Of a DNA stretch of 64,000 bases, positions 1 through 64,000 are shown in pieces; the first letter of the stretch is position 1; every line of letters begins with the position of its first letter. Both the position numbers and the translations under genes were made by a program. This DNA comes from Ignavibacteriales bacterium. GTDB taxonomy: Bacteria; Bacteroidota; Ignavibacteria; Ignavibacteriales; Ignavibacteriaceae. The notes beneath the pieces were generated by a model. The model was not told the origin of the DNA. It did not search any database and saw only the letters and a list, made by a program, of their open reading frames with translations. Location of the stretch: positions 909,448 through 973,447 of the forward strand of contig CP054182.1 of assembly GCA_015709675.1 (NCBI GenBank), written 5' to 3'.

Positions 1-49
1 AAGGGTTAGTTACAACCCGCGTACCTTATAACTACAAAGGAACAGCCAC

Positions 50-1240
50 ATGCTTAATAAATTACTTCTCTTTATTTTCGTTTCTTCCGGAGTGTTATTC
101 CCACAGACGATAATCATTGATGATTTTGAAACGGGCCTTGGAAGATTTAATCTGGCGACCACCTTTTCCGGATCCACCGTTGGAATTTTACCTTCTGCCC
201 CAACACTCGATTCCTCCTTTGCTGCGGTAAGCGGCACTAAATTCATTAAAGTTCAGCTTATTGATAACCCCGCAGATACCCTTAACTGGTTTGTCCGCTT
301 TCTTTCAGGCACGGGAAGCCCGGCTAATAATCTGGTTCTGAATGACACCGGTTTTGTTGGCTACTGGATTAAGACGGATCGTCCGTATCTTTCAGCTTCG
401 CTGATCATTGATGACCTTAACGCAAGCGGAAGCGGCGTTGGCACCAATGAAATTGCCGTTCCGATTCCTGTTATCGGTGACGGCGGATGGTATCTCTACT
501 CATGGGATATGACCGACACCAACAGCTGGGATCCGTTTATTTCTTCCGGCAACGGGATGATTCAGGATCCTGTCACCATTGATGCTATTGTCTTCAGAGC
601 CCCGTATCCGGCTAATCATAACGATACTGCAACTATTTATCTTGATAAAGTAAGCTTCAACGCAACAGAACCGCTTCCGGTTGAACTGGTATCATTTATG
701 GCCACCTCAGAGCAGAATGAAGTCTGGCTGAAATGGATTACCGTATCAGAGCTGAATAACCGCGGATTTGAAATTGAGCGGAAATCAGCAGCCGGCTCCT
801 CATGGGAGAAAATCGGATTTGTTGAAGGGCGCGGTACCGTGCAGGGCATGACCGGATATACCTTTACCGACAGGCCTTCGGTTCCCGGTACATATCACTA
901 CCGCCTGAAACAGGTTGATTTCTCTGGTGAGTTTGAGTATTCACAGACCGCTGAGGTTCTTTTTGCAGGACTGCCGTCAGAGTATTCACTCGGTCAGAAT
1001 TATCCGAATCCCTTTAACCCCGGCACCAAAATTTCTTATTATTTGCCGGAAAAAGGTTTGGTAAATTTGTCTGTGTTTAATATGTTAGGCCAGAAGGTTG
1101 TTGAAATTATGTCAGGCCTTCAGGAAGCAGGCGAGCACACGATTGACTTTAATGCTGATGGATTAAACAGCGGTGTTTATATCTACACGCTTCAGGTTAA
1201 CGGACGCAGCTTCTCGCAAAAAATGACCCTCCTAAAATAA
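50..1240 (+). CDS. Secreted T9SS-sorted protein, jelly-roll-like N-terminal region
   Basis: 396 residues. A Sec signal peptide (hydrophobic LLLFIFVSSGVLF, ending at PQ near residue 20) is followed by about 190 residues rich in beta-strand-like sequence resembling a carbohydrate-binding jelly roll (DDFETG at the start, YLDKVSF at the end). Next comes a fibronectin-like linker (LPVELVSF to about residue 305) that recurs in other ectoproteins of this window, then a T9SS type A sorting domain (LGQNYPNPFNP, GVYIYTL, ending KMTLLK). No catalytic motif is visible. By the family rule it is exported by Sec to the periplasm and by T9SS to the cell surface or medium. Ligand and function are unknown. A bidirectional terminator follows. 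Confidence 0.85.
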   Translation: MLNKLLLFIFVSSGVLFPQTIIIDDFETGLGRFNLATTFSGSTVGILPSAPTLDSSFAAVSGTKFIKVQLIDNPADTLNWFVRFLSGTGSPANNLVLNDTGFVGYWIKTDRPYLSASLIIDDLNASGSGVGTNEIAVPIPVIGDGGWYLYSWDMTDTNSWDPFISSGNGMIQDPVTIDAIVFRAPYPANHNDTATIYLDKVSFNATEPLPVELVSFMATSEQNEVWLKWITVSELNNRGFEIERKSAAGSSWEKIGFVEGRGTVQGMTGYTFTDRPSVPGTYHYRLKQVDFSGEFEYSQTAEVLFAGLPSEYSLGQNYPNPFNPGTKISYYLPEKGLVNLSVFNMLGQKVVEIMSGLQEAGEHTIDFNADGLNSGVYIYTLQVNGRSFSQKMTLLK

Positions 1241-1254
1241 TACAGCTATACCCT

Positions 1255-1283
1255 TGGGCAGGTGTAAACCCCGCATCTGCCCA
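1255..1283. terminator. Bidirectional intrinsic terminator
   Basis: TGGGCAG (1255-1261) pairs with CTGCCCA (1277-1283), followed by TTTTTATTTT. It lies between the convergent genes ending at 1240 (+) and 1287 (-). The T tail favours the + strand gene. Confidence 0.75.
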
Positions 1284-1286
1284 TTT

Positions 1287-1802
1287 TTATTTTAAATCAC
1301 TTCTCTTGTGCCCGAACCTGCCCAGCACCGCGTCATACAGTTCCCGTGAAACCTGTGAGAGTATATACGCGAGCAGATTTTTTCCGTCCGTGATGGAGTG
1401 AAAAAACGCAATTTCATTATCGGCTGAAATAATCCGCATCATTCCGCGGTTTTTTCCGTCAAAAACTCCCCCTTGCAGCTTTACCACATCGCTTACTCTG
1501 AAAGAAACCGTTTTTTTGCTGAAAAAATAATTGCTGCCGGTAATTACTCCGTCCTTAACGGTGATGGTAAAAGGCAATGTTTTCCAGATGCGGAAGAACC
1601 AGAGGTTAAACATCAGAATCATCCCTGCCAGAAGGATGGAATAAAAATACTCAAACAGACGGCCGGTCATCCCCCCGAGCATCGGGATAAGATACATCAG
1701 AAGAATTACTGTTATCAGAACATTCCCCCAGGAATAGAGCAGTCTGAAAAAGAGATTATAGGTGTATGTTTTGTTAAAATCATTATTCATTTGAGTGTGC
1801 AT
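1287..1802 (-). CDS. Small inner-membrane protein, PH-like cytosolic tail
   Basis: 171 residues. Two hydrophobic segments (about residues 22-43 and 52-70, LLYSWGNVLITVILLMYLIP and YSILLAGMILMFNLWFF) are followed by a soluble domain of about 100 residues with alternating strands (ITVKDGVITGSNYFFSKKTVSFRVSDVV). Two helices plus a small beta domain resembles bacterial PH or YcxB-like membrane proteins, but no diagnostic motif is present. Function unknown. It is convergent with the upstream T9SS gene and divergent from the NRDE gene. Confidence 0.65.
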   Translation of the reverse strand: MHTQMNNDFNKTYTYNLFFRLLYSWGNVLITVILLMYLIPMLGGMTGRLFEYFYSILLAGMILMFNLWFFRIWKTLPFTITVKDGVITGSNYFFSKKTVSFRVSDVVKLQGGVFDGKNRGMMRIISADNEIAFFHSITDGKNLLAYILSQVSRELYDAVLGRFGHKRSDLK

Positions 1803-1866
1803 ATCTTGTTATTATGCAATATAACATTTTTACACTTTATCCTCCGGAGCAGTTGACTGATCTGAT

Positions 1867-2604
1867 ATGTGTCTTATAGTTTTTGCGTACAAAACCCTCC
1901 CCGGGCAGAAATTGCTGCTTGCTGCCAACCGGGATGAATTCTATAACCGTCCGGCAGAACCGGCACGGCAGCGGGGTGATATCCTCTGCGGAATTGATCT
2001 TAAAGGCGGGGGCACCTGGCTTGGCATCACCCGTTCGGGCAGATTTGCTGCGCTCACCAATTACCGTGATCTGAAGAACATCAGGCCGGATGCTCCCAGC
2101 CGCGGGGCACTGGTCATGGATTTTCTGCGGGGTAGTATGTCCGCCGCGGAATATACTCTGCAGCTAACCGGAAAGAGCGCACAGTATAACGGGTTTAATC
2201 TTCTGGTAATGGATAACCATGAGATGCTCTGCTACTCAAATATCACCGATAAAGCCATCCTGCTTTCGCCCGGTATATACGGGCTGAGCAACGCGCTGCT
2301 GGACACGCCCTGGCGCAAAAATCTGACGGCAAAGCAGGGGCTTGCAGAACTGATATCCCGCGGTGAAACCGATGAGGAGCATCTGCTGAAGCTTATGCAG
2401 GATGAAACACATGCTCCCGATGATGAACTGCCTGATACGGGTGCCGGCTTTGCGCTGGAAAAAATACTTTCACCGGTATTTATAAAAAGTCCGGGCTACG
2501 GAACCCGCTGCACAACCATTCTTAAGATATCAGATGAGGGTATATATCAGTTTACCGAGGTGAGCTATGATGAGAAAGGGAAGACAATGAACAATTTACG
2601 ATGA
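1867..2604 (+). CDS. NRDE family protein (TANGO2-like)
   Basis: 245 residues, the usual length for the NRDE/TANGO2 family. The N-terminus MCLIVFAY keeps the conserved Cys2, and the defining LLAANRDEFYNRP block follows at about residues 19-31. GGTWLGIT, ALTNYRD and GYGTRCTTIL are further family landmarks. The N-terminal Cys suggests an Ntn-hydrolase-like fold; a role in heme trafficking has been proposed for some homologues, but the biochemical function here is unknown. The start is ATG at 1867, needed to place Cys at position 2. The TGA stop is overlapped by the first unit of a heptanucleotide repeat. Confidence 0.9.
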   Translation: MCLIVFAYKTLPGQKLLLAANRDEFYNRPAEPARQRGDILCGIDLKGGGTWLGITRSGRFAALTNYRDLKNIRPDAPSRGALVMDFLRGSMSAAEYTLQLTGKSAQYNGFNLLVMDNHEMLCYSNITDKAILLSPGIYGLSNALLDTPWRKNLTAKQGLAELISRGETDEEHLLKLMQDETHAPDDELPDTGAGFALEKILSPVFIKSPGYGTRCTTILKISDEGIYQFTEVSYDEKGKTMNNLR

Positions 2605-2686
2605 ATTATGAAGTATGAATTATGAAGTATGAATTATGAAGTATGAATTATGAAGTATGAAGTATGAAGTATGAAAAATGAAAAAT
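2603..2686 (+). repeat. Heptanucleotide tandem repeat (12 units)
   Basis: Twelve perfectly phased 7-mers, mostly GAATTAT and GAAGTAT alternating and ending in two GAAAAAT. The first unit overlaps the TGA stop of the NRDE gene. It belongs to the stop-codon-associated heptamer family seen throughout the window. Confidence 0.95.
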
Positions 2687-2727
2687 CAGTTATCAATCAA
2701 AGTCATTGTACCTGCCCATTGTCCGCG

Positions 2728-2776
2728 GATTTTAACGGATGCTGAAGCAGCGCTGATTACCACGGATTTGTATATT
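2728..2776. repeat. Dispersed CGCGGATT/ACGGATGC repeat
   Basis: The sequence contains CGCGGATTTTAACGGATGC, then GCAGCGCTGATTACCACGGATT. Similar blocks lie at about 25258-25302, 40628-40660 and 44965-45010. No coding potential; a family of degenerate GCGGATT/ACGGATT units. Confidence 0.7.
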
Positions 2777-2799
2777 GCCCCGGCGGGTCTGTTAAACTC

Positions 2800-2827
2800 T
2801 TAACTTTTAATTTTTAACTTTTAACTG
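2800..2827 (-). repeat. Heptanucleotide tandem repeat (4 units)
   Basis: TTAACTT, TTAATTT, TTAACTT, TTAACTG in strict 7-bp phase, ending one base before the stop codon of the minus-strand kinase gene. In the sense of that gene each unit carries TAA. Confidence 0.9.
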
Positions 2828-2828
2828 T

Positions 2829-3935
2829 CTAAAACTCCTGCGGCGGGCTGATTTTAAGATTCAGGGTTACGTTAAGACCCTGTTTTTCAGCGGGGGAGAT
2901 GCTTATCCCCGCGGCAAAGATATCAGCACAGAGGTGCACACTTGCCAGCCCCAGTCCGCTTCCCTGCTGCTCCTGACGGCTCCGGTTAAACTGCACAAAA
3001 GCGCCTACGGAGGCAATCTGCTCGGCTGACATGCCGATGCCGGAGTCACGTATGGTCAGGTGATATATATCTTCATCTTTTCTGCCGGTGATGAGAACCT
3101 TCTGCCCAGGGCGTGAAAATTTAAATGCGTTATCCGTGAGCTCCGTAATCATCATCAGGAGATAGTCATACTGCAGTGCTATTTCGGCTGAGTCTGCCTC
3201 AACGGAAAGATCCTTCTCGCGTATATATTTCTTGCTGCAGCTTTTTACCATACTCTCAATCGTGCTTTTGCTGATAGGGCAGGTGCGGCCGCGGAGGCGC
3301 TGTTTTTCCTCATCGTTTTCGGCAAGAATCTGCAGATGGGTGAACATCAGGAATTTTTTTATTGTTTCACGCAGCCGGGCGGCTGAGTCAATGATATATC
3401 CTGCCATCTCGCTTATATCATCATGCGAGAGCAGAGCGTGGTCAGATTTGATGGTCTCGGCGAATCCGAGAATTGCGGCAAGGGGAGTATTCAGTTCATG
3501 AGGCATACTGAACCCGATACTATCCCGCAGGGCATTCATCCTCATTTCGCTGCGCTGCCGGAGCGCCTCGTTCTTTTTAAGTCGCAGCTGAATAGCGGAA
3601 AGAAGTTCGTCAGCCGAAAATGGTTTATAGAGATAATCATCCGCGCCAAGATTCATACCGCGCCGGATATCATCCGGCTCTGATTTTCCTGTGAGAAAGA
3701 CAAAGGGAATAGTATCGGTAAGGGTATTTTCCCTGAGGCGGCTGATAACCTCATAGCCGTCCATACCCGGCATTACCACATCACAGAGGATAATATCGGG
3801 CTGAAGTGAGATTGCTTTTTCTACACCGGAGTTACCGTCCGGAGCTGATTCCACCATGAAACCCTCCGTTTCCAGTATCTGGCAGATACCCTCCCTGATA
3901 CCGGAATCATCTTCAATAACGAGTATTTTTTTCAT
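2829..3935 (-). CDS. Receiver-histidine kinase hybrid protein
   Basis: About 368 residues from the internal ATG at 3935 (MKKILVIEDDSG), preferred because a receiver domain starts there; an upstream in-frame ATG at 3968 would add 11 residues. Order: CheY-like receiver (acidic EDD, phospho-acceptor in ILCDVVMPGMDG, FLTGKS with the conserved Lys), HisKA helix with H-box PHELNTPLAAILGF, then HATPase with N-box ELTDNAFKFS, G1 DSGIGMS and G2 GSGLGLA. There are no membrane segments, so it is a soluble phosphorelay protein taking phosphate from a partner kinase or signalling through its own HK module. No cognate regulator is adjacent. Confidence 0.92.
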   Translation of the reverse strand: MKKILVIEDDSGIREGICQILETEGFMVESAPDGNSGVEKAISLQPDIILCDVVMPGMDGYEVISRLRENTLTDTIPFVFLTGKSEPDDIRRGMNLGADDYLYKPFSADELLSAIQLRLKKNEALRQRSEMRMNALRDSIGFSMPHELNTPLAAILGFAETIKSDHALLSHDDISEMAGYIIDSAARLRETIKKFLMFTHLQILAENDEEKQRLRGRTCPISKSTIESMVKSCSKKYIREKDLSVEADSAEIALQYDYLLMMITELTDNAFKFSRPGQKVLITGRKDEDIYHLTIRDSGIGMSAEQIASVGAFVQFNRSRQEQQGSGLGLASVHLCADIFAAGISISPAEKQGLNVTLNLKISPPQEF

Positions 3936-4091
3936 GATGACCGGAGAAAGAATTAAAAAATTGTTCATTCAAGATTGAAAAAGAACGGTAAAAAAAAAAG
4001 CAAAGAAGATACAAACCCGGATTTTGCTCAAAAAAAAACCCGATGCGGGACTGCAAACGGGAGATGAATGCACGAATAACCCGCAGGAAAA

Positions 4092-4122
4092 TTGAAAAAC
4101 CGGGGGTAATTGAGTAAATTTG
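4092..4122 (+). promoter_or_regulatory. Bacteroidota-type promoter of tRNA-Arg
   Basis: TTG at 4092-4094, a 20-bp spacer, then TAAATTTG at 4115-4122, an exact match to the Bacteroidota sigma-A consensus TTG-N19/20-TAnnTTTG. The predicted start of transcription lies about 15 bases before the tRNA. Confidence 0.75.
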
Positions 4123-4143
4123 GAGTTCTGAAAAGAAATAATT

Positions 4144-4217
4144 GCCCCTGTAGCTCAGCAGGATAGAGCAGCAGTTTCCTAAACTGTTGGTCGGAGGTTC
4201 GACTCCTCTCGGGGGCA
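4144..4217 (+). tRNA. tRNA-Arg (anticodon CCT)
   Basis: A complete cloverleaf can be drawn. The acceptor is GCCCCTG with CGGGGGC (one G-U). The anticodon stem GCAGT/ACTGT encloses the loop TTCCTAA, giving anticodon CCT. The T arm is GGAGG-TTCGACT-CCTCT, and the discriminator is A. CCA is not encoded. Its 3' half is the integration site of the adjacent element, and the gene is left intact. Confidence 0.95.
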
Positions 4218-4242
4218 CAAAGCCCGAAAAACAAGGGAAATT
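4205..4242. repeat. Left attachment site (in tRNA-Arg 3' end)
   Basis: Starts with CCTCTCGGGGGCACAA, which includes the T-stem and acceptor 3' strand of tRNA-Arg, and ends with AAAAACAAGGGAAATT. It matches the right copy with four to five mismatches over 38 bp. Confidence 0.85.
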
Positions 4243-4344
4243 GAGTGAAAACATGAATCACATAAAACCCTTAATATTAAGTACTTAGAAGCACTCATTC
4301 AATTTTCCCTTTCTGATTATTTCCTGTTTCTTCTTATTTTTGCA

Positions 4345-4368
4345 CTCAATCGGTGGCGAATTGGTGCT
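4345..4368 (+). repeat. 24-bp internal direct repeat, left copy
   Basis: CTCAATCGGTGG-CGAATTGGTGCT, repeated exactly at 8778-8801, both in the same orientation and just inside the element ends. The spacing and placement suit recombinase or excisionase arm sites; this is inference. Confidence 0.8.
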
Positions 4369-4419
4369 GAATTTAAAACCGGAAGGAAATAGTTTCAGTT
4401 TTGAAAAAGGAACAGAACC

Positions 4420-5487
4420 ATGAATGTAGCAAAAAGACTTGTTCACCTGAGGGAGCTCTCCCGGAAACATGGGATTCATTTTCAGATGTACTATCGGGAT
4501 AGCGGGGGGAAAAGAAAATTTATTGTGCTGCCGAAGGGGATTGTCCTGACAGAAAAGAATAAGCAATATCACAGAGAGATTAGAGCAAAAGCCGAACTTC
4601 TGAGAGCTCAAAAGGAAAGAGAGCTTCTTCAGGGGGAATACGATATTCAGATCAAACAGAAGAATATCCTCTTTACCCCTTACATGATTAAAATAGGGGA
4701 GACAAAACCTAATAACAGGCGGAACTTTATAGGAGCTGCAAACCTCATTGAGGAACATGAACCCGGAATCCAGATTCAAAGTATTACCGCTGAATTCCTT
4801 CAGGGGTTCCGGAAGTTTCTTGAAGAGAGGAAACTTAAAGAGAACACTATCAAAACATACCTCAGTAAGGTCAGAGTCACCCTCAGAACCGCTCTCAGGG
4901 AAAAGATCATTTTCAAATATCCGGCAGAGGGGTTCAAAGTTGGGAAGTATGAACCGAAAACAATTTTTCTGACAGAAGAAGAAGTTAAGACCTTACTGAG
5001 AACACCTTGCAAAAGTGAAAAGGTGAAAGGGATATTCCTTTTTCAGTTATTGACCGCCCTCAGAATATCCGATGTTAGAAAACTCACAAGGGGAGATATT
5101 CAGGGAGACCGGATAAAATTCCGGCAGAGTAAAACAAAAGGACTGCATGAAATTGTAATAAGCCCCCAGATAGCAGAACTACTCAAAATAGAAGCGGGAA
5201 TCATTCCGCTAAACAAAACAGAACCCCTATTTGATGTACCCTCAATGAGCTACCTGAATAAGATTCTTAAACAATGGGGGCAAGCTGCCGGACTCTCAAA
5301 AGTTGTAACAACCCATGTAGCCAGGCACACCGCAGCAACACACCTCTTAAGCACCGGAACAGATATAAAAACGGTTTCGGGAACTTTGGGGCACAAAGAT
5401 TTAACCTCTACAATGGTATATATCCATGCGATTGATAAAGAGAGAGAAAAAGCAGCAAACAAATTAGGAGAACTGATTTCAGTATGA
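4420..5487 (+). CDS. Tyrosine recombinase/integrase
   Basis: 355 residues. An N-terminal AP2-like arm-binding region and a SAM-like core-binding domain (about residues 90-170) precede the catalytic domain. Catalytic landmarks are the first Arg in LLTALRISDVRKL (about 214), HVARHTAATHLL (H-x-x-R, about 298), LGHKD and the nucleophile Tyr in TSTMVYIHA (about 333). It integrates the element at tRNA-Arg 0.2 kb upstream. It overlaps the next gene by 4 bp (ATGA type), so the two are probably co-translated. Family placement is secure; it resembles the phage-type integrases of Bacteroidota mobile elements. Confidence 0.95.
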   Translation: MNVAKRLVHLRELSRKHGIHFQMYYRDSGGKRKFIVLPKGIVLTEKNKQYHREIRAKAELLRAQKERELLQGEYDIQIKQKNILFTPYMIKIGETKPNNRRNFIGAANLIEEHEPGIQIQSITAEFLQGFRKFLEERKLKENTIKTYLSKVRVTLRTALREKIIFKYPAEGFKVGKYEPKTIFLTEEEVKTLLRTPCKSEKVKGIFLFQLLTALRISDVRKLTRGDIQGDRIKFRQSKTKGLHEIVISPQIAELLKIEAGIIPLNKTEPLFDVPSMSYLNKILKQWGQAAGLSKVVTTHVARHTAATHLLSTGTDIKTVSGTLGHKDLTSTMVYIHAIDKEREKAANKLGELISV

Positions 5488-6263
5488 ATGAAGAAATGAT
5501 TATTGAATTATTGGAGCCGTTTCAGACAGACAAATTCAATGAGGGAATCAGAAAACTTCCGGCAGAAGAATTGGAGAGAGCTTTAATTCAGATTGAAGAA
5601 GAGATTTCCAAAATTAGCGGGAACGGTGAGAGCTTAAATATTACAAATCCTTATGATGATGAAGCTCTTTTTAAGCTTATTTTTGAGCTCTACACGGAAG
5701 AGGAAACCCCTCTGATTAAGAGAGCCGTAGAAGATTATATTTCAAGAGGTATATTAAAAAGGGAAGTATTAGAACCGGGAGAAAGATTTGCTAATTTACT
5801 CTTCAAAGAAAGAGAGAAGGTAAAACCTGAGGGAAAAGATAATCTTGAGGGGTATTTGACATATGTAAATGAAATCAAGAATGGAAATCAAAGATTGAGG
5901 GATTCTTATAATTATTACATCAAGATTCTTCTTCCTCTTATTGAGACCCTCAGAGCGGAACATATATCAAAACAGGCGAAAGAACCCGATACCCAAATAA
6001 GCGGAATTGAGCCAATTGAATGGAAAAAGGAAATTACAGACCTTTACTATTTTTTGAACAAATTGTATGAAAATGGGTATATCAATAATGAATGGAGGAA
6101 AATTTCAAAATTTTTTACTTTTCAGGGGAAACCAATCAAAGCAAAGAACATATCTCAGGGAATTTCTAAACTGAATAATTATAGGTCATCTGGATTAAAA
6201 GGATCAGAAACTATCTCTAAGATTATGAATTCTTCCAACAATGCATCTGAAGAAAAAAGTTGA
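5484..6263 (+). CDS. Element protein of unknown function (weakly RteC-like C-terminus)
   Basis: 259 residues, acidic, mostly helical in appearance, with no signal peptide or membrane segment. The C-terminal part (WKKEITDLYYFLNKLYENG, INNEWRKISKFFTFQG) recalls the C-terminal helical region of RteC-like regulators found beside Bacteroidota integrases, but the match is only by pattern. It is translationally coupled to the integrase through a 4-bp overlap. It could be a regulator or accessory factor of excision. It is followed by a 116-bp gap with a triple TTGCAA motif. Confidence 0.7.
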   Translation: MNEEMIIELLEPFQTDKFNEGIRKLPAEELERALIQIEEEISKISGNGESLNITNPYDDEALFKLIFELYTEEETPLIKRAVEDYISRGILKREVLEPGERFANLLFKEREKVKPEGKDNLEGYLTYVNEIKNGNQRLRDSYNYYIKILLPLIETLRAEHISKQAKEPDTQISGIEPIEWKKEITDLYYFLNKLYENGYINNEWRKISKFFTFQGKPIKAKNISQGISKLNNYRSSGLKGSETISKIMNSSNNASEEKS

Positions 6264-6294
6264 GTGCTTAAAATAAATGGGATGCCAATAAACC

Positions 6295-6322
6295 GTTGCA
6301 ACCTTGCAACGATGTTGCAAAC
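6295..6322. promoter_or_regulatory. Triple GTTGCAA operator-like motif
   Basis: Three copies in 28 bp: GTTGCAAC (6295-6302, itself palindromic), TTGCAAC (6304-6310) and GTTGCAAAC (6314-6322). The spacing is about one helical turn (9-10 bp). It lies in the only gap of the element's gene cluster, upstream of the HTH gene at 6380. A binding site for that HTH protein is the natural guess. Confidence 0.5.
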
Positions 6323-6379
6323 TCCCCTACCTTAGCCCACCTAAATTGATTCATAGAATTTCAAATAATCAGAAAGGAT

Positions 6380-6640
6380 ATGAATCAAATGGTAACAACA
6401 ACCCACTTACAGGAAGGATATTTAGGAGCGGAAGAAGCTGCCGAATTCCTGAATATTTCAAAATCACACCTCTATAAACTGACATTCAAAAACCGGATTC
6501 CATACTACAAACCCGGCGGGAAGCTGATCTATTTCAAGAGAGAGGAACTTTCGGAATGGGTAAAAAGGGGAAGAGTAAAAACCCTTGAAGAACTTGAAGC
6601 GGAAGTTGACTCTCTACCGGGAAAGGGCAAGAGAAAATGA
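6380..6640 (+). CDS. Excisionase-like helix-turn-helix protein
   Basis: 86 residues. The core GYLGAEEAAEFLNISKSHLYKLTFKNRIPYYKPGGKLIYFKREEL is a MerR/Xis-type winged helix of the HTH_17 (excisionase) family, with the helix-turn-helix at about residues 16-38 and the wing ending in a conserved YFKREEL. The charged tail (GKGKRK) is typical of a DNA-binding protein. The start ATG at 6380 follows AAAGGAT. It overlaps the next gene by 4 bp. Likely role: directionality factor for the integrase and/or repressor at the TTGCAA cluster upstream. Confidence 0.85.
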   Translation: MNQMVTTTHLQEGYLGAEEAAEFLNISKSHLYKLTFKNRIPYYKPGGKLIYFKREELSEWVKRGRVKTLEELEAEVDSLPGKGKRK

Positions 6641-7293
6641 AAACTTCAGTAACAGGATATTTACTCTTCACAAAAGATTTATTCAGCAGTACCAAATATA
6701 CCAAAACTTCACAGGCGGGAGAGATTCCTAAGGGTATTTCTACTGATGTACTTTATCTAATTGACAGGACAAGCCAAGCAGTTAGGAATATGATTCATAA
6801 AATGAAGGGGGATTATTTACTGAGATCAAAGGGTAAAGAATTTCAAACTTCCCTCTTTATTTGTGATTCTTCTCAGTCTTACCTGATTGCAAGCGGAGAT
6901 ATTAAGGGAACTGAAACATTACTTATTCTCTTTCTTAAGCCGGGAGAGCAGATTGAAATATTTATTGCACCCGGAAAGAAGAAAATGAGAGGGGTTCTTC
7001 TGAAGCAGATTCAGGAAGGAAAGTTTTCTAAAGAGATCACCTCTCTTAGAAAAATGGCAGCCAAAAGCAGCGGAGATATTTTCAATGATTCTCTCAATTT
7101 TGATATATCTCTTCCGGAAATTGATCTGTCTTTTGATCTTGAAGAACAGCTAAATTTTGATATTCCAGACCCAATGGCAAACCTGAGAGCCCTTGATTCA
7201 GATTACTCAGAGACTCAAAAACCGATAAAGAAGAGAGCTTCAGGGAACCGGAAAAAACAGCGGGGGAGAAGTGAAAAAACTCATTCTCTTTAA
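6637..7293 (+). CDS. Element protein of unknown function
   Basis: 218 residues, translationally coupled to the HTH gene (ATGA overlap). The N-terminal half is a mixed alpha/beta region. The C-terminal third is low-complexity, with repeated D/L/S blocks (DISLPEIDLSFDLEEQLNFDIPDP), and ends in a basic KKRASGNRKKQRGR tail. It sits directly before the Rep gene and its 3' end overlaps a small hydrophobic ORF. No known family is recognised; the position suggests a replication or copy-control accessory, without direct support. Confidence 0.65.
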   Translation: MKTSVTGYLLFTKDLFSSTKYTKTSQAGEIPKGISTDVLYLIDRTSQAVRNMIHKMKGDYLLRSKGKEFQTSLFICDSSQSYLIASGDIKGTETLLILFLKPGEQIEIFIAPGKKKMRGVLLKQIQEGKFSKEITSLRKMAAKSSGDIFNDSLNFDISLPEIDLSFDLEEQLNFDIPDPMANLRALDSDYSETQKPIKKRASGNRKKQRGRSEKTHSL

Positions 7294-7369
7294 TATGTGT
7301 ATTTCGGCACTATTTATTGCCGTTCAATATTCTGTTTACTCTGAAACACAAGCCGGAATAAAGGAATGA
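7271..7369 (+). CDS. 32-residue hydrophobic/signal-peptide-like small protein
   Basis: GTG at 7271, stop TGA at 7367-7369. The product starts MKKLILFNMCISALFIAVQY and ends SETQAGIKE: a Lys-Lys n-region, about 15 hydrophobic residues and a short polar tail, like a Sec signal peptide or a single-pass miniprotein. It begins 23 bp before the end of the previous gene in another frame, after AGCGGGGGAGAA, and its stop overlaps the Rep ATG (ATGA). This puts it exactly in the gap between two genes and gives translational coupling to Rep. It may only be a coupling leader; the hydrophobic profile argues for a real peptide. Confidence 0.55.
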   Translation: MKKLILFNMCISALFIAVQYSVYSETQAGIKE

Positions 7370-8286
7370 TTGATTTACTCAAATTTCGGATTGAAGGATA
7401 TATGAAACCGCCCTCTTGTTTGGAGATCAGAAAGGAATATCAAAACAACCGGAAGGAAATTCAAACTGAGGGAGCTATCAGAAATATGAAACTTACCTAT
7501 ACAGAAAGAGGGGTTTTTGGTAATGGCAGTCTTGCAAAGCTTTTTTTCGGTAATAACATAGCGGACTTAAACTACTCTGATCTGACTGAAGGTGCGGAAG
7601 AACTCTCTGATTCACTTGAAACCCCATTGAGTGATATTCATATTTATTCAATGGAAGTAGGGTTCACTACCTTGATGAAAAATCCCTCAAAAGAATATCT
7701 TTCCAAGATTATGGGGGCAAAAGGTTTGTTGACTCAGGAATATGAAACCGGGAAGCGGTTCTTAAACAAGGGGAGCAGAGCCATAAAGTTTTATGATAAG
7801 GGGAAGGAAATTCAGGCGAAGAAGAAAACAGAAAATATTCCCGAAATTAGGGGATTGAATTTTCTGAGAACTGAAATAAAATTGAACCGATTGAACACCC
7901 TGAAACTACCTTCACCGGGAAAGCAGACTTTGAAAAGTATTATTCAGGCAGATCAGTTAATGAAGTTATCAGAGATATTTGATTCACAGATTAAAGAGAT
8001 AATCTTTATGAGACATATAGCCGACATTCCAGAAAAGATAAAGACTCAGAAGGACTTAGAGAAACTCTTCAGGCAAACAGGAATAGAATCATTCCGAAAA
8101 AAGGGAATTGATATTGAATCCCTTATTTCCTCTCTCCCGGTTAAGGAACGGCAGAAGAGGAACCTCAGGAAGAAATATTTGCTGCCGGATTATTCCTCAG
8201 ATATTTATGAGCCCTCTGAAGAAGAAAAGGAATTCCGGGAAAAGCTGAATGAGAAAATTTCTGTTTTCAGGGAATCAGTTTATTAA
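7366..8286 (+). CDS. Phage/plasmid replication initiator (gene II/X-like, rolling-circle type)
   Basis: 306 residues. The pattern IHIYSMEVGFTT (about 91-103), then AIKFYDKGKEIQ (about 139-150) and LNFLRTEIKLNRL (about 165-177) is the arrangement of phage/plasmid Rep proteins of the gene II/X (Phage_CRI) type: a beta-strand motif, Y-D-K-x-x-E and L-R-x-E-x-x-L. The catalytic Tyr cannot be fixed with certainty; Tyr143 in YDK is part of the signature rather than proven to be the nicking residue. It is last in the element's gene cluster, followed by candidate origin sequence. It suggests the element can replicate as a circle after excision. Confidence 0.75.
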   Translation: MIDLLKFRIEGYMKPPSCLEIRKEYQNNRKEIQTEGAIRNMKLTYTERGVFGNGSLAKLFFGNNIADLNYSDLTEGAEELSDSLETPLSDIHIYSMEVGFTTLMKNPSKEYLSKIMGAKGLLTQEYETGKRFLNKGSRAIKFYDKGKEIQAKKKTENIPEIRGLNFLRTEIKLNRLNTLKLPSPGKQTLKSIIQADQLMKLSEIFDSQIKEIIFMRHIADIPEKIKTQKDLEKLFRQTGIESFRKKGIDIESLISSLPVKERQKRNLRKKYLLPDYSSDIYEPSEEEKEFREKLNEKISVFRESVY

Positions 8287-8865
8287 GCCCCCTCTCAGAT
8301 ATACCCTCAGGGAGAGAACCTCTCTCATAAGAGCCCTAATTGATAAATTCAGGGGTTATCTATAATGGATTAAAATAGATTCCCCTCTGATCTGAATCCT
8401 TAATAAAAATGAGCCGGAGAGCACACTTCCCGGCTTATCCTCCCGGTAAACTAATTCCTCTACATTAGAGGCAAAATAGCGGAATATAGCGGAACATAGT
8501 GCAAGGCGGAGCTTCAAAACAATTGAAAGAAAATTGATTGAAGAGATATTCCCTTTACTGAAACATTAAAAAAAGGAAGAGATTCCCTCTCTCCGAAAAA
8601 CCCACTTTCCAGAACCCACACCCGGCACCAGTCAATTGATTAGAGTTAAATACCAAGCTGTGAATTGAAAGAAAATTGAATGATTAGGCAGCAGAACCAG
8701 AAGAATAAGGGAGTCGGGAACTCATAATTTATCTTCATTCAATGAGATCAGTTTTCCGGGTTTTTGCCTATTATTTGCTCAATCGGTGGCGAATTGGTGC
8801 TTTTTTAAGTGTATATACTGACTGAACCCCTTTTATATCAATTGTTTATGAGGATTAGTCTTGTG
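8287..8865. other. Non-coding tail of the element with origin-like structures
   Basis: No plausible gene. Visible structures: a hairpin AGCCGG (8412-8417)/CCGGCT (8430-8435) downstream of rep; CCTCTA-CAT-TAGAGG (8457-8471), immediately followed by two tandem 10-mers TAGCGGAATA and TAGCGGAACA (8477-8496); a 17-bp direct repeat AATTGAAAGAAAATTGA at 8521-8537 and 8663-8679. A nicking hairpin flanked by iteron-like repeats is what a rolling-circle origin could look like. No nick-site consensus can be assigned. Confidence 0.45.
8778..8801 (+). repeat. 24-bp internal direct repeat, right copy
   Basis: Identical to 4345-4368 and followed by a run of T. It lies 64 bp inside the right attachment site; the left copy is 102 bp inside the left one. 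Confidence 0.8.
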
Positions 8866-8903
8866 CCTCTCGGGGGCACAATGCCATAAAAACAGGGGAA
8901 ATT
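8866..8903. repeat. Right attachment site
   Basis: Starts CCTCTCGGGGGCACAA and ends AAAAACAGGGGAAATT, matching the tRNA-Arg site at 4205-4242. Only the 3' part of the tRNA is duplicated, so it is not a functional tRNA gene. Confidence 0.85.
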
Positions 8904-9278
8904 CTTTGTGCCTTAGCGTCTTTGAGCGGGTTGTGCTGTGTCATCCTAAAGCCGGAAAGGTCTCCCGCAGATTCCGCAGATAAACGCAGAAGCATCTTCA
9001 TCAGAACGATATTTTCCAGGATTCTAAAAAACAAGCCCCCTCATTTATGTTTATCAACAAACCTTACAGCCATATATATAGGTGTGTTGGCATTAGTTGC
9101 CAATTAGCAACTAATTCTCTTTTTTAATAGGAACTTCTCTCATTGTAGAAAAACAAAAAGTGTCAAAACAGGCCAAAAACAGGGTTTTTTTGCTTATCTG
9201 TTAGCAATAGATATGGCACAGATATTGACCTGCGGAAAGGGTATTCTGTAACTAATTTATTCAATGCAGAGGTTCTCT
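8904..9278. other. Intergenic region with degenerate repeats and a hairpin
   Basis: No convincing gene. It contains degenerate GCAGATT/CGCAGA repeat fragments (8965-8995) and a perfect hairpin TTAGTTGC-CAATTA-GCAACTAA (9093-9114) followed by TTCTCTTTTTT. The hairpin could end transcripts from the element or act upstream of the cytochrome gene. The hairpin is AT-rich, so terminator strength is doubtful. Confidence 0.5.
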
Positions 9279-11654
9279 ATGAAATCTAAATTACTCTTCG
9301 TGCTCGCAGTGCTGATGCTGGTAACAACAGCAGATGCACAGCGCGCAAAAATCAAGCTTGAAAGAGTTACGTATCGCACCGAATTGCCAAATGTCGGAAC
9401 AAACTCCGTTGCAACAGGAATGTATGTTATCCCTAACGGACAGTATGCATATTTCGTTGCACAAAATATTGGCAATACCGAACCGATTCTTACCAAAACT
9501 TTCACGCTTGAATCAAAACCCGCAGGTTCAGCAGCAGTCATCAATCAGATGCCTGATTCTGTTCAGGGCGGCGGATGGTATAACTTCAAGTCAGATGTAA
9601 AAGGCGAATACAAGGTAAAACTTGTTATTACCACCGCATCTGGCACCGATGATACCACCATTTCAGTTTTTTCAGGAAACTATGTTGGCGTTGGCGGATT
9701 TGAAGGCACCACAGCGGCTTATCCTCAGTGTATGAGCTGCCACGGCTCAATGCCTGCTTTCCAGACCATCTTCAGTGAATGGAACACTTCCATGCACGCT
9801 CAGGGTCTAAAGCTTCTTCTTTCCTACGATAACGGCGCTACTCATCACTTCCGCGCAAACTGTATTAAATGTCACGCCACCGGACCAGACCTGTTTATCG
9901 AATCAGCCAATAACGGATTTAATGATCTGGCTACCCAGCTCGGATGGGCATTTACAGCAGTTCCAAGCCCGGCTAAATGGGACAGTTTAAAGACCGGTTT
10001 CCCTGGTCTTATTAACCATGCAACCATCGGCTGCGAAAACTGCCACGGTGCAGGCAGCGAACACGCTCAGGCAGGAGACAAGAAGAAAATTCAAATCTCC
10101 CTTAATGAAGGTGTCTGCATGCAGTGCCACGACCGTCATAGCGGCGGAACTCAGTACAATTCTTCAAAGCACTCCATAGCGGTGTGGAGCAGTTCTTTTG
10201 CACAGACAGCATCAAGCCAGAACAATAATCTTCAGAACTGTATCCGCTGCCACGATGCAAAAGGATTCATCAACTATACCAAAGGATTTACGACCAATAC
10301 CACCGGTATGCTGGAAGCAGATCACGAAGTTATCTCATGCCAGACCTGCCACGATCCTCACAAGGGCGGACTCCGCACTTCACCGGTTGCAGGTGATACA
10401 CTTGGTAACGGCTTTAAATACAGCGTAGCCGGAAGTGATTTCGGCGGCGAAGGTAAGCTTTGCATGAGCTGTCATAAGTCAAGAAGAGACAATGTGTCGT
10501 ATGTAGCTACAAACGTTACTTCATCACACTGGGGTCCTCACTATAATGCTCAGACTGATATTCTTTTAGGTCAGAATGCTGCAGAATTTGATGCCCCTTA
10601 TGCTCAGTCTAATCATAAATATGCAGTTGCAAATTCATGCGTTGACTGTCATATGGTTGCTGGTCCTGAATCTTCATCAGATCCAAACAGAAACACCGTT
10701 GGTGAACACACCTTCGGACTCCGCAATCCTGCAAATAACTTTGAATATACTGCCGGCTGCGTAAGCTGCCACGGTCCAAAAACCAGCTTTGCTGATTTCG
10801 TAGCTGCAATGGACTATGACAATGACGGTACCATTGAAGGTATTCAGGACGAAGTTAAAGGCCTGAAAAAATGGCTCGTTTACTGGCTCCCACCTGCAGG
10901 TGTTGACTCTGTCAGCTGGCAGCTGATCGGCAGCACACCAAACAACACCAATCTGAAAAAAGCTTACTGGAACTATAAGCTTATTGACGGCGACGCAAGC
11001 TATGGAATGCACAATACCAAGTACACCATCAGCGTACTCCTGAAATCAATCTATATGATTGGCGGAGACGTTCCTGTTGAACTGCTTTCATTCACCGGTG
11101 CTCTTGACAATAACGTTGTTAATCTGAAATGGGAAACCGGTTCAGAAGTTAACAATAAGGGCTTCAATGTTGAAAGAAAAGTAAACGGCGAATGGAAATC
11201 CATCAGCTTTATTAACGGTAAAGGAACAACTACTGAAGCTACAAGCTACAGCTACAGTGATGATCTGCGCAATGCAAACGTCAACGGTACGGTTGTTTAC
11301 CGCCTGAAACAGGTTGATATGGACGGATCATACACCTATACAAAAGAAATTGAATTCAGCCTTGGACAGGTTCCGCAGGAATTTGCTCTCGAGCAGAACT
11401 TCCCGAACCCGTTCAACCCAAGCACCACCATCAAGTTTGCAGTTCCGGTTAACGGAAATGTAAAACTGGCTGTTTATGACGCAATGGGTAATCTCGTAAA
11501 AGTTCTTGTTGACGAAACAAAGGCAGCAGGAAAATATGAAGTTACCTGGAACGGCGACAATAACAGCGGAGCAAAAGTAGCAAGCGGCGTTTACTTCTAT
11601 AAGGTAAGTGCAGGCACCTACACAATGACCAAGAAAATGGTTATGATGAAGTAA
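9279..11654 (+). CDS. Nine-heme c-type cytochrome with T9SS sorting domain
   Basis: 791 residues from ATG 9279 (MKSKLLFVLAVLMLVTTADA, a clear signal peptide); an in-frame ATG at 9264 is less likely. Nine CxxCH heme-binding motifs lie at about residues 150 (CMSCH), 197 (CIKCH), 252 (CENCH), 279 (CMQCH), 321 (CIRCH), 354 (CQTCH), 395 (CMSCH), 454 (CVDCH) and 493 (CVSCH). A fibronectin-like linker from VPVELLSF and a T9SS type A domain (EQNFPNPFNP, ending KKMVMMK) follow. The heme part resembles cytochrome c554/NrfA-type multiheme proteins, but no enzyme-specific motif is fixed. With a T9SS tail it should end up outside the outer membrane, consistent with extracellular electron transfer (inference). 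Confidence 0.93.
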   Translation: MKSKLLFVLAVLMLVTTADAQRAKIKLERVTYRTELPNVGTNSVATGMYVIPNGQYAYFVAQNIGNTEPILTKTFTLESKPAGSAAVINQMPDSVQGGGWYNFKSDVKGEYKVKLVITTASGTDDTTISVFSGNYVGVGGFEGTTAAYPQCMSCHGSMPAFQTIFSEWNTSMHAQGLKLLLSYDNGATHHFRANCIKCHATGPDLFIESANNGFNDLATQLGWAFTAVPSPAKWDSLKTGFPGLINHATIGCENCHGAGSEHAQAGDKKKIQISLNEGVCMQCHDRHSGGTQYNSSKHSIAVWSSSFAQTASSQNNNLQNCIRCHDAKGFINYTKGFTTNTTGMLEADHEVISCQTCHDPHKGGLRTSPVAGDTLGNGFKYSVAGSDFGGEGKLCMSCHKSRRDNVSYVATNVTSSHWGPHYNAQTDILLGQNAAEFDAPYAQSNHKYAVANSCVDCHMVAGPESSSDPNRNTVGEHTFGLRNPANNFEYTAGCVSCHGPKTSFADFVAAMDYDNDGTIEGIQDEVKGLKKWLVYWLPPAGVDSVSWQLIGSTPNNTNLKKAYWNYKLIDGDASYGMHNTKYTISVLLKSIYMIGGDVPVELLSFTGALDNNVVNLKWETGSEVNNKGFNVERKVNGEWKSISFINGKGTTTEATSYSYSDDLRNANVNGTVVYRLKQVDMDGSYTYTKEIEFSLGQVPQEFALEQNFPNPFNPSTTIKFAVPVNGNVKLAVYDAMGNLVKVLVDETKAAGKYEVTWNGDNNSGAKVASGVYFYKVSAGTYTMTKKMVMMK

Positions 11655-11689
11655 TATATACTTCACCGCACACGAACATACTTCTTATA

Positions 11690-11715
11690 AAAGGCACCCC
11701 GGAAGGGGTGCCTTT
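11690..11715 (+). terminator. Intrinsic terminator of the cytochrome gene
   Basis: AAAGGCACCCC (11690-11700), loop GGAA, GGGGTGCCTTT (11705-11715), then GTTTTA. A perfect 11-bp stem 36 bp after the stop codon. Confidence 0.9.
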
Positions 11716-11863
11716 GTTTTATGAAGTATGACTTTCCACTCCCACTCTCAGTTCTTCCTGTCCCGGATTTGATCACCCCGCGAAAAGATTCAACTTTTCT
11801 GAGTATTTTTCCCTGCAGTTAATTGTAAATTATACATTGTACATTCTTTGTAAGGTTCCGGTC

Positions 11864-12544
11864 ATGGAAAAGGTTTTGCTGCTGATTGTTTTGCATTGTA
11901 TGGTTATTCTTCCTCAGGTCAGGGTGCAGGACCTTATGAAAGATCCCGTAACAGATCTTTCCCCCTTCAGCTATAACTCATATGAAAAACTATTCTCTCC
12001 CCCGGAAGTTTACATAATGGATGTAATGCTGCGGGACAGTTCAGAAATTTCTTATGATTCACTTTATCGCGCGTATGATACGGTACGTACTGTTTATGAC
12101 AGGGTATTTTCCGGAATCGGGTTCGGGCTGTATTTTGAAAAGGATGAAAAAGGAGAGCTTGATGTTTGGTACACCATTGATCTGCCGTTTGGGTTCAGCG
12201 TTAATCCGTTCAGTTTTTATGCAGTGCTGCGTTTAATGCGGAGGCCTGAATACCCGCAGGAAAACTATGATGTTCCGGAACCGCCGATGATTTTTGATCT
12301 CTCCTATCTGCTCGGGGCTTCGGTCCGGATTGATATATATAAAAAAATCTCACTTCAGCCGGTAGTGCGGAAAGTGATCAGAAAGGGAAAATCAGATGAA
12401 TATAATCTCGGGCTGCAGATCAGGGCTGGAAATCAGCTGGGCGGCTTCTATGCTGATTATCATTATGCTCTCTCATCCTTTGATGATTACGTAAGCATCG
12501 GTATGGTACTGCCCGTGAGTGTGTTGTTCCTTCAGGAGTGGTAA
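11864..12544 (+). CDS. Secreted/outer-membrane protein of unknown function
   Basis: 226 residues from ATG 11864 (MEKVLLLIVLHCMVILPQ, a signal peptide). An in-frame upstream ATG at 11837 lies within a heptamer-type repeat and is disfavoured. The mature part has strand-like alternation (GIGFGLYFEKDEKGELDVWYTIDLPFG, YNLGLQIRAGNQLGGFYADYHYAL) and ends with a hydrophobic strand before W235, suggestive of a small outer-membrane beta-barrel. It stands alone between the cytochrome gene and the convergent STAS/kinase gene. No family is recognised. Confidence 0.7.
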   Translation: MEKVLLLIVLHCMVILPQVRVQDLMKDPVTDLSPFSYNSYEKLFSPPEVYIMDVMLRDSSEISYDSLYRAYDTVRTVYDRVFSGIGFGLYFEKDEKGELDVWYTIDLPFGFSVNPFSFYAVLRLMRRPEYPQENYDVPEPPMIFDLSYLLGASVRIDIYKKISLQPVVRKVIRKGKSDEYNLGLQIRAGNQLGGFYADYHYALSSFDDYVSIGMVLPVSVLFLQEW

Positions 12545-12710
12545 GAAACGTATGGGGCTAAAAGGTTAACAGCTTCCGGTCTTAAAAGAAATTTCGTAAT
12601 AAGACGCAGAAAAGTTTTACAACACAATTCGCCGCGGCGAAAAGTAAAGGTCAATGAAAAGTAACAGGGAGGAAGAATTCGCGCTAAGCCGCAAGGAAGA
12701 AGTCTGAATC

Positions 12711-12738
12711 AATTCATAATTCACACTTCGTAATTCTT
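12711..12738 (-). repeat. Heptanucleotide tandem repeat (4 units)
   Basis: AATTCAT, AATTCAC, ACTTCGT, AATTCTT in 7-bp phase. The last unit overlaps the TAA stop of the gene at 12737-13666. Confidence 0.85.
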
Positions 12739-13666
12739 AGGACATAATATCTTTTCTGATAGCGAAGACGTCTTCGTTTTCGTTTCGCTGCCAGGAGGCC
12801 TCGGAGGAGAGTTCGGTAATCAGCAGAAGACCATAATGCTCCGGCACTTCAAAATTCCCCTGATCACGCTGGGGATTTTCGCGGCGCGAAAGTGATACAC
12901 TGTAGGGGGACTCAGCATGGCAGACCACTTCGTTCACGTTATCCTGATAAACCACATAGTTTTTTCCGACCACATCCGGCCCGTAGGGAGGCGGTATAAG
13001 AACATCCCCCTGCTGGGTGAGGGTATCACGGTCAACCGGCTTGATAAAGAAACCGTTGCCCGTGGTGATGGTCTTAACGTAAAAATGGAAGGGATGCAGT
13101 TCAAAGAGAAATTTTACAATATTGCTGCGTGAGTGCTTTACGCAGTTTGAAAAGAGCTCGTATATAAGCACCTGTATTTCGTGGATGATCTTTTCCATCT
13201 CCTGCGGATTGGGGTGATCATAATGATGCTGAATAAGCGCGCGGGCTGAATCACTGATGAAGTGTATATACTTCATTTCCCCCGGAAGAGTGATGATAAT
13301 CTTGTTGTTTACGGAGCGGTTATTGGTCATAAAGTGATACACTGCGCGGTTTACTGAACTGTATATCTGGAAGACCCCGTCCAGACGGAGCATTTTGATA
13401 AGCGAACGGATATTTTTATCCAGGCAGGCAAGTTTAATAAACCCTTCCGTGCCGGAAAGCTGCTTCCGGGCGGTAACCATTGCGGCGAGAAAAGAACTGT
13501 CTGCAAATTCAACGGAGCTGAAATCAACGACAATTTTAACTCCGGCATCATTACGGATCAGATTCATGATCTCACTCAAGAATTTTTCCGTGTGCTCATT
13601 AGTGGCCCGGGGTATTTGCAGTTTCAGGACGTGAACTCCTGAAATTTCTTCTATGCTTGTAATCAT
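12737..13666 (-). CDS. STAS domain fused to RsbW-like anti-sigma kinase domain
   Basis: 309 residues. Residues 1-105 form a STAS (SpoIIAA/RsbV-like) domain: KIVVDFSSVEFADSSFLAAMV contains the Ser pair at the usual phosphorylation site. Residues about 125-309 are a GHKL ATPase of the SpoIIAB/RsbW type: N-box IYELFSNCVKHS and a C-terminal GLLLITELSSEASW G2-like block; the G1 box (TTGNGF) is degenerate. It thus carries an anti-sigma antagonist and its own kinase in one chain, normally separate proteins of a partner-switching system. No sigma factor or PP2C phosphatase lies nearby. Soluble. Confidence 0.82.
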   Translation of the reverse strand: MITSIEEISGVHVLKLQIPRATNEHTEKFLSEIMNLIRNDAGVKIVVDFSSVEFADSSFLAAMVTARKQLSGTEGFIKLACLDKNIRSLIKMLRLDGVFQIYSSVNRAVYHFMTNNRSVNNKIIITLPGEMKYIHFISDSARALIQHHYDHPNPQEMEKIIHEIQVLIYELFSNCVKHSRSNIVKFLFELHPFHFYVKTITTGNGFFIKPVDRDTLTQQGDVLIPPPYGPDVVGKNYVVYQDNVNEVVCHAESPYSVSLSRRENPQRDQGNFEVPEHYGLLLITELSSEASWQRNENEDVFAIRKDIMS

Positions 13667-13872
13667 CCTGGATGGGAATATGAATAAATAATTACTGCCG
13701 TAGCAGGAGGCAAAATAATGAATAAAACCATAACGGAGAAACCGGTAAAAAACTATCTTCTGCTGAAAACCGAATGAATTTTACCCCGGAAAGAGGAAAA
13801 AATGGTTAAAATTGCGTATTTGTATGCTATTGCTGAAGGTTGTAATTTTACCTATTATTGAAAATGATTTTT

Positions 13873-14295
13873 ATGAAAAAACTGGTACTTCTCCTTCTCC
13901 CGGTGTTCTTTCTGCTGCTGCAGAGCTGCGGAGGCACGCTTACCAACAGCATCACGGTGAAGAACTCCGCCACGAATAATGTGTATCTGAATATCTTTGG
14001 CCAGCTGATTACCGTTGCCCCGGGTCAGACTCAGGTGATCAAAAATGTGCAGAAAGGGGATTACGACTATCAGACATCGTTTGACGTCCCCTCCGGCGTA
14101 TCAGGGTCATCAGTTGAAGGCAACGGCACCGGAACCCTCACAATGGCGCCATCAACCAAAATCACCATATTTTTTACCAGCCGGATACAATCTCAGCAAG
14201 GGGGCGGCGGAGCAGGCGGTGAGCAGTCGAACTACATCCTGATTATAACGATATCCAGTTCCGATAAATCCTCCGGAGAATCTACCTCTCCCTGA
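13873..14295 (+). CDS. Lipoprotein of unknown function
   Basis: 140 residues from ATG 13873 (MKKLVLLLLPVFFLLLQSCGG) with lipobox LLQSC, so lipidation at Cys19 is expected. The mature part is Thr/Gly/Ser-rich and strand-like (NSITVKNSATNNVYLNIFGQLITV) with a glycine-rich stretch GGGGAGGEQ near the C-terminus. No domain is recognised; probably anchored in the outer or inner membrane. It lies just upstream of the S9 peptidase on the same strand with a 98-bp gap. Confidence 0.75.
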   Translation: MKKLVLLLLPVFFLLLQSCGGTLTNSITVKNSATNNVYLNIFGQLITVAPGQTQVIKNVQKGDYDYQTSFDVPSGVSGSSVEGNGTGTLTMAPSTKITIFFTSRIQSQQGGGGAGGEQSNYILIITISSSDKSSGESTSP

Positions 14296-14393
14296 CGGGA
14301 TGGGGAAGCTCACCGGAAATCCTCAACTAAAAAAGACCGGAACGGGCATTCTGTCAGATCCGGTTTATGATAAACCACATACATCCAATACAA

Positions 14394-16526
14394 ATGACAG
14401 AAGCGTTTACTACCCGGATTTGGCAGACAGTTATTCTGCTGCTCGTGTTATTTTCTCATTCCTATTCCCAGAAAAAGGAGACCGACCTGACAAAACCCCC
14501 TTCCGCTAAAAAAACAGCCAAAGAGCTGACCGCCCACGGAGATACCCGCATTGACCACTATTACTGGCTGAACAATCGGGAAGATCCGGAGGTTATCAGT
14601 TATCTTGACGCGGAAAACGCATATACTGCACGGATGCTGCAGCATACGGAAAAGCAGCAGGAGGAGCTTTTTGAGGAGATGAAGGGGAGAATAAGACAGA
14701 ACGATAAATCAGTGCCCTACAAACTGAACGGATTTATCTATTACACCCGCTATGAGGAGGGGAAGGAGTACCCGTTTTATTGCCGGAGAGCGCTGCATGA
14801 AGGGGCTCCGGAAGTTATCATGCTTGATGTGAATGCCCTTTCAGAGGGGTACAGTTATTATCAGATCGGCTCGGTGCAGATCAGTCCGGATAACAGTATT
14901 GCCGCTTATGGCGTGGATACACTCAGCCGCCGTATATACAGCATCAAATTTAAGAATCTGGCAACGGGGGAGTATTACAAGGATGAAATTCCGAATACCA
15001 CCGGGTCGGTTGCCTGGGCTGATGATAATAAAACCGTCTATTATACGGTAAAGGATAATACCCTGAGGCCGTACCGTATATACCGCCACCGGCTTGGCGA
15101 TGATCCGGCCAATGATGTGCTGATGTATGAAGAGAGCGATGCTACATTCAACTCCTGGGTTTACCGCGCGGCATCAGGCAGATTTATTATTATCGCCTCA
15201 AGCAGCACGGTTTCAAATGAATACCGGATTCTTCCGGCGGATAATCCCGGAGGAGAGTTTGCGGTATTTGAGCCGCGTCAGCGCGGGCACGAGTATTCCA
15301 TCGCAAGCGTGGGGGATAAGTTCTACATCATTACCAATCTTGACGCAAAGAATTTCCGTCTGATGGAAACAACGGCTGATAAAACGGAAAAGAAGCACTG
15401 GAAGGAAAAAGTTGCTCACCGCAGTGATGTTTTTCTTGAGGGCATGACACCGTTTAACGATTATCTGGTGCTTGAAGAAAGAAAGAACGGACTGATTGGT
15501 ATCCGCGTGATGAATCTGAAGGAAAATAAGGAACACTATATCAATTTTGGCGAGGAAACGTATGTAGCGTGGAGTTCAACCAATCCGGAACCGCAAAGCG
15601 AACTTTTCCGCTACGGATACTCATCGCTCACAACGCCAAACTCTGTATATGATTATAATATGAAGACAGGAGAGAAAATTCTCCTGAAGCAGGATGAGGT
15701 TGTAGGTGATTTCTCGGCGGAGAATTACCATGCTGAGCGTATATATGCAAAAGCAAAAGACGGGAAATCCGTTCCCATTTCACTTGTTTACCGGAAGGGA
15801 ACCAAAAAAGACGGCACCGCCCCGCTGCTGCTCTACGGATATGGTTCTTACGGCATCAGCTCCGATCCTTATTTTAACGCGGCACGGTTAAGCCTGCTTG
15901 ACCGGGGATTTATTTATGCCATAGCACATATCCGCGGCGGACAGGAGCTTGGCAGAGAGTGGTACGAGGATGGCAAACTGCTGAAAAAAATTAACACCTT
16001 TACTGATTTTATTGCCTCGGGTGAATACCTGGTACAGCAGAAATATACATCAAACAGCAAAATGTTTGCCATGGGAGGAAGCGCCGGCGGGCTGCTGATT
16101 GGCGCAGTGGTGAATATGGCCCCGGATCTTTTTCACGGTGTGATTGCATCCGTTCCGTTTGTGGATGTGGTAACGACCATGCTTGATGCCTCCATTCCCC
16201 TTACCACGGGTGAATATGATGAGTGGGGAAATCCGGAAGTGAAGGAGTACTATGAGTATATGCTCTCGTATTCACCGTATGATCAGGTGGAAGCAAAAAA
16301 ATATCCTCATATGCTGGTACTCACCGGACTGCATGACTCGCAGGTGCAATACTGGGAGCCGGCCAAGTGGGTTGCAAAACTTCGCGACATGAAAACCGAT
16401 ACGAATCTGCTGCTTCTTGATACCGATATGGAAGCAGGCCACTCAGGCACTTCAGGAAGATTCAAGAGATTTAAAAAGACCGCGCTGCAGTATGCTTTTT
16501 TGCTTGAACTGGCAGGCGTAAAATAA
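14394..16526 (+). CDS. Prolyl oligopeptidase family S9A (oligopeptidase B-like)
   Basis: About 710 residues; start chosen at ATG 14394 (MTEAFTTRIW) so that the hydrophobic LLLVLFSHSYSQ works as a signal peptide; ATG 14367 is possible. The N-terminal seven-bladed propeller region (to about residue 420) is followed by an alpha/beta hydrolase. Catalytic Ser is in MGGSAGGLL, Asp in LTGLHDSQV and His in EAGHSGTSGR. The order and the GYDEWGNP segment match protease II (PtrB). It cleaves oligopeptides, probably after basic residues, but specificity is not proven from sequence. The signal peptide suggests a periplasmic location, unlike cytosolic E. coli PtrB. Confidence 0.92.
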   Translation: MTEAFTTRIWQTVILLLVLFSHSYSQKKETDLTKPPSAKKTAKELTAHGDTRIDHYYWLNNREDPEVISYLDAENAYTARMLQHTEKQQEELFEEMKGRIRQNDKSVPYKLNGFIYYTRYEEGKEYPFYCRRALHEGAPEVIMLDVNALSEGYSYYQIGSVQISPDNSIAAYGVDTLSRRIYSIKFKNLATGEYYKDEIPNTTGSVAWADDNKTVYYTVKDNTLRPYRIYRHRLGDDPANDVLMYEESDATFNSWVYRAASGRFIIIASSSTVSNEYRILPADNPGGEFAVFEPRQRGHEYSIASVGDKFYIITNLDAKNFRLMETTADKTEKKHWKEKVAHRSDVFLEGMTPFNDYLVLEERKNGLIGIRVMNLKENKEHYINFGEETYVAWSSTNPEPQSELFRYGYSSLTTPNSVYDYNMKTGEKILLKQDEVVGDFSAENYHAERIYAKAKDGKSVPISLVYRKGTKKDGTAPLLLYGYGSYGISSDPYFNAARLSLLDRGFIYAIAHIRGGQELGREWYEDGKLLKKINTFTDFIASGEYLVQQKYTSNSKMFAMGGSAGGLLIGAVVNMAPDLFHGVIASVPFVDVVTTMLDASIPLTTGEYDEWGNPEVKEYYEYMLSYSPYDQVEAKKYPHMLVLTGLHDSQVQYWEPAKWVAKLRDMKTDTNLLLLDTDMEAGHSGTSGRFKRFKKTALQYAFLLELAGVK

Positions 16527-16559
16527 TTTCAGGACGCAAACAACAAAAGGAGACTGCTT

Positions 16560-18188
16560 ATAACACCAAAAAGATCAGCCCGGGCATCTTTATGGATTGA
16601 ACAACTTTTTTTTATTGTATTATTTTTCGCAGGCATTACGCACACAGAAGCGCAGGTTATCAGGAGCGGTGATATACGGGTGTTTCTGGACAGTCTTGCC
16701 GCAGCCATTCCCGCTGATACCGGTACGGATGCATATACCGAACCGGCCGCGGAAGATGAGGTTAACTGGAAACTTGCGGTAAAGCGGGTTCTGGAAAGTG
16801 ACTTTAGCAGCGCGCATACCAGCGCCGGATCATTCGGTTATGGTATATATCAGTTTACTGATACCGAAAGCCAGAAGATTTATTACATTCTGGCTAAAAC
16901 CTCAGGGGGTATAAACTACTGGGGGTACTTCGCTTTTAATGGTTCTGCTTCCCGGCAGAAGCTGATTATTCAGGCGCCTCACTCACGCTACGATTTCAAA
17001 ACCGAGCTCCAGAGCAATTATGTATTCTGGAAATCAGGAGCCAGGGCACTCTTTGTTGCAGGGATTCACCGGTGCAATGCAACGGGGTATTCCTCCTGCG
17101 CGGGTACAACCACGGTCTGCCAGACCTCCGGATTATCTGAGAAATTCAGAAAATCAGATCCTGCTCATAACGTAAACAGTACTTTTCAGTTCACCACGTA
17201 TATAGTTGATTCCGCCCTTACAAACTCCATATTCGTGCAATTACACGGATTTGCTTATACACCGACCGACCCGGATCTGATTATGAGCAACGGAGTAACC
17301 GCGGATCCCGTGACGGATTATCTCTCCACGCTTAAATCCGAACTGCTCGAACTGAATGACACGCTTGATTTTAAGATACTCCATATAGATACCACCTGGA
17401 ATAAACTGACGGGAACAACCAATGTGCAGGGGAGGATGATTAACGGCTCACTGAATCCCTGCGGAAGCTCCGCCTCTGTTAACTCCGGCAGATTTCTGCA
17501 TATTGAACAGGTATATACGAATCTGCGGGACAATGAAACAAGCTGGGATGTAATGGCAACGGCTATAATTAACACGTTTCCTGAAGACCCGCTGCCGGTT
17601 GAGCTTTCACAGTTTCAGGCCGCAGTATCAGGGTTTAACGCGAATCTCTACTGGCGCACGGAAACCGAGGTAAACAATTACGGATTTGAGATTGAACGGC
17701 TGCAGCAGGAGAGAAACGATAATGGTAACGCTGCAGATGATTGGCGAACCATAGCTTTTGTACCGGGGTATGGCAATTCGAACTCTGCCAGGGAATACAA
17801 TTTTACCGATAAAGAACTTACCGCAGGAACATATCTGTACCGTCTGAAGCAGATTGATACCGACGGCGCGTATGAGTATTCCCATTCGCTGAGTGTAACA
17901 ATCAGGGAATCAGGATTTGTGCTGTATGGCAGTTATCCTAATCCGTTTAATGCATCAGCGGTTATCTCCTACTATCTGCCGGAAGAGGAGCATCTGAGGA
18001 TTGAGATATTTGATGTGCTGGGGAGAAAACAGCGTGATCTTGTAAATGCTGCAAGGGGGGCAGGACTTCACAAAGAAAGCTGGGACGGCACTGACAACAG
18101 CGGAGGCCTTCTGCCGTCAGGAGTGTATATATACCGGCTGAGGACGGGAGAAATCAGTGTCTCGGGAAAATTACTTATGCAGAAATAG
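16560..18188 (+). CDS. T9SS ectoprotein with apparent AUA start codon
   Basis: The frame is open from 16527, and no ATG, GTG or TTG lies upstream of the hydrophobic segment. The best start is ATA at 16560, seven bases after AAGGAG (16547-16552), giving a signal peptide: basic TPKRSARASLW, hydrophobic LFFIVLFFAGI, cleavage near TEAQ. Starting at GTG 16680 would remove the signal peptide. The mature part (KLIIQAPHSRYDF, FVAGIHRCN, SIFVQLHGF, GRFLHIEQVYTNLR) loosely recalls N-formylglutamate amidohydrolase-like zinc hydrolases; low certainty. A fibronectin-like linker (LPVELSQF) and a T9SS domain (YGSYPNPFN, ending KLLMQK) follow. The AUA could also be a mutation or sequencing error of ATG. Confidence 0.75.
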   Translation: MTPKRSARASLWIEQLFFIVLFFAGITHTEAQVIRSGDIRVFLDSLAAAIPADTGTDAYTEPAAEDEVNWKLAVKRVLESDFSSAHTSAGSFGYGIYQFTDTESQKIYYILAKTSGGINYWGYFAFNGSASRQKLIIQAPHSRYDFKTELQSNYVFWKSGARALFVAGIHRCNATGYSSCAGTTTVCQTSGLSEKFRKSDPAHNVNSTFQFTTYIVDSALTNSIFVQLHGFAYTPTDPDLIMSNGVTADPVTDYLSTLKSELLELNDTLDFKILHIDTTWNKLTGTTNVQGRMINGSLNPCGSSASVNSGRFLHIEQVYTNLRDNETSWDVMATAIINTFPEDPLPVELSQFQAAVSGFNANLYWRTETEVNNYGFEIERLQQERNDNGNAADDWRTIAFVPGYGNSNSAREYNFTDKELTAGTYLYRLKQIDTDGAYEYSHSLSVTIRESGFVLYGSYPNPFNASAVISYYLPEEEHLRIEIFDVLGRKQRDLVNAARGAGLHKESWDGTDNSGGLLPSGVYIYRLRTGEISVSGKLLMQK

Positions 18189-18195
18189 ATGTATA

Positions 18196-18279
18196 GAATT
18201 ATGAAGTATGAATTATGAAGTATGAATGGTGAATTGTGAATGGTGAATGGTGAATGGTGAATGGTGAATTATGAAGTAT
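18196..18279 (+). repeat. Heptanucleotide tandem repeat (12 units)
   Basis: Phased units GAATTAT, GAAGTAT, GAATGGT and GAATTGT, starting seven bases after the stop codon of the T9SS gene. Includes four consecutive GAATGGT units. Confidence 0.95.
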
Positions 18280-18519
18280 GAACTTCGCTCTTCACAAATT
18301 CGTACAGACAGAGAACAATCCGTCTAAGCAATGTACAATTAACATTAAATAATGTACATTTTTTGAAAATTGATTAATCTTCGTACAGACAGATGACAAT
18401 CTGTCTCCAACAAGGCGGATTGAGTTTTAGCGCAGAGTCCGCAAAGCTATGCGCCAAGTAACGCAGAGGTTAATAAAAAACTCACATTATTTTGGCGCTA
18501 AACAATTTTCAACTCTCAA
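18280..18519. repeat. Intergenic repeat cluster shared with 21585-21814
   Basis: No gene. Contains two GACAGA-type inverted repeats (CAGACAG at 18305 and 18386), then from 18386 to about 18510 a block nearly identical to 21667-21792, including CGCAGAGTCCGCAAAG and GCGCCAAGTAACGCAG. It ends in heptamers CAATTTT, CAACTCT, CAACTAT (18503-18523) that overlap the stop of the next minus-strand gene. Confidence 0.85.
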
Positions 18520-21477
18520 CTATTTCAGCAATGTCATCTTTCTGGTAATACTGGTTCCGTTCCACTCTGCGCGATAGAAGTAGATGCCCGATGAAAATTC
18601 AGCGGCATTTAAGGTAATGGTGTGCTCTCCGGCCTGCAGTACCTCGTTTGTTAATGATCTTACTTTCTGACCGAGGATGTTATATATATTCAGTTTAACC
18701 AGACCCGCAGCCGGTATTGCAAATCGAATGGAGGTTTCCGGATTAAACGGATTCGGGTAATTCTGTGATAGTGAAAACTCTGCCGGAATAATCGCGGTGT
18801 TTTCTACTATGGAAGTTGTATAATCAGTAAAGTTGCTGTTGTAAATCTGATGGGCAAAATCTGTGACATCCTGCACTTTTTTAATTGAGTTTAAAGCAGT
18901 ATTACTTCGTCCTATTGCCAAAGAAACTAAAATAGAAACCGGTTTGTTTTTTTCCATCCTGAAAGGCCCGGCAGTGAGCAGAAAACGCTGATCAATGTAA
19001 GTGTTATTGAGCCACCCCGTACCAGAAACCGGGTTACCGCTATACATAAAATGAGGATTAATATTATCGCAGTCTGAAAGTGCAGGACCATTCCCAAAGC
19101 TCCACTCGCAAACATCAATCGGCTGCCCCCAATTATCATTTCCAAGTTGTATATTACGAAGCATTGCAGTTAAAGTTTGTGATCCAACCTGCGGATGTGA
19201 CTGCATTGTTTGCATAAATGAAGAGACAGGAACAAAACGGGCACCGGAAATAGTACGCTGTCCTATAGCAGGGCCTAAATTCACTGATACTGAATCCAGC
19301 GGAGTATCAGTACCCTCATCATAGAGACCGTTGCTGTTACTATCAATATAAGTGACACCAGGAATATATGTATAAGGAAGCTGAGTAAAACTCTGCATGA
19401 ACGCAGGCGGATTTTCACCAAATTCAGTATCACCGCCGTCATTGTAAGCATAACCTCCGTTACGTGTTGAGTCAGACCCGATTAAATCATCTGAGTAATC
19501 TCCAAGATCAGGGTCAGAATAGACAGAAAAGTAAACATCATCCAGAACATCATGCGTGCCCTTGTTAGTAATAGTATAGCCAATGAAAGCCGTTTCATTA
19601 AAACCACTCGTTGAAAGGGATTTAACAAAAACCGATTGAGCTACCTGAATTCCAAGGGGGTGCTGATCTCGAAATAAGCGTTTTAGACTTGGCACTGCAT
19701 CGTTATAAACCGTATATGATGTGTAGTCTCCAATCAACAATGGAGCATCTTCATTTTGATCCCATTGGTTATTACCATTCAGGTCAGTTGGTTCATATAT
19801 GCCATCATTGTTGCCATCATAAAACTCAGCACCTGTTTGAACTGCATAGCGATACTTTTGCCATGCTTCACCAAAGGGTGCGTCTGATGAACGGACAACA
19901 AAAATTGAACTTCTTGGGTCTGCCGTATCTCCCCCGACAGTGCCGGGGAGGTAATCGAACAGACGAATGGCCAAAGAATTTCCATTAGCCCAGAGAGAAT
20001 TACCGGCAAGACCTGACAGGGTGAAGCCGGACGTAAAAAGGAAATCCTTATTGTCATATTTACCTGAAGTAAATCCACCCGCATTGTTATAAGGAATGCT
20101 CATAAGACCTGCCTGTAGTGTATCGATTAACTTGACATCGCCTATTGAGAAAAACGAGTTATTGAAAGGAGTTGTGGTCTGTATTCCCGAACCGCCAGTT
20201 ACTATAGCTTTCCAACGAACGAAATCCCCGGTAGCAAAATCACCAATTGCGTGTGAGTAGATATGATCTCCTGCTATTGAGTCGCTGAACATTCCCTGAT
20301 CATTAAGAGAAATAAGTTCAACCGCACCATTATTTTTGCTTATTAATAACTGGACAGATGCAAGAGGTGAATTTTCAGTTTTTACTCTGACTCTAAACTC
20401 ATCATGCCCGGAACCCGCATCAGTAATTGCATAATAACCGTATATGGCCGGAGGTACCGGTTCATCAATAGTTCCGTATGTTGAACCAGTATAAATTGCC
20501 ATGCCTGAGGAGTCACGATTGCTGAGAAAGCAAAACATATTACCAGTAAAAGAAACAAAAGAATAAAAGTCGTCCCCCCTATAATTAGTAATTTTATGGG
20601 GATTGCTGAAAGGAGGGTATCCGGTTCCACTGGTGACTTTGAAAATGTCATTTTGCATTAATGGCGGATGTGGGGTTGCAACAGCGTTTTCAAAATAGAT
20701 GCTGATCGTGTCTCCGCCCTCTTTGTTGACCTTAATATGTCTGGGTGTTAGCATATTAGCAGCTATAAGGAGAGGGCTCGTCCAGTCAGAGCCCCCGTTT
20801 GTTGAAGATATAGAATATATACCGGTTTGGTTGGTATAAGAATACACGCACCACAATTCGCCATTTGGAGTTTCAGTGACAACACCGGAAGACACCCCGG
20901 TTAGTGCGGGGCTCCCTACTTCCAGGGGAATGGACCAGGTTAAACCACTGTCGCTGCTGACCGACCTGTAAAGTTTACCAGATCTGCTATGAGAATAGAA
21001 TATTTTTCCATTAGGTGATTGAGTAAAAAAACCGCTGCGAGCTGCTCTTTTCGCTAGCGCGGTTATACCATTTAAAAGTTCAGCCGGAGCTGACCAGGAT
21101 TCTCCATTATCATCTGAATAGATAAAAAAGTGCACTACTGCTTTACAGCCAAGGAGGATTCGTCCGCTGGGTAATTTGATAACGGTTATCGTATGGGTCG
21201 AGTCAGCAGTGGGCGGGAAGTCAGGGAAAATAATTTCATTACTATTGGATTGCCAGACACCGTTAATCTGCTTTTTGTGCCAGAGTTTTTTTCCTGCAAT
21301 TGGGTTGTTTTCAACCCAGAATAAATGAACAACTCCATCATCGCTTTGTATTAAGGCAGGTGAGAAGAGTTGGCTAATTGAATTGTCGATGGGAACTTTT
21401 TGCATCTGTGGGTAAAGAGATGCTGAGAGAATGTAGAAAAAGATTATTCCGAAAAAGATGAATTTGCCAGCGAACAT
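18520..21477 (-). CDS. Sialidase-like (BNR repeat) T9SS protein, paralogue 1
   Basis: 985 residues. Signal peptide (FFGIIFFYILSASLYPQ), then about 320 residues with several Asp-boxes (SDDNGESWSAP, SSDSGLTWSIP, STNGGSDWTSP), the hallmark of BNR/sialidase-type propellers. Next is a Y-D-rich middle region of about 500 residues with calcium-binding-like stretches (DGNNDGIYEPTDLNGNNQWDQNED), then a T9SS type A domain (SQNYPNPFNP, ending KMTLLK). A sialidase catalytic set (Arg triad, Tyr/Glu) cannot be recognised, so enzymatic activity is unproven. It is a tandem paralogue of the gene at 21815, with the last ~105 residues almost identical. Surface protein by T9SS rule. Confidence 0.88.
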   Translation of the reverse strand: MFAGKFIFFGIIFFYILSASLYPQMQKVPIDNSISQLFSPALIQSDDGVVHLFWVENNPIAGKKLWHKKQINGVWQSNSNEIIFPDFPPTADSTHTITVIKLPSGRILLGCKAVVHFFIYSDDNGESWSAPAELLNGITALAKRAARSGFFTQSPNGKIFYSHSRSGKLYRSVSSDSGLTWSIPLEVGSPALTGVSSGVVTETPNGELWCVYSYTNQTGIYSISSTNGGSDWTSPLLIAANMLTPRHIKVNKEGGDTISIYFENAVATPHPPLMQNDIFKVTSGTGYPPFSNPHKITNYRGDDFYSFVSFTGNMFCFLSNRDSSGMAIYTGSTYGTIDEPVPPAIYGYYAITDAGSGHDEFRVRVKTENSPLASVQLLISKNNGAVELISLNDQGMFSDSIAGDHIYSHAIGDFATGDFVRWKAIVTGGSGIQTTTPFNNSFFSIGDVKLIDTLQAGLMSIPYNNAGGFTSGKYDNKDFLFTSGFTLSGLAGNSLWANGNSLAIRLFDYLPGTVGGDTADPRSSIFVVRSSDAPFGEAWQKYRYAVQTGAEFYDGNNDGIYEPTDLNGNNQWDQNEDAPLLIGDYTSYTVYNDAVPSLKRLFRDQHPLGIQVAQSVFVKSLSTSGFNETAFIGYTITNKGTHDVLDDVYFSVYSDPDLGDYSDDLIGSDSTRNGGYAYNDGGDTEFGENPPAFMQSFTQLPYTYIPGVTYIDSNSNGLYDEGTDTPLDSVSVNLGPAIGQRTISGARFVPVSSFMQTMQSHPQVGSQTLTAMLRNIQLGNDNWGQPIDVCEWSFGNGPALSDCDNINPHFMYSGNPVSGTGWLNNTYIDQRFLLTAGPFRMEKNKPVSILVSLAIGRSNTALNSIKKVQDVTDFAHQIYNSNFTDYTTSIVENTAIIPAEFSLSQNYPNPFNPETSIRFAIPAAGLVKLNIYNILGQKVRSLTNEVLQAGEHTITLNAAEFSSGIYFYRAEWNGTSITRKMTLLK

Positions 21478-21501
21478 TTAAGGACCCTTTAAATATTTCA
21501 C

Positions 21502-21533
21502 GAAACTTAGTAAAAATTGATAAAACCACCAAA
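21502..21533 (-). promoter_or_regulatory. Candidate promoter of sialidase-like paralogue 1
   Basis: On the minus strand TTTG, a 20-bp spacer and TAAGTTTC (one mismatch to TAnnTTTG), ending about 25 bases before the ATG at 21477. Confidence 0.45.
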
Positions 21534-21584
21534 TCTTGAATTCTGAAGTCTCAATTATGAAGTATAGATGTCTTTTTCTCCTAC

Positions 21585-21814
21585 TTCGTACAGACAGAGA
21601 ACAATCTGTCTTAGAATTATGAAGTATAAATTATGAAGTATGAATTTCGTTCTTCACAAACCCGTACAGACAGATGACAATCTGTCTCCAACAAGGCGGA
21701 TTGAGTTTTAACGCAGAGTCCGCAAAGCTATGCGCCAAGTAACGCAGAGGTTAATAAAAAACTCACATTATTTTGGCGCTAAACAATTTTCAACTTTCAA
21801 TTTTCAACTCTCAA
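21585..21814. repeat. Intergenic repeat cluster, second copy
   Basis: Contains GACAGA inverted repeats at 21591-21611 and 21667-21687, short GAATTAT/GAAGTAT heptamers at about 21614-21645, the block shared with 18386-18510, and five heptamers (CAATTTT, CAACTTT, CAATTTT, CAACTCT, CAACTAT; 21784-21818) overlapping the stop of the gene at 21815. No coding potential. Confidence 0.85.
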
Positions 21815-24796
21815 CTATTTCAGCAATGTCATCTTTCTGGTAATGCTGGTTCCGTTCCACTCTGCGCGATAGAAGTAGATGCCCGATGAAAATTCAGCGG
21901 CATTAAAGGTAATGGTATGTTCTCCGGCCTGCAGTACCTCATTTGTTAATGATCTTACTTTCTGTCCGAGGATGTTGTATATATTCAGTTTAACCAGACC
22001 CGCAGCCGGTATTGCAAATCGAATGGAAGTCTCCGGATTAAACGGATTCGGGTAATTCTGTGATAGTGAAAACTCTGCCGGAATAATTGCGGTGTTTTCT
22101 TCTATGGAAGTTGTATAATCAGTAAAGTTGCTGTTGTATATATGATAAGCGAAATCAGTTACTTCTTTTACTTTGCCAACTGAGGCGACAGGAGTATTCC
22201 CCCGCCCGATGACATAGGAAACAAGCAGTGTGACCGGCTTATTCTTTTCCATCCGGAATGGACCTGCTGTAAGCATATAACGCTGATCAAGCGGAGTAGT
22301 ATTAAGCCAGCCGGTATTTAGATCCGGACTTCCGCTGTACATAAATTGGGGATTTATACTGCCGCAATCAGGCAGGGAACTCCCGTTGCCAAAATTCCAG
22401 GTACAGACATTTATCGGGTCGCCGTATTTATTCAGGCCGAGCTGATAATTCCGAAGCTGCTCAGGGGTATCAAATCCGCCTATTGTAGGATGAGAGCTGA
22501 TTGACTGCATGAAAGAGCGTACCGGAGCGAAACCAGCTCCGCGATATGATTTCCTTCCTATAACCGAACCGTAGTTTACGATAAGTGAATCAAGAGGAGT
22601 ATCCGTACCCTCATCATACATACCATTGCTGTTGACGTCTGTATAGGTAACACCGGGAACATAGGTAAACGGCCACTGCACAAAACTCTGCATAAATGCA
22701 GGAGGATTTGCACCGTATTGTGTATCTGATCCGTCATTGTAAACATAACCTCCGTCACGGGTTGGATCAGAGCCGATCAGGTCATCCTGATAGTCACCCA
22801 GATCAGGGTCAGTCATTACGGAAAAATATACATCATCAAGTGCATCATATGGTGATTTGTTGGTAATCGTGTACCTGACAAATGCAACCTCATTAAATCC
22901 ATTTGTAGAAAGAGACTTCGAAAACACTGTCTGCGCAATCTGAATGCCAAGAGGGTTCTGACTGCTGAACAGACGCTGGGCTGCCGGTCTACCGTCATTA
23001 AATACTGCGAATGCGGTGTAGTCCCCGATAATCATCGGAGCATCCTCATTAGCATCCCACTGATTATTGCTGTTCAGATCAACGGGGTTATATATACCGT
23101 CATTGTCGCCGTCATAAAACTGGGCTCCGTTGGGTACTGCGAAACGGTAGCGCTGCCAGGCCTCACCAAACGGCTGGTCAGATGAACGGATGATAAAGAT
23201 AGAGTTGCGGGGATCGGCCGGATCGCTGCCGACGATTCCGGACTGATAATCCTCAAGACGGCTGGCGGTAAACTCCCCGTTCGCCCAAACCTGTCCGGAA
23301 GCTTTACCGCTGAGGGCAAATCCTGCACTGAAAAGAAATGATTTACCGTCATACCATCCCGCGCGGGGGTTTGTGTTCCCTGCATCAGCGATGGAGCCGG
23401 TGTTATCAAAAGGAATAGTCATAAGACCCGCTTTGAGGGTATCAAAACGGATAAAATCGCCAATGGCAAAATATGCTGTTTTAACCGGTGAGGAAACCTG
23501 AAGGTCCGTGCTGTCGTTAACAATTATCTGCCAGGTAATGAGATCACCCGGAACAAAGCCGGGTATTGTATGGGAGTATATATAGTCACCTGCGATGGAA
23601 TCGCTGAAAAGACCGAGATCATTTAGCGTCATTATCTCAAAAGCGCCGCCGTTTTTGTTTGCGCGGAGCTGAACTGATTTAAGGTTAGAATCGTCCGCTT
23701 TAACTCTTACGCGGAATTCATTTTGTGCCGCTCCCCCCTCGGTATAGGCAAAGTAGTTGTATAACACCGGCGGGGCGGGTTCATCATTGCCTTTTACCGG
23801 ACCAATGTAGATGGCTTTTCCTGAACTGTCGCGGTTGCTCAGGAATGAAAAGTGACTGCCGTTGTATGACAGGTTAAAATAGCGGTCATCACTTTTGTAC
23901 CGGGTTACCGGAACGGGGCTGCTGAACACAATACCTCCGTTTGCCGAGACGATTTTATATATATCGCGCTGATAGATGCCGGGATAGGGAGTTGCCGAAA
24001 GCGTCTCATAAAACAGGGAGAGGGTATCACCCCCTCCTTTATGATACTTCGGGCGAGCGGCAAACGGGAACCCGCTTACGTACGATACAGGATCTGACCA
24101 GCTCATGCCGCCATTAGTGCTGCGTATTCTGTACATGCCGGGATTAGCGGCACTGCTATAAGTGAGCGCGCAGATAAGTGTTCCGGCCGGATATTCAGCA
24201 ACCACAGCGGAAGCTACACCCGCAAGTGAAACGTTGCCCACGGGGAACTCAGCCGACCAGGTGCCGCCGCTGTCTGAACTGATAATCATATATATCAGGC
24301 CGCTGCGGACGTAACTGTACAGAGCATTTCCGCCGGGGGTAATGGTAAAGGTGCCTTGCAGTGAGCTTCTTTTCTGCAATGTGGAGCTGCCGCAGGGGAT
24401 CTGAGCGGGTTCAGACCAGGTCTGGCCGTTGTTGTCGGAATATGCGTAATAGTGGTAGTCGGTCCGCCATCCCACCATGATGCGCCCGCCGGGGAATTTT
24501 ATTGCGGTTATGCCGTAAACCGTATCTAACGCGACCACTTCTTTGGTCTGCAGATACTCTGCGCCAGTCTGCCAGACGCCGTTTACCATTTTCTTATGGC
24601 CAATGGAACGTACACTCCCGGCCACATCATCGCTGAAGAAAAAATGTACTGTGCCGTCATTGCTTGTGATAACTGCCGAAGAAGAGATGAGATTGGCAAT
24701 TTCAAGCCCTGGGACTTTGGTGATCTGCGGAAATGCGCATACTGAGAGGAAGAGGAACAGCATTATTCCCCTGAAAACAGGAATTTTGCTCATCAT
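21815..24796 (-). CDS. Sialidase-like (BNR repeat) T9SS protein, paralogue 2
   Basis: 993 residues. Signal peptide (FRGIMLFLFLSVCAFPQ), Asp-box repeats (YSDNNGQTWSEP, SSDSGGTWSAE, STNGGMSWSDP), the same acidic calcium-binding-like middle region (DGDNDGIYNPVDLNSNNQWDANED) and T9SS type A tail as its neighbour at 18520. The two proteins align end to end, but this gene is visibly more GC-rich over most of its length than paralogue 1, while the last ~310 bp are about 96% identical. Function as for paralogue 1: a surface-displayed BNR propeller protein of unknown ligand. Confidence 0.88.
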   Translation of the reverse strand: MMSKIPVFRGIMLFLFLSVCAFPQITKVPGLEIANLISSSAVITSNDGTVHFFFSDDVAGSVRSIGHKKMVNGVWQTGAEYLQTKEVVALDTVYGITAIKFPGGRIMVGWRTDYHYYAYSDNNGQTWSEPAQIPCGSSTLQKRSSLQGTFTITPGGNALYSYVRSGLIYMIISSDSGGTWSAEFPVGNVSLAGVASAVVAEYPAGTLICALTYSSAANPGMYRIRSTNGGMSWSDPVSYVSGFPFAARPKYHKGGGDTLSLFYETLSATPYPGIYQRDIYKIVSANGGIVFSSPVPVTRYKSDDRYFNLSYNGSHFSFLSNRDSSGKAIYIGPVKGNDEPAPPVLYNYFAYTEGGAAQNEFRVRVKADDSNLKSVQLRANKNGGAFEIMTLNDLGLFSDSIAGDYIYSHTIPGFVPGDLITWQIIVNDSTDLQVSSPVKTAYFAIGDFIRFDTLKAGLMTIPFDNTGSIADAGNTNPRAGWYDGKSFLFSAGFALSGKASGQVWANGEFTASRLEDYQSGIVGSDPADPRNSIFIIRSSDQPFGEAWQRYRFAVPNGAQFYDGDNDGIYNPVDLNSNNQWDANEDAPMIIGDYTAFAVFNDGRPAAQRLFSSQNPLGIQIAQTVFSKSLSTNGFNEVAFVRYTITNKSPYDALDDVYFSVMTDPDLGDYQDDLIGSDPTRDGGYVYNDGSDTQYGANPPAFMQSFVQWPFTYVPGVTYTDVNSNGMYDEGTDTPLDSLIVNYGSVIGRKSYRGAGFAPVRSFMQSISSHPTIGGFDTPEQLRNYQLGLNKYGDPINVCTWNFGNGSSLPDCGSINPQFMYSGSPDLNTGWLNTTPLDQRYMLTAGPFRMEKNKPVTLLVSYVIGRGNTPVASVGKVKEVTDFAYHIYNSNFTDYTTSIEENTAIIPAEFSLSQNYPNPFNPETSIRFAIPAAGLVKLNIYNILGQKVRSLTNEVLQAGEHTITFNAAEFSSGIYFYRAEWNGTSITRKMTLLK

Positions 24797-25361
24797 GGCG
24801 GTACCCTTTAAATAAGAACTTAAAAATTAAGGGAAAATAATGATAGATGCAACTGAATTCAGATCAGGAGAGGTTTCTCACGGTGCCTGTATAAAAGCCT
24901 CGATGAGCAGGGAAAATTTTTTCCCGCAAATGGCATGAGGCGAGGCTTTTTATGTCGCTCCTCCGGAGCTTTAATTGCAGGAGACGGTGCGGTGTTATTA
25001 ATATTTCGTCCCTACGGGACCTTTCATACTGACAGATGACAATCTGTTTAACAATTATGAAGTATGAAGTATGAAGTATGAATTGTGAATGGTGAATTGT
25101 GAATGGTGAATTGTGAATGGTGAATTTTATCTTCTCTGATTTTGTACAGACAGACAGTTAATAATGTGTTTTCTCTAGTGAACAATTTCTATTTACAGAG
25201 TGGTTAATCCTGCATATCCTGTTCATCCTTTAATCGTGTTCCGCATCCTGATTGCACGCGGATTTTACGGATGCAGGCAGCGCGGATTTAAACGGATTGG
25301 AATGCGAGATGCAGTGAAAAATTTCTAACCACTTCCCCAATTGTACTTTGTACATTGTACA
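24797..25361. other. Repeat-filled intergenic region
   Basis: No gene. Contents: a long-loop inverted repeat AAAAGCCTCG (24893-24902)/CGAGGCTTTT (24941-24950), possibly a terminator; a CTCCTCCGGAGCTTTAATTG hairpin module (24959 on); GTGTTATTAATAT plus GTCCC-TAC-GGGAC (24992-25021); a GACAGAT-GACA-ATCTGT hairpin (25031); eleven heptamers (25052-25128); AATCCTG-type repeats (25206-25250); and a CGCGGATTTTACGGATGC block (25258-25302). Confidence 0.8.
25052..25128 (+). repeat. Heptanucleotide tandem repeat (11 units)
   Basis: CAATTAT, three GAAGTAT, then alternating GAATTGT and GAATGGT, ending GAATTTT, all in phase. One of the few copies not touching a gene end. Confidence 0.95.
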
Positions 25362-25364
25362 TTA
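25341..25364 (-). repeat. Heptanucleotide tandem repeat at gene end
   Basis: TTGTACT, TTGTACA, TTGTACA followed by TTAG; the stop codon of the GNAT gene (25362-25364 complement TAA) is the next triplet. Confidence 0.8.
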
Positions 25365-25868
25365 GTTCGTTACTTGTTTCGTTCCGATCAGGTGCATCAC
25401 TTCTGTTTTTCCTATGGTGAAGGGTTCTTCGGCGGTGAAGCGGAAACCCTGCCGCTGATACCAGGTTTTGGATTTGTGATTATCCGACATCACGCCGAGC
25501 GAAAGATATATATATCCCCGCTTATGCGCGATATCATCAGCCATGGCAAGAAAGCGGCTTCCGATGCCGTTACCCTGAAACTGCGGAAGAATATAAAGGG
25601 AGACGATGTTAAGGCAGTCCGGCGGAAATCTGACGCGCATCCATCCGGCGGGAATCTGATTAGCCAGAACTAGACAGGACTGTGAATCAGGATCGAGCAG
25701 AATCTGCTGATACTTTTCCCTGCTGTATTCCTTTTCAAGATACCAGAGCAGATCCTCTTCCGGGACGAAATCACGGTAGGTATCCAGCCAGGTTACGCGC
25801 AGTATCTCATGGACCGCATCATAATCCGACATCAGCGAGGGACGGAACAGCAGATTTTCCTGTTTCAC
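25362..25868 (-). CDS. GNAT family N-acetyltransferase
   Basis: About 168 residues. The GNAT acetyl-CoA loop LPQFQGNGIGSRFLAMAD (Q-x-x-G-x-G) is clear at about residues 92-110, preceded by the beta-4 strand LNIVSLYI and followed by SDNHKSKTWYQRQGF, the usual C-terminal signature (Asn, Tyr, G-F). GTG at 25868 is preferred as start because AAAGG lies about nine bases upstream; TTG at 25874 is also in frame and no ATG is available. It transfers an acetyl group to an amine or protein N-terminus; the substrate is unknown. Monocistronic. Confidence 0.88.
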   Translation of the reverse strand: MKQENLLFRPSLMSDYDAVHEILRVTWLDTYRDFVPEEDLLWYLEKEYSREKYQQILLDPDSQSCLVLANQIPAGWMRVRFPPDCLNIVSLYILPQFQGNGIGSRFLAMADDIAHKRGYIYLSLGVMSDNHKSKTWYQRQGFRFTAEEPFTIGKTEVMHLIGTKQVTN

Positions 25869-26003
25869 GCTCAATTACCTTTTAATGAAAAATACAAGAT
25901 CGTAAAAAAATCCGGTTTTTTCTGTGAGTGATTCGACAAGCCGGAAAAAACTGGAAATCTCATTAAATTGGATTATGATAAATGAAATTCCCGGAAGAGA
26001 AAT

Positions 26004-26630
26004 ATGCATCTGCTGACAGAAGAACAGGTGAGGGTAATAGGAGCCCTTATTGAGAAAGAAAAAACCACCCCTGAGTATTATCCGCTATCAGTCAACTCGC
26101 TGACCAATGCCTGCAACCAGAAGAGCAGCCGTGAACCGGTGGTCAATTATACCGAGGAGCAGGTTCAGAAGGTTCTGCTTGAACTGCTGGATATTCCATT
26201 TGTCTGCAAGGTAACCTCAGCCGATCAGCGGGTGCCAAAGTATAAGCAGCTGTTTACCACGGCATTGGGTCTGACCACGGCGGAGAGTGCCATTATGGGG
26301 GTACTGATGCTCAGAGGGGCGCAGACCCCGGGGGAGATACGCTCGCGCAGCGGCAGATTGTATGAATTTTCATCCCTTGAGGAGGTTGAGTCGGTGATAC
26401 ATCAGCTTATCTCACGGGTGGAGCCACTGGCTGTAAAACTTCCCCGGCAGCCGGGCCGTGATGCACGCTATGCGCATCTGCTCAGCGGGATGCCGGAGAT
26501 AAAGGAAACACCGCCTGCTGAAAAAGAGGACTCACAGCCGGATCTTATCCGTCAGATTGAGCAGCTCCGGCATGAACTGGATGAACTGAAAGAGCAGTTT
26601 GCCGAATTCAGGAAACAATTTGAATCCTGA
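26004..26630 (+). CDS. yceH: YceH family (DUF480/UPF0502) protein
   Basis: 208 residues. LTEEQVRVIGALIEKEKTTPEYYPLS, LTNACNQKSSREPV and VVNYTEEQV are hallmark blocks of the YceH family, which has two winged-helix domains. A family-typical GVLMLRGAQTPGEIRSRS follows, and the C-terminus is a coiled coil (QIEQLRHELDELKEQFAEFRKQ). The molecular role is unknown; winged-helix folds suggest nucleic-acid binding. It stands alone, convergent with the radical SAM gene. Confidence 0.93.
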   Translation: MHLLTEEQVRVIGALIEKEKTTPEYYPLSVNSLTNACNQKSSREPVVNYTEEQVQKVLLELLDIPFVCKVTSADQRVPKYKQLFTTALGLTTAESAIMGVLMLRGAQTPGEIRSRSGRLYEFSSLEEVESVIHQLISRVEPLAVKLPRQPGRDARYAHLLSGMPEIKETPPAEKEDSQPDLIRQIEQLRHELDELKEQFAEFRKQFES

Positions 26631-26658
26631 ATCCGGTAAGTCTGCTTTAGTCTTTAAT

Positions 26659-28134
26659 TTAATTTGACTTGAAATTTTTCTTTGAGAAGGTAGTTTCAAG
26701 TTCTTTCCGGTTAAACACATTATAAGAACAGAAGGGCACCGTTTTACCGTCTGGGGTGGAGTAATGAATGCAGCAGCGGTCAATTTTTTCGCAGTCGTAG
26801 TTATACGGGTCGGAGGAATGCTCAAAACCTACCAGCAGAACATTGTCTTCATGGAAATTGATAATTGCTTTTTCAGATCCTTCAAGAAAAATCTCTGACA
26901 TAATTTTTATCAGTTTAGAACTCATCTTGTAAGTATCTTTTCTGATAATCTTTGGCAGGGACTTAAAAAGTTCGGCTGCAATCTCAGTTTTTGAACCGGT
27001 CTTCAGATTATTAACAAAATTGCGCAGTTCTTCTAAATTGAGCAGACGGTTAAGCGAGATAAGCTGGTCATTGTGTTTTACGAAATAGGAAACTGTAAAA
27101 CAGGCCGGATGAACTTTCAGGTCAACAATATCAGTACGCTTATGAATCCGCTTGAATGCCTCAAGAAAATCACGAATCCAGACGAGGGGATAAAAATCAT
27201 CCTTGCTGATGGAGTTATTAAAACTGACTGAAAGCGATTGTATAGCATCTGCATTAGTAATGCGTTTTGCCAGTATGTCTTTATTCTTGATGTGACCAAC
27301 AAAGCCGACCGGCTGGAAGAGAACACCTTTAATGATGTTAATGTTATTTGAAGCAAAACGGACGATATCACCAATCTGATGATCGTTTATGCCCTTTGCA
27401 ATAGTCGGCACAAGAACAGTTACCGGATAGTCCACGGGTGAGTTGGAAATATTGTCCAGGGCCTGAAGTTTGGTTGCGAGCAGGTCAATGCCCCGAAGCG
27501 CTATATACGGCTCAGAGGTTACACCGTCAAACTGCAGATATATAATATCCACTTCAGCTTCAGCCAGTTGACGGTGATAATCCGGTTCGGCTGCAAGTCT
27601 TTTACCGTTTGTAGCAACGATGATAAATTTAAACCCCTTCTTTTTGGCCATACGGCAGAGGTCAAGAAAGTCTTTTCTGATAGTTGGTTCACCGCCGCTA
27701 AAAAGAATGATGGGGCAGGGGTTGTCACCTTGGAGGAGAGTATCCATCATGGCGTAAATGGTTTCAGCCGGTGGCTCATAAACATCTCTGGCTGAGTTGC
27801 AAGAGGCGAAACAAACTGTGCAGTCAAGATTGCACCTGTTTGTTACATCTATTATACCAATGCCCGGAGTACCGAAAGGGTTTTTTACCGGAGCGCTCTG
27901 TCGGGTAGTCTCCCCCAAATCTACTGCAAGCGGCTGGTTAATTTCTTCACCTCCCGTAAGCTCTTTCATCAGACGCTGATAGAGGGCTGCGTCGCCGTAA
28001 TAGAGATCTTCAAAAGGTCCATGGTCAGGACATGTCTTAACCATAAACATCTTATCATCACGGCTGACAAGGTCAGCGGAAATCTGTTTTAAACAGACAG
28101 GGCAAAGCGAACGGGTCGTTCGTATAACGGACAT
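26659..28134 (-). CDS. Radical SAM protein of the Tes/MJ0619 type
   Basis: 491 residues. The N-terminal metal-binding ribbon has C11-P-V-C14 and C35-P-D-H-G. The radical SAM motif is C101-NLD-C105-TV-C108, followed by FSGGEPT (GGE). A Cys-rich C-terminal segment (NYDCEKIDRCCIHYSTPDG and VPFCSYN, about 446-473) is characteristic of the MJ0619 group, which includes tetraether synthase Tes and related archaeal and bacterial enzymes. Tes joins lipid tails by radical C-C bond formation; whether this homologue does so, or acts on another substrate, is open. The start ATG follows AGGAG. Divergent from trmO. Confidence 0.82.
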   Translation of the reverse strand: MSVIRTTRSLCPVCLKQISADLVSRDDKMFMVKTCPDHGPFEDLYYGDAALYQRLMKELTGGEEINQPLAVDLGETTRQSAPVKNPFGTPGIGIIDVTNRCNLDCTVCFASCNSARDVYEPPAETIYAMMDTLLQGDNPCPIILFSGGEPTIRKDFLDLCRMAKKKGFKFIIVATNGKRLAAEPDYHRQLAEAEVDIIYLQFDGVTSEPYIALRGIDLLATKLQALDNISNSPVDYPVTVLVPTIAKGINDHQIGDIVRFASNNINIIKGVLFQPVGFVGHIKNKDILAKRITNADAIQSLSVSFNNSISKDDFYPLVWIRDFLEAFKRIHKRTDIVDLKVHPACFTVSYFVKHNDQLISLNRLLNLEELRNFVNNLKTGSKTEIAAELFKSLPKIIRKDTYKMSSKLIKIMSEIFLEGSEKAIINFHEDNVLLVGFEHSSDPYNYDCEKIDRCCIHYSTPDGKTVPFCSYNVFNRKELETTFSKKNFKSN

Positions 28135-28234
28135 TTCAACTCCTTAAGGTTTTAGAATGGAAATCCAGGTATTCCTTCTCAAACACACGCGGTGCAAACT
28201 TAACAAATATCCTATTAAAAAAAAATGATCTGGG

Positions 28235-28242
28235 TATCTTTG
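28235..28242 (+). promoter_or_regulatory. Candidate -7 element for trmO
   Basis: TATCTTTG matches TAnnTTTG and lies 25 bases before the trmO ATG; no good TTG is seen at -33. Confidence 0.4.
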
Positions 28243-28266
28243 CACAGAAAAAAATGAAATAATATA

Positions 28267-28965
28267 ATGGAAAAGAGCGTTATTATTAAACCGGTCGGAT
28301 ACGTCCGGTCGGATCTGAAAGAACGGTACGAAGCCCCAAGACAGGGGACAATGACCGCCGCAACCGGAGCGGTTATTGAACTTGAGCCCGGGTGCAATTT
28401 TGAGCAGGCGCTTACCGGTCTGGAGGGATTCAGTCATCTCTGGATTATCTATATTTTCCATAAAAACGACAGCTGGAAACCGATGGTCACACCCCCGCGC
28501 AACGGAGGTAAGAAGGTCGGGGTATTTGCTTCGCGTTCTCCTCACCGGCCAAACCGCACGGGGCTGAGCTGTGTGAAATATATAAAACATGAGGGGCTGA
28601 ATATATATATCAGCGGATCGGATATGCTGGACGGGACACCTGTCTTGGATATTAAGCCGTATCTGCCTTACAGCGACTCATTCCCTGAAGCGGCAACGGG
28701 ATGGGCGGGGGAACGGGTGCAGGTGAGTTATGAGATACGTGTTGCTCCCGGGGCAGCGGAACAGGCTGCGGTGATTAAAGAGAAAGAAGGACAGAATCTG
28801 CTCAATTACGCCCGCGTACAGCTTTCAGTTAATCCGGATGATGTGTCAAGAAAAAGGGTTTCTATTGTGGAGGGGAATCGGTATTGTTTGTCCTACCGCA
28901 AGTGGAGGATATATTATGAAGTGGATATCAATTCAGGAACAGTGCATGTATCTGAAATCAGGTAG
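28267..28965 (+). CDS. trmO: tRNA (N6-threonylcarbamoyladenosine37-N6)-methyltransferase TrmO
   Basis: 232 residues, usual length. The opening IKPVGYVRSDLKERYEAPRQG and RSPHRPNRTGLSCV are diagnostic of the TsaA/TrmO fold, as are LWIIYIFHKN and DGTPVLDIKPYLPYSDS. The enzyme uses SAM to methylate t6A37 of ACY-decoding tRNA-Thr; the C-terminal part (about residues 150-232) is the extra domain of the longer TrmO proteins. The start ATG at 28267 has a -7 element upstream. Confidence 0.93.
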   Translation: MEKSVIIKPVGYVRSDLKERYEAPRQGTMTAATGAVIELEPGCNFEQALTGLEGFSHLWIIYIFHKNDSWKPMVTPPRNGGKKVGVFASRSPHRPNRTGLSCVKYIKHEGLNIYISGSDMLDGTPVLDIKPYLPYSDSFPEAATGWAGERVQVSYEIRVAPGAAEQAAVIKEKEGQNLLNYARVQLSVNPDDVSRKRVSIVEGNRYCLSYRKWRIYYEVDINSGTVHVSEIR

Positions 28966-29103
28966 CGTTGCCTTTCCGGAATTATTTAACGCAAAGTAAA
29001 TAAAGTTTCCCCAAAGTCCCGCAGAGTTTTAATGATAAGCATAGCGGCAATTTCCCCTTTAGCAATCATCCTTAAAGTCTAATGCCAAGTATTCTTTAAA
29101 CTC

Positions 29104-29131
29104 GTAGAGACACGCCGCGGCGTGTCTCTAC
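29104..29131. repeat. 28-bp perfect palindrome (GTAGAGAC type)
   Basis: GTAGAGACACGCCG followed by its exact complement CGGCGTGTCTCTAC, 22 bp from the end of the carboxypeptidase gene. A partial relative (CGCCGCAGCGTGTCTCTACA) lies at about 32648-32668. Resembles REP-like palindromes. Confidence 0.9.
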
Positions 29132-29152
29132 AAAGCTTTGTTATGCTGCTGT

Positions 29153-30988
29153 TTACTTTAACAGCACCATTGCTTTTGTTACTGATTTGCCTGCAAAGCT
29201 GAGGCGGATATAATATACTCCGGAGGAGAGGCTGCGGCCTTCAAACGGTACTTCATAGGTGCCGGTGGTCTGAGAATCATTTACCAGCTGTATAACTTCA
29301 CGCCCCACTGCATCGTAGACAGTGAGCCGGACCTGTCCGCTTTCCTGAAGATGGTAGCGGATAATGGTCTGTGAGTTAAACGGATTCGGGTAGTTCTGTT
29401 CAAGAGAAAAACTCAGAGGCAGATCTGTGTGCCTGATGGAAGTCGGCTCACCCCTATATATAATCCGGAACGCATCAGCGGCAACCAGGCCGTTGCCGGT
29501 ATCGCTCACGGTTATGGAAACCGGCCCGCTGCCTGACTGTGATATATTCGTAAGAAAGCGCCATTCACCGTTTCCAATTTTCTGATTCACGGCTTTCTGC
29601 ACGGTCTGTCCCCCTGCCGTGATGGTAAAGCGGGCATCAGATGCAAAAACAGAGCCCGTCGGCCACCAGCCGTATATATCGTAACTTCCTGCTTCAAGAT
29701 TTTCAGTTGCAAAGGTAACCGGCCCGCTTCCGGTACCGGGCGATGCGTAAAGATAATCAGCCCCGAAGTAATTGGTACCTGCCGTATCACTTCCCCAGAA
29801 GGAGGGAACTCCGGCGTTGTCAAGTATAAGATGTCTCGGATGAGAAAGTTCCAGATATTCAGCCAGTGCGTAAACAGAACGCTCTCCAAGATACTCCAGA
29901 TTCTCATCGGTGACCACGGCTCCTGATGAATAGTAATCATATGGAGTTTCGTACGTAAGCGCCATGGTTTTATCACCCCAGTTGCGCCACTGCCATCCTT
30001 CAGGAAAAGTCATGGAAAGATTGGAGAAACGGTAGTCACTGTAAACAAAATAAGGATTGTCTGATATATTCAGATTGGAAAACTGCATCTCCCTCTTAAA
30101 GAAGTAGGGAGAAGTTGAAACCGCGGTATGTATCCAGAAGGTGCAGTATGGTGATGCCTGTGAGTGCAGGTTCAGAAATACTTTAAGGACATTGACCTGA
30201 TTAACCGACTGCATATATTGTTTCAGAATTCTCACCTCTTTGCTTGTGAGGGAATCAACGCGGTTCCAGTCTGACTCAACATCAACGCCGTCAAAGTTTG
30301 TGCGGGAGCGGCCGTAATATACTCCGTCCGGATTGGTGAACGGAATCATGTGGAAAATCAGATTCTTCAGGTAATGCTTTGTTACATCATTTCCGCTCAG
30401 GAGAGTTTTCATCATTCCTTCAAAATGCACCGAAGTAGGAGTTTCACTCGGATGAGTGCGGGCGTGAACCCAGACAGTCTGTTTGAGTGAGTCGGGCACT
30501 GAAGGGTCGGTAACAACCATAACATACATCGGAAGGCCGCGCAGGGTGTGGCCAAGTGTATCGAGTGTTACTGCGGGATGTGATGCCCATTCGGCAACCC
30601 GGCTCCGGAGATGAGTGAGTGTGTAAGGCGTATAGTATGATACATATACAGTATCGTAGGGAAATGTCTTCTGAAATGAACTGCTTCCGGGGCTTTCAGC
30701 CAGGGTGAATCGCTGCCAGGTCTGATTGTCGTAGGAGTACATCGCCCGCTTAACATCACTGTTGGAAACCCGTACTTTAATGAATTTATCCTTGATTCCG
30801 GTAATCCGGAAATAAAACCATCTGCCGCCAATATCCTGCTTTGTAGTGACTGTCCAGTTAACTGAATCAGTGGTGGAAACAGTATTGATATTTCCGCTTT
30901 CGAAGTTTGCGTCAAAGCGGATCTGGGCGAATATTGATGATGATAAAAGAATAACGGCGAAAGCCAGAATGTGCCGGTGAGAGGTCAT
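29153..30988 (-). CDS. T9SS-sorted M14 zinc carboxypeptidase with golvesin-like domain
   Basis: 611 residues. Signal peptide (HILAFAVILLSSSIFAQ), an N-terminal beta domain (to about residue 130), then the M14 catalytic domain: zinc ligands in WVHARTHPSETPT (H-x-x-E) and LNLHSQ, with the general-base Glu in MALTYETPYDYY. A golvesin/xanthan-lyase-type C-terminal domain follows (GADYLYASPG, YDIYGWWPTG, ending FRIIY), then the T9SS type A domain (EQNYPNPFNS, ending AMVLLK). It should remove C-terminal residues from peptides at the cell surface. Divergent from a second M14 gene at 31130. Confidence 0.92.
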   Translation of the reverse strand: MTSHRHILAFAVILLSSSIFAQIRFDANFESGNINTVSTTDSVNWTVTTKQDIGGRWFYFRITGIKDKFIKVRVSNSDVKRAMYSYDNQTWQRFTLAESPGSSSFQKTFPYDTVYVSYYTPYTLTHLRSRVAEWASHPAVTLDTLGHTLRGLPMYVMVVTDPSVPDSLKQTVWVHARTHPSETPTSVHFEGMMKTLLSGNDVTKHYLKNLIFHMIPFTNPDGVYYGRSRTNFDGVDVESDWNRVDSLTSKEVRILKQYMQSVNQVNVLKVFLNLHSQASPYCTFWIHTAVSTSPYFFKREMQFSNLNISDNPYFVYSDYRFSNLSMTFPEGWQWRNWGDKTMALTYETPYDYYSSGAVVTDENLEYLGERSVYALAEYLELSHPRHLILDNAGVPSFWGSDTAGTNYFGADYLYASPGTGSGPVTFATENLEAGSYDIYGWWPTGSVFASDARFTITAGGQTVQKAVNQKIGNGEWRFLTNISQSGSGPVSITVSDTGNGLVAADAFRIIYRGEPTSIRHTDLPLSFSLEQNYPNPFNSQTIIRYHLQESGQVRLTVYDAVGREVIQLVNDSQTTGTYEVPFEGRSLSSGVYYIRLSFAGKSVTKAMVLLK

Positions 30989-31129
30989 GGATAAGAGCCA
31001 GAAGAAAAATGAAACATTATGCTAAAATAGCCAAAAAAGAGTGAAATTTGTGTAATTTTCGGCAGTAAATGTGCCATATCCCTCACTCCGGGAACGCGGC
31101 TTTTCCTTACAGTAACAATCATAAGTCCA

Positions 31130-32611
31130 ATGAAATATCTGATTCTTATTCTCCTTGCAGCTGCCTCTGTTTATCCGCAGCGTCTGCTGACCCCGTTTGA
31201 AAAATCGGGTTTTTCAAAAAGCACCTCGCATGAAGAGATGCTGCAGTTTATCAGCGAAGTATCCCTGCAGAAAAGAACCATAAGAACGGATTATATAGCA
31301 GAATCTGTGCAGGGAAGAAAAATTCCGGTGGTGAAATTTTCTGCGGCTGAATTCGGCACTGATAATAGCAAACTGAAGATACTGATTTTTTCTCAGCAGC
31401 ACGGGAATGAACCTTCCGGAAAAGAAGGAATGCTGATGCTGCTTGCCGATATGGCGGAAGGGAAGCTTGATTATATACTCCCACAAGCCGATCTTGCGGT
31501 TATTCCGATGATGAATCCCGACGGCAATGAAGCATACACTCGCCGCAACGGGAACAATGCCGATCTGAACCGCGATCATCTGATTATGATGCAGCCGGAA
31601 ACACAAGGACTGCATCAGTTTTATAATAAGCACCAGTTTGAGGTGAATATGGATGTGCATGAATACTCCCCCTATTCACAGAGCTGGACGGAATTCGGCT
31701 ATCTGAAAAACTCCGAGGTAACCGTGGGCACACTTACCAACATGAATATACCAGAGGAAATGAGAGCTTATCAGTTAACGGTATATATGCCGTATATTAA
31801 ACAGTATATATCAGCGCAGGGATTTTCATTTGAGGAGTATCTGCCGGGAGGTCCGCCAGAAAAGGAGCTAATTCGCCGCAGCACGTACGACATTAACGAT
31901 GGTCGTCAGAGTATTGGCTCTCTTGGTGCGTTTTCTTTTATTCAGGAAGGGATGAACGGACGTGATCAACTTGATAATCTTGAAAGAAGAGCAAATGGTC
32001 AGCATGCGGGGGTGAGAGGATTTCTTATGTTCGCCATTAAAAATAAAAATCAGATAAAAAATCTTGTTGAGAATGGAAGAAAATCTTTAATCGCCGGCAA
32101 GCCCGATTCAGTTGCCGTGCAAATGACCCATGCCCTTACGGGGGAAACAAGAACCATGGCTCTGCTTTCAGTTTCAACCGGAGCTGATACGCAGGTAACG
32201 GTTACGAATTACCGCCCGGTGGTGCAGTCACGCCATAGTGTTGCAAAACCAAAAGGATATCTTATTCCCGCAGATGATGAGAAACTGGTATCGTGGACGG
32301 AGCGTCACGGTTTTACAAAAGAGAAGTATGTACCGAGGAAGGCAGATATCATCAGTGCTTATACAATAACCGGAATTGATTCGATTGATTTTGAGGGAGA
32401 TATAGTAGCTGATGCAGTAACGAAGAGCAATGAGGTGAAGTCCGCGGATCTAAAAAAAGAATACTGGCTGCTGACAACAAATCAGCTTGCGGGGAATGTG
32501 ATAGCGCAGGCGCTTGAGCCAAAATCAGAAATAGGGCTGGTGACCTATAAGGCGTTTGAGTATTTGCTGGTGAAGGGTGAAGAATATCCTGTTCTGAGAT
32601 TAGAGCGGTAA
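31130..32611 (+). CDS. Secreted M14 family zinc peptidase
   Basis: 493 residues. Signal peptide (ILILLAAASVYPQ), then QQHGNEPSGKEGML with the H-x-x-E zinc pair, MMNPDGNEAYTRRNGNNADLNRDH (conserved N-R-D), NMDVHEYSP with the third zinc His, and FIQEGMNGR with the probable catalytic Glu. No T9SS domain is present, so it is probably periplasmic. The C-terminal ~130 residues form a beta-rich domain. It is divergent from the T9SS M14 gene and may act on the same peptide pool. Confidence 0.88.
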   Translation: MKYLILILLAAASVYPQRLLTPFEKSGFSKSTSHEEMLQFISEVSLQKRTIRTDYIAESVQGRKIPVVKFSAAEFGTDNSKLKILIFSQQHGNEPSGKEGMLMLLADMAEGKLDYILPQADLAVIPMMNPDGNEAYTRRNGNNADLNRDHLIMMQPETQGLHQFYNKHQFEVNMDVHEYSPYSQSWTEFGYLKNSEVTVGTLTNMNIPEEMRAYQLTVYMPYIKQYISAQGFSFEEYLPGGPPEKELIRRSTYDINDGRQSIGSLGAFSFIQEGMNGRDQLDNLERRANGQHAGVRGFLMFAIKNKNQIKNLVENGRKSLIAGKPDSVAVQMTHALTGETRTMALLSVSTGADTQVTVTNYRPVVQSRHSVAKPKGYLIPADDEKLVSWTERHGFTKEKYVPRKADIISAYTITGIDSIDFEGDIVADAVTKSNEVKSADLKKEYWLLTTNQLAGNVIAQALEPKSEIGLVTYKAFEYLLVKGEEYPVLRLER

Positions 32612-32715
32612 ACAGTTACTAATCTTTTATTTTGCACTTGCGGATACGCGCCGCAGCGTGTCTCTACACAGCCGTTGTCACTCTGAAGGTAAAATAATAC
32701 TGAAGAGCAATATAT

Positions 32716-32757
32716 ATTACTAATTACTAACTGCTAATTACTAATTACTGATTGCTA
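32716..32757 (-). repeat. Heptanucleotide tandem repeat (6 units)
   Basis: ATTACTA, ATTACTA, ACTGCTA, ATTACTA, ATTACTG, ATTGCTA. It runs through the stop codon (32745-32747) and codes for the last residues (IIYSNQ region) of the amidohydrolase. Confidence 0.9.
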
Positions 32758-34436
32758 TATATTATTTTTCCCCGGAACATGGTCATCACCATCTTTGCGT
32801 AGGTGATTTCATCCGCTGGAATGGTAAAAAGATTTTTATCCAGTATTATCAGATCTGCTGATTTACCCGGTTCGATTGATCCGGCTATTTTTTCCCACCC
32901 GCTTGCATAAGCTGCATTAATGGTATAGCTTCGTATCATCTGTTCTATGGTTGCGGATTCTTCAGGCCAGAGCGGGGTCATGGATGCATCTGATCCGGGC
33001 TCTTTTCTGGTGATGCCTGTCTGAATTGCCACGAGGGGGTTGGGAGGTATGGTTACCGGATAATCGCTTGAAGAGGCAACATTCACTCCATTGTCAAAAA
33101 AACTTTTTAACGGATACTCCCGGTCAGCGCGTTCCTTACCCAGATAGGGAACCTGTATATCATGGTAATACTCATCTTTTATGAACCAGAAAGGCTGAAC
33201 GGCAGCAGTTACATTCAGCTCCTTAAAACGGGGTATATCAGAAGCACGCACCAGCTGAAGATGCGTTATCAGGTTACGGGTATCAGTGTTGCCTGAAATT
33301 TTCCGTGCATACGCAAATGCATCCAGCGCGGCTGTGATGGCTGCATCACCGATCGCATGAACATGAATACCGAAGCCGGCTTCTTCCAGTCCGGCGCACA
33401 GGTTTTTAAGACTGTCAAGATTGCAGAGCAGTTCTCCGCGGTTTGCCGGAAGATGGTTATAGGCTTCGTGCAGAAAAGCGGTACTTCCTTCCACTACTCC
33501 GTCAGCGAAAATCTTGGCATAACGGGCTGAAAAAAGTTCACCACGGTCACGGCTGCGCTCAGCAGTCAGATGCTCTATCCACTGCCGGCCGGAGTCTGGT
33601 TCTATATATAAGGCAGCGGTGACGCGCATATTGAGTTTTCCGTCAGCTTCAAGTTTGCGGTATACTTCCGGTTCGATGCTGCCTGCGTCAATTGAGGCTT
33701 CATGAACACCGGTGATGCCAAATTCAGCGGCCATTTTCTGAAATTTAATTAATCCGTCATACATCAGCTCAAAAGAAGGAGGGGGAATAATGCCGGATAC
33801 AAGACCTGCGGCTGACTCCCGGAGTGTTCCGGTCGGTTCACCCGATTCAGGGTCAAGTTCGATGATACCTCCTGCCGGGGCCGGAGTTAAATTTGTGATG
33901 CCGGCCAGTTCCAATGCTTTTTTATTAACCCAGCGTGAGTGGCCGTCTTCAGATGCAAGTACTACCGGGATATGGCTGATAATTTCATCTAGATATGTAT
34001 GGGCTGGTCCGGTTTTCGGAAACATGGTGTTGCTCCATCCGCGGCCTTTGATATATGCAGCCCCGGGATGTCTGTAATAATATTCCTTAAGAGCATCCTG
34101 AATTTCCTTAACTGATTTCAGGCCGTAGAGATTAAGCTCGAAGAAATGTTTAAAGGCGCTGATTGAGTGGGCGTGGCTGTCAATAAAACCAGGGAGCAGA
34201 AGTTTTCCCTCCAGGCTAATTATCTGAGTGCTTTCTCCCTTATATTGCAAAACAACCTCATCACTCCCCGTGATCAGAATTTTGCCGTCTTTGACCGCAA
34301 CCGCAGAGTGAACACTCCCGGCGGAATCAGCGGTGTATATATAACCTTTATGGAAAATCAGGTCTGCTGCCGGCTGAGCCCCGGCCAGACCAGTAAGAAG
34401 AAAAAAGACAAGTGTATAAAGAAAAAGGTAACGCAT
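32745..34436 (-). CDS. Secreted amidohydrolase (YtcJ/N-substituted formamide deformylase-like)
   Basis: 563 residues. Signal peptide (LYTLVFFLLTGLAGAQ), then the amidohydrolase frame LLPGFIDSHAHS (metal-binding H-x-H), HVHAIGDAAITAAL, ITHLQLV, SSDYPVTIPPNP (Asp of the metal site) and SIEPGKSADLIILD near the C-terminus. This arrangement matches the YtcJ/NfdA subgroup of the amidohydrolase superfamily. It hydrolyses a C-N or C-O bond; the substrate is unknown. A signal peptide is unusual for the group but recurs in Bacteroidota. Its end is embedded in a heptamer repeat. Confidence 0.9.
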   Translation of the reverse strand: MRYLFLYTLVFFLLTGLAGAQPAADLIFHKGYIYTADSAGSVHSAVAVKDGKILITGSDEVVLQYKGESTQIISLEGKLLLPGFIDSHAHSISAFKHFFELNLYGLKSVKEIQDALKEYYYRHPGAAYIKGRGWSNTMFPKTGPAHTYLDEIISHIPVVLASEDGHSRWVNKKALELAGITNLTPAPAGGIIELDPESGEPTGTLRESAAGLVSGIIPPPSFELMYDGLIKFQKMAAEFGITGVHEASIDAGSIEPEVYRKLEADGKLNMRVTAALYIEPDSGRQWIEHLTAERSRDRGELFSARYAKIFADGVVEGSTAFLHEAYNHLPANRGELLCNLDSLKNLCAGLEEAGFGIHVHAIGDAAITAALDAFAYARKISGNTDTRNLITHLQLVRASDIPRFKELNVTAAVQPFWFIKDEYYHDIQVPYLGKERADREYPLKSFFDNGVNVASSSDYPVTIPPNPLVAIQTGITRKEPGSDASMTPLWPEESATIEQMIRSYTINAAYASGWEKIAGSIEPGKSADLIILDKNLFTIPADEITYAKMVMTMFRGKIIYSNQ

Positions 34437-34499
34437 TGTAATATTTGGTGTTACATAGATAGAACCGAGGTTTTATCAGAGTATTCCTGATAACCTGCC

Positions 34500-34530
34500 A
34501 CGAATTTCACGAATTTACACGAATGGAACA
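34500..34530. repeat. Dispersed CACGAATTT repeat
   Basis: CCACGAATTTCACGAATT then TACACGAATGG. Related units are at 58585-58602, 61110-61130 and 62793-62818. Confidence 0.75.
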
Positions 34531-34544
34531 AATAAATAATTATT

Positions 34545-34572
34545 CATTGTCCATTATCCACTATCAATTGAC
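34545..34572 (-). repeat. Heptanucleotide tandem repeat (4 units)
   Basis: CATTGTC, CATTATC, CACTATC, AATTGAC; the last base is the first base of the complement of the MATE stop codon (34572-34574). Confidence 0.85.
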
Positions 34573-35975
34573 TATACTTTGGTGTTTTTCCATGTTCCTT
34601 TGCGAAAACGGTACCAGATCATAAGGGTCATAAACGTCTCGGCAACAGGGACAGCAATAACCACTCCGGTAAAACCGAGTCCGGAGAACTTATGCATGAA
34701 ATATGCCAGGGGAATCTGAAAGAGCCAGAATCCGATAAAATAAACCACCGTCGGGGTTTTGGTATCTCCTGCTCCGTTAAATGCCTGGGTGATAACCATG
34801 CCGATGCCGTAAAATATATATCCCGTGCAGATAATCTGCAGAGAAAGGACTGCAAAGTCAGTCTGCGCGGTTTCCGCCGCGGGGATAAAGAACCCAACCA
34901 GCGGACGGGCAAAAAACAAAAACACTGTAGTGACCATTGCCATAAACACCACATTATATCTGATAGTAATGGAAACACTTTCCTCAGCGCGCTGAGGATT
35001 GCCCGCGCCCAGATTCTGTCCGGCAAGTGTGGCAACGGCGTTGCTCATCCCCCATGCAGGAAGGATAAAAAATACCACAAGGCGTATGGCGGTCTGATAT
35101 CCTGCTGATGCAGCGCTGCCGTAGTCAGCAACCATCGATGCGAGAAAAATCCAGCTTGCCGAGGCAATGATAAACTGAAAGGTAGCAGGTGAAGCTATTT
35201 TAACCAGACTTTTAATAACGGGTAAGTCAGGTTTAAAGTGATGCCACTTCATCTTCAGAATGCCTGATGAACGCCAGAGATGATATGCCTGATAGAGAAC
35301 ACCCAGAGTTCTGCCGATTACCGTTGCAACCGCTGCCCCTTTAATGCCCATTTCAGGGAAATAGACAAGACCAAAAATGAGGATCGGGTCAAGAATGATG
35401 TTGAACGCATTGGCCAGCCAGAGACTTTTCATGGCGATGGACGCATCACCGGCACCGCGGAATATACCGTTGATAAGGAACAGGAGAATAATGGAAACAC
35501 TGCTGGCAAACAGGAGCTGAGTATATATAACTCCCTGTCTGATGGCTTCCGGTTCGGCTCCCATCATGGCAAGAATTTCCTCAGCGTAGAAGTAGCCCGG
35601 TATGCCAAGCGTGAAGGAAGAAAATATGCCGAGCATAATTGCCTGCGCTCCGGCGTGTGAAGCAGCATCAAGATGCTTTTCTCCCACGCGGCGGGCGACT
35701 AATGCCGTAGCAGCCGAGCTCATACCGATACCTACTGAATAAACCAGCGTTATAACAGATTCGGTAAGCCCTACCACGGAAACCGCGTGAACACCGAGTC
35801 TGTTAACAAAATATATATCAACAACGGCAAAAACCGACTCAAGCGCCAGCTCAAGCATCATGGGAATGGAAAGAAGCAGCACCGCCTTGCGCAGGTTGAT
35901 AGAGGTATAATCATATTCTTCCCCTTTAAGGGCCGAAACGATCAGACGGTAATAGTAATTATATTTTTCTTTCAT
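34572..35975 (-). CDS. MATE family multidrug/Na+ efflux transporter
   Basis: 467 residues with 12 hydrophobic segments, typical MATE length. MLELALESVFAVVDIYFVNRLG is the first-helix block, RGAGDASIAMKSLWLAN and FNGAGDTKTPTVVY are the duplicated G-A-G-D signature halves, and SLWLANAFNIILDPILIFG is also typical. It exports cationic compounds in exchange for H+ or Na+ across the inner membrane; its substrates cannot be told from sequence. Monocistronic, no adjacent regulator. Confidence 0.93.
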   Translation of the reverse strand: MKEKYNYYYRLIVSALKGEEYDYTSINLRKAVLLLSIPMMLELALESVFAVVDIYFVNRLGVHAVSVVGLTESVITLVYSVGIGMSSAATALVARRVGEKHLDAASHAGAQAIMLGIFSSFTLGIPGYFYAEEILAMMGAEPEAIRQGVIYTQLLFASSVSIILLFLINGIFRGAGDASIAMKSLWLANAFNIILDPILIFGLVYFPEMGIKGAAVATVIGRTLGVLYQAYHLWRSSGILKMKWHHFKPDLPVIKSLVKIASPATFQFIIASASWIFLASMVADYGSAASAGYQTAIRLVVFFILPAWGMSNAVATLAGQNLGAGNPQRAEESVSITIRYNVVFMAMVTTVFLFFARPLVGFFIPAAETAQTDFAVLSLQIICTGYIFYGIGMVITQAFNGAGDTKTPTVVYFIGFWLFQIPLAYFMHKFSGLGFTGVVIAVPVAETFMTLMIWYRFRKGTWKNTKV

Positions 35976-36111
35976 GAAGAGGGGGTATAAAAAGTATCAG
36001 AACAATCCGTAAAAATACGTCAGAAATGCTTACCGCCGGCAGGTTAAAGGGATAACCGGCCGGCGGAGATGATTTTACGTCAGTACAGCGGATGCAAAAG
36101 ATCAGCCGCGG

Positions 36112-36537
36112 TTATGCTTTCGGATAATCGTAGTTGATCATCCAGCGTACGCCGAACTTATCAGCAAAGGATGCATAATAAGCGCCCCAGAAGGTATCCT
36201 GCAGTTCCATCTCAATTTCTCCTCCTTCAGAAAGGGCTTTATAATAGCGGTCAGCATCTTCCTTTGAGTCCGGCGTTATGGTTATATACATATTATTTCC
36301 GAAAACCACTTTTTGCCCCATGCTTTCGAGTGCATCGGTGCCCATGATATAGGTGCTTCCAATGGCAAAACCAATGTGCATGATTTTGTTTTTTTCATGT
36401 TCGGGTATGTTATCCGAATCAGGTACATCGGAAAAACGCTGAACCTGAAGGAACTCTCCTCCGAATACAGACCGGTAAAAATTGAATGCTTCTTCGGTGT
36501 TTCCCTGAAAATTGAGATAGATATGCAATGCAGGCAT
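36112..36537 (-). CDS. VOC superfamily (PhnB/glyoxalase-like) protein
   Basis: 141 residues. MPALHIYLNFQGNTEEAFNFYRSVFGGEF is the typical opening of PhnB-like VOC proteins, with FWGAYYASFADKFGVRWMINYD as the closing strand block. Members bind a metal in a beta-alpha-beta-beta-beta barrel, but many PhnB-like proteins have no known reaction. It precedes two SRPBCC genes on the same strand (51-bp gap), a cluster commonly seen as small stress or ligand-binding proteins. Confidence 0.9.
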   Translation of the reverse strand: MPALHIYLNFQGNTEEAFNFYRSVFGGEFLQVQRFSDVPDSDNIPEHEKNKIMHIGFAIGSTYIMGTDALESMGQKVVFGNNMYITITPDSKEDADRYYKALSEGGEIEMELQDTFWGAYYASFADKFGVRWMINYDYPKA

Positions 36538-36588
36538 AGACTGTGTCCTTTCGTGAAAGTTGATGTGTTTAATAAAAAAAGTAAAGCG

Positions 36589-37029
36589 TCAGACTGACGC
36601 TGCTGTTTTTTCGATGTACTGTTTCAGGGAGGTGTTCATGAGATAATCCCATCCCTGCCGGAAATTTTCACGGTTAAAATCCGGATTATCGGCAGGAAAG
36701 GAATCAAGTCCAGAATGCGAAAGGGTGAGTTTTGTGCCTCCTTCGGCGGGTTCAAGCCGGAAGGTGACGATAGTTTTGCCGGGATAGCCCTGATACTCCC
36801 AGGAGTAAGAGAGCAGCACGCAGGATACTGCCTGGATGACGGTGCAGAGATGGAGGTACTCTCTTGTTTCAGTACCTCCGGTAAAAGTAAAATGGAAGCC
36901 GGGCTCGGGCCTGAATTCAGCAATATCAAAATACCACTCCTTCATCCGCTCCTTTTCCGTTATTGCTTTCCAGAGCAGATCAGCCGGTGCCGGAAATACT
37001 CTGCTGACTATCAGGGTTTCGCCGGTCAT
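36589..37029 (-). CDS. SRPBCC/AHSA1 domain protein
   Basis: 146 residues. SRVFPAPADLLWKAITEKERMKEWY and TIVTFRLEPAEGGTKLTLSHSGL are hallmark blocks of the AHSA1 branch of the SRPBCC (START-like) fold, which forms a hydrophobic ligand cavity. The start ATG overlaps the stop of the next SRPBCC gene by 4 bp, indicating co-translation. Ligand unknown. Confidence 0.9.
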   Translation of the reverse strand: MTGETLIVSRVFPAPADLLWKAITEKERMKEWYFDIAEFRPEPGFHFTFTGGTETREYLHLCTVIQAVSCVLLSYSWEYQGYPGKTIVTFRLEPAEGGTKLTLSHSGLDSFPADNPDFNRENFRQGWDYLMNTSLKQYIEKTAASV

Positions 37030-37571
37030 TTAGCGAGCAGGTTTTTCAGGTTCTGAAGACCGTTATCGAAATCTTTTCCGATCATGGCATCCATATCCAT
37101 AAACACGCTGAAGAGTTTGGATATATACGGGGAGTTACCGTACATAGCCCAGGTAACCTTTGTACCTCCTTCAACAGGAGCAAAACTGAACTGCGTGGTA
37201 TTGCTGACGGGGAAGGGCTCGATGAATTCCAGTTTAATGGTGATTGATTCATACTGCCTGGAATCCAGAATTTCCATTTTGCCTTTTCCCACATCATCAT
37301 TTCCCTCCCATGCATAGGAAGAACCGGGACCGCTGACCGGACCGGCAAAGGTTTTCTTCATGTTGGGGTCAAGCTTTTCCCAGGGGGACCATTGATCCCA
37401 TGTGCGGAAGTCGCTTATGATGGTATGCAGCGCCTCAGGAGGAGCGGGTATGATCATCGAGCGCTCAACGCGGAAGGTGTCCGGTTTTGTAGCCGCAAAA
37501 ACAAGAATTGATGAGACGATAAGAACAAACGAACCGAGCAGGATAAAGAGGATCTTTTTGGTCTTGGACAT
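37026..37571 (-). CDS. Membrane-anchored SRPBCC family protein
   Basis: About 181 residues from ATG 37571 (MSKTKKILFILLGSFVLIVSSILVF, one N-terminal membrane helix); an upstream ATG at 37634 would add 21 residues and is less likely. The soluble part has VERSMIIPAPPEALHTIISDFRTWDQWSPWEKLDP and FSFAPVEGGTKVTWAMYG, the polyketide cyclase/SRPBCC pattern. Its stop overlaps the start of the downstream SRPBCC gene, so they form an operon with the VOC gene. Function unknown. Confidence 0.88.
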   Translation of the reverse strand: MSKTKKILFILLGSFVLIVSSILVFAATKPDTFRVERSMIIPAPPEALHTIISDFRTWDQWSPWEKLDPNMKKTFAGPVSGPGSSYAWEGNDDVGKGKMEILDSRQYESITIKLEFIEPFPVSNTTQFSFAPVEGGTKVTWAMYGNSPYISKLFSVFMDMDAMIGKDFDNGLQNLKNLLAK

Positions 37572-37707
37572 GACGCGCCTTATCTTGTGAAAAATGAGGT
37601 TCAATAATAGGCAAAATATGCACATAATTGTCAAATTTTTTCATCAGGATTTCGGGTTTTTCGTATTCATTAATTGAAGTATCTTTTAGAAAAAGATTTT
37701 TGTAATT

Positions 37708-38055
37708 ATGAATAATAATACCATACTGATCCCGGATGAGATCTCCGCTCTCCTCAGAGAACTGGTTTCTGAACTTCAGGAAGCCGTAGGTCATGATCTG
37801 GATAAAGTAATTCTCTATGGTTCCTATTCAAGGGGGGATTATTCTGAAGATTCAGATATTGATATTATGGTGCTCACATCTGATTCAGACAGAAAAAAGT
37901 ATAATGATCTTGCCGCAGAACTTTCGCTAACGTATTTGATGAAGTATGGTAAATTAGTATCACTGGCATTTAACAACAGGGATTATTATGATCAGTGGAA
38001 AGAGAGCATGGACCTTTTTCAGTTTGTTGAGAAAGAAGGAATATTGCTTTTATGA
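37708..38055 (+). CDS. MNT-type nucleotidyltransferase (MntA-like antitoxin)
   Basis: 115 residues. KVILYGSYSRGDYSEDSDIDIMVL is the minimal nucleotidyltransferase active site (G-S-x-x-R-G ... S-D-x-D), followed by a third acidic region. Such proteins are antitoxins of MNT/HEPN (HepT-MntA) pairs, adding AMP to the HEPN ribonuclease. Here the expected HEPN gene begins at ATG 38052, overlapping this gene, but meets TAA after nine codons, so the antitoxin is orphaned. It may use a toxin elsewhere. Confidence 0.88.
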   Translation: MNNNTILIPDEISALLRELVSELQEAVGHDLDKVILYGSYSRGDYSEDSDIDIMVLTSDSDRKKYNDLAAELSLTYLMKYGKLVSLAFNNRDYYDQWKESMDLFQFVEKEGILLL

Positions 38056-38136
38056 ATGATAAGGAAGAGATACGGAAATAAGAACTAAGCTTTGCGAATA
38101 ATCCAGCGAAAAACACAATCAAAAAAAGTATGCAAT
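38052..38136 (+). pseudogene. Remnant of HEPN-type toxin (tentative)
   Basis: ATG at 38052 overlaps the end of the MNT gene, as in intact MNT/HEPN pairs. It encodes MNDKEEIRK, then TAA (38079-38081), after which the same frame continues ELSFANNPAKNTIKKSMQ to a TAG. The N-terminus resembles HEPN partners, but too little remains for a firm call. Confidence 0.35.
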
Positions 38137-38348
38137 AGTTTTAACAAGAGTCTTATTGAGAACTATAAAAGAATGCGGAGGGTATAAGATAATGAATGAC
38201 TTTTCTCTTCTTACTCAAATTAATTTAAATATATAGGCGGCGACAGGTAATTGCTTGGCTGGGAATATGTAAGTGCGGGATTTGGTTTCTTTCTACTTTT
38301 TATGCAGTTTCAACTGGGCGATAACTATAAAATTTGAAAGAAAAATAA
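38137..38348. other. AT-rich gap without gene
   Basis: About 210 bp with stops in all frames. Scattered in-frame pieces may be further decayed toxin sequence, but nothing is recognisable. Confidence 0.5.
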
Positions 38349-39461
38349 ATGGTTGGTAATGTTTTTAAAAATATAAGCACAATTATTGAACGGGACAGTA
38401 AGACCACAACCTACAAATATGCTTTATTGCGGGGGACTATAGATATCATTAACGAAAACTCACCATTCATATCACATTCAAACGGAAGGGTAAGTTTTCC
38501 TCTTGGACTACTAATTGAGAAATGGATTCTATATTACTATCCAATCCTTGAATCAGAAACAGAGCTTCCGCAAATTAATGGGAATGTTAATCTTGCTTTT
38601 GGAGAGATGCTCAAAACAATTATACTGGCTTACAAGCATCAAAATGGATTTTCCGGCTTTTATAACGATTTAAGAAACAATGGAATTCCAAAAGAGATTC
38701 AAAAAGATTTCATTAAACTTGTTGTAATGCTAAAAACAACAATTGTTAAAAACCCAATGCGGTATATCGGACGTTCTGTTAGCGATCACTATTTTTCAAT
38801 CTACAAGTATTCAAAAGACAAAAAAGGGAAAGCGGCTTCAAAAATTGATATTGATTATCTAATAACAACTTCAGGAAGCGTTTCAATTCCGGAAGAATAT
38901 TATGATGCCTTCCGCATAATTGGAACTTTTATTGGAGGACAAGATTCAATACTTTTTAAATGGGCCGAGTTTTCGGTGAATGCATCGGGTAAGAGTCTCT
39001 CTGTTGAGAAAGTAATACATGAAACTCTGAGGAGTCCTGTTAGTGAGAGGGATGTTGTAGAATCCAAAAAGTTTTATGAAAGTGTTTTGCGCAGCAAAGG
39101 AACGGTTTATTGCGTATGGACGGGAAAAAGAATTCCCAGTTATGATATTGATCATTGCATTCCTTTTTCTGTATGGCGAAATAACGACCTATGGAATTTG
39201 CTCCCTTCGAATCCGAAAACCAATAAGATAAAGCGGGATAAAATCCCTGCTCCGGATTTAGTTGAAAAACAAAAAGATTTGATCATCCATTACTGGCAGC
39301 TCCTTGAAAACAAACTAGGAGAAAGGTTCAGAAAAGAAATCAGATTAGCACTGCTTGGTGACCTTTCGTCCGACAATTGGGAACTAATGGGAATTAACCA
39401 ACTGAAGATAATTTGCCATGAATTAATTTCAAACCGCGGGTATGAAGAATGGAATCCGTAA
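38349..39461 (+). CDS. HNH endonuclease
   Basis: 370 residues. The N-terminal ~230 residues are helical with no known family. The HNH nuclease is at about 240-300: VYCVWTGKRIPSYDIDHCIPFSVWRNNDLWNLLPSNPKTNKIKRDKIP, with DIDH, NNDLWNLLP and TNKIKRDKIP giving the H, N and second metal-side residues, and C-x-x-TGK replacing the usual paired Cys. Its 3' end overlaps the next gene by 13 bp. This coupling to a methyltransferase-HIT gene and the AT-rich composition suggest an imported defence or repair cassette. Cleavage of DNA is inferred from the family only. Confidence 0.85.
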   Translation: MVGNVFKNISTIIERDSKTTTYKYALLRGTIDIINENSPFISHSNGRVSFPLGLLIEKWILYYYPILESETELPQINGNVNLAFGEMLKTIILAYKHQNGFSGFYNDLRNNGIPKEIQKDFIKLVVMLKTTIVKNPMRYIGRSVSDHYFSIYKYSKDKKGKAASKIDIDYLITTSGSVSIPEEYYDAFRIIGTFIGGQDSILFKWAEFSVNASGKSLSVEKVIHETLRSPVSERDVVESKKFYESVLRSKGTVYCVWTGKRIPSYDIDHCIPFSVWRNNDLWNLLPSNPKTNKIKRDKIPAPDLVEKQKDLIIHYWQLLENKLGERFRKEIRLALLGDLSSDNWELMGINQLKIICHELISNRGYEEWNP

Positions 39462-40315
39462 AGAACAATCAATTCAGTCATCTAACAGCAAAAGAACGGA
39501 CAAGCTTATCTCTTCCAGCAAGATTTCTGTTGTCAAAAGGATTTCTGACCGGTGAAATTCTTGATTACGGCTGCGGTTTTGGTAAAGATGTGGAACTTCT
39601 AAAAGAAAAAAATATAGCAATTGAGGGATACGACAAGTATTATTTTCCAGAATATCCTGTAAAAAAATTTGACACAATACTTTGTTTTTATGTATTAAAT
39701 GTTCTTTTAGCTGAAGAGCAGGCTGAAGTACTGATAGATATATCAAGGCTTCTGAAACCATCAGGCAGAGCTTATTTTGCTGTCAGGCGGGATATGCAAT
39801 TTGAAGGATTCCGGATTCACAAAGTCCACAAAAAGCCAACATATCAGTGTAATGTACTGCTCAACTTTTCATCGGTGTTTAAGGATGAAAACTGTGAAAT
39901 TTATGAATACAGACATTTTAATCTTCTCCCAAAATACGGAAATGAGGCCTGCCCATTTTGCAATCCAGATCCAGAGCGTGAACTGATAGCTGAGTCTGCC
40001 ACGGCTTATGCAATGTTTGATAAGTTTCCTGTCAGCAATGGACATGCACTGGTAATACCCAAAAGGCATGCTGCAGATTATTTTGAATTGTCATTCAAGG
40101 AACAGTCCGCCTGTTGGTTTATGCTGAATCGGGTTAAAAAGATAATAACAGAAATATATAATCCGGATGGATTTAATGTTGGTGTGAATATCAATGAAGA
40201 TGCCGGACAGACAGTTCCGCATGTACATATACATTTGATTCCCAGATATAAAGGGGATGTGGCTGAGCCCAGGGGGGGAGTCCGGGGAGTTATTCCGGAA
40301 AAGCGCAGTTATTAA
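39449..40315 (+). CDS. Fusion of SAM-dependent methyltransferase and HIT hydrolase
   Basis: 288 residues in two domains. Residues about 1-165 are a class I methyltransferase, with SAM motif ILDYGCGFGKD (38-48), acidic YDKYYFPEYP and FYVLNVLL; the wording of these motifs is close to the methyltransferases associated with DNA phosphorothioation (Dnd) loci. Residues about 170-288 are a HIT-family domain: CPFCNPDPERELIAES, a FPVSNGHALVIPKRH strand and the histidine triad VPHVHIHLIPRY (H-x-H-x-H). HIT proteins hydrolyse nucleotide phosphoramidates or remove adenylates. It overlaps the HNH gene by 13 bp. Target of methylation and HIT substrate are unknown. Confidence 0.9.
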   Translation: MESVKNNQFSHLTAKERTSLSLPARFLLSKGFLTGEILDYGCGFGKDVELLKEKNIAIEGYDKYYFPEYPVKKFDTILCFYVLNVLLAEEQAEVLIDISRLLKPSGRAYFAVRRDMQFEGFRIHKVHKKPTYQCNVLLNFSSVFKDENCEIYEYRHFNLLPKYGNEACPFCNPDPERELIAESATAYAMFDKFPVSNGHALVIPKRHAADYFELSFKEQSACWFMLNRVKKIITEIYNPDGFNVGVNINEDAGQTVPHVHIHLIPRYKGDVAEPRGGVRGVIPEKRSY

Positions 40316-40765
40316 TTGAGGACAGGCTAAGTGTGTATCCCGTTTTTAAGGGTCTGGTGTATTGAGTGGTGGGCTTTATTCATGTGTCACCCGATCAGTA
40401 GGTTCATGAATGATTGCAAGTGTTCACAGGTGATCGGCGGTGAGGGTTTAAAAATTCCTTGACATCATTTTCTGAATTTTCAGGTATTTACCGTAAAGAT
40501 ATCGCCCATCCTGGGCTTAGGGGAATGGCTGTAGTAAGGTGTTATTAATATATCACCCCTTCGGGGTTTTGATTGAAGCGCATTTATTATTTTGTCATGT
40601 CACGAGTTTTTATGATCCCATTTTAGCCCGCGGATTTTACGGATGCTTCGCAATGCAGATTGGAGCGAATTACTATGCCGTCCCTTCGGGACTCTTGTCC
40701 CCTATGATGCTGCGAGATAAATCCTTTTGATTAGTATATATCAATTATGATTCTTCAATCTGAAC
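40316..40765. other. Intergenic region with several repeat modules
   Basis: No gene. It has GCCCA-TCC-TGGGC (40504-40516), GTTATTAATAT followed by CACCCC-TT-CGGGG (40541-40567), a CGCGGATTTTACGGATGC unit (40628-40650), and a CCGTCCCTTCGGGACTC hairpin (40679-40695). These are members of the window's dispersed hairpin families. Confidence 0.7.
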
Positions 40766-40830
40766 ATTGTAAATTGTTCATTGTACATTAAAACCATTAC
40801 TAATTACTCATTACTAACTACTAATTATTT
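40766..40830 (-). repeat. Heptanucleotide tandem repeats at gene end
   Basis: Two runs: ATTGTAA, ATTGTTC, ATTGTAC (40766-40786) and ATTACTA, ATTACTC, ATTACTA, ACTACTA, ATTATTT (40796-40830). The second overlaps the stop codon of the dipeptidase (40825-40827). Confidence 0.9.
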
Positions 40831-42048
40831 TATCATTGCTTTTGTGGATTGCTGCAGCTGTTTTGCGGTTTCTTCGGTCTGGCGGAGGACGCGGAGTATG
40901 TTGCCGCCGGCAAGTTTTTTCAGGTCGGTGTCACTCCAGCCCCGTTTGATGAGTTCGGCAAAGAGATACGGGTATTTAGAAACATCTTCCATACCTTCAG
41001 CCACATCCGCTTCGCCGAAGTAGTCGGCCCCGATGCCGACATAGTCAGCGCCGATGTTGTTCCGGACATAATCAATGTGATCGGCAACCTGTTTCAGGGT
41101 GGCAATGGGTTCGGGATACTCTTGTATATATTCGTTTCTTACCTTGTTCCGTTCATCCCTGCCTTTTATTCCCTTCAGGCGGGCGGAGAGTCCGTCTTCC
41201 CAGATGCGCTTTTCTTCGGAAGTAAAGTTGGGGATAACGGTAATCATCACAATACCGCCGTTTTTTGGGAGCCGAATCAGGATGGAGTCGGGCACATTGC
41301 GGACATGATTTGATATAGCACGGACTGATGAATGGGAAAAGATAACAGGGGATTTGCTGATATTCAGCACATCGCTCATGGTTTCATCGGAGACATGGGA
41401 GAGATCCGGAATCATGCCGGTACGGTTCATTTCAAGGATGAGTTTTTCTCCGAGAGGGGAAAGTCCGCCATGCCGCGCGGTATCAGTGCAGGCATCTGCC
41501 CAGTCGGTGCTGGCTGAGTGGGTGAGCGTCATATATCTTACCCCGAGGCGGTAGAAGACCCGGACAGCAGCGGGGGAGTTTTCAATGGCTTTGCCCCCTT
41601 CTATGCCGAGCATGGACGCGATTTTTCCTGAGGCAAAAATCCTTTCAATATCATCAGCCGATGAGGCGAGTTCAAAGACATCCGGGTAGAGTTCAATCAT
41701 CCTGAGGGCAATATCAATCTGCTCCATCTGCGCTTTTGCAAATCCGGTGGTAAGGTTCGCGGGGATGTAGACTGACCAGAACTGCGCGCCGACTCCCCCT
41801 TCTCTCAGCCGTCCGATATCGGTATCTCCTTTTGTCCGCTTTCTCAGATCGTATGCTTCCACGTCCATGGGAGCTTCGTCATCAGCCCGGATGACCCAGG
41901 GGAGGTCGTTGTGTCCGTCAATCAGCGGAAATGCTTTGAGAAGTGCACGGGCTTTGGCTAATGCATCGGCATCTGAAATTTCCTGCGCCTGAGTAACAGG
42001 TACGCTCAGGAAGGATATGAATGTCATGCAGATGAGGAGATTCTTCAT
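40825..42048 (-). CDS. Membrane dipeptidase (M19 renal dipeptidase family)
   Basis: About 407 residues from ATG 42048 (MKNLLICMTFISFLSVPVTQAQ, a signal peptide); an upstream ATG at 42090 would bury it. Zinc-site motifs: LIDGHNDLPW (H-x-D), GIEGGKAIENS (bridging Glu), MTLTHSASTDWADA, PDLSHVSDETMSDVL and IFSHSSVRAI. The order matches M19 dipeptidases (dehydropeptidase-I type), which hydrolyse dipeptides, including D-configured ones. Expected location periplasm. Its start is divergent from the TetR gene. Confidence 0.93.
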   Translation of the reverse strand: MKNLLICMTFISFLSVPVTQAQEISDADALAKARALLKAFPLIDGHNDLPWVIRADDEAPMDVEAYDLRKRTKGDTDIGRLREGGVGAQFWSVYIPANLTTGFAKAQMEQIDIALRMIELYPDVFELASSADDIERIFASGKIASMLGIEGGKAIENSPAAVRVFYRLGVRYMTLTHSASTDWADACTDTARHGGLSPLGEKLILEMNRTGMIPDLSHVSDETMSDVLNISKSPVIFSHSSVRAISNHVRNVPDSILIRLPKNGGIVMITVIPNFTSEEKRIWEDGLSARLKGIKGRDERNKVRNEYIQEYPEPIATLKQVADHIDYVRNNIGADYVGIGADYFGEADVAEGMEDVSKYPYLFAELIKRGWSDTDLKKLAGGNILRVLRQTEETAKQLQQSTKAMIK

Positions 42049-42176
42049 TTGAATATTTGTCCTATAGAAACAATAATGCATAAACCACAATTTACATTAA
42101 TACGCTGAATTGTGAATAATTGATTCTATCCGGAACCAGTAAGATTGGGTAGCCTTATAGGGTCAGATTTTCTCCC

Positions 42177-42215
42177 GCAGATTACGCAGATTACGCAGAT
42201 TAGCGCGGAAATATG
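42177..42215. repeat. ACGCAGATT tandem repeat
   Basis: CCCGCAGATT ACGCAGATT ACGCAGATT AGCGCGGA: 9- to 10-bp units of the dispersed GCAGATT/GCGGATT family in the dipeptidase-TetR gap. Confidence 0.8.
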
Positions 42216-42262
42216 AACGAATATCATTTGGAATCTTCGTTTTTTACCCATATTTTACCAGA

Positions 42263-42844
42263 GTGATTAGTCAGTCTAATACTAAACTTGATTCAATATT
42301 CCGCTCGGCACTGGAGCTTTTTGCCGAAAACGGAATTGATGCCACCCCGACCGCGTTAATAGCAGCGAGAGCGGGGGTGGCTAACGGCACTCTTTTTCAC
42401 TACTTCAAAACAAAAGAGGAGCTGATTCAGGCCATTTATTCCGAAACCCGGAAGGAGATGCTTGGCGCAGCGCTGGCCGGACTGGATGAAACTCAGCCGC
42501 TTTTTGTAACTCTGCATGGGATGAGGGATGCCCTTTTTTCCTGGTCTCTGGCAAATCAGAATGCTGTCAGATTCCTTATTCAGTATGAGGCATCCCCCGT
42601 CTTTTTAAGGAATCCTGTTCCTGACCAGCTTGCGGGGGTTCTTGATGCTTTGATACGTCTTGGGATAAGTAAAGGAGAACTGGGGCAGATTCCTGAAGAG
42701 GTCCACAGGAAATTTATTATGAATTATCTTACCGCGATGATGCGGGATGCAGTCACACCAACAGAGCAAAACCGGGGAGAAGAACTCATGGAGATTTCAT
42801 TCATTCTGCTGCAAAGAGCTCTGCGCCAGGAAAAGAAAAAATAG
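42263..42844 (+). CDS. TetR family transcriptional regulator
   Basis: 193 residues from GTG 42263 (no ATG available upstream). N-terminal HTH: IFRSALELFAENGIDATPTALIAARAGVANGTLFHYFKTKEELIQAIY, the standard TetR DNA-binding domain. The C-terminal ligand domain (about 60-185) carries no recognisable specificity signature. It heads a likely operon with the epimerase (52-bp gap) and the metallohydrolase, and may repress these genes or the divergent dipeptidase. This is inferred from position. Confidence 0.93.
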   Translation: MISQSNTKLDSIFRSALELFAENGIDATPTALIAARAGVANGTLFHYFKTKEELIQAIYSETRKEMLGAALAGLDETQPLFVTLHGMRDALFSWSLANQNAVRFLIQYEASPVFLRNPVPDQLAGVLDALIRLGISKGELGQIPEEVHRKFIMNYLTAMMRDAVTPTEQNRGEELMEISFILLQRALRQEKKK

Positions 42845-42896
42845 ACCTCCTTTCATTATATTGAATTTTTAGCTTCAAGTCTTTGTTTCACATTTT

Positions 42897-43568
42897 ATGA
42901 AATTACATGTATTGCTGACCGGAGCAACCGGTATGATCGGGCGGGGTGTCCTGCTTGAATGTCTGAGAAGTGATGAGGTTGAATCCGTTCTTTCCATCGG
43001 AAGAAAACCCTCAGGTGAAAGCCATCCGAAACTGAAAGAACTGATGATTTCTGACTTTAAAGAGCTAAGCGGGAAGGAGGAGATGCTGAGAGGATACAAT
43101 GCCTGTTTCTTCTGTCTTGGCGCCTCATCCTTTGGCATCAGTGAGGAGGAGTATTCCCGCGTGACCTATACCATGACGAAAGATTTTGCGGATGCTCTTG
43201 CGGCGGTGAACCGGGAGATAACCTTTATATATATTTCGGCCACAGGGGCAGACAGTTCGGAGAAGGGCAGAATCTTCTGGGCAAGAGAAAAAGGAAAGAC
43301 GGAAAATATGCTTTTCGCCAAAGGTTTTACGGGGGCGTATATGTTCCGGCCGGGTTTTATTGAACCGCTTGACGGAATTGTTTCGCGCACTCCGCTGTAC
43401 CGGTGGCTGTATATACTGATTGCTCCCTTCACGCCGCTGCTCAGGAAACTGATGCCGGATAAAATAACCGACACGCGGAGAATAGGGCGGGCAATGATCG
43501 GGATTGCCCGGAAGGGCTTCGGCAAAACACTGCTTGAAAACAATGATATTAACGAGGCAGCTCTCTAA
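42897..43568 (+). CDS. NAD(P)-binding SDR-like epimerase/oxidoreductase
   Basis: 223 residues. The N-terminal VLLTGATGMIGRGVLLECL is an NAD(P)-binding Rossmann motif (T-G-A-T-G-x-I-G). FIYISATGADSSEKGRIFWAREKGKTENML carries the conserved S-A-T-G and the distal Y/K-equivalent region; a Tyr-x-x-x-Lys pair is not evident, so this is the atypical (YbjT/NmrA-like) SDR branch. It forms an operon with the TetR gene and a metallohydrolase that begins five bases after its stop codon. Confidence 0.88.
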   Translation: MKLHVLLTGATGMIGRGVLLECLRSDEVESVLSIGRKPSGESHPKLKELMISDFKELSGKEEMLRGYNACFFCLGASSFGISEEEYSRVTYTMTKDFADALAAVNREITFIYISATGADSSEKGRIFWAREKGKTENMLFAKGFTGAYMFRPGFIEPLDGIVSRTPLYRWLYILIAPFTPLLRKLMPDKITDTRRIGRAMIGIARKGFGKTLLENNDINEAAL

Positions 43569-43572
43569 GCTG

Positions 43573-44715
43573 ATGAATAGAAACAGAAAACGACTGAAAA
43601 TGATTGGAATAATTATGGGTATTGTCATTCTGCTCCTGCTGATATCAGGATCGGTATTCTTTTATACCACGCCTGATTTCGGAGGAAAAGTAACCGCTGA
43701 GCAGAAAAACAAATTTGAAAAGCTGAGCAACTACAAGGACGGAATATTTATTAATCAGATAGAGACGGTCGGAGATTTTTCCTTTTCGAATGTCGTTGAT
43801 ATCATGAAAGATGTGCTGAAGGGAAGTCCAGACCGTCAGCCGCAATCTCCGCAGCCGGTTCTGAAACTGGATTCTGCTGAAATTGCGGACTATAACGGAG
43901 GTGAAACACGGGTCACCTGGTTCGGGCATTCAGCGTTTCTTATTGAGATAGACGGAAAAAGACTTCTGATTGATCCGATGCTTTCAGACCGTTCATCGCC
44001 GGTCTCTTTTATGGGTCCGGAAAGATATACAAAGGATCTGCCAATTACCGCCGAAAAACTGCCGCAGATAGACGCAGTTGTTCTGTCGCACGATCATTAT
44101 GATCATCTTGATTATAAGACGATTATGAAGATTAAAAATAAGGTAAATCATTTTTATGTACCGCTCGGGGTATCCGTTCATCTTCTTGCCTGGGGTGTTC
44201 CGTCTGAAAAGATCAGCGAATACAACTGGTGGGATGAAACCGAGCATGAAGGGGTCAAGCTGATTTTTGCTCCGGCAAGACATTTCTCCGGCCGGGGTAT
44301 GACTGACCGGACAACAACGCTGTGGGGCGCCTGGATTATTCAGGGAAAAACTAAGAAGATATACTTCAGCGGGGACAGTGGTTACGGTCCGCATTTTAAG
44401 GAAACGGGAGAGAAGTTTGGGCCCTTTGATATTGCAATGCTTGAGTGCGGACAATACAATGAACGGTGGAAAGCATTTCACATGATGCCGGAGGAAACCG
44501 CACAGGCGGCCGCAGATTTGGGTGCCAAAGTATTTATTCCCATTCACTGGGGCAGTTTTACTCTTGCTCTCCATAGCTGGAAAGATCCGATTGAAAGGGT
44601 TACGGCGAAGGCGGAGGAGTTAAAAATTCCGGTAGCAACTCCGATGATCGGGGAAAGAATAGTCCTTGAAAAAGATGAGTATCCGGTGGCAAGATGGTGG
44701 GAGAAGGTTAATTGA
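43573..44715 (+). CDS. MBL-fold metallo-hydrolase (UlaG/NAPE-PLD-like), membrane-anchored
   Basis: About 380 residues from ATG 43573 (MNRNRKRLKMIGIIMGIVILLLL), with one N-terminal hydrophobic helix. MBL signature VLSHDHYDHLDYKTI (H-x-H-x-D-H), then FAPARHFSGRGM, IYFSGDSGYGPHFK (Asp bridging) and FIPIHWGSFTLALH. The order matches the NAPE-PLD/UlaG-like branch with a large insertion for lipid or phosphodiester substrates. It acts on the outer face of the inner membrane or periplasm if the helix is an anchor. Last gene of the TetR operon; its TGA is overlapped by heptamers. Confidence 0.9.
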   Translation: MNRNRKRLKMIGIIMGIVILLLLISGSVFFYTTPDFGGKVTAEQKNKFEKLSNYKDGIFINQIETVGDFSFSNVVDIMKDVLKGSPDRQPQSPQPVLKLDSAEIADYNGGETRVTWFGHSAFLIEIDGKRLLIDPMLSDRSSPVSFMGPERYTKDLPITAEKLPQIDAVVLSHDHYDHLDYKTIMKIKNKVNHFYVPLGVSVHLLAWGVPSEKISEYNWWDETEHEGVKLIFAPARHFSGRGMTDRTTTLWGAWIIQGKTKKIYFSGDSGYGPHFKETGEKFGPFDIAMLECGQYNERWKAFHMMPEETAQAAADLGAKVFIPIHWGSFTLALHSWKDPIERVTAKAEELKIPVATPMIGERIVLEKDEYPVARWWEKVN

Positions 44716-44741
44716 TAATGGATAATGGAAAATGGATAATT
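44714..44741 (+). repeat. Heptanucleotide tandem repeat (4 units)
   Basis: GATAATG, GATAATG, GAAAATG, GATAATT, the first overlapping the TGA stop (44713-44715) of the metallohydrolase gene. Confidence 0.9.
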
Positions 44742-45240
44742 GCTTTTCTGCCAGGAAGTTATTTCACGTTAAGAAACTAAGCACCAAAGAAATTAAACGC
44801 AAAGGAAGCGAAGTTTACCGCAAGCATCGCAGCGTATTTGCCGCCCTTGTGGGTTTTGGATGTTTTGCGTATACCATGTGTTATTAATATCCCGCTCCTC
44901 CGGAGCTTTATTGAATATCCTGTCAATCATGTCTATGCTTTAATCGTGTTCCAATACCCGATGGGTCGCGGATTAAGCGGATGCTGCGCAGCGCGGATTA
45001 TTACGGATTTTTGTTCCGCTCAAGTGAGGTATTTGGTGTATTACCCATTCCATGTATTATTAATATCCAGCTCCTCCTGAGCTTTATTGAATAATCCTGT
45101 CAATCCTGTTTATCCTTAAATCGTGTTCAAACGCAGAGTTTTAGGTGTCTGGTAATTGTCCTTTATTATTTGAAATCATTAAACTGAATGACGGGATTGT
45201 TATTTTTGTAAATTGATTTACAGAAATTTGACTATGCAGC
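44742..45240. other. Intergenic region with duplicated repeat modules
   Basis: No gene. Two copies of a module: TTATTAATATCC followed by CTCCTC-CGGAG or CTCCTC-CTGAG and CTTTATTGAATA (44881-44915 and 45056-45092), each followed by ATCCTGTCAATC-type repeats. A GCGGATT/ACGGATT block is at 44965-45010. TATTTTTG at 45201-45208, 32 bases before the glutaminase ATG, is a possible -7 promoter element. Confidence 0.7.
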
Positions 45241-46164
45241 ATGAGTAAGATAGATTTTCAAACAATACTACACGAAATAGAAACCGAAACAGCATACCTA
45301 AAACAGAGCGGGGAAGTTGCTTCATATATTCCCGAACTGGCAAAAGTTAATCCCGATCACTATGGAATGCATCTGCGGACGGTAACCGGGAGAGAGTTTT
45401 ATACAGGGGACTGGAATATTCCCTTTTCAGCACAAAGTATATCCAAAGTTTTTTCTCTTGCAATGGCAGTTTCGCTGACCGGTGAAAAGATATGGGAGCG
45501 GATAAGCGTAGAACCCTCGGGAAATCCGTTTAACTCGATTGTGCAGCTTGAATATGAAAAGGGAATTCCGCGAAACCCCTTCATTAACGCCGGAGCGCTG
45601 GTGCTCGCGGATATCCTGATTACGCTCATCAAAAATCCCAAAGAGGAGTTCATTGAGTTTGTGAGGCTGATATCCGGTAATCCGGCGGCTGACTATGATG
45701 AACAGGTTGTCCGTTCAGAAAAGGAAACCGGATATCTGAACGCCGCGCTGATCAATGTGCTGAAATATTTCGGAAATATACACAACGAGCTGAATGATGT
45801 TCTGGATTTGTACTACCATCAGTGCTCCGTGCGGATGAGCTGTGCCGATCTGAGCCATGCTTTCCTACCCTTTGCCAACCACAGGAAGCCCTTTTCCTTT
45901 AACGGGTATGAACTTACGATGTCCCAGGTAAAACGCATAAACGCTCTGATGCAGACCTGCGGATTTTATGATGAGGCAGGCGAATTTTCCTATCTGGTGG
46001 GGCTGCCGGGAAAAAGCGGGGTAGGCGGGGGCATCGTGGCCTTTCATCCGGATATATATACCGTGGCGGTATGGAGTCCCCGGCTGAATAAAAAAGGGAA
46101 TTCTGTTATGGGAATGAAAGCACTTGAACTGCTTACCACAAAAGCAGGAATTTCAATTTTTTAG
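45241..46164 (+). CDS. glsA: Glutaminase (GlsA type)
   Basis: 307 residues, the usual length. FSAQSISKVFSLAMA contains the catalytic S-x-x-K, followed by NPFINAGALVLADIL, LMQTCGFYDEAGEFSYLVGLPGKSGVGGGI (Tyr and the oxyanion G-V-G-G-G-I) and VWSPRLNKKGNSVMGMKALELL. It hydrolyses glutamine to glutamate and ammonia in the cytosol. A TATTTTTG element at 45201 may be its promoter. Its stop overlaps that of the convergent pdxB by four bases. Confidence 0.95.
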   Translation: MSKIDFQTILHEIETETAYLKQSGEVASYIPELAKVNPDHYGMHLRTVTGREFYTGDWNIPFSAQSISKVFSLAMAVSLTGEKIWERISVEPSGNPFNSIVQLEYEKGIPRNPFINAGALVLADILITLIKNPKEEFIEFVRLISGNPAADYDEQVVRSEKETGYLNAALINVLKYFGNIHNELNDVLDLYYHQCSVRMSCADLSHAFLPFANHRKPFSFNGYELTMSQVKRINALMQTCGFYDEAGEFSYLVGLPGKSGVGGGIVAFHPDIYTVAVWSPRLNKKGNSVMGMKALELLTTKAGISIF

Positions 46165-47291
46165 GATTGGGGAGCGCCGAATCCAAGATAGCGAAGGAAC
46201 GGATCGGGGGAAGTATAGTCGCGGAACTCAAACCTCAGCCGGTAGTTTTTGCGGAGAAGGTCAAATGCATTGCCGCGTTTCTCCATATCAAGAGGGATCA
46301 GTTTCTTCATCAGTGAGGTATCCTCATCAAGATGATCAAGCAGGCGTGTGACAGAGTATAAATATGCCGGGGTAATTTCATCGGAAGAGGGGGGAAGTTT
46401 TATCTTCGGTGCTTCAGGATATACAACTTTCCAGGAGGGTTGCAGCCCAAAGAACTCACACGCATTTGTATATACCATCGCGGTTCCGTTAACCTTGCCC
46501 CGTGCTGAATAGCCGGCGGTATGGGGGGAAGCAAAGCGGCAGATCTGAAGCATATCAGGATCGGGGAATGGTTCGTTTTCCCAGACATCCAGAATAATAA
46601 CAGCTTTTTTCTCGTGATACAGCCGGTGGAGCGTGCGGCTGTCGGTTACCTCTCCACGTGAAGCATTAATGATAATAGTACCCGGCCGTATATATTGAAT
46701 CATCCCCTCATGAAGCAGATGCCAGGTTGGGAAATCCGATTCTTTCTCCAGCGGCGTGTGAAAAGTAATGATATCACAGGCAAGCGCTTCTTTTAGTGAA
46801 ACATATCCGGTTCCGCCGGACATAATAGCTTTTGGGGGATCATTTAGAAAAGGAAGCATTCCCGCAGCCTTTGCTAATCTTTCAACACGGCTGCCGATAT
46901 TTCCATGGCCAACAATGCCGATTGAGGTATCGGAAAAGTTTCTTTTCTGTTCCGCGAGTATCCGGCTGATGACAGAGAGGACATATTCAGCAACCGCATC
47001 AGCATTGCATCCTTTTGCATCAGTGAAACCAATCCCCTGTTCTTCAAGCCACTCTATATCCACATGATCAGTGCCGATGGTAGCCGTTCCGGCAAATTTG
47101 ACCGAGGTTCCATCAAGCAGCGCTTTATTAACCTGAGTAATGGAACGGGTGATAAGAATATCTTTATCCATGAGCATTTCACGGGAGATAGTTCTTCCGG
47201 GGGAAAGTGTAACCTCTCCGATGGTAGAAAACGCTTCCTGCGCATAAGCGATATTTTCATCGCAGACAATTTTTAACGGCTGCATACACAA
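46161..47291 (-). CDS. pdxB: Erythronate-4-phosphate dehydrogenase
   Basis: 376 residues, the usual PdxB length (longer than other D-2-hydroxyacid dehydrogenases because of the C-terminal dimerisation domain). KIVCDENIAYAQEAFSTIGEV is a PdxB-type start. NAD-binding SIGIVGHGNIGSRVERLAKAAGM, catalytic Arg in NASRGEVTDS, Glu in VWENEPFPD and His in SPHTAGYSARGK are present. It oxidises 4-phosphoerythronate in the DXP-dependent vitamin B6 pathway. No other pdx gene is nearby. Confidence 0.93.
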   Translation of the reverse strand: MCMQPLKIVCDENIAYAQEAFSTIGEVTLSPGRTISREMLMDKDILITRSITQVNKALLDGTSVKFAGTATIGTDHVDIEWLEEQGIGFTDAKGCNADAVAEYVLSVISRILAEQKRNFSDTSIGIVGHGNIGSRVERLAKAAGMLPFLNDPPKAIMSGGTGYVSLKEALACDIITFHTPLEKESDFPTWHLLHEGMIQYIRPGTIIINASRGEVTDSRTLHRLYHEKKAVIILDVWENEPFPDPDMLQICRFASPHTAGYSARGKVNGTAMVYTNACEFFGLQPSWKVVYPEAPKIKLPPSSDEITPAYLYSVTRLLDHLDEDTSLMKKLIPLDMEKRGNAFDLLRKNYRLRFEFRDYTSPDPFLRYLGFGAPQS

Positions 47292-47380
47292 AAATGATAA
47301 AAAGGGGAGAAATAATCACCATCATTCAGGATATTTTTCAGAGCGAAATACTTGAGGTTCGGAAGAAGCAGGAATCTTCT

Positions 47381-47388
47381 TATATTTG
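47381..47388 (+). promoter_or_regulatory. Candidate -7 element of the serine hydrolase gene
   Basis: TATATTTG, an exact TAnnTTTG match, 25 bases before ATG 47414. The -33 region (GTTCGG near 47357) is weak. Confidence 0.45.
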
Positions 47389-47413
47389 ATACTTATTCTA
47401 AACCGGACATCAG

Positions 47414-48640
47414 ATGAACAGAACACTTGCTCTTGTATTCATTTTTTTCGCACCCCTTTTTTCTCAGTCCCCGTGGAATGAATTTCTTCCGCTTGAAAAA
47501 GACAGCCTTCTTAAAGCGCTTCTTGAACAAAAAGATAAATACAAAATCCAGATCATGTACACTCAGATCAACCGTTATAATGTGAATGATGCTGATTTTA
47601 AAGTTTACACGTTCAATCTGAATAATGAGAAGTACTGGTATCCTGCCAGCACAGTAAAACTTCCGGCGGCGGTCTTTGCATTTGAAAAACTGAACAACCT
47701 GAACAAACCGGGAGTTACTAAATATTCTCCGCTTGAAATTGACAGTGCGTATAGCGGACAGACACGTGTGCTTTGGGACAGTACCGCGGAAAACAACCGC
47801 CCTTCGATAGCCCATTTTGCAAAGAAAGTATTTCTTGTAAGTGATAACGATGCCCATAACCGGTTGTTTGAGTTTATAGGACAGAGGGAGCTGCTTGAAC
47901 GGCTCCTGAGATTCGGCTACAGGAACTCTTATATATTTACGCGGCTTTCTGTGGGCGCCTCGTACGAACAGAACCGGCATACTAATCCGTTCCGGTTTTA
48001 TGAGGGAGATAAAATGATTTATGAACAGCCGGCGGCGTATAATCCCGATACGGTTATTATGCCTCTCAAAGATCTGCAGCAGGGTAAAGGATACTACAGC
48101 CGCGGGAAACTGATTGAACAGCCGATGGATTTCAGTGATAAAAATTATTACGGGCTTGATGACCAGCATTATCTGATGAGGCGGCTCTTTTTTCCGGAGA
48201 GTTTTGGGTCACGGTATCCGCTGAATCTGACAGAGGACGATTACCGGTTTCTTTATTCGGCCATGTCCATGCTGCCAAGGGAGAGTACCTATCCCAAATA
48301 TGCACCGTATGAGAAATACTGGGACGGATATGTGAAGTTTTTTATGTATGGCGATACAAAGGATTCAATTCCGGATCACATACGTATTTTTAATAAGGTA
48401 GGGCTAGCCTATGGGTATCTGACCGATAATGCATATATCATTGACACAAAAAACGGGGTTGAGTTTTTTCTTTCAGCCACAATTTATGTTAATGAAGACG
48501 GAATCTTTAATGATGATAAGTATGAGTATGACAGCATCGGATTTCCGTTTCTGGCACGGCTGGGGAGATATATTTATGAATATGAATTGAAGCGGGAGAG
48601 AGAGGTTATTCCGGATTTCAGCAGATACCTGACAAAGTAA
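47414..48640 (+). CDS. Secreted serine hydrolase, class A beta-lactamase-like fold
   Basis: 408 residues. Signal peptide (LVFIFFAPLFSQ). YWYPASTVKLPAAVFAFEKL carries the S-x-x-K motif at about residue 78, and VSDNDAHNRLFEF the SDN-like second motif (about 146). A K-T/S-G triad is not obvious; GLAYGY near the C-terminus may replace it. The fold group includes beta-lactamases and D,D-peptidases; this protein lacks full beta-lactamase motifs, so a penicillin-binding or esterase role is as likely. Divergent from pdxB, with a TATATTTG promoter element. Confidence 0.8.
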   Translation: MNRTLALVFIFFAPLFSQSPWNEFLPLEKDSLLKALLEQKDKYKIQIMYTQINRYNVNDADFKVYTFNLNNEKYWYPASTVKLPAAVFAFEKLNNLNKPGVTKYSPLEIDSAYSGQTRVLWDSTAENNRPSIAHFAKKVFLVSDNDAHNRLFEFIGQRELLERLLRFGYRNSYIFTRLSVGASYEQNRHTNPFRFYEGDKMIYEQPAAYNPDTVIMPLKDLQQGKGYYSRGKLIEQPMDFSDKNYYGLDDQHYLMRRLFFPESFGSRYPLNLTEDDYRFLYSAMSMLPRESTYPKYAPYEKYWDGYVKFFMYGDTKDSIPDHIRIFNKVGLAYGYLTDNAYIIDTKNGVEFFLSATIYVNEDGIFNDDKYEYDSIGFPFLARLGRYIYEYELKREREVIPDFSRYLTK

Positions 48641-48814
48641 AAAAATTGCAGAGACAGATGACAATCTGTCCGGGAATTATGAAGTATGAATCCGGAGGAT
48701 AGCACCACCGGTACAAATTTTTAACGCATAGTCAGCAAAGTTGGCGCGGAGTAACACAAAGCATGAATGGCGGCTTTTATATCCCGAAGCATAATTGAAG
48801 CAGGTTTAAAATAA
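48641..48814. other. Intergenic repeats
   Basis: GACAGAT-GACA-ATCTGTC hairpin (48653-48670), a short GAATTAT, GAAGTAT pair (48675-48688) and a degenerate ACGCA...GCAAAG...GCGGAGTAACACAAAG block (48723-48763). No gene. Confidence 0.75.
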
Positions 48815-48849
48815 AAACGGCATTATCCTTTTTGAGAATAATGCCGTTT
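48815..48849. terminator. Bidirectional terminator after abgT-like gene
   Basis: AAACGGCATTAT (48815-48826) pairs with ATAATGCCGTTT (48838-48849). On the minus strand it is followed by TTTAT, serving the AbgT gene that ends at 48868. Confidence 0.88.
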
Positions 48850-48867
48850 AACGGGATAATAGCTAAA

Positions 48868-50400
48868 CTACTGAGGCATATAGAGATTTGCTCCGGGACC
48901 GATGGGTATTCCGAAACTAATCCAGATTATGAGGAGCAGAGTCCATACAATAAAGAAGACAACCGTATATGGAAGCATGGTTGCAACCAGAGTACCGATG
49001 CCGGCTTTTTTGTCGTAGCGTTCCATAAAAGCAATAAGGAGAGCGAAGTATGACATCATCGGGGAGATAATGTTGGTAACACTGTCACCGATACGGTAGG
49101 TAACCTGTGTTAATTCCGGGGAATAGCCAAGAAGCATAAACATCGGCACGAATACCGGAGCCATAAGTGCCCATTTTGCCGAAGCGCTGCCCATGACCAG
49201 ATTAATCATGGCGGAGATGATAATGAAGGATACCATAAGCGGTATATCTCCGAGTCCCGATTGTTTCAGAAAATCCGCGCCGTTAATCGCAACGATCACA
49301 CCGATATTTGACCAGTTAAAATATGCAACGAACTGAGCGGCAAAGAATACCAGAATGATATATCCGCCGAGGGTTTCCATGGCTTTGGACATACTCTTAA
49401 TAATTGGTTTCTCGCTTGTGAACGTCTTGGCTCCGATACCATAAGCGATACCGACTGCAACACCGCCGAGGAAGATGAAAGCAACAATGCCTGACATGAA
49501 CGGGGAGTGAAGAACATCACCGGTTTTAGGATCGCGGAGGAATCCGTTTTCAGGGATGAGTCCGGCAGCAATGATTACCACAAAAGCCAGGCTGGTAAGC
49601 GCTGCATAGAGCAGACCTTTTTTCTCCTCGGGAGAAAGCGCTTTTATTTCTTCTGTTGCGGCATCACCTTCATATTTGCCAAGACGGGGGATTACAATCT
49701 TTTCCGTTACCCATGTGCCGGCTCCGGCTATGAGAAATGTGGAGGCAGCCATAAAGTAATAATTAGCAGCGGCATTTACCTGGTAGGTCGGATCAATGAT
49801 GTGGGCTGCTTCCTGTGTGAGACCTGCAAGCAGCGGGTCAATAGTACCGAGGAGCAGATTGGCGCTGTAACCGCCGGAAACTCCGGCGAAGGCGGCTGCG
49901 AATCCGGCAATGGGGTGACGGCCGATGCTCAGGAAAATAATTGCGGAGAGCGGCACAAGAAGTACGTAGCCTATTTCGCTGGCAGTATTGGACATTACGC
50001 CTGCAAAAACCACAATAAAAGTGATCAGATTGCGCGGGGCTGAAAGAACCAGCAGGCGGAGTGAAGTACCGATAAAGCCGCTTCCTTCAAGAATGCCGAT
50101 ACCGATCATCGAGACCAGAACGGTGCCCAGAGGAGCAAAGTTGGTGAAATTGGTAACCATGTTGACCAGAATCCGGTGAAGACCTTCAACTGATAACAGA
50201 TTGACCGGATGGATTTCCTTGCCGGTACCCGGATGTACCACGGAGATACCCGTCAGAGATACAAGCCAGGAAAGGACAATAACCAGCAGCGCGATACCGG
50301 CAAACAGGGTAACCGGATTAGGCAGGGCATTGCCCGTCCTCTCTATGAATGAGAGGAACCGTGTGAGAAAAGATTTTTTTTCTGTTGTGGATTCCGCCAT
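48868..50400 (-). CDS. AbgT family transporter
   Basis: 510 residues with about 11 to 13 hydrophobic helices. [49 protein letters not shown] and [40 protein letters not shown] are hallmark segments of the AbgT family, which imports p-aminobenzoyl-glutamate or, in other members, exports sulfonamides. It is in the inner membrane. The neighbouring glutaminase is not a peptidase of that pathway, so substrate is uncertain. The leader contains a terminator-like hairpin 26 bp before the ATG. Confidence 0.93.
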
Positions 50401-50426
50401 ACACTCCTCGAAAATGGATAAAATAG

Positions 50427-50457
50427 CAATAAAAAACCCCGTTATTCAGAAACGAGG
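50427..50457 (-). promoter_or_regulatory. Terminator-like hairpin in the AbgT leader
   Basis: On the minus strand CCTCGTT-TCTGAAT-AACGGGG followed by TTTTTTATT, about 26 bp before the ATG at 50400 and before GAGGAG. No minus-strand gene lies upstream for more than 8 kb (next is 58616). It could be an attenuator or a terminator of pervasive antisense transcription. Confidence 0.5.
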
Positions 50458-50539
50458 CGGCGCAAGTTACATAATAAAAGGGTTATAATTCAAGGGATAT
50501 CGGAGGGGAACCACTGAAGTTTTTATTGGTTAATACGGT

Positions 50540-50584
50540 AAACCGCCAAAACCGCCAAAACCGCCAAAACCGCCAAAACCGCCA
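50540..50584 (+). repeat. Five tandem copies of AAACCGCCA
   Basis: Five identical 9-bp units, a minisatellite upstream of the VapB-like antitoxin gene. Perfect copies suggest a recent expansion. Confidence 0.95.
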
Positions 50585-50675
50585 GATTGCCATCCAGAGG
50601 AAGCGGGGCAAAATGAACTTTACAAATTCCGGGTTAAAACGTATTTTGCATACCAGTTCAGGTTTGGAGCGAAAA

Positions 50676-50927
50676 ATGAATATAAATTATACAATAGACG
50701 ATCTTTATAATGATATAAAAAACCTGCCGCCCGAAATAATTCCGCAGGCGGGTGTAATCTTGCGCACCCTAATCAGTACTTACGATGCTGCTAATAAAGA
50801 ACTTCATAAACCCGGTTTGAAAGAATCTCTTTCCGGTATCTGGAAGGATGACCGCAGTGCTGAGGAGATTATCAATGAAATCCACGAAGCCAGGTCTGGT
50901 TATGGACTCAGAGATGTAGATTTATGA
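50676..50927 (+). CDS. Antitoxin of a VapBC-like pair
   Basis: 83 residues from ATG 50676 (MNINYTIDDLYNDIKNLPPEI). The same frame stays open back to about 50526 through the 9-bp repeats, but that extension is repetitive and not conserved-looking. It ends SGYGLRDVDL; SGIWKDDRSAEEIINEIHEAR resembles antitoxins placed before PIN-domain toxins. Its stop overlaps the toxin ATG (50924) by 4 bp, a classic toxin-antitoxin arrangement. Confidence 0.75.
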   Translation: MNINYTIDDLYNDIKNLPPEIIPQAGVILRTLISTYDAANKELHKPGLKESLSGIWKDDRSAEEIINEIHEARSGYGLRDVDL

Positions 50928-51325
50928 AGTATTTGTTAGATACAAATATCTGCATATAACTTAAAAGAGGGGATAAGGTTGTATTGGGAAGCATAGACAA
51001 GGTTGAAAGGAATCTGGTTTTCATTTCATTCATAACTCTTAGTGAACTTTACTACGGAGCATATAAATCGGTTCGTCAGCAGGAAAACCTTAATGCTGTT
51101 GCATTTTTGGCTTCAAACATACAAGTTATTGGATCTACTACTGAAATAGCAGAAGTTTTCGGAAAAATAAAAGCCGGATTGATTAAAAGGGGACGAATTA
51201 TTGATGATGCTGATATATTTATCGCAGCAGCGGCTATAACAAATGAATTAAGCCTTGTAACCAATAATATTAAACATTTTGAAAATATTCCCGGGATCAG
51301 ACTGGAGAACTGGAAGAAAAATTAA
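50924..51325 (+). pseudogene. PIN-domain (VapC-like) toxin with nonsense codon
   Basis: ATG at 50924 reads MKYLLDTNICI, the PIN active-site start with its first Asp (D-T-N), then TAA at 50957-50959, then continues in frame LKRGDKVVLGSIDK, ELYYGAYKS (conserved Glu), IDDADIFIAAAAI (third and fourth acidic residues) and SLVTNNIKHFENIPGIRLENW. All other landmarks are intact, so a single base change (probably TAT/TAC to TAA) has cut the gene. A restart at GTG 50981 or later would lose the first catalytic Asp. Probably inactive, leaving the antitoxin intact. Confidence 0.88.
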
Positions 51326-51611
51326 TTTGATTAATCAGCGGTCTAACCGGAATGAAAGAAGTGGAAACGTACTGGGAAAGATGTATAAGCATACTTAGCT
51401 AAAATAATTTGCGGCACGCGTAAATTCAAACCTTAAGAACCATCCGGAAATTAATTTAACCACTGCAGGATTGGCTGGCTTATTACGTGAAGTCTGAAAC
51501 CAGATTGCTTGAATAAAGATCAGGTCAGGGCAAAAAAACAGTACTATGACTCTCAACCTCAAAAAATATTTTGGATTTCATCTGCCGGAGAGTTTAATTT
51601 CGACTGAAGAA

Positions 51612-51725
51612 ATGAAAATAGTTTTAACACAAACCAATAATAAAACCGATTTGCTGTGCGTGAAGCTCCTCTCTGCTTCTGCGCACCACCATCATCATCT
51701 CCACCGACACCAGCACCACTGCTGA
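51612..51725 (+). CDS. His operon leader peptide
   Basis: 37 codons: ATG 51612, stop TGA 51723-51725. The peptide ends SASAHHHHHLHRHQHHC: nine His codons among the last thirteen, five of them consecutive. It lies 108 bp before hisG on the same strand and is followed by a terminator-like hairpin. This is the classic leader of attenuation-controlled his operons; stalling on scarce His-tRNA would prevent the terminator. A start at GTG 51660 (MKLLSASA) is also possible. Confidence 0.9.
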   Translation: MKIVLTQTNNKTDLLCVKLLSASAHHHHHLHRHQHHC

Positions 51726-51743
51726 GTATCTGACGCACCCTTT

Positions 51744-51762
51744 TGCCGTTTCTGAAACGGCA
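51744..51762 (+). terminator. his attenuator hairpin
   Basis: TGCCGTTT-CTG-AAACGGCA followed by GTTCTCTCTT. It lies 18 bp after the leader stop and 72 bp before hisG. The U tract is interrupted. GTGCG (51658) could pair with CGCAC at 51686 or 51734, a possible basis for the alternative structure. Confidence 0.75.
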
Positions 51763-51833
51763 GTTCTCTCTTAACATACAAAGCAACCAACTCACTATTA
51801 AGGATCATTATATGTATCCGGAAAATTTTTTTT

Positions 51834-52703
51834 ATGAATAACCGTCTTCAAATAGCCATACAGAAAAAAGGCCGTCTGGCCGACAGATCATACGAACTGC
51901 TTAACCGCTGCGGTGTTGAATATGAAAACCACAGTGATAAACTTCATATCAGCTGCAGCTCGTTTCCTGTTGATCTGCTGCTCCTCAGGGATGATGATAT
52001 ACCGGAATATGTGCAGGACGGAGTGGCTGATCTGGGCATAGTCGGGGAAAATACCATAGCAGAGCGTGAGACAATAGAACTAACGCCGGTCAGAAAACTC
52101 GGTTTCGGAAGATGCCGCCTCTCCATTGCAGGTCCGGAATCAGAAGCGGTTAGTTCACTGCAGGAAATGGAGGGGAAAAGAATAGCAACTTCCTATCCGC
52201 GGCTGCTTAAAAGGTATCTTGCAGCAGAAGGTATTTCGGCGGAGATTGTGGAGATCAGCGGTTCGGTCGAAATAGCGCCCTCAATTAAAATAGCTGATTA
52301 TATATTTGATATCGTATCAACAGGTAACACACTCCGTTTTAACAGGATGGCAGAGTATTTTCCTCTGATGCAATCGGAGGCAGTGCTGATACAATCATCC
52401 CGCAGTCAGTTCAATCAGGAAAAGGAAGCGATACTCGGACAGCTGCTTGGAAGAATAGACTCAGTCCTCCGCGCCAAAGCATCCAAATACCTGATGATGA
52501 ATGCAAAAAAAGAACAGCTGTCCAATATCCTACGGCTCCTCCCCTCAATGAAAAGTCCCACCATTCTTCCGCTTGCGGATGATACCATGGTTTCGGTTCA
52601 TGCCGTTATTCCCGCGGAGCGGAGATGGGAGCTGATGCAGAGTCTTCAGTCATCGGGTGCATCAGGGATTCTGGTATTACAAATAGACAATCTGGTGCCA
52701 TGA
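51834..52703 (+). CDS. hisG: ATP phosphoribosyltransferase, long form
   Basis: 289 residues, the long (HisG_L) form with a C-terminal regulatory domain. LQIAIQKKGRLADRSYELL is the PRPP/ATP-binding start; DDDIPEYVQDGVADLGIVGENTI and the phosphate-binding loop IVSTGNTLRFN are typical. The C-terminal ~80 residues (PTILPLADDTMVSVHAVIPAERRWELM) form the ACT-like histidine-binding domain, so feedback inhibition is expected in addition to attenuation. It does not need HisZ. First committed step; the stop overlaps the hisD start (ATGA). Confidence 0.96.
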   Translation: MNNRLQIAIQKKGRLADRSYELLNRCGVEYENHSDKLHISCSSFPVDLLLLRDDDIPEYVQDGVADLGIVGENTIAERETIELTPVRKLGFGRCRLSIAGPESEAVSSLQEMEGKRIATSYPRLLKRYLAAEGISAEIVEISGSVEIAPSIKIADYIFDIVSTGNTLRFNRMAEYFPLMQSEAVLIQSSRSQFNQEKEAILGQLLGRIDSVLRAKASKYLMMNAKKEQLSNILRLLPSMKSPTILPLADDTMVSVHAVIPAERRWELMQSLQSSGASGILVLQIDNLVP

Positions 52704-53986
52704 AAATATATACAGAAAATAAACTGAGCAGGGAAGCCCTTGCGAAACTCACCGGACGTAAAGCCTCCGCCCCTGGTTCCGTAATGCCTGAGGTCCGAAG
52801 AATTATATCGGATGTAAAAAGAAACGGATTCAGTGCCGTTCAGCGCTACAACAAACGATTTGATAACAACTCATCACCGGTTCTGAAAGTCAGTGCACGG
52901 GAGATGAATAAGGCGGAGGGTGAGCTCTCCCCTCAGCTGAAGCAGGCAATGAAGGCCGCATACGAAAATATCACCAGATTTCACGAGAAGCAGAAACCGG
53001 CAGGATATACGATAAGTACGATGCCGGGAGTGCGCTGTTCTATGGAATACCGTCCGATAGAACGGGCAGGGCTTTATATACCGGGAGGAAGCGCACCGCT
53101 TCCTTCTACCATGCTGATGCTGGGGATACCCGCAAAGATTGCCGGATGTAAAGAGATTTCTGTTTTCACTCCTGCTCCGGAGGGACGGGTTCATCCGGCA
53201 GTCCTTTATGCAGCAAAACTTTGCGGCATCACGGCGGTGTTTAAAGCGGGGGGAGCACATGCCATAGCCTCTGCTGCGTACGGAACAGAGCAGAACAGAA
53301 AGGTATATAAGATATTCGGACCGGGTAACCGGTACGTAACCGCTGCAAAAATTCTGGTGAGCAGTGATCCGGAAGGAGCAGCAATTGACTTCCCGGCTGG
53401 TCCGAGCGAAGTTCTGGTGATAGCGGATGAAAAGGCTAACCCGGTATATATAGCCGCAGACCTGCTTTCTCAGGCGGAACACGGGCCCGATTCACGGGCT
53501 GTCTGTCTGGTCTTTTCAGAGAAAAAAGCAAAGGAAGTCGCGGCTGAAACAAGAAAACAGCTAACACTTCTGCCGCGAAAAGAAATTGCTGCGCAAGCGT
53601 TACGGAACTCTTTTATTCTGGTATGCAGAAATATTGAGTCAGCAATTGCATTTTCAAACGAAACAGCGCCGGAACATCTAATACTGAATATGGAACAACC
53701 GGAGAATTATCTTCCGTTTATCAACAACGCAGGGTCGGTGTTCCTTGGAGCGTATTCACCGGAAAGTGGGGGAGACTATGCTTCGGGAACAAATCACTCG
53801 CTGCCAACAGAGGGATACGCTAAAGTATACGGCGGAGTTACAGTGAACTCATTCATGAAAAGCATGACGGTGCAAAAAATAACAAAAAAGGGAATTGAGG
53901 CACTCGGAAAAACAGTAATAACCCTGGCGGAGGCCGAGGGGCTGGAAGCACATGCCAGAGCGGTGAAAGTGAGAATGCAGAAATGA
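52700..53986 (+). CDS. hisD: Histidinol dehydrogenase
   Basis: 428 residues from ATG 52700, which overlaps the hisG stop; a longer frame upstream is not needed. Landmarks: [64 protein letters not shown] (zinc ligand His) and SGTNHSLPT. It carries out the last two oxidations from L-histidinol to L-histidine with NAD+ and Zn2+. The stop overlaps the hisC start. Confidence 0.96.
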
Positions 53987-55041
53987 GCATTAAACTGCTT
54001 GTAAGAGAAAATATCAGGGAACTGAAGCCTTATACCTCCGCGAGGGATATATATACATCGGGAATACTGCTTGACGCGAATGAAAATCCGCGGAGCATCC
54101 TGGAAAAAAATTATCCCGGCATTTCCCGCTATCCAGACCCGCATCACAGGAATCTGCGGGAAAAACTGGCTGCTTATCACGGAATCAGTCCCGCGCAAAT
54201 CCTTGCGGGCAACGGTTCTGATGAACTGCTGGACTTATGCATCAGGGTTTTTTGTGCACCGGGTAAAGAAAGCGCTCTGATTATAGAGCCGACTTACGGG
54301 ATGTATAAAACTTTATGTGAAATTAACGATATCAGGGTGATAATCTGCGTTCCTGAGGAGATATACGAACCGGATATGAAGCAGGCTGCAGAAGCAATAG
54401 AAAAGAATACCAAAATTGCATTTATCTGTAACCCGAACAATCCCACCGGGGGGCTTATTTCTCCCGGTTTCATAGAGGGGCTTCTGAAGCGGCCGGGAAT
54501 GATGGTTGTCTGTGATGAGGCATATATAGACTTTGCACCCAAAGGTTCAGCGCTGCCGTTACTGGCGAAATACAATAATCTTATTATACTCAGAACTTTC
54601 TCTAAGGCATGGGGGCTGGCGGGAATCAGGTGCGGTTATATAATAGCCCATCCGGAAGTGATACACTATCTGGAAGCAGTGAAGTACCCTTATAACGTTA
54701 ACCGTATTACTCTCTCCCTTGCTGAGAGAGCGTTGGATAATCTGAATATGAAGGAAGAGCTGATCACCAGCCTCATTTCAGAACGGGAGCGGATTACGGC
54801 TTTTCTTAAGGAGCTGAAAGGCGTTGAAAGAGTTTTTCATTCTGATGCAAACTTTATTCTTTTCCGCTCACCTCATTCAGGGTATATATTCAACCGGCTT
54901 GCGGAAAAGGGAATCATCATACGGGACAGGAGTTCACAACCGGGACTCAGCGGTTGTCTCCGTGTAAGTATAGGCCTTCCTGCAGAAAACGACAAATTTA
55001 TGAACATAGTAAAAGAGGTTCTTAATGAAACTGCTGATTGA
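53983..55041 (+). CDS. hisC: Histidinol-phosphate aminotransferase
   Basis: 352 residues, class II PLP fold. NENPRSILEKNYPG and GNGSDELLDLCIRVFC are typical; CNPNNPTGG and VVCDEAYIDFAP place the Asp of the PLP pyridine site, and ILRTFSKAWGLAGIRCGY contains the Schiff-base Lys. It converts imidazole-acetol phosphate to histidinol phosphate. ATGA overlap with hisD and 17-bp overlap with hisB indicate tight co-translation. Confidence 0.96.
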   Translation: MSIKLLVRENIRELKPYTSARDIYTSGILLDANENPRSILEKNYPGISRYPDPHHRNLREKLAAYHGISPAQILAGNGSDELLDLCIRVFCAPGKESALIIEPTYGMYKTLCEINDIRVIICVPEEIYEPDMKQAAEAIEKNTKIAFICNPNNPTGGLISPGFIEGLLKRPGMMVVCDEAYIDFAPKGSALPLLAKYNNLIILRTFSKAWGLAGIRCGYIIAHPEVIHYLEAVKYPYNVNRITLSLAERALDNLNMKEELITSLISERERITAFLKELKGVERVFHSDANFILFRSPHSGYIFNRLAEKGIIIRDRSSQPGLSGCLRVSIGLPAENDKFMNIVKEVLNETAD

Positions 55042-55891
55042 TGCCGGGATTATGTCTCTCGAGAAAGAGCCGCTTAAGGGCTTGTTCTCAGGCATAGTTT
55101 TGCTGCATAGAAATAATGTCACCATTCAGACAAAAAGAAAAATTACAGATAAAACTATTCTCCGCCTTCTTGACTCAGAAGGGATACAGCTGAGTGTTGG
55201 AAAAACGGCAGATTATTCACTGGAAATGAGCAACGCCGGAGTTAAGCTTACGCCGCCGGGAATTCAGGTTTCTGATTTCAAAGAAGTAACAGAATTTCTG
55301 CTCAGTAAAAAACGAACAGCAGCAAAAGAAAGAACAACGGCGGAAACTTCCATTCTGGTATCGCTCAATCTTGACGGAACGGGTAAAGCAGAGATAGAAA
55401 CCGGCATCGGATTTTTTGACCATATGCTCAGCCAGATAGCCAGGCATGGCAATATTGATCTGGTAATCCGCTGCAAAGGTGATCTTCATATAGATGAGCA
55501 TCACACTGTGGAGGATACCGGTATTGTTCTGGGAGAGGCGCTGCTTGAAGCGCTGGGAGATAAAAAGGGAATAAAGCGGTACGGCTATATTGTTCCGATG
55601 GATGACTGTGTCGCAGCCTGTGCAATTGATCTGGGAGGCAGGATCAGTCTTATCTACAAAGCCAATTTTAAGAGAGAAAAAATCGGTGATTATGCAACCG
55701 AACTCACGGAAGAATTTTTCCGCGGGCTTGCTTCCGGACTGAAAGCCAACATTTATATAAAGGCGAAGGGAAAAAACGAACATCACAAAGCAGAGTCCAT
55801 CTTTAAAGCATTTGCGAAAGCGCTTAATGAAGCATGCAGAATGGATGAGCGTTCAGGAAATACTCTCCCTTCAACCAAAGGAGTATTATGA
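55025..55891 (+). CDS. hisB: Imidazoleglycerol-phosphate dehydratase with atypical N-terminal domain
   Basis: 288 residues. Residues about 100-288 are a full IGPD domain: GIGFFDHMLSQIARHG, HIDEHHTVEDTGIVLGEAL, GYIVPMDDCVAACAIDLGGR, EFFRGLASGLKANIYIKAKGKNEHHKAESIFKAFAKAL, with the metal-binding H-x-x-x-H and E-H-H motifs. The N-terminal ~98 residues (MKLLIDAGIMSLEKEPLKG...) do not contain the D-x-D-G-T-L motif of the HAD histidinol phosphatase normally fused here in bifunctional HisB. They are either a degenerate HAD remnant or an unrelated domain. No other histidinol phosphatase is in the operon. Confidence 0.93.
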   Translation: MKLLIDAGIMSLEKEPLKGLFSGIVLLHRNNVTIQTKRKITDKTILRLLDSEGIQLSVGKTADYSLEMSNAGVKLTPPGIQVSDFKEVTEFLLSKKRTAAKERTTAETSILVSLNLDGTGKAEIETGIGFFDHMLSQIARHGNIDLVIRCKGDLHIDEHHTVEDTGIVLGEALLEALGDKKGIKRYGYIVPMDDCVAACAIDLGGRISLIYKANFKREKIGDYATELTEEFFRGLASGLKANIYIKAKGKNEHHKAESIFKAFAKALNEACRMDERSGNTLPSTKGVL

Positions 55892-56475
55892 TAGCCATTA
55901 TAGATTACGGCGCAGGCAACACTGCCTCGGTTGCCAATGCAGTAAAGGATATTACGACTGATGTTGTGATTACTGCAGATATCTCTCTCCTGAAAGATGC
56001 TGACAAAATTATTCTCCCCGGTGTAGGTGAGGCCTCTGCCGCAATGGAAAATTTGAAGAGAAGCGGAACGGCGGAATTTCTGAAAGACACGAACAAGAGT
56101 GTGCTGGGTATATGCCTGGGAATGCAGCTTCTTGGAATTTCATCGGAGGAAGGAAGTGCGGATTGTCTTGGATTAATAGATTACCATACAGTGAGGTTCA
56201 GGGGGGAACATATACGGATTCCTCACATGGGCTGGACCCGGATTTCCTTCTTTGAAGAGTCTCTTTTGTTTAAGGGGCTGAAACAGAACGAATTCTTGTA
56301 CTTTGCGCATTCTTATTATGTGCCCGGATGTGTATATACAACTGCTGAGTCTGTGCATGGCGGGGTTTTCTCGGCTGCCGTGCAAAAGGAGAATTATTTT
56401 GGAGTGCAGTTTCATCCCGAAAAATCTGGTGAAACAGGATTAACCATCATAAGGAATTTTATAGAACTATGCTGA
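55888..56475 (+). CDS. hisH: Imidazole glycerol phosphate synthase, glutaminase subunit
   Basis: 195 residues. Class I glutamine amidotransferase triad: Cys in VLGICLGMQLLG, His in VQFHPEKSGETG and the Glu two residues later. The oxyanion strand LPGVGEA is present. It supplies ammonia to HisF. ATGA overlap with hisB and 7-bp overlap with hisA. Confidence 0.96.
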   Translation: MIAIIDYGAGNTASVANAVKDITTDVVITADISLLKDADKIILPGVGEASAAMENLKRSGTAEFLKDTNKSVLGICLGMQLLGISSEEGSADCLGLIDYHTVRFRGEHIRIPHMGWTRISFFEESLLFKGLKQNEFLYFAHSYYVPGCVYTTAESVHGGVFSAAVQKENYFGVQFHPEKSGETGLTIIRNFIELC

Positions 56476-57188
56476 TAGTGCCTGCTATTGATATATTGAA
56501 TAATAAAGCAGTCCGCCTGCTAAAAGGGGACTTCGGGAGGATGACGGTTTATTATGAAGATGCTTTTGAGCCGGTAAGGCTGTTTTATGAGAGCGGATTC
56601 AGGAGAATGCATCTGGTTGATCTTGATGCCTCACGGACAGGTAACATTACGGCTGACACTCTGGTCAGGCGCATTAAGCAGGAAACCGGCTGCAAGATTC
56701 ATTTTGGCGGCGGAATAAGAAGCAGTGAGCAGATTGAACTGCTTCTTAACGCCGGTGCGGATAAAATTATAACCGGTTCGCTGCCTGTTACGGATCCTGG
56801 TTTGTTTGAAGAGATGGTAAGAGAATATGCCCCGGAATCATTTATTATCGCAATGGATTTGCTAGAAGATAAGGTTAAAATAAAAGGATGGACAGAGACC
56901 GCTGCTGTTTCCGCCGGGGAACTTATCAGTTTCGGATTGCAGCTCGGGATAAGGGAATTCCTCTGTACTGATATATCCCGTGACGGAACTCTTGAGGGAC
57001 CCTCTCTGGATCTTTATAAACAGCTTATGAAAGAATATCCGGAAATGACGCTGATAGCATCCGGGGGTATCGGGAGCATGATTGATATATATGATCTTGA
57101 GAGCATCTCCGTACCGATGGCGGTCGCGGGTAAGGCGATTTATGAAAAAGCAATTTTATTAGAGGAGCTGAAGCGCTATGCCGGTTAA
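56469..57188 (+). CDS. hisA: ProFAR isomerase
   Basis: 239 residues, TIM barrel. VPAIDILNNKAVRLLKGDFG with the catalytic Asp, HFGGGIRSSEQIELLLNAGADKIITGS (phosphate site), and DISRDGTLEGPSLDLY with the second catalytic Asp. Isomerises ProFAR to PRFAR. Overlaps hisF by 11 bp. Confidence 0.96.
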   Translation: MLIVPAIDILNNKAVRLLKGDFGRMTVYYEDAFEPVRLFYESGFRRMHLVDLDASRTGNITADTLVRRIKQETGCKIHFGGGIRSSEQIELLLNAGADKIITGSLPVTDPGLFEEMVREYAPESFIIAMDLLEDKVKIKGWTETAAVSAGELISFGLQLGIREFLCTDISRDGTLEGPSLDLYKQLMKEYPEMTLIASGGIGSMIDIYDLESISVPMAVAGKAIYEKAILLEELKRYAG

Positions 57189-57933
57189 GAGAATTATTCC
57201 CTGTCTGGATATTAAAGACCGCCGGGTGGTTAAAGGAGTAAACTTTGTTAATCTGAAGGACGCCGGTGATCCGGTTGAACTGGCGTCGCGTTATTATGCT
57301 GAAGGCGCGGATGAGCTGGTGTTTCTCGATATAAGTGCATCAGACGAAAAACGAAGGACAATGAAGGAACTGGTTACGGAAATTGCATCCGTGCTCAGGA
57401 TTCCGTTTACCGTCGGGGGAGGAATATCATCGGCCGCAGATGTAGAAGCTCTTCTCAGGGCAGGAGCTGATAAGGTATCGCTTAATACTGCCATTGTTAA
57501 AAATCCGGGTCTGATAACAGAAGCGGCAAAGGAGTTCGGATCGCAGGCGGTGGTTGCCGCTATTGATACCAGAAATACTCAGGAAGGGAAGCGGATATAT
57601 ATTAACGGGGGCAAGGTACCGGCTGGACTGGAAACCATCAGCTGGTGCCGCGAAGCGGAGGGACGGGGAGCCGGTGAAATTCTTCTCACTTCAATGGACA
57701 GAGACGGTACCCGCAGCGGATTTGATCTGGAGGTGCTGCGGGAAGTCTGTGCCGCGACCACCATTCCGGTGATTGCATCAGGCGGTGCGGGATCGTATGA
57801 GCATTTCAGGGAAGTGTTTGTTTCTACCCAATGTGAAGCAGCCCTTGCGGCGGGGCTTTTCCATTCGGGAGAGATGGGGATAGCTTCGTTAAAACAGTTT
57901 CTTACGGAAAACGGAATTGAGGTACGGTTATGA
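57178..57933 (+). CDS. hisF: Imidazole glycerol phosphate synthase, cyclase subunit
   Basis: 251 residues, TIM barrel. RIIPCLDIKDRRVVKGVNF with the catalytic Asp, VGGGISSAADVEALLRAGADKVSLNTA, and SMDRDGTRSGFDLEVL with the second Asp; ASGGAGSYEHF is the second phosphate site. Works with HisH. Four-base overlap with hisI/E. Confidence 0.96.
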   Translation: MPVKRIIPCLDIKDRRVVKGVNFVNLKDAGDPVELASRYYAEGADELVFLDISASDEKRRTMKELVTEIASVLRIPFTVGGGISSAADVEALLRAGADKVSLNTAIVKNPGLITEAAKEFGSQAVVAAIDTRNTQEGKRIYINGGKVPAGLETISWCREAEGRGAGEILLTSMDRDGTRSGFDLEVLREVCAATTIPVIASGGAGSYEHFREVFVSTQCEAALAAGLFHSGEMGIASLKQFLTENGIEVRL

Positions 57934-58541
57934 ATATATATGATAAGCTTGATTTTGCAAAGGGAAACGGACTGATTGCGGCAATGGTTATTGACCACGA
58001 AACTAAATCACCCCTGATGCTGGGATATATCAGCCGGGAATCGCTTGAGAAAACTTTTGAAAGCGGCAGAGTAACTTTTTTCAGCAGAAGCCGTAAGGAG
58101 CTATGGCTGAAGGGAGAGACCTCGGGTAACTATCTCAGTTTTGTGTCAGTTCATCCCGACTGTGACGGCGATGCGGTGGTGATCTATGCCAGACCCGCCG
58201 GACCGGTCTGCCATACGGGTTCTTATTCCTGCTTTGAGGGCACTGAAACATCAGCGCAGGGAGAGTCATTCTTATATACGCTAGAGAAGATTATCGGTAA
58301 ACGGAAAGAAGAGCTGCCGGAAAATTCTTATAAAGCAAAGTTATTCGGAAAAGGAATTCCCCGCATTGCGCAGAAGACCGGTGAAGAGGCAGTGGAAACC
58401 GTCATCGCGGCAATGAAACAGGACAGGGAAGAACTGATATCAGAAGCTTCTGATTTGCTGTATCATTTAACGGTACTGCTGACCGCTTCCGGAGTCTCGC
58501 TTGCTGATGTTGAGAGTAAACTGCGGGAGAGGCACCGATGA
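57930..58541 (+). CDS. hisI: Bifunctional PRA-CH/PRA-PH
   Basis: 203 residues, a HisIE fusion. The N-terminal cyclohydrolase (to about residue 110) has TFFSRSRKELWLKGETSGNYL and HPDCDGDAVVIYARPAGPVCHTG with the Zn/Mg Cys and His residues. The C-terminal pyrophosphohydrolase (about 112-203) has GKGIPRIAQKTGEEAVETVIA and SDLLYHLTVLL. Last gene of the operon; no clear terminator directly follows. Confidence 0.95.
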   Translation: MNIYDKLDFAKGNGLIAAMVIDHETKSPLMLGYISRESLEKTFESGRVTFFSRSRKELWLKGETSGNYLSFVSVHPDCDGDAVVIYARPAGPVCHTGSYSCFEGTETSAQGESFLYTLEKIIGKRKEELPENSYKAKLFGKGIPRIAQKTGEEAVETVIAAMKQDREELISEASDLLYHLTVLLTASGVSLADVESKLRERHR

Positions 58542-58615
58542 TCACGGATTAAACGGTTTATGCGATTACGCTGATTCTGTTTTGCTACGAATATCACGAA
58601 TAGACACTAACTACT

Positions 58616-59005
58616 CTACTTCAGCCGTTCGAGTTTGCCTTTTCGTTTGACGATGTTTTTGTAATCCCACTGGATTTCTCTCGACTTTTTGAGCCAGCGT
58701 TTTAGTTCGGTTACCTTCACCTCGTCAACTGAAGTATATCGTATTTCGGCTGCCTTGAATGAACCCTCGTTTACTAGTTTTTCTTCCTCAAAAGACTGTC
58801 CGCTCCAGAAAAGGAGCCGCACACTGTCTTTTAATTTACTGTAACCCACAACTGGATTTCCGTCCAGAAACCAGACCGGGTGAGCATGCCAGATTTTATT
58901 TTCAGCTTCTTTGAGGATGCTGTTTATGGTCTCTGCCAGTTTGTCGCAGATAGCTTTATCCGCCTCGGTTTGTTTATTGTTGTATGCTGCTATGTCTGCT
59001 TTCAT
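58616..59005 (-). CDS. DUF1801 domain protein
   Basis: 129 residues. ENKIWHAHPVWFLDGNPVVGYSKLKDSVRLLFWSGQSF is the DUF1801 core. Members include the proposed iron chaperone Fra/YdhG group, but the function of this branch is unknown. Soluble. It is convergent with the his operon. Confidence 0.85.
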   Translation of the reverse strand: MKADIAAYNNKQTEADKAICDKLAETINSILKEAENKIWHAHPVWFLDGNPVVGYSKLKDSVRLLFWSGQSFEEEKLVNEGSFKAAEIRYTSVDEVKVTELKRWLKKSREIQWDYKNIVKRKGKLERLK

Positions 59006-59156
59006 AGGTTTTCTTTCTATTTAAGTTTGATTTACATTAGTGGTGCAAGGCGATAATATTTGTTAAATTATTTATATTATAACGCAAAGACAATTTTCAC
59101 GAAGATTAATCACGCTTGCAAGGTTATAGAACTTGATCTATCCGTTAAAGTTTGTA

Positions 59157-60107
59157 CTATGTAGGAGGGATTTCGAAATGGAATTCGTATGTATCTTTGA
59201 ATACGGGAGATATCTTTTCCCAGATAATCTTATTTTCGACTCTTGTGAACTGTACTGGTTCCGGATATGTGGTCATCCCAACTCGATGAAGAATGTAGAA
59301 TGATTTTATGTCTGACTTACAAAAATCGAATTCAATGTGTAACAAATTTGTAGGTGACTGGATAGAGTAATCCCAAACATTTTTTCCAATTGAAAAGGTT
59401 CTCTCTATTAAATACTCAATCTTATAACTGAATAATTCTCCAGCGTTTATTGGTGTTTTGGGTAATATTTTCCATTTTTCTGAATATGAAGTGGTTTTTT
59501 CCCTTTCAATCTCAACTCCTGTGGACGAAACACGTGAAATAATCCCATCACAATCAATAGAACGATCAATATGGTCAATGTTCATTAGTGCCTTAATTGA
59601 GTGATACTCGGTAAATTTGGCATCTGCCAATTGCTTCCCACTTATTTCAACAAAATAGTCCAATCTTAAAATTTCGCATTTCTGGTGAAAAGTTTCATTA
59701 GTATAGGGAGGTTTTCTTGTTACTTTTTTCAAACTCAATATTAGTTCCGTTATCCCATCTGGGTCACCATTATACCAGTCAATATATTTGTAATCGCGTA
59801 GAAATTCATGAATCTCGCAGGGAGATAACAAGATGGGAATTATTATAAAATCAGGTTCTCTTATTCGTTTATTTAGGGCAATTCTAAGTTCCTCTCTGAC
59901 CCAATTCGAACCTATTGAGTTGTCTGACAAAATAACTGCGAACGCATTGACTGTCGAAATACCTATGCTAATCTTATCAGTGATTGATTCTCCAGCGAAA
60001 ATTTCCCATTTATCAAGCCAAACATCAATGCCTTGTCCTAATAATTTATTTGAAATCTCATGAGCAATTTTTTTGTCCTTTTTATTATAACTCAGAAATA
60101 CTTTCAT
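59157..60107 (-). CDS. TIR-domain protein with unknown C-terminal domain
   Basis: 316 residues. The first ~130 form a TIR domain: KVFLSYNKKDKKIAHEISNKL, GIDVWLDKWEIFAGESI (conserved D-x-W) and LSDNSIGSNWVREELRIAL, where the Glu after the SxxSxW motif matches the catalytic Glu of NADase TIRs. The C-terminal ~180 residues appear beta-rich and match no family I recognise. TIR effectors are usually paired with a sensor or the sensor is the other domain; here the C-terminus is the candidate sensor. The gene lies in AT-rich DNA without a neighbour on its strand, typical of a transferred defence gene. Confidence 0.85.
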   Translation of the reverse strand: MKVFLSYNKKDKKIAHEISNKLLGQGIDVWLDKWEIFAGESITDKISIGISTVNAFAVILSDNSIGSNWVREELRIALNKRIREPDFIIIPILLSPCEIHEFLRDYKYIDWYNGDPDGITELILSLKKVTRKPPYTNETFHQKCEILRLDYFVEISGKQLADAKFTEYHSIKALMNIDHIDRSIDCDGIISRVSSTGVEIEREKTTSYSEKWKILPKTPINAGELFSYKIEYLIERTFSIGKNVWDYSIQSPTNLLHIEFDFCKSDIKSFYILHRVGMTTYPEPVQFTRVENKIIWEKISPVFKDTYEFHFEIPPT

Positions 60108-60464
60108 ATAAAATCCAGATGTGTTATAATTATCAAAATATTTTAATTTAATTGGAAAAATTCAAGAACATTTTTGGATGTATAAAGCTAGAAGGGATAG
60201 ATTAATATAATCCATAGCACGTCTTGATTGTCTGAGCGGTTTAATAGATTGCATATTCATGAATAGTATAAAATTTTTATCTTGATTAATTCATGAAGAT
60301 TACCTAGAGACTCAGGTTTGAATAATAAAATTTCCTTTCGAACATATGCCAGTATAAATATTCTCGCAAAACAGAAATTTAATTGACTAATAAATTAACA
60401 CCACAATCGCATTATCCAAATAAATCAGAATATAAAGTAGGGTGATTAAATACTTATATTAGAT
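60108..60464. other. AT-rich intergenic region
   Basis: About 357 bp, strongly AT-rich, no gene or clear repeat. It separates the TIR gene from the DUF4287 gene and may contain the TIR promoter. Confidence 0.6.
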
Positions 60465-61016
60465 TTACCCCGCACTGTCATAGGCCTTTTTGATCCATCC
60501 AAGAACCTCTTTGTCAATGTCGGCAGGGGATGTAATGTTTATTTTATGGGAGCACATCGAGTTTGGTTTTTCAGCCAGAAGCCGTGAGGTGGGTTCGGCG
60601 CCTTTAAGGTTAATGCCAATTTCAAAACGGGTTTTGGTTGCGGGGTTGAGTATAGCAAACTGCTTTTTGCGGCGCAGACTTACGTAGGTATTCTTGGGTG
60701 CTATTTCAATATCCTTGCCGAAAGATTGAATTTCAGCCATCAGTTTCTCGTAGAGGGGTTTGAAGTGTTCCTTCCCCTGATACTGTTTTGTGATCAGGTC
60801 ATCCTGGTTTTCGGCTGACTCCGCATCAGAGCCTCGGCTTTTGTGGGCAATCAGGTTGGCAAAGCCGTGGGTGAGTCCGTGCTGCTCTTTTAGGAATTTG
60901 AGGACCTCGCCATGTTTGGCAAAGTTTTCCTTCTGCACAATGGCAATCCACTGTTCAAGCGATTTGCCTGTGTTCTTTTGCAGGTTTTCGATCATGGTAA
61001 GTGTGGCTTTATCCAT
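60465..61016 (-). CDS. DUF4287/DUF5655 protein
   Basis: About 183 residues from ATG 61016 (MDKATLTMIENLQKNTGKSLEQW); an upstream in-frame ATG at 61058 would add 14 residues. The N-terminal third (KSLEQWIAIVQKE, HGEVLKFLKEQHGLTHGFANLIAHKS) is DUF4287-like; the C-terminal part (IAPKNTYVSLRRKKQFAILNPATKTRFEIGINLKG) is DUF5655-like. Both domains are small cytosolic folds of unknown function, often found together. Confidence 0.85.
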   Translation of the reverse strand: MDKATLTMIENLQKNTGKSLEQWIAIVQKENFAKHGEVLKFLKEQHGLTHGFANLIAHKSRGSDAESAENQDDLITKQYQGKEHFKPLYEKLMAEIQSFGKDIEIAPKNTYVSLRRKKQFAILNPATKTRFEIGINLKGAEPTSRLLAEKPNSMCSHKINITSPADIDKEVLGWIKKAYDSAG

Positions 61017-61147
61017 CCTGGTGACCTTTCGTTTTATTTGTGCGAACTGAACTTTCAATTATCATCACAAATATAAAAATAAACTATTATGCGAAATCCG
61101 GGAAAAGTTCAGCCACGAATTTCGCGAATGACCGCTAATAAGAAACT

Positions 61148-61798
61148 CTAAAAATAAACACTTAAACCGAACAACAGCCGGGATTCAAAAATAGTATGCT
61201 CTTCGCTATAATTTAAAGTCCTAGCTAGGGTTTCCTCCTCAAATCGCTTTTCTGTGGTTTTTGATTTATTCCATAGTCCAAGAAGAATATACTCGCTATG
61301 CAAACCGATACTTTGAGTAACCTTCCACTCCGTCCCAATTATACCTCTCACTCCGGCACTATATGAAACTGATTCGGACTCACTGTATAACATTTGATAA
61401 AGAATCAGTGGCTGCCTTCCCGATTGATCGCTGAAATAAAAAGAGAGACCGGGTCCTATATAAAACAAAAGTTCATCAGTTTTAAAAGCAGTCCAAAGAT
61501 AATCAGCACCAGCATTAATAGACCACTGTGATGAATTAAGCTGAAATTCGTTTGGTGAATTATAATGAACAGAGTTATAATCTGAAAATTCATAGAACGG
61601 ATTTATAAAGAGTCTGATCTGGTCGGAATTCTCCAGAATTTTCTTCACGGCAATTTGCCCGTTATACTGAGTAAGTTTGAACTTGCTGCTTATTCCGAAA
61701 GAAAGTGCGTAATTAGGCGTATCAGCAGAATCTTGTGCGAATAACGGAACAGCACAAATAAAGAAAATGAGAAGTAATCTAAGCGATTTTGTAAACAT
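61148..61798 (-). CDS. Outer-membrane beta-barrel protein, paralogue A
   Basis: 216 residues from ATG 61798 (MFTKSLRLLLIFFICAVPLFAQ, a signal peptide). The frame stays open a further 46 codons upstream without a signal-like start; that extension is disfavoured. Mature protein: YALSFGISSKFKLTQYNGQIAVKKILENSDQIRLFINP, then alternating aromatic strands ending LLFGLSVYF with a terminal Phe, typical for BAM-inserted barrels. It shares F-G-I...NG-x-IAVKKI-x-x-NSDQ-x-RLFI with its neighbour. Function unknown. Confidence 0.8.
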   Translation of the reverse strand: MFTKSLRLLLIFFICAVPLFAQDSADTPNYALSFGISSKFKLTQYNGQIAVKKILENSDQIRLFINPFYEFSDYNSVHYNSPNEFQLNSSQWSINAGADYLWTAFKTDELLFYIGPGLSFYFSDQSGRQPLILYQMLYSESESVSYSAGVRGIIGTEWKVTQSIGLHSEYILLGLWNKSKTTEKRFEEETLARTLNYSEEHTIFESRLLFGLSVYF

Positions 61799-61963
61799 TT
61801 TATTCGGGTTATTTAAAAACAACTCAAATGTTATGCAGGTAAGGCGATGAGTAATTGCAGATAAAACCATGTGAGTGTTTAACAGAGCTAATTTAATGGC
61901 AAGAACTGTGCCTGCGCGGGCTTTGACCTTTAACATACGTGCTCCGGTTCAGTATTTATAAGT

Positions 61964-62608
61964 TTAAAAATATAAACTCAGTCCTAAGAGCACTGCTGAA
62001 GTAAGCATGGCAGAATTTTTGATAGATTCTGCAATTTGGTCTGGTGTAGTTGTTTGTGTTATTTTTTCATTGTACTTGTCAGAACCATAACTGAAATTAA
62101 CGATGTACTCACAATGAATACCAAATTCATCAGAAACCTTCCATTCAGTACCTAAAATTCCCCGCACTCTTCCCTGATGCAGAATTCGCTTGCTTTCAGA
62201 GTGTCTGTGACTGATATAATCTGGCGCAGCATCCTCAGTTAATGTTGTTTTATGGTAAAGATAAGCAAGACCGGCACCGGAATAGAGATGGACGGAAGTA
62301 TGAGATTTTACTACCCAGATGTAGTCGGCACCCACACTAATGGAATAATCAGTTCCCCCGTGAAATCGGTTGCTTGGCTGTGTGGAATATTCAGCATCGT
62401 TAATCTCAGCGTTTGGGCTTATAAACAAACGAAGCTGATCTGAATTCGCGAAAATTTTTTTAACGGCAATCTCACCGTTAAATTTGGTAAGCGTGAAATT
62501 CTCGCCAATCCCGAATGAAATTGCATATTTGGGAGTAAAAACAGAATCCTGTGGAAAGCCGGAGCCGGCAAAAAGTAAGAGAGCACAAAATAGGAACAGA
62601 GATTTCAT
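61964..62608 (-). CDS. Outer-membrane beta-barrel protein, paralogue B
   Basis: 214 residues. Signal peptide (LFLFCALLLFAGSGFPQ), then YAISFGIGENFTLTKFNGEIAVKKIFANSDQLRLFISP and beta strands to the final LLGLSLYF. Start ATG preceded by AGGAGG on the minus strand. Tandem paralogue of 61148-61798 and probably co-transcribed. Confidence 0.82.
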   Translation of the reverse strand: MKSLFLFCALLLFAGSGFPQDSVFTPKYAISFGIGENFTLTKFNGEIAVKKIFANSDQLRLFISPNAEINDAEYSTQPSNRFHGGTDYSISVGADYIWVVKSHTSVHLYSGAGLAYLYHKTTLTEDAAPDYISHRHSESKRILHQGRVRGILGTEWKVSDEFGIHCEYIVNFSYGSDKYNEKITQTTTPDQIAESIKNSAMLTSAVLLGLSLYF

Positions 62609-62847
62609 AAATCCTCCTGACGGTATAATACGGGACAGTTATTTGCCCAATTGTGTTTGAAAATTAGGCAGAATTTAATCTAATGTCAAGAGGGGGCAGT
62701 TACAACTTATGATAACGGATTAAACGGATTATGGGATTACGCGGATTGAATTGTGATAAATCTTGTGAACAGTAATAATTCAGCAATTTTGTCACAAATT
62801 TAACGAATGAACACGAATCATAATTACGGATTTATGGGATTCAAAAG
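62609..62847. other. Intergenic region before the repeat array
   Basis: No gene. It has the OM-protein upstream region, then an ACGGATT/ACGCGGATT block (62713-62745) and CACAAATTTAACGAATGAACACGAAT-type units (62793-62818). Confidence 0.7.
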
Positions 62848-63662
62848 TAGGGACAACTCGTGAGTTGTCCTATCGTCGAACAAGTTTTTCTGTACGGTGA
62901 TTTACATTTGCTTGGTTAGGACAGGTCGCGACCTGTCCCTACGGAAAACAATATAAAAGGAAAATTTGGTAGGGACAACTCGTGAGTTGTCCTATCGTCG
63001 AATAAGTTTTCTCTGTACGGTGGTTTGCGTTTACTTGGTTAGGACAGGTCGCAACCTGTCCCTACGGAAAACAATATCGAATCAAAAATTGGTAGGGACA
63101 GCTCGTGAGCTATCCTATCGTCGAATAAGTTTTTTCTGTGGGGTGAATTACATTTGCTTGGTTAGGACAGGTCGCAACCTGTCCCTACGGAAAACAATAT
63201 CAAATCAAAAATTGGCAGGGACAGCTCGTGAGCTGTCCTATCGTCGGATAAGTTTTTTCTGTGGGGTGAATTACATTTGCTTGGTTAGGACAGGTCGCGA
63301 CCTGTCCCTACGGAAAACAATATCGAATCAAAAATTGGTAGGGACAGCTCGTGAGCTATCCTATCGTCGGATAAGTTTTTTCTGTGGGGTGAATTACATT
63401 TGCTTGGTTAGGACAGGTCGCGACCTGTCCCTACGGAAAACAATATCAAATCAAAAATTTGTAGGGACAACTCGTGAGTTGTCCTATCGTCGAACAAGTT
63501 TTTTTGTGCTTGGTTAGGACAGGTCTCGACCTGTCCCTACGGAAAACAATATCAAATCAAAAATTGGTAGGGACAGCTCGTGAGTTGTCCTATCGTTGAA
63601 TAAGTTTTTCTGTAGGGCGAATTACATTTGCTTGGTTAGGACAGGCCGCGACCTGTCCCAAC
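62848..63662. repeat. Array of seven ~123-bp units with paired palindromes
   Basis: Units begin at 62848, 62970, 63093, 63216, 63339, 63462 and 63568; period 122-123 bp except unit 6 (106 bp, missing 17 bp). Each unit has GGACAACTC-GT-GAGTTGTCC (or the GGACAGCTC variant), a ~55-bp middle with TCGTCGAATAAG and TTTGCTTGGTTA, then the perfect 20-bp palindrome GGACAGGTCG/CGACCTGTCC and CCTACGGAAAACAATAT. Paired changes preserve hairpins in several units. Because 123 is a multiple of three, one frame stays open across the array, giving a false repetitive ORF. Confidence 0.97.
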
Positions 63663-63692
63663 ATTTGGGTGAGATGGCTCGTGACCCCGTCC

Positions 63693-64000
63693 TTACGCTT
63701 TTCTTGCTTTGACTGAAATAATCATTGCAACCGACACTAATATTATGGCGGCTCCGGTCAGGATTTCAAAACTGATTACTTCATCAGCCAGAAGCCAGCC
63801 GAGGAATATGGCCACAACGGGATTTACATAGGCATACGTTGCCGTTTTAGGGGGACCGGCTTTCTCGAGCAGCCATATATATGCTGTATATCCAATCAGC
63901 GAACCAAAAAGTATCAGGTAGATAAGAGATAAGAATGATTTCAGCGACACGGTTTCCGGATTAAACAAAAAAGCATCTCCGGTAATCAGAGAGAAGAGAG
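63693..64000 (-). CDS. EamA family (DMT) permease, 3' part only
   Basis: The gene runs off the right edge; the C-terminal ~102 residues are visible (frame open to 64000: LFSLITGDAF then LFNPETVSLKSF). At least three membrane helices: FLSLIYLILFGSLIGYTAYIWLL, ATYAYVNPVVAIFLGWLLADEVI and ILTGAAIILVSVAMIIS, typical of the second EamA repeat. Drug/metabolite exporter; substrate unknown. Confidence 0.9.
   Translation of the reverse strand, partial: LFSLITGDAFLFNPETVSLKSFLSLIYLILFGSLIGYTAYIWLLEKAGPPKTATYAYVNPVVAIFLGWLLADEVISFEILTGAAIILVSVAMIISVKARKA

Follow-up and report, generated by a model that had tools for sequence, protein, structure and literature searches.

The his operon (hisGDCBHAFIE) of an Ignavibacteriales bacterium, carried on the 64,000-nucleotide stretch of DNA analysed here (the window), is preceded by a short histidine-rich ORF (51612-51725, + strand) and a hairpin, which together are likely to constitute a ribosome-mediated transcription attenuator. 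The leader is probably a histidine gauge that lets the his genes be read under histidine shortage. This is a known type of control in a new example, in which the window has a weaker and oddly built switch.

The operon runs from hisG to hisIE on the + strand (51834-58541), and every gene overlaps its successor. The gene hisG (51834-52703) encodes the long form of the enzyme (PF01634, PF08029, TIGR00070, TIGR03455) and is followed by hisD (52700-53986, PF00815), hisC (53983-55041, assigned from PF00155 and operon position), hisB (IGPD; 55025-55891, PF00475 at aa 126-267, with NCBIfam matches beginning at aa 75-101), hisH (55888-56475, PF00117 and operon position), hisA (56469-57188) and hisF (57178-57933), both assigned from PF00977 and operon position, and hisIE (57930-58541, PF01502 and PF01503). 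The N-terminal ~95 residues of HisB (55025-55312) have no Pfam match, the bifunctional HisNB model aligns only from model residue 148 on, and within the family a weak relative of this stretch occurs only in genome G173 (2 of 80 genomes, counting the window's own). Upstream of the leader lies a PIN-domain, VapC-like gene (50984-51325), preceded by an ORF of 133 aa (50526-50927) with no Pfam or NCBIfam match; these two genes are perhaps a toxin-antitoxin pair.

The genome is a single contig of 4.21 Mb, and its first characterization as Ignavibacteria-like was right. In a HisG tree (73 of 138 proteins used), the HisG of the window groups with the HisG proteins of Ignavibacteriales (joint group 98/93), which include loci titled Melioribacter roseus and Ignavibacteriales bacterium. 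Its exact place there is unsure because its branch is long (1.17, versus a median of 0.25); its best relatives share 57% identity in the family and 56% in the other family of the order. Given this grouping, a transfer of the his operon is not needed to explain its presence.

The leader ORF, as read from the sequence and its ORFs, begins at ATG 51612 and ends at TGA 51723-51725, and encodes a peptide of 37 aa (MKIVLTQTNNKTDLLCVKLLSASAHHHHHLHRHQHHC). Nine His are found within its final 13 residues, with codons at 51684, 51687, 51690, 51693, 51696, 51702, 51708, 51714, and 51717 (His run 51684-51719, + strand), so that the 37-codon ORF of the preliminary description held, in coordinates and content, when the sequence was re-read. 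Dinucleotide shuffling of 51412-51833 (2000 times) never gave more than five His in 13 residues, a value reached by five shuffles. The leader frame is also open from an upstream ATG at 51546, which would give a product of 59 aa. Overlap with the best promoter candidate makes this start less likely, although that candidate is itself weak: the sequence of Bacteroidota type at 51546-51574 (+; ATGAC, 16 nt, TATTTTGG) matches 9 of 11 consensus positions, and at least nine matches were also reached by 93 of 430 shuffled relatives. A scan for sigma-70 promoters yielded two against 1.9 expected, no excess over chance. The tetra-His sequence CAYCAYCAYCAY occurs 22 times in the genome, including two overlapping occurrences inside the leader ORF; inspection by eye of the other 20 places, over the whole genome, revealed no second leader ORF of this kind, and a second His leader at any of those places was rejected.

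A short His-rich ORF upstream of the his operon is expected of an attenuator of this type, and the one at 51612-51725 recurs before hisG in relatives, as had been set beforehand as a test. The survey covered the 43 genomes with HisG among 80 of the family, the 49 with HisG among 149 sampled from the class, and the best 80 named loci of a scan. A leader was counted when an ORF of up to 60 codons, with at least four His in 13 residues, had its stop 30-260 nt before the HisG match. On this basis, it was found in 36 of the 41 usable loci of the family, the window included; G161, whose contig starts at hisG, and G153 (the same as L187), with 82 nt upstream, were left out of the 43. Forty of these 41 loci hold at least three His in 13 residues, L065 being the one locus without any. 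The second family of the same order has the leader in 12 of 12 loci, and the rest of the class sample in 4 of 31 usable loci (L027 and L177 were dropped from the 49 genomes of the class sample for having less than 150 nt upstream). Among the best 80 named loci of the scan, mostly from Bacteroidota, 67 have it, with the proviso that this set includes copies of genomes already sampled (L067 equals L044 in leader and HisG). The reverse-strand control gave 0/41, 0/12, 1/31, and, for the best 80 named loci, 0/80 (1/164 in total), and the dinucleotide-shuffle control 4/410, 1/120, 3/310, and, from the same best 80, 12/800 (20/1640 in total). Judged from these sequences, the leader is conserved within the order and rare in the rest of the class sample.

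These numbers bear directly on whether a His-rich frame and a hairpin merely happen to precede hisG, an explanation that is hardly credible. Tetra-His runs do occur at 20 other places of the genome; however, none of the 2000 shuffles came near nine His, and most loci of the family have a His-rich leader in the same position. A chance origin was rejected on these two grounds.

Several observations on the distribution of these loci can be added. The densest leader seen, ~180-264 nt upstream of hisG in L081 (a contig titled Bacteroidales bacterium), has nine consecutive His (MPLEHLVAHHHHHHHHHDGGNTSCGRLS) and 10 within 13 residues. L108, on a contig titled Candidatus Jacksonbacteria, has a related hisG, preceded at ~90-160 nt by a leader (MKAQFAQIHHHLLIPYMLLKKRQ), a U-tailed hairpin, and an antiterminator strand to match; either the operon was transferred along with its attenuator or the contig was binned wrongly. 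Within the family of the window, 37 of 80 genomes have no HisG match, including 18 of the 49 genomes with completeness of 90% or more and contamination of 5% or less, and histidine synthesis thus seems patchy in the family.

The second element of the proposed attenuator is the hairpin TGCCGTTT-CTG-AAACGGCA (51744-51762, +; 8 bp, -9.8 kcal/mol), which begins 18 nt past the leader stop and before hisG, where it had originally been placed. Its tail is TTCTCTCTT (51764-51772, once a T-G closing pair, 51743-51763, is counted), with six T in nine positions, a poor U tract interrupted by a C in comparison with the U-rich tails of the relatives. Hairpins of -8 kcal/mol or lower with at least six T in the next nine positions number five on the + strand of the window, four of them outside ORFs of at least 110 aa, this one included; a simple terminator scan of 51200-52200 also lists it (two found versus 0.8 expected). 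The region 51612-51833 as a whole folds better than most of its shuffles (z = -2.8; 3 of 200 equally good). Two further hairpins are predicted there: one of -16.4 kcal/mol directly before the His run (51656-51686, +), which may be a pause hairpin, and one of -6.3 kcal/mol across the last His codons and the stop codon (51709-51727, +), designated here the protector hairpin, which is part of this fold.

According to the attenuation model, RNA polymerase would make the leader RNA while a ribosome translates the leader, with charged His-tRNA as the presumed signal. When charged His-tRNA is ample, the ribosome would reach the stop codon and cover the strand around it; the hairpin at 51744-51762 would then form, and transcription would end before hisG. 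When charged His-tRNA is scarce, the ribosome would stall in the His run, leaving the RNA ahead free to pair with the terminator arms, and transcription would continue.

Computation on the relatives reveals a switch-like alternative pairing of this kind. The usual layout in relatives of the order is a leader (for example, MKNLNLHHAFHHHTMHFGCRR), a hairpin (for example, ACCCCGGC...GTCGGGGT) followed by a T run, an SD-like AAAGGA, and hisG some 20-40 nt farther on; the complement of the terminator 5' arm is spelled by the last codons of the leader or by the bases just past its stop. The strand and arm are TGCCGG/CCGGCA in the family, GGTAGGC/GCTTACC in Chitinophagaceae-like loci, and ACTCAAGCG/CGTTTGAGT in Empedobacter. 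In a model with RNA made as far as the terminator loop, the sequestration of the terminator 5' arm averages 0.72 over 81 relatives with the ribosome at the first His and 0.12 with the ribosome at the stop, compared with 0.43 for shuffled strands. Forty of the 81 relatives beat at least 95 of 100 shuffles and 41 did not, L035 and L077 being no better than half of them. In addition, a locus's own strand and own arm pair with a mean energy of -13.2 kcal/mol over 80 loci, versus -8.6 for strands taken from loci with different arms, and in 36 of the 80 fewer than 5% of the foreign strands are equally good. This specificity is weaker in the family of the window, where the GC-rich arms pair with many strands. 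Strand and arm therefore change together across loci, as attenuation predicts.

Both analyses were confined to loci with a hairpin of -8 kcal/mol or lower and at least four T in the next nine positions, plus the window, and their results apply to such loci and do not extend to those lacking the hairpin, such as most of Pedobacter and Mucilaginibacter. Nineteen loci picked by eye, mostly titled with these two genera (L074, L075, L082, L085, L088, L094, L095, L101, L105, L106, L107, L109, L113, L130, L133, L137, L138, L142, and L144), carry a His-rich leader ~150 nt upstream of hisG without a U-tailed terminator of the usual strength. They show two small conserved hairpins, one over the end of the leader and the other around GTTTCTACGTGAAA; 4 of the 11 predicted pairs have changed on both sides. 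These loci possibly use a different output mechanism.

The window itself departs from this scheme. Its classical antiterminator reaches -3.5 kcal/mol, the weakest of 80 loci (mean of about -13.3 in the 79 relatives), an energy equalled by 821 of 1000 shuffles, and all 73 foreign strands pair with the arm of the window as well as or better than its own classical strand. The sequestration measure, 0.65 at the first His and 0.01 at the stop, looks like that of the relatives and is reached by 19 of 100 shuffles. By these folding models, the switch of the window is weaker than those of the relatives, on account of its modest hairpin, its poor U tract, and this antiterminator.

A different antiterminator, composed of two helices, can nevertheless be drawn. 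In the outer helix, ACTGCTG (51718-51724, +) pairs with the terminator 3' arm CGGCAGT (51758-51764), a duplex of -10.4 kcal/mol for which 73 of 1000 shuffles are equally good. In the inner one, GACGCA (51732-51737, +) pairs with the terminator 5' arm TGCCGTT (51744-51750), at -2.4 kcal/mol alone. With the inner helix enclosed by the outer, the structure is predicted at -12.8 kcal/mol versus -9.8 for the terminator, and it would be masked by the hairpin 51709-51727 until a ribosome covers the left side of that hairpin. Scans of ribosome position, which presuppose equilibrium folding and a fixed front edge, locate the point at which this would happen. With the front edge 13 nt ahead of the first base of the A-site codon, the probability of the terminator is 0.99 for His 1-5, drops to 0.15 at His 6, and is back at 0.98-0.99 from His 7 onward, with 0.99 at the stop codon. 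Front edges of 12-15 nt give the same 0.15 at His 6; edges of 10-11 nt divide the dip between His 6 and 7, and one of 16 nt divides it between His 5 and 6. For edges of 10-15 nt, the terminator stays on (0.98-0.99) during a stall at any of the first five His codons. Of 300 shuffles of 51700-51743, 9 dipped as low, as did 17 of 300 codon-wise shuffles. The modelling is thus suggestive of a two-helix antiterminator that would form only with a stall about the sixth His codon, with marginal statistics. As for folding speed, it favours the terminator over the outer helix, since the terminator 3' arm is made last. The check set at the outset, for an alternative pairing that masks the terminator, thus has only a partial answer: the two-helix form is predicted, marginally with respect to shuffles, and the classical antiterminator is nearly absent.

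Two scenarios have been considered for this unusual arrangement. The first, rather unlikely, is a rebuilt attenuator, in which the protector hairpin would keep the terminator on during stalls at His 1-5, and a stall about His 6 would free a strand that captures the 3' arm, with a nested hairpin holding the 5' arm. If this were true, the leader would answer to an intermediate histidine shortage, unlike the simpler switch of the relatives. The second, which we consider unlikely, is that of a decaying attenuator: an ancestral good switch whose antiterminator and U tract have drifted, leaving little histidine control at the RNA level and the work to HisG feedback. Decay would fit the weak classical antiterminator and the broken U tract, the long HisG branch, the failure to find hisG and hisD in the single same-genus genome (88% complete), and the case of G197 (L047), whose leader likewise has only a weak hairpin. 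On the other hand, the His run of the window is the second longest seen (9 of 13, after the 10 of L081), which would be odd for a decaying leader, and the hairpin, the protector hairpin, and the alternative pairing are all present in the window. Attenuation of transcription is still the best reading of the architecture, given the conserved His leader, even though the poor terminator tail and the near absence of the classical antiterminator, together with the marginal alternative and an unclear promoter, are points against it.

The start of hisG shows features of its own. Translation is placed as beginning at ATG 51834, or possibly at 51812. The latter opens a mini-ORF (51812-51841, +; MYPENFFYE) that lies behind AAGGA (51800-51804), overlaps the hisG start, and contains a run of eight T (T8) at 51826-51833. 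ATG 51812 is the better placed of the two starts and would enter the hisG frame if T8 were one base shorter; moreover, the MYPEN of the mini-ORF resembles the N-termini of HisG from L039 and L045 (MFPGN and MFPLN). This could reflect a slip in sequencing, slippage during transcription, or coupling of the mini-ORF to hisG.

These features have a bearing on whether the leader controls translation instead of transcription, stalling or termination altering access to the hisG start, for example, through a hairpin at ~51802-51819 or through the mini-ORF. This is improbable. It would find a basis in the hairpin of -4.1 kcal/mol over AAGGA and ATG 51812, in the overlap of the mini-ORF with hisG, and in the several relatives outside the order whose His leaders have no U-tailed hairpin. 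However, the fold of 51612-51833 shows no switching pairing between the leader and the hisG start, and within the order the relatives carry a U-tailed terminator immediately ahead of the Shine-Dalgarno sequence of hisG.

Other controls of hisG have been sought as well. Among the 31 usable loci from the remainder of the class, seven have a gene of the TrpR family directly upstream of hisG, each scoring above the Pfam cut-off for PF01371 (L024, L025, L028, L030, L032, and L034 were found by motif search and L031 by eye). The same arrangement is seen in L112, titled Acidobacteriota, and none of these eight loci has a His leader; several of them show a palindrome-like CACTTTA...TAAAGTATG at the start of hisG. 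That such a repressor (HisR) or a T-box controls hisG in the window, with the leader being incidental, is extremely improbable despite the presence of the repressor gene elsewhere in the class, because the genome of the window has no PF01371 match (the control search was positive in E. coli and B. subtilis, 2/14), the seven class loci with the repressor gene lack a His leader, and no T-box match appears in 51300-52100 with the Rfam model at E up to 10. The presence of such a repressor in this genome was accordingly rejected. The Rfam His leader, RF00514, likewise has no match at E up to 10 in 51300-52100 and none at gathering score in 16 relatives, and the identity of the element as a T-box or as the Rfam His leader was discarded on the basis of the searches of that region.

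A second layer of control is expected at the level of the enzyme. HisG holds the C-terminal regulatory domain (PF08029 at aa 214-286; TIGR03455), and the single tRNA-synt_His match in the genome is read as hisS, making this a long HisG without HisZ. Feedback inhibition of HisG is a fair prediction from these two features of the sequence.

Comparison with known systems places the leader in a broader context. For Flavobacterium psychrophilum, strong indications have been reported that leader peptides attenuate amino-acid operons, together with a structured element ahead of hisG that is common to other genera and has no Rfam hit (PMC9723704). The likeness to the present case lies in the same phylum-level neighbourhood, in leader-peptide attenuation, and in the hisG element without an Rfam hit; the difference lies in the organism and in that the main-text section on the hisG element does not describe it as encoding a His-rich peptide. 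In light of this flavobacterial precedent and of the common occurrence of His leaders among the sampled Bacteroidota-like relatives, the notion that a gammaproteobacterial device had been found in an odd place has to be abandoned.

The his attenuator of E. coli and Salmonella (RF00514), as described in PMC9413887, shares with the present case a His-codon run in a short leader ORF, a terminator before hisG, and an alternative pairing. It differs in that its Rfam model matches neither the window nor the 16 relatives; furthermore, the relatives seem to use one strand at the end of the leader as antiterminator, and the arrangement in the window would capture the 3' arm. The His leaders of the Bacillus cereus group, Peptostreptococcaceae, and Erysipelotrichales are also similar: in these groups, which lack HisR and a T-box, his operons follow a His-run leader with a terminator and an antiterminator. 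They belong to Firmicutes and have three to five consecutive His codons (PMC9413887). The relevant passages of that paper describe HisR, T-boxes, and leaders as replacing one another in Firmicutes, and contain no occurrence of "bacteroid". The his genes of the superphylum of this bacterium are the subject of another study, whose main text does not contain the word "leader" (PMC8305728), and reinitiation at leader genes is dealt with in PMC4833913.

Among the matches listed in a search of the open-access literature, no paper on His leaders in Ignavibacteria was found. The abstract of Vitreschak et al. 2004 is said to mention candidate attenuators in Bacteroidetes/Chlorobi among other groups.

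With these results, Ignavibacteriales and much of the sampled Bacteroidota-like neighbourhood join the groups with a His leader peptide that can be read from the sequence, one that no Rfam family covered in the window or in 16 relatives. Within one class, some genomes have a leader before hisG and others a TrpR-family repressor gene, which makes it a clean case of control substitution. The outlier switch of the window, for its part, would test how far an attenuator can drift and yet still work.
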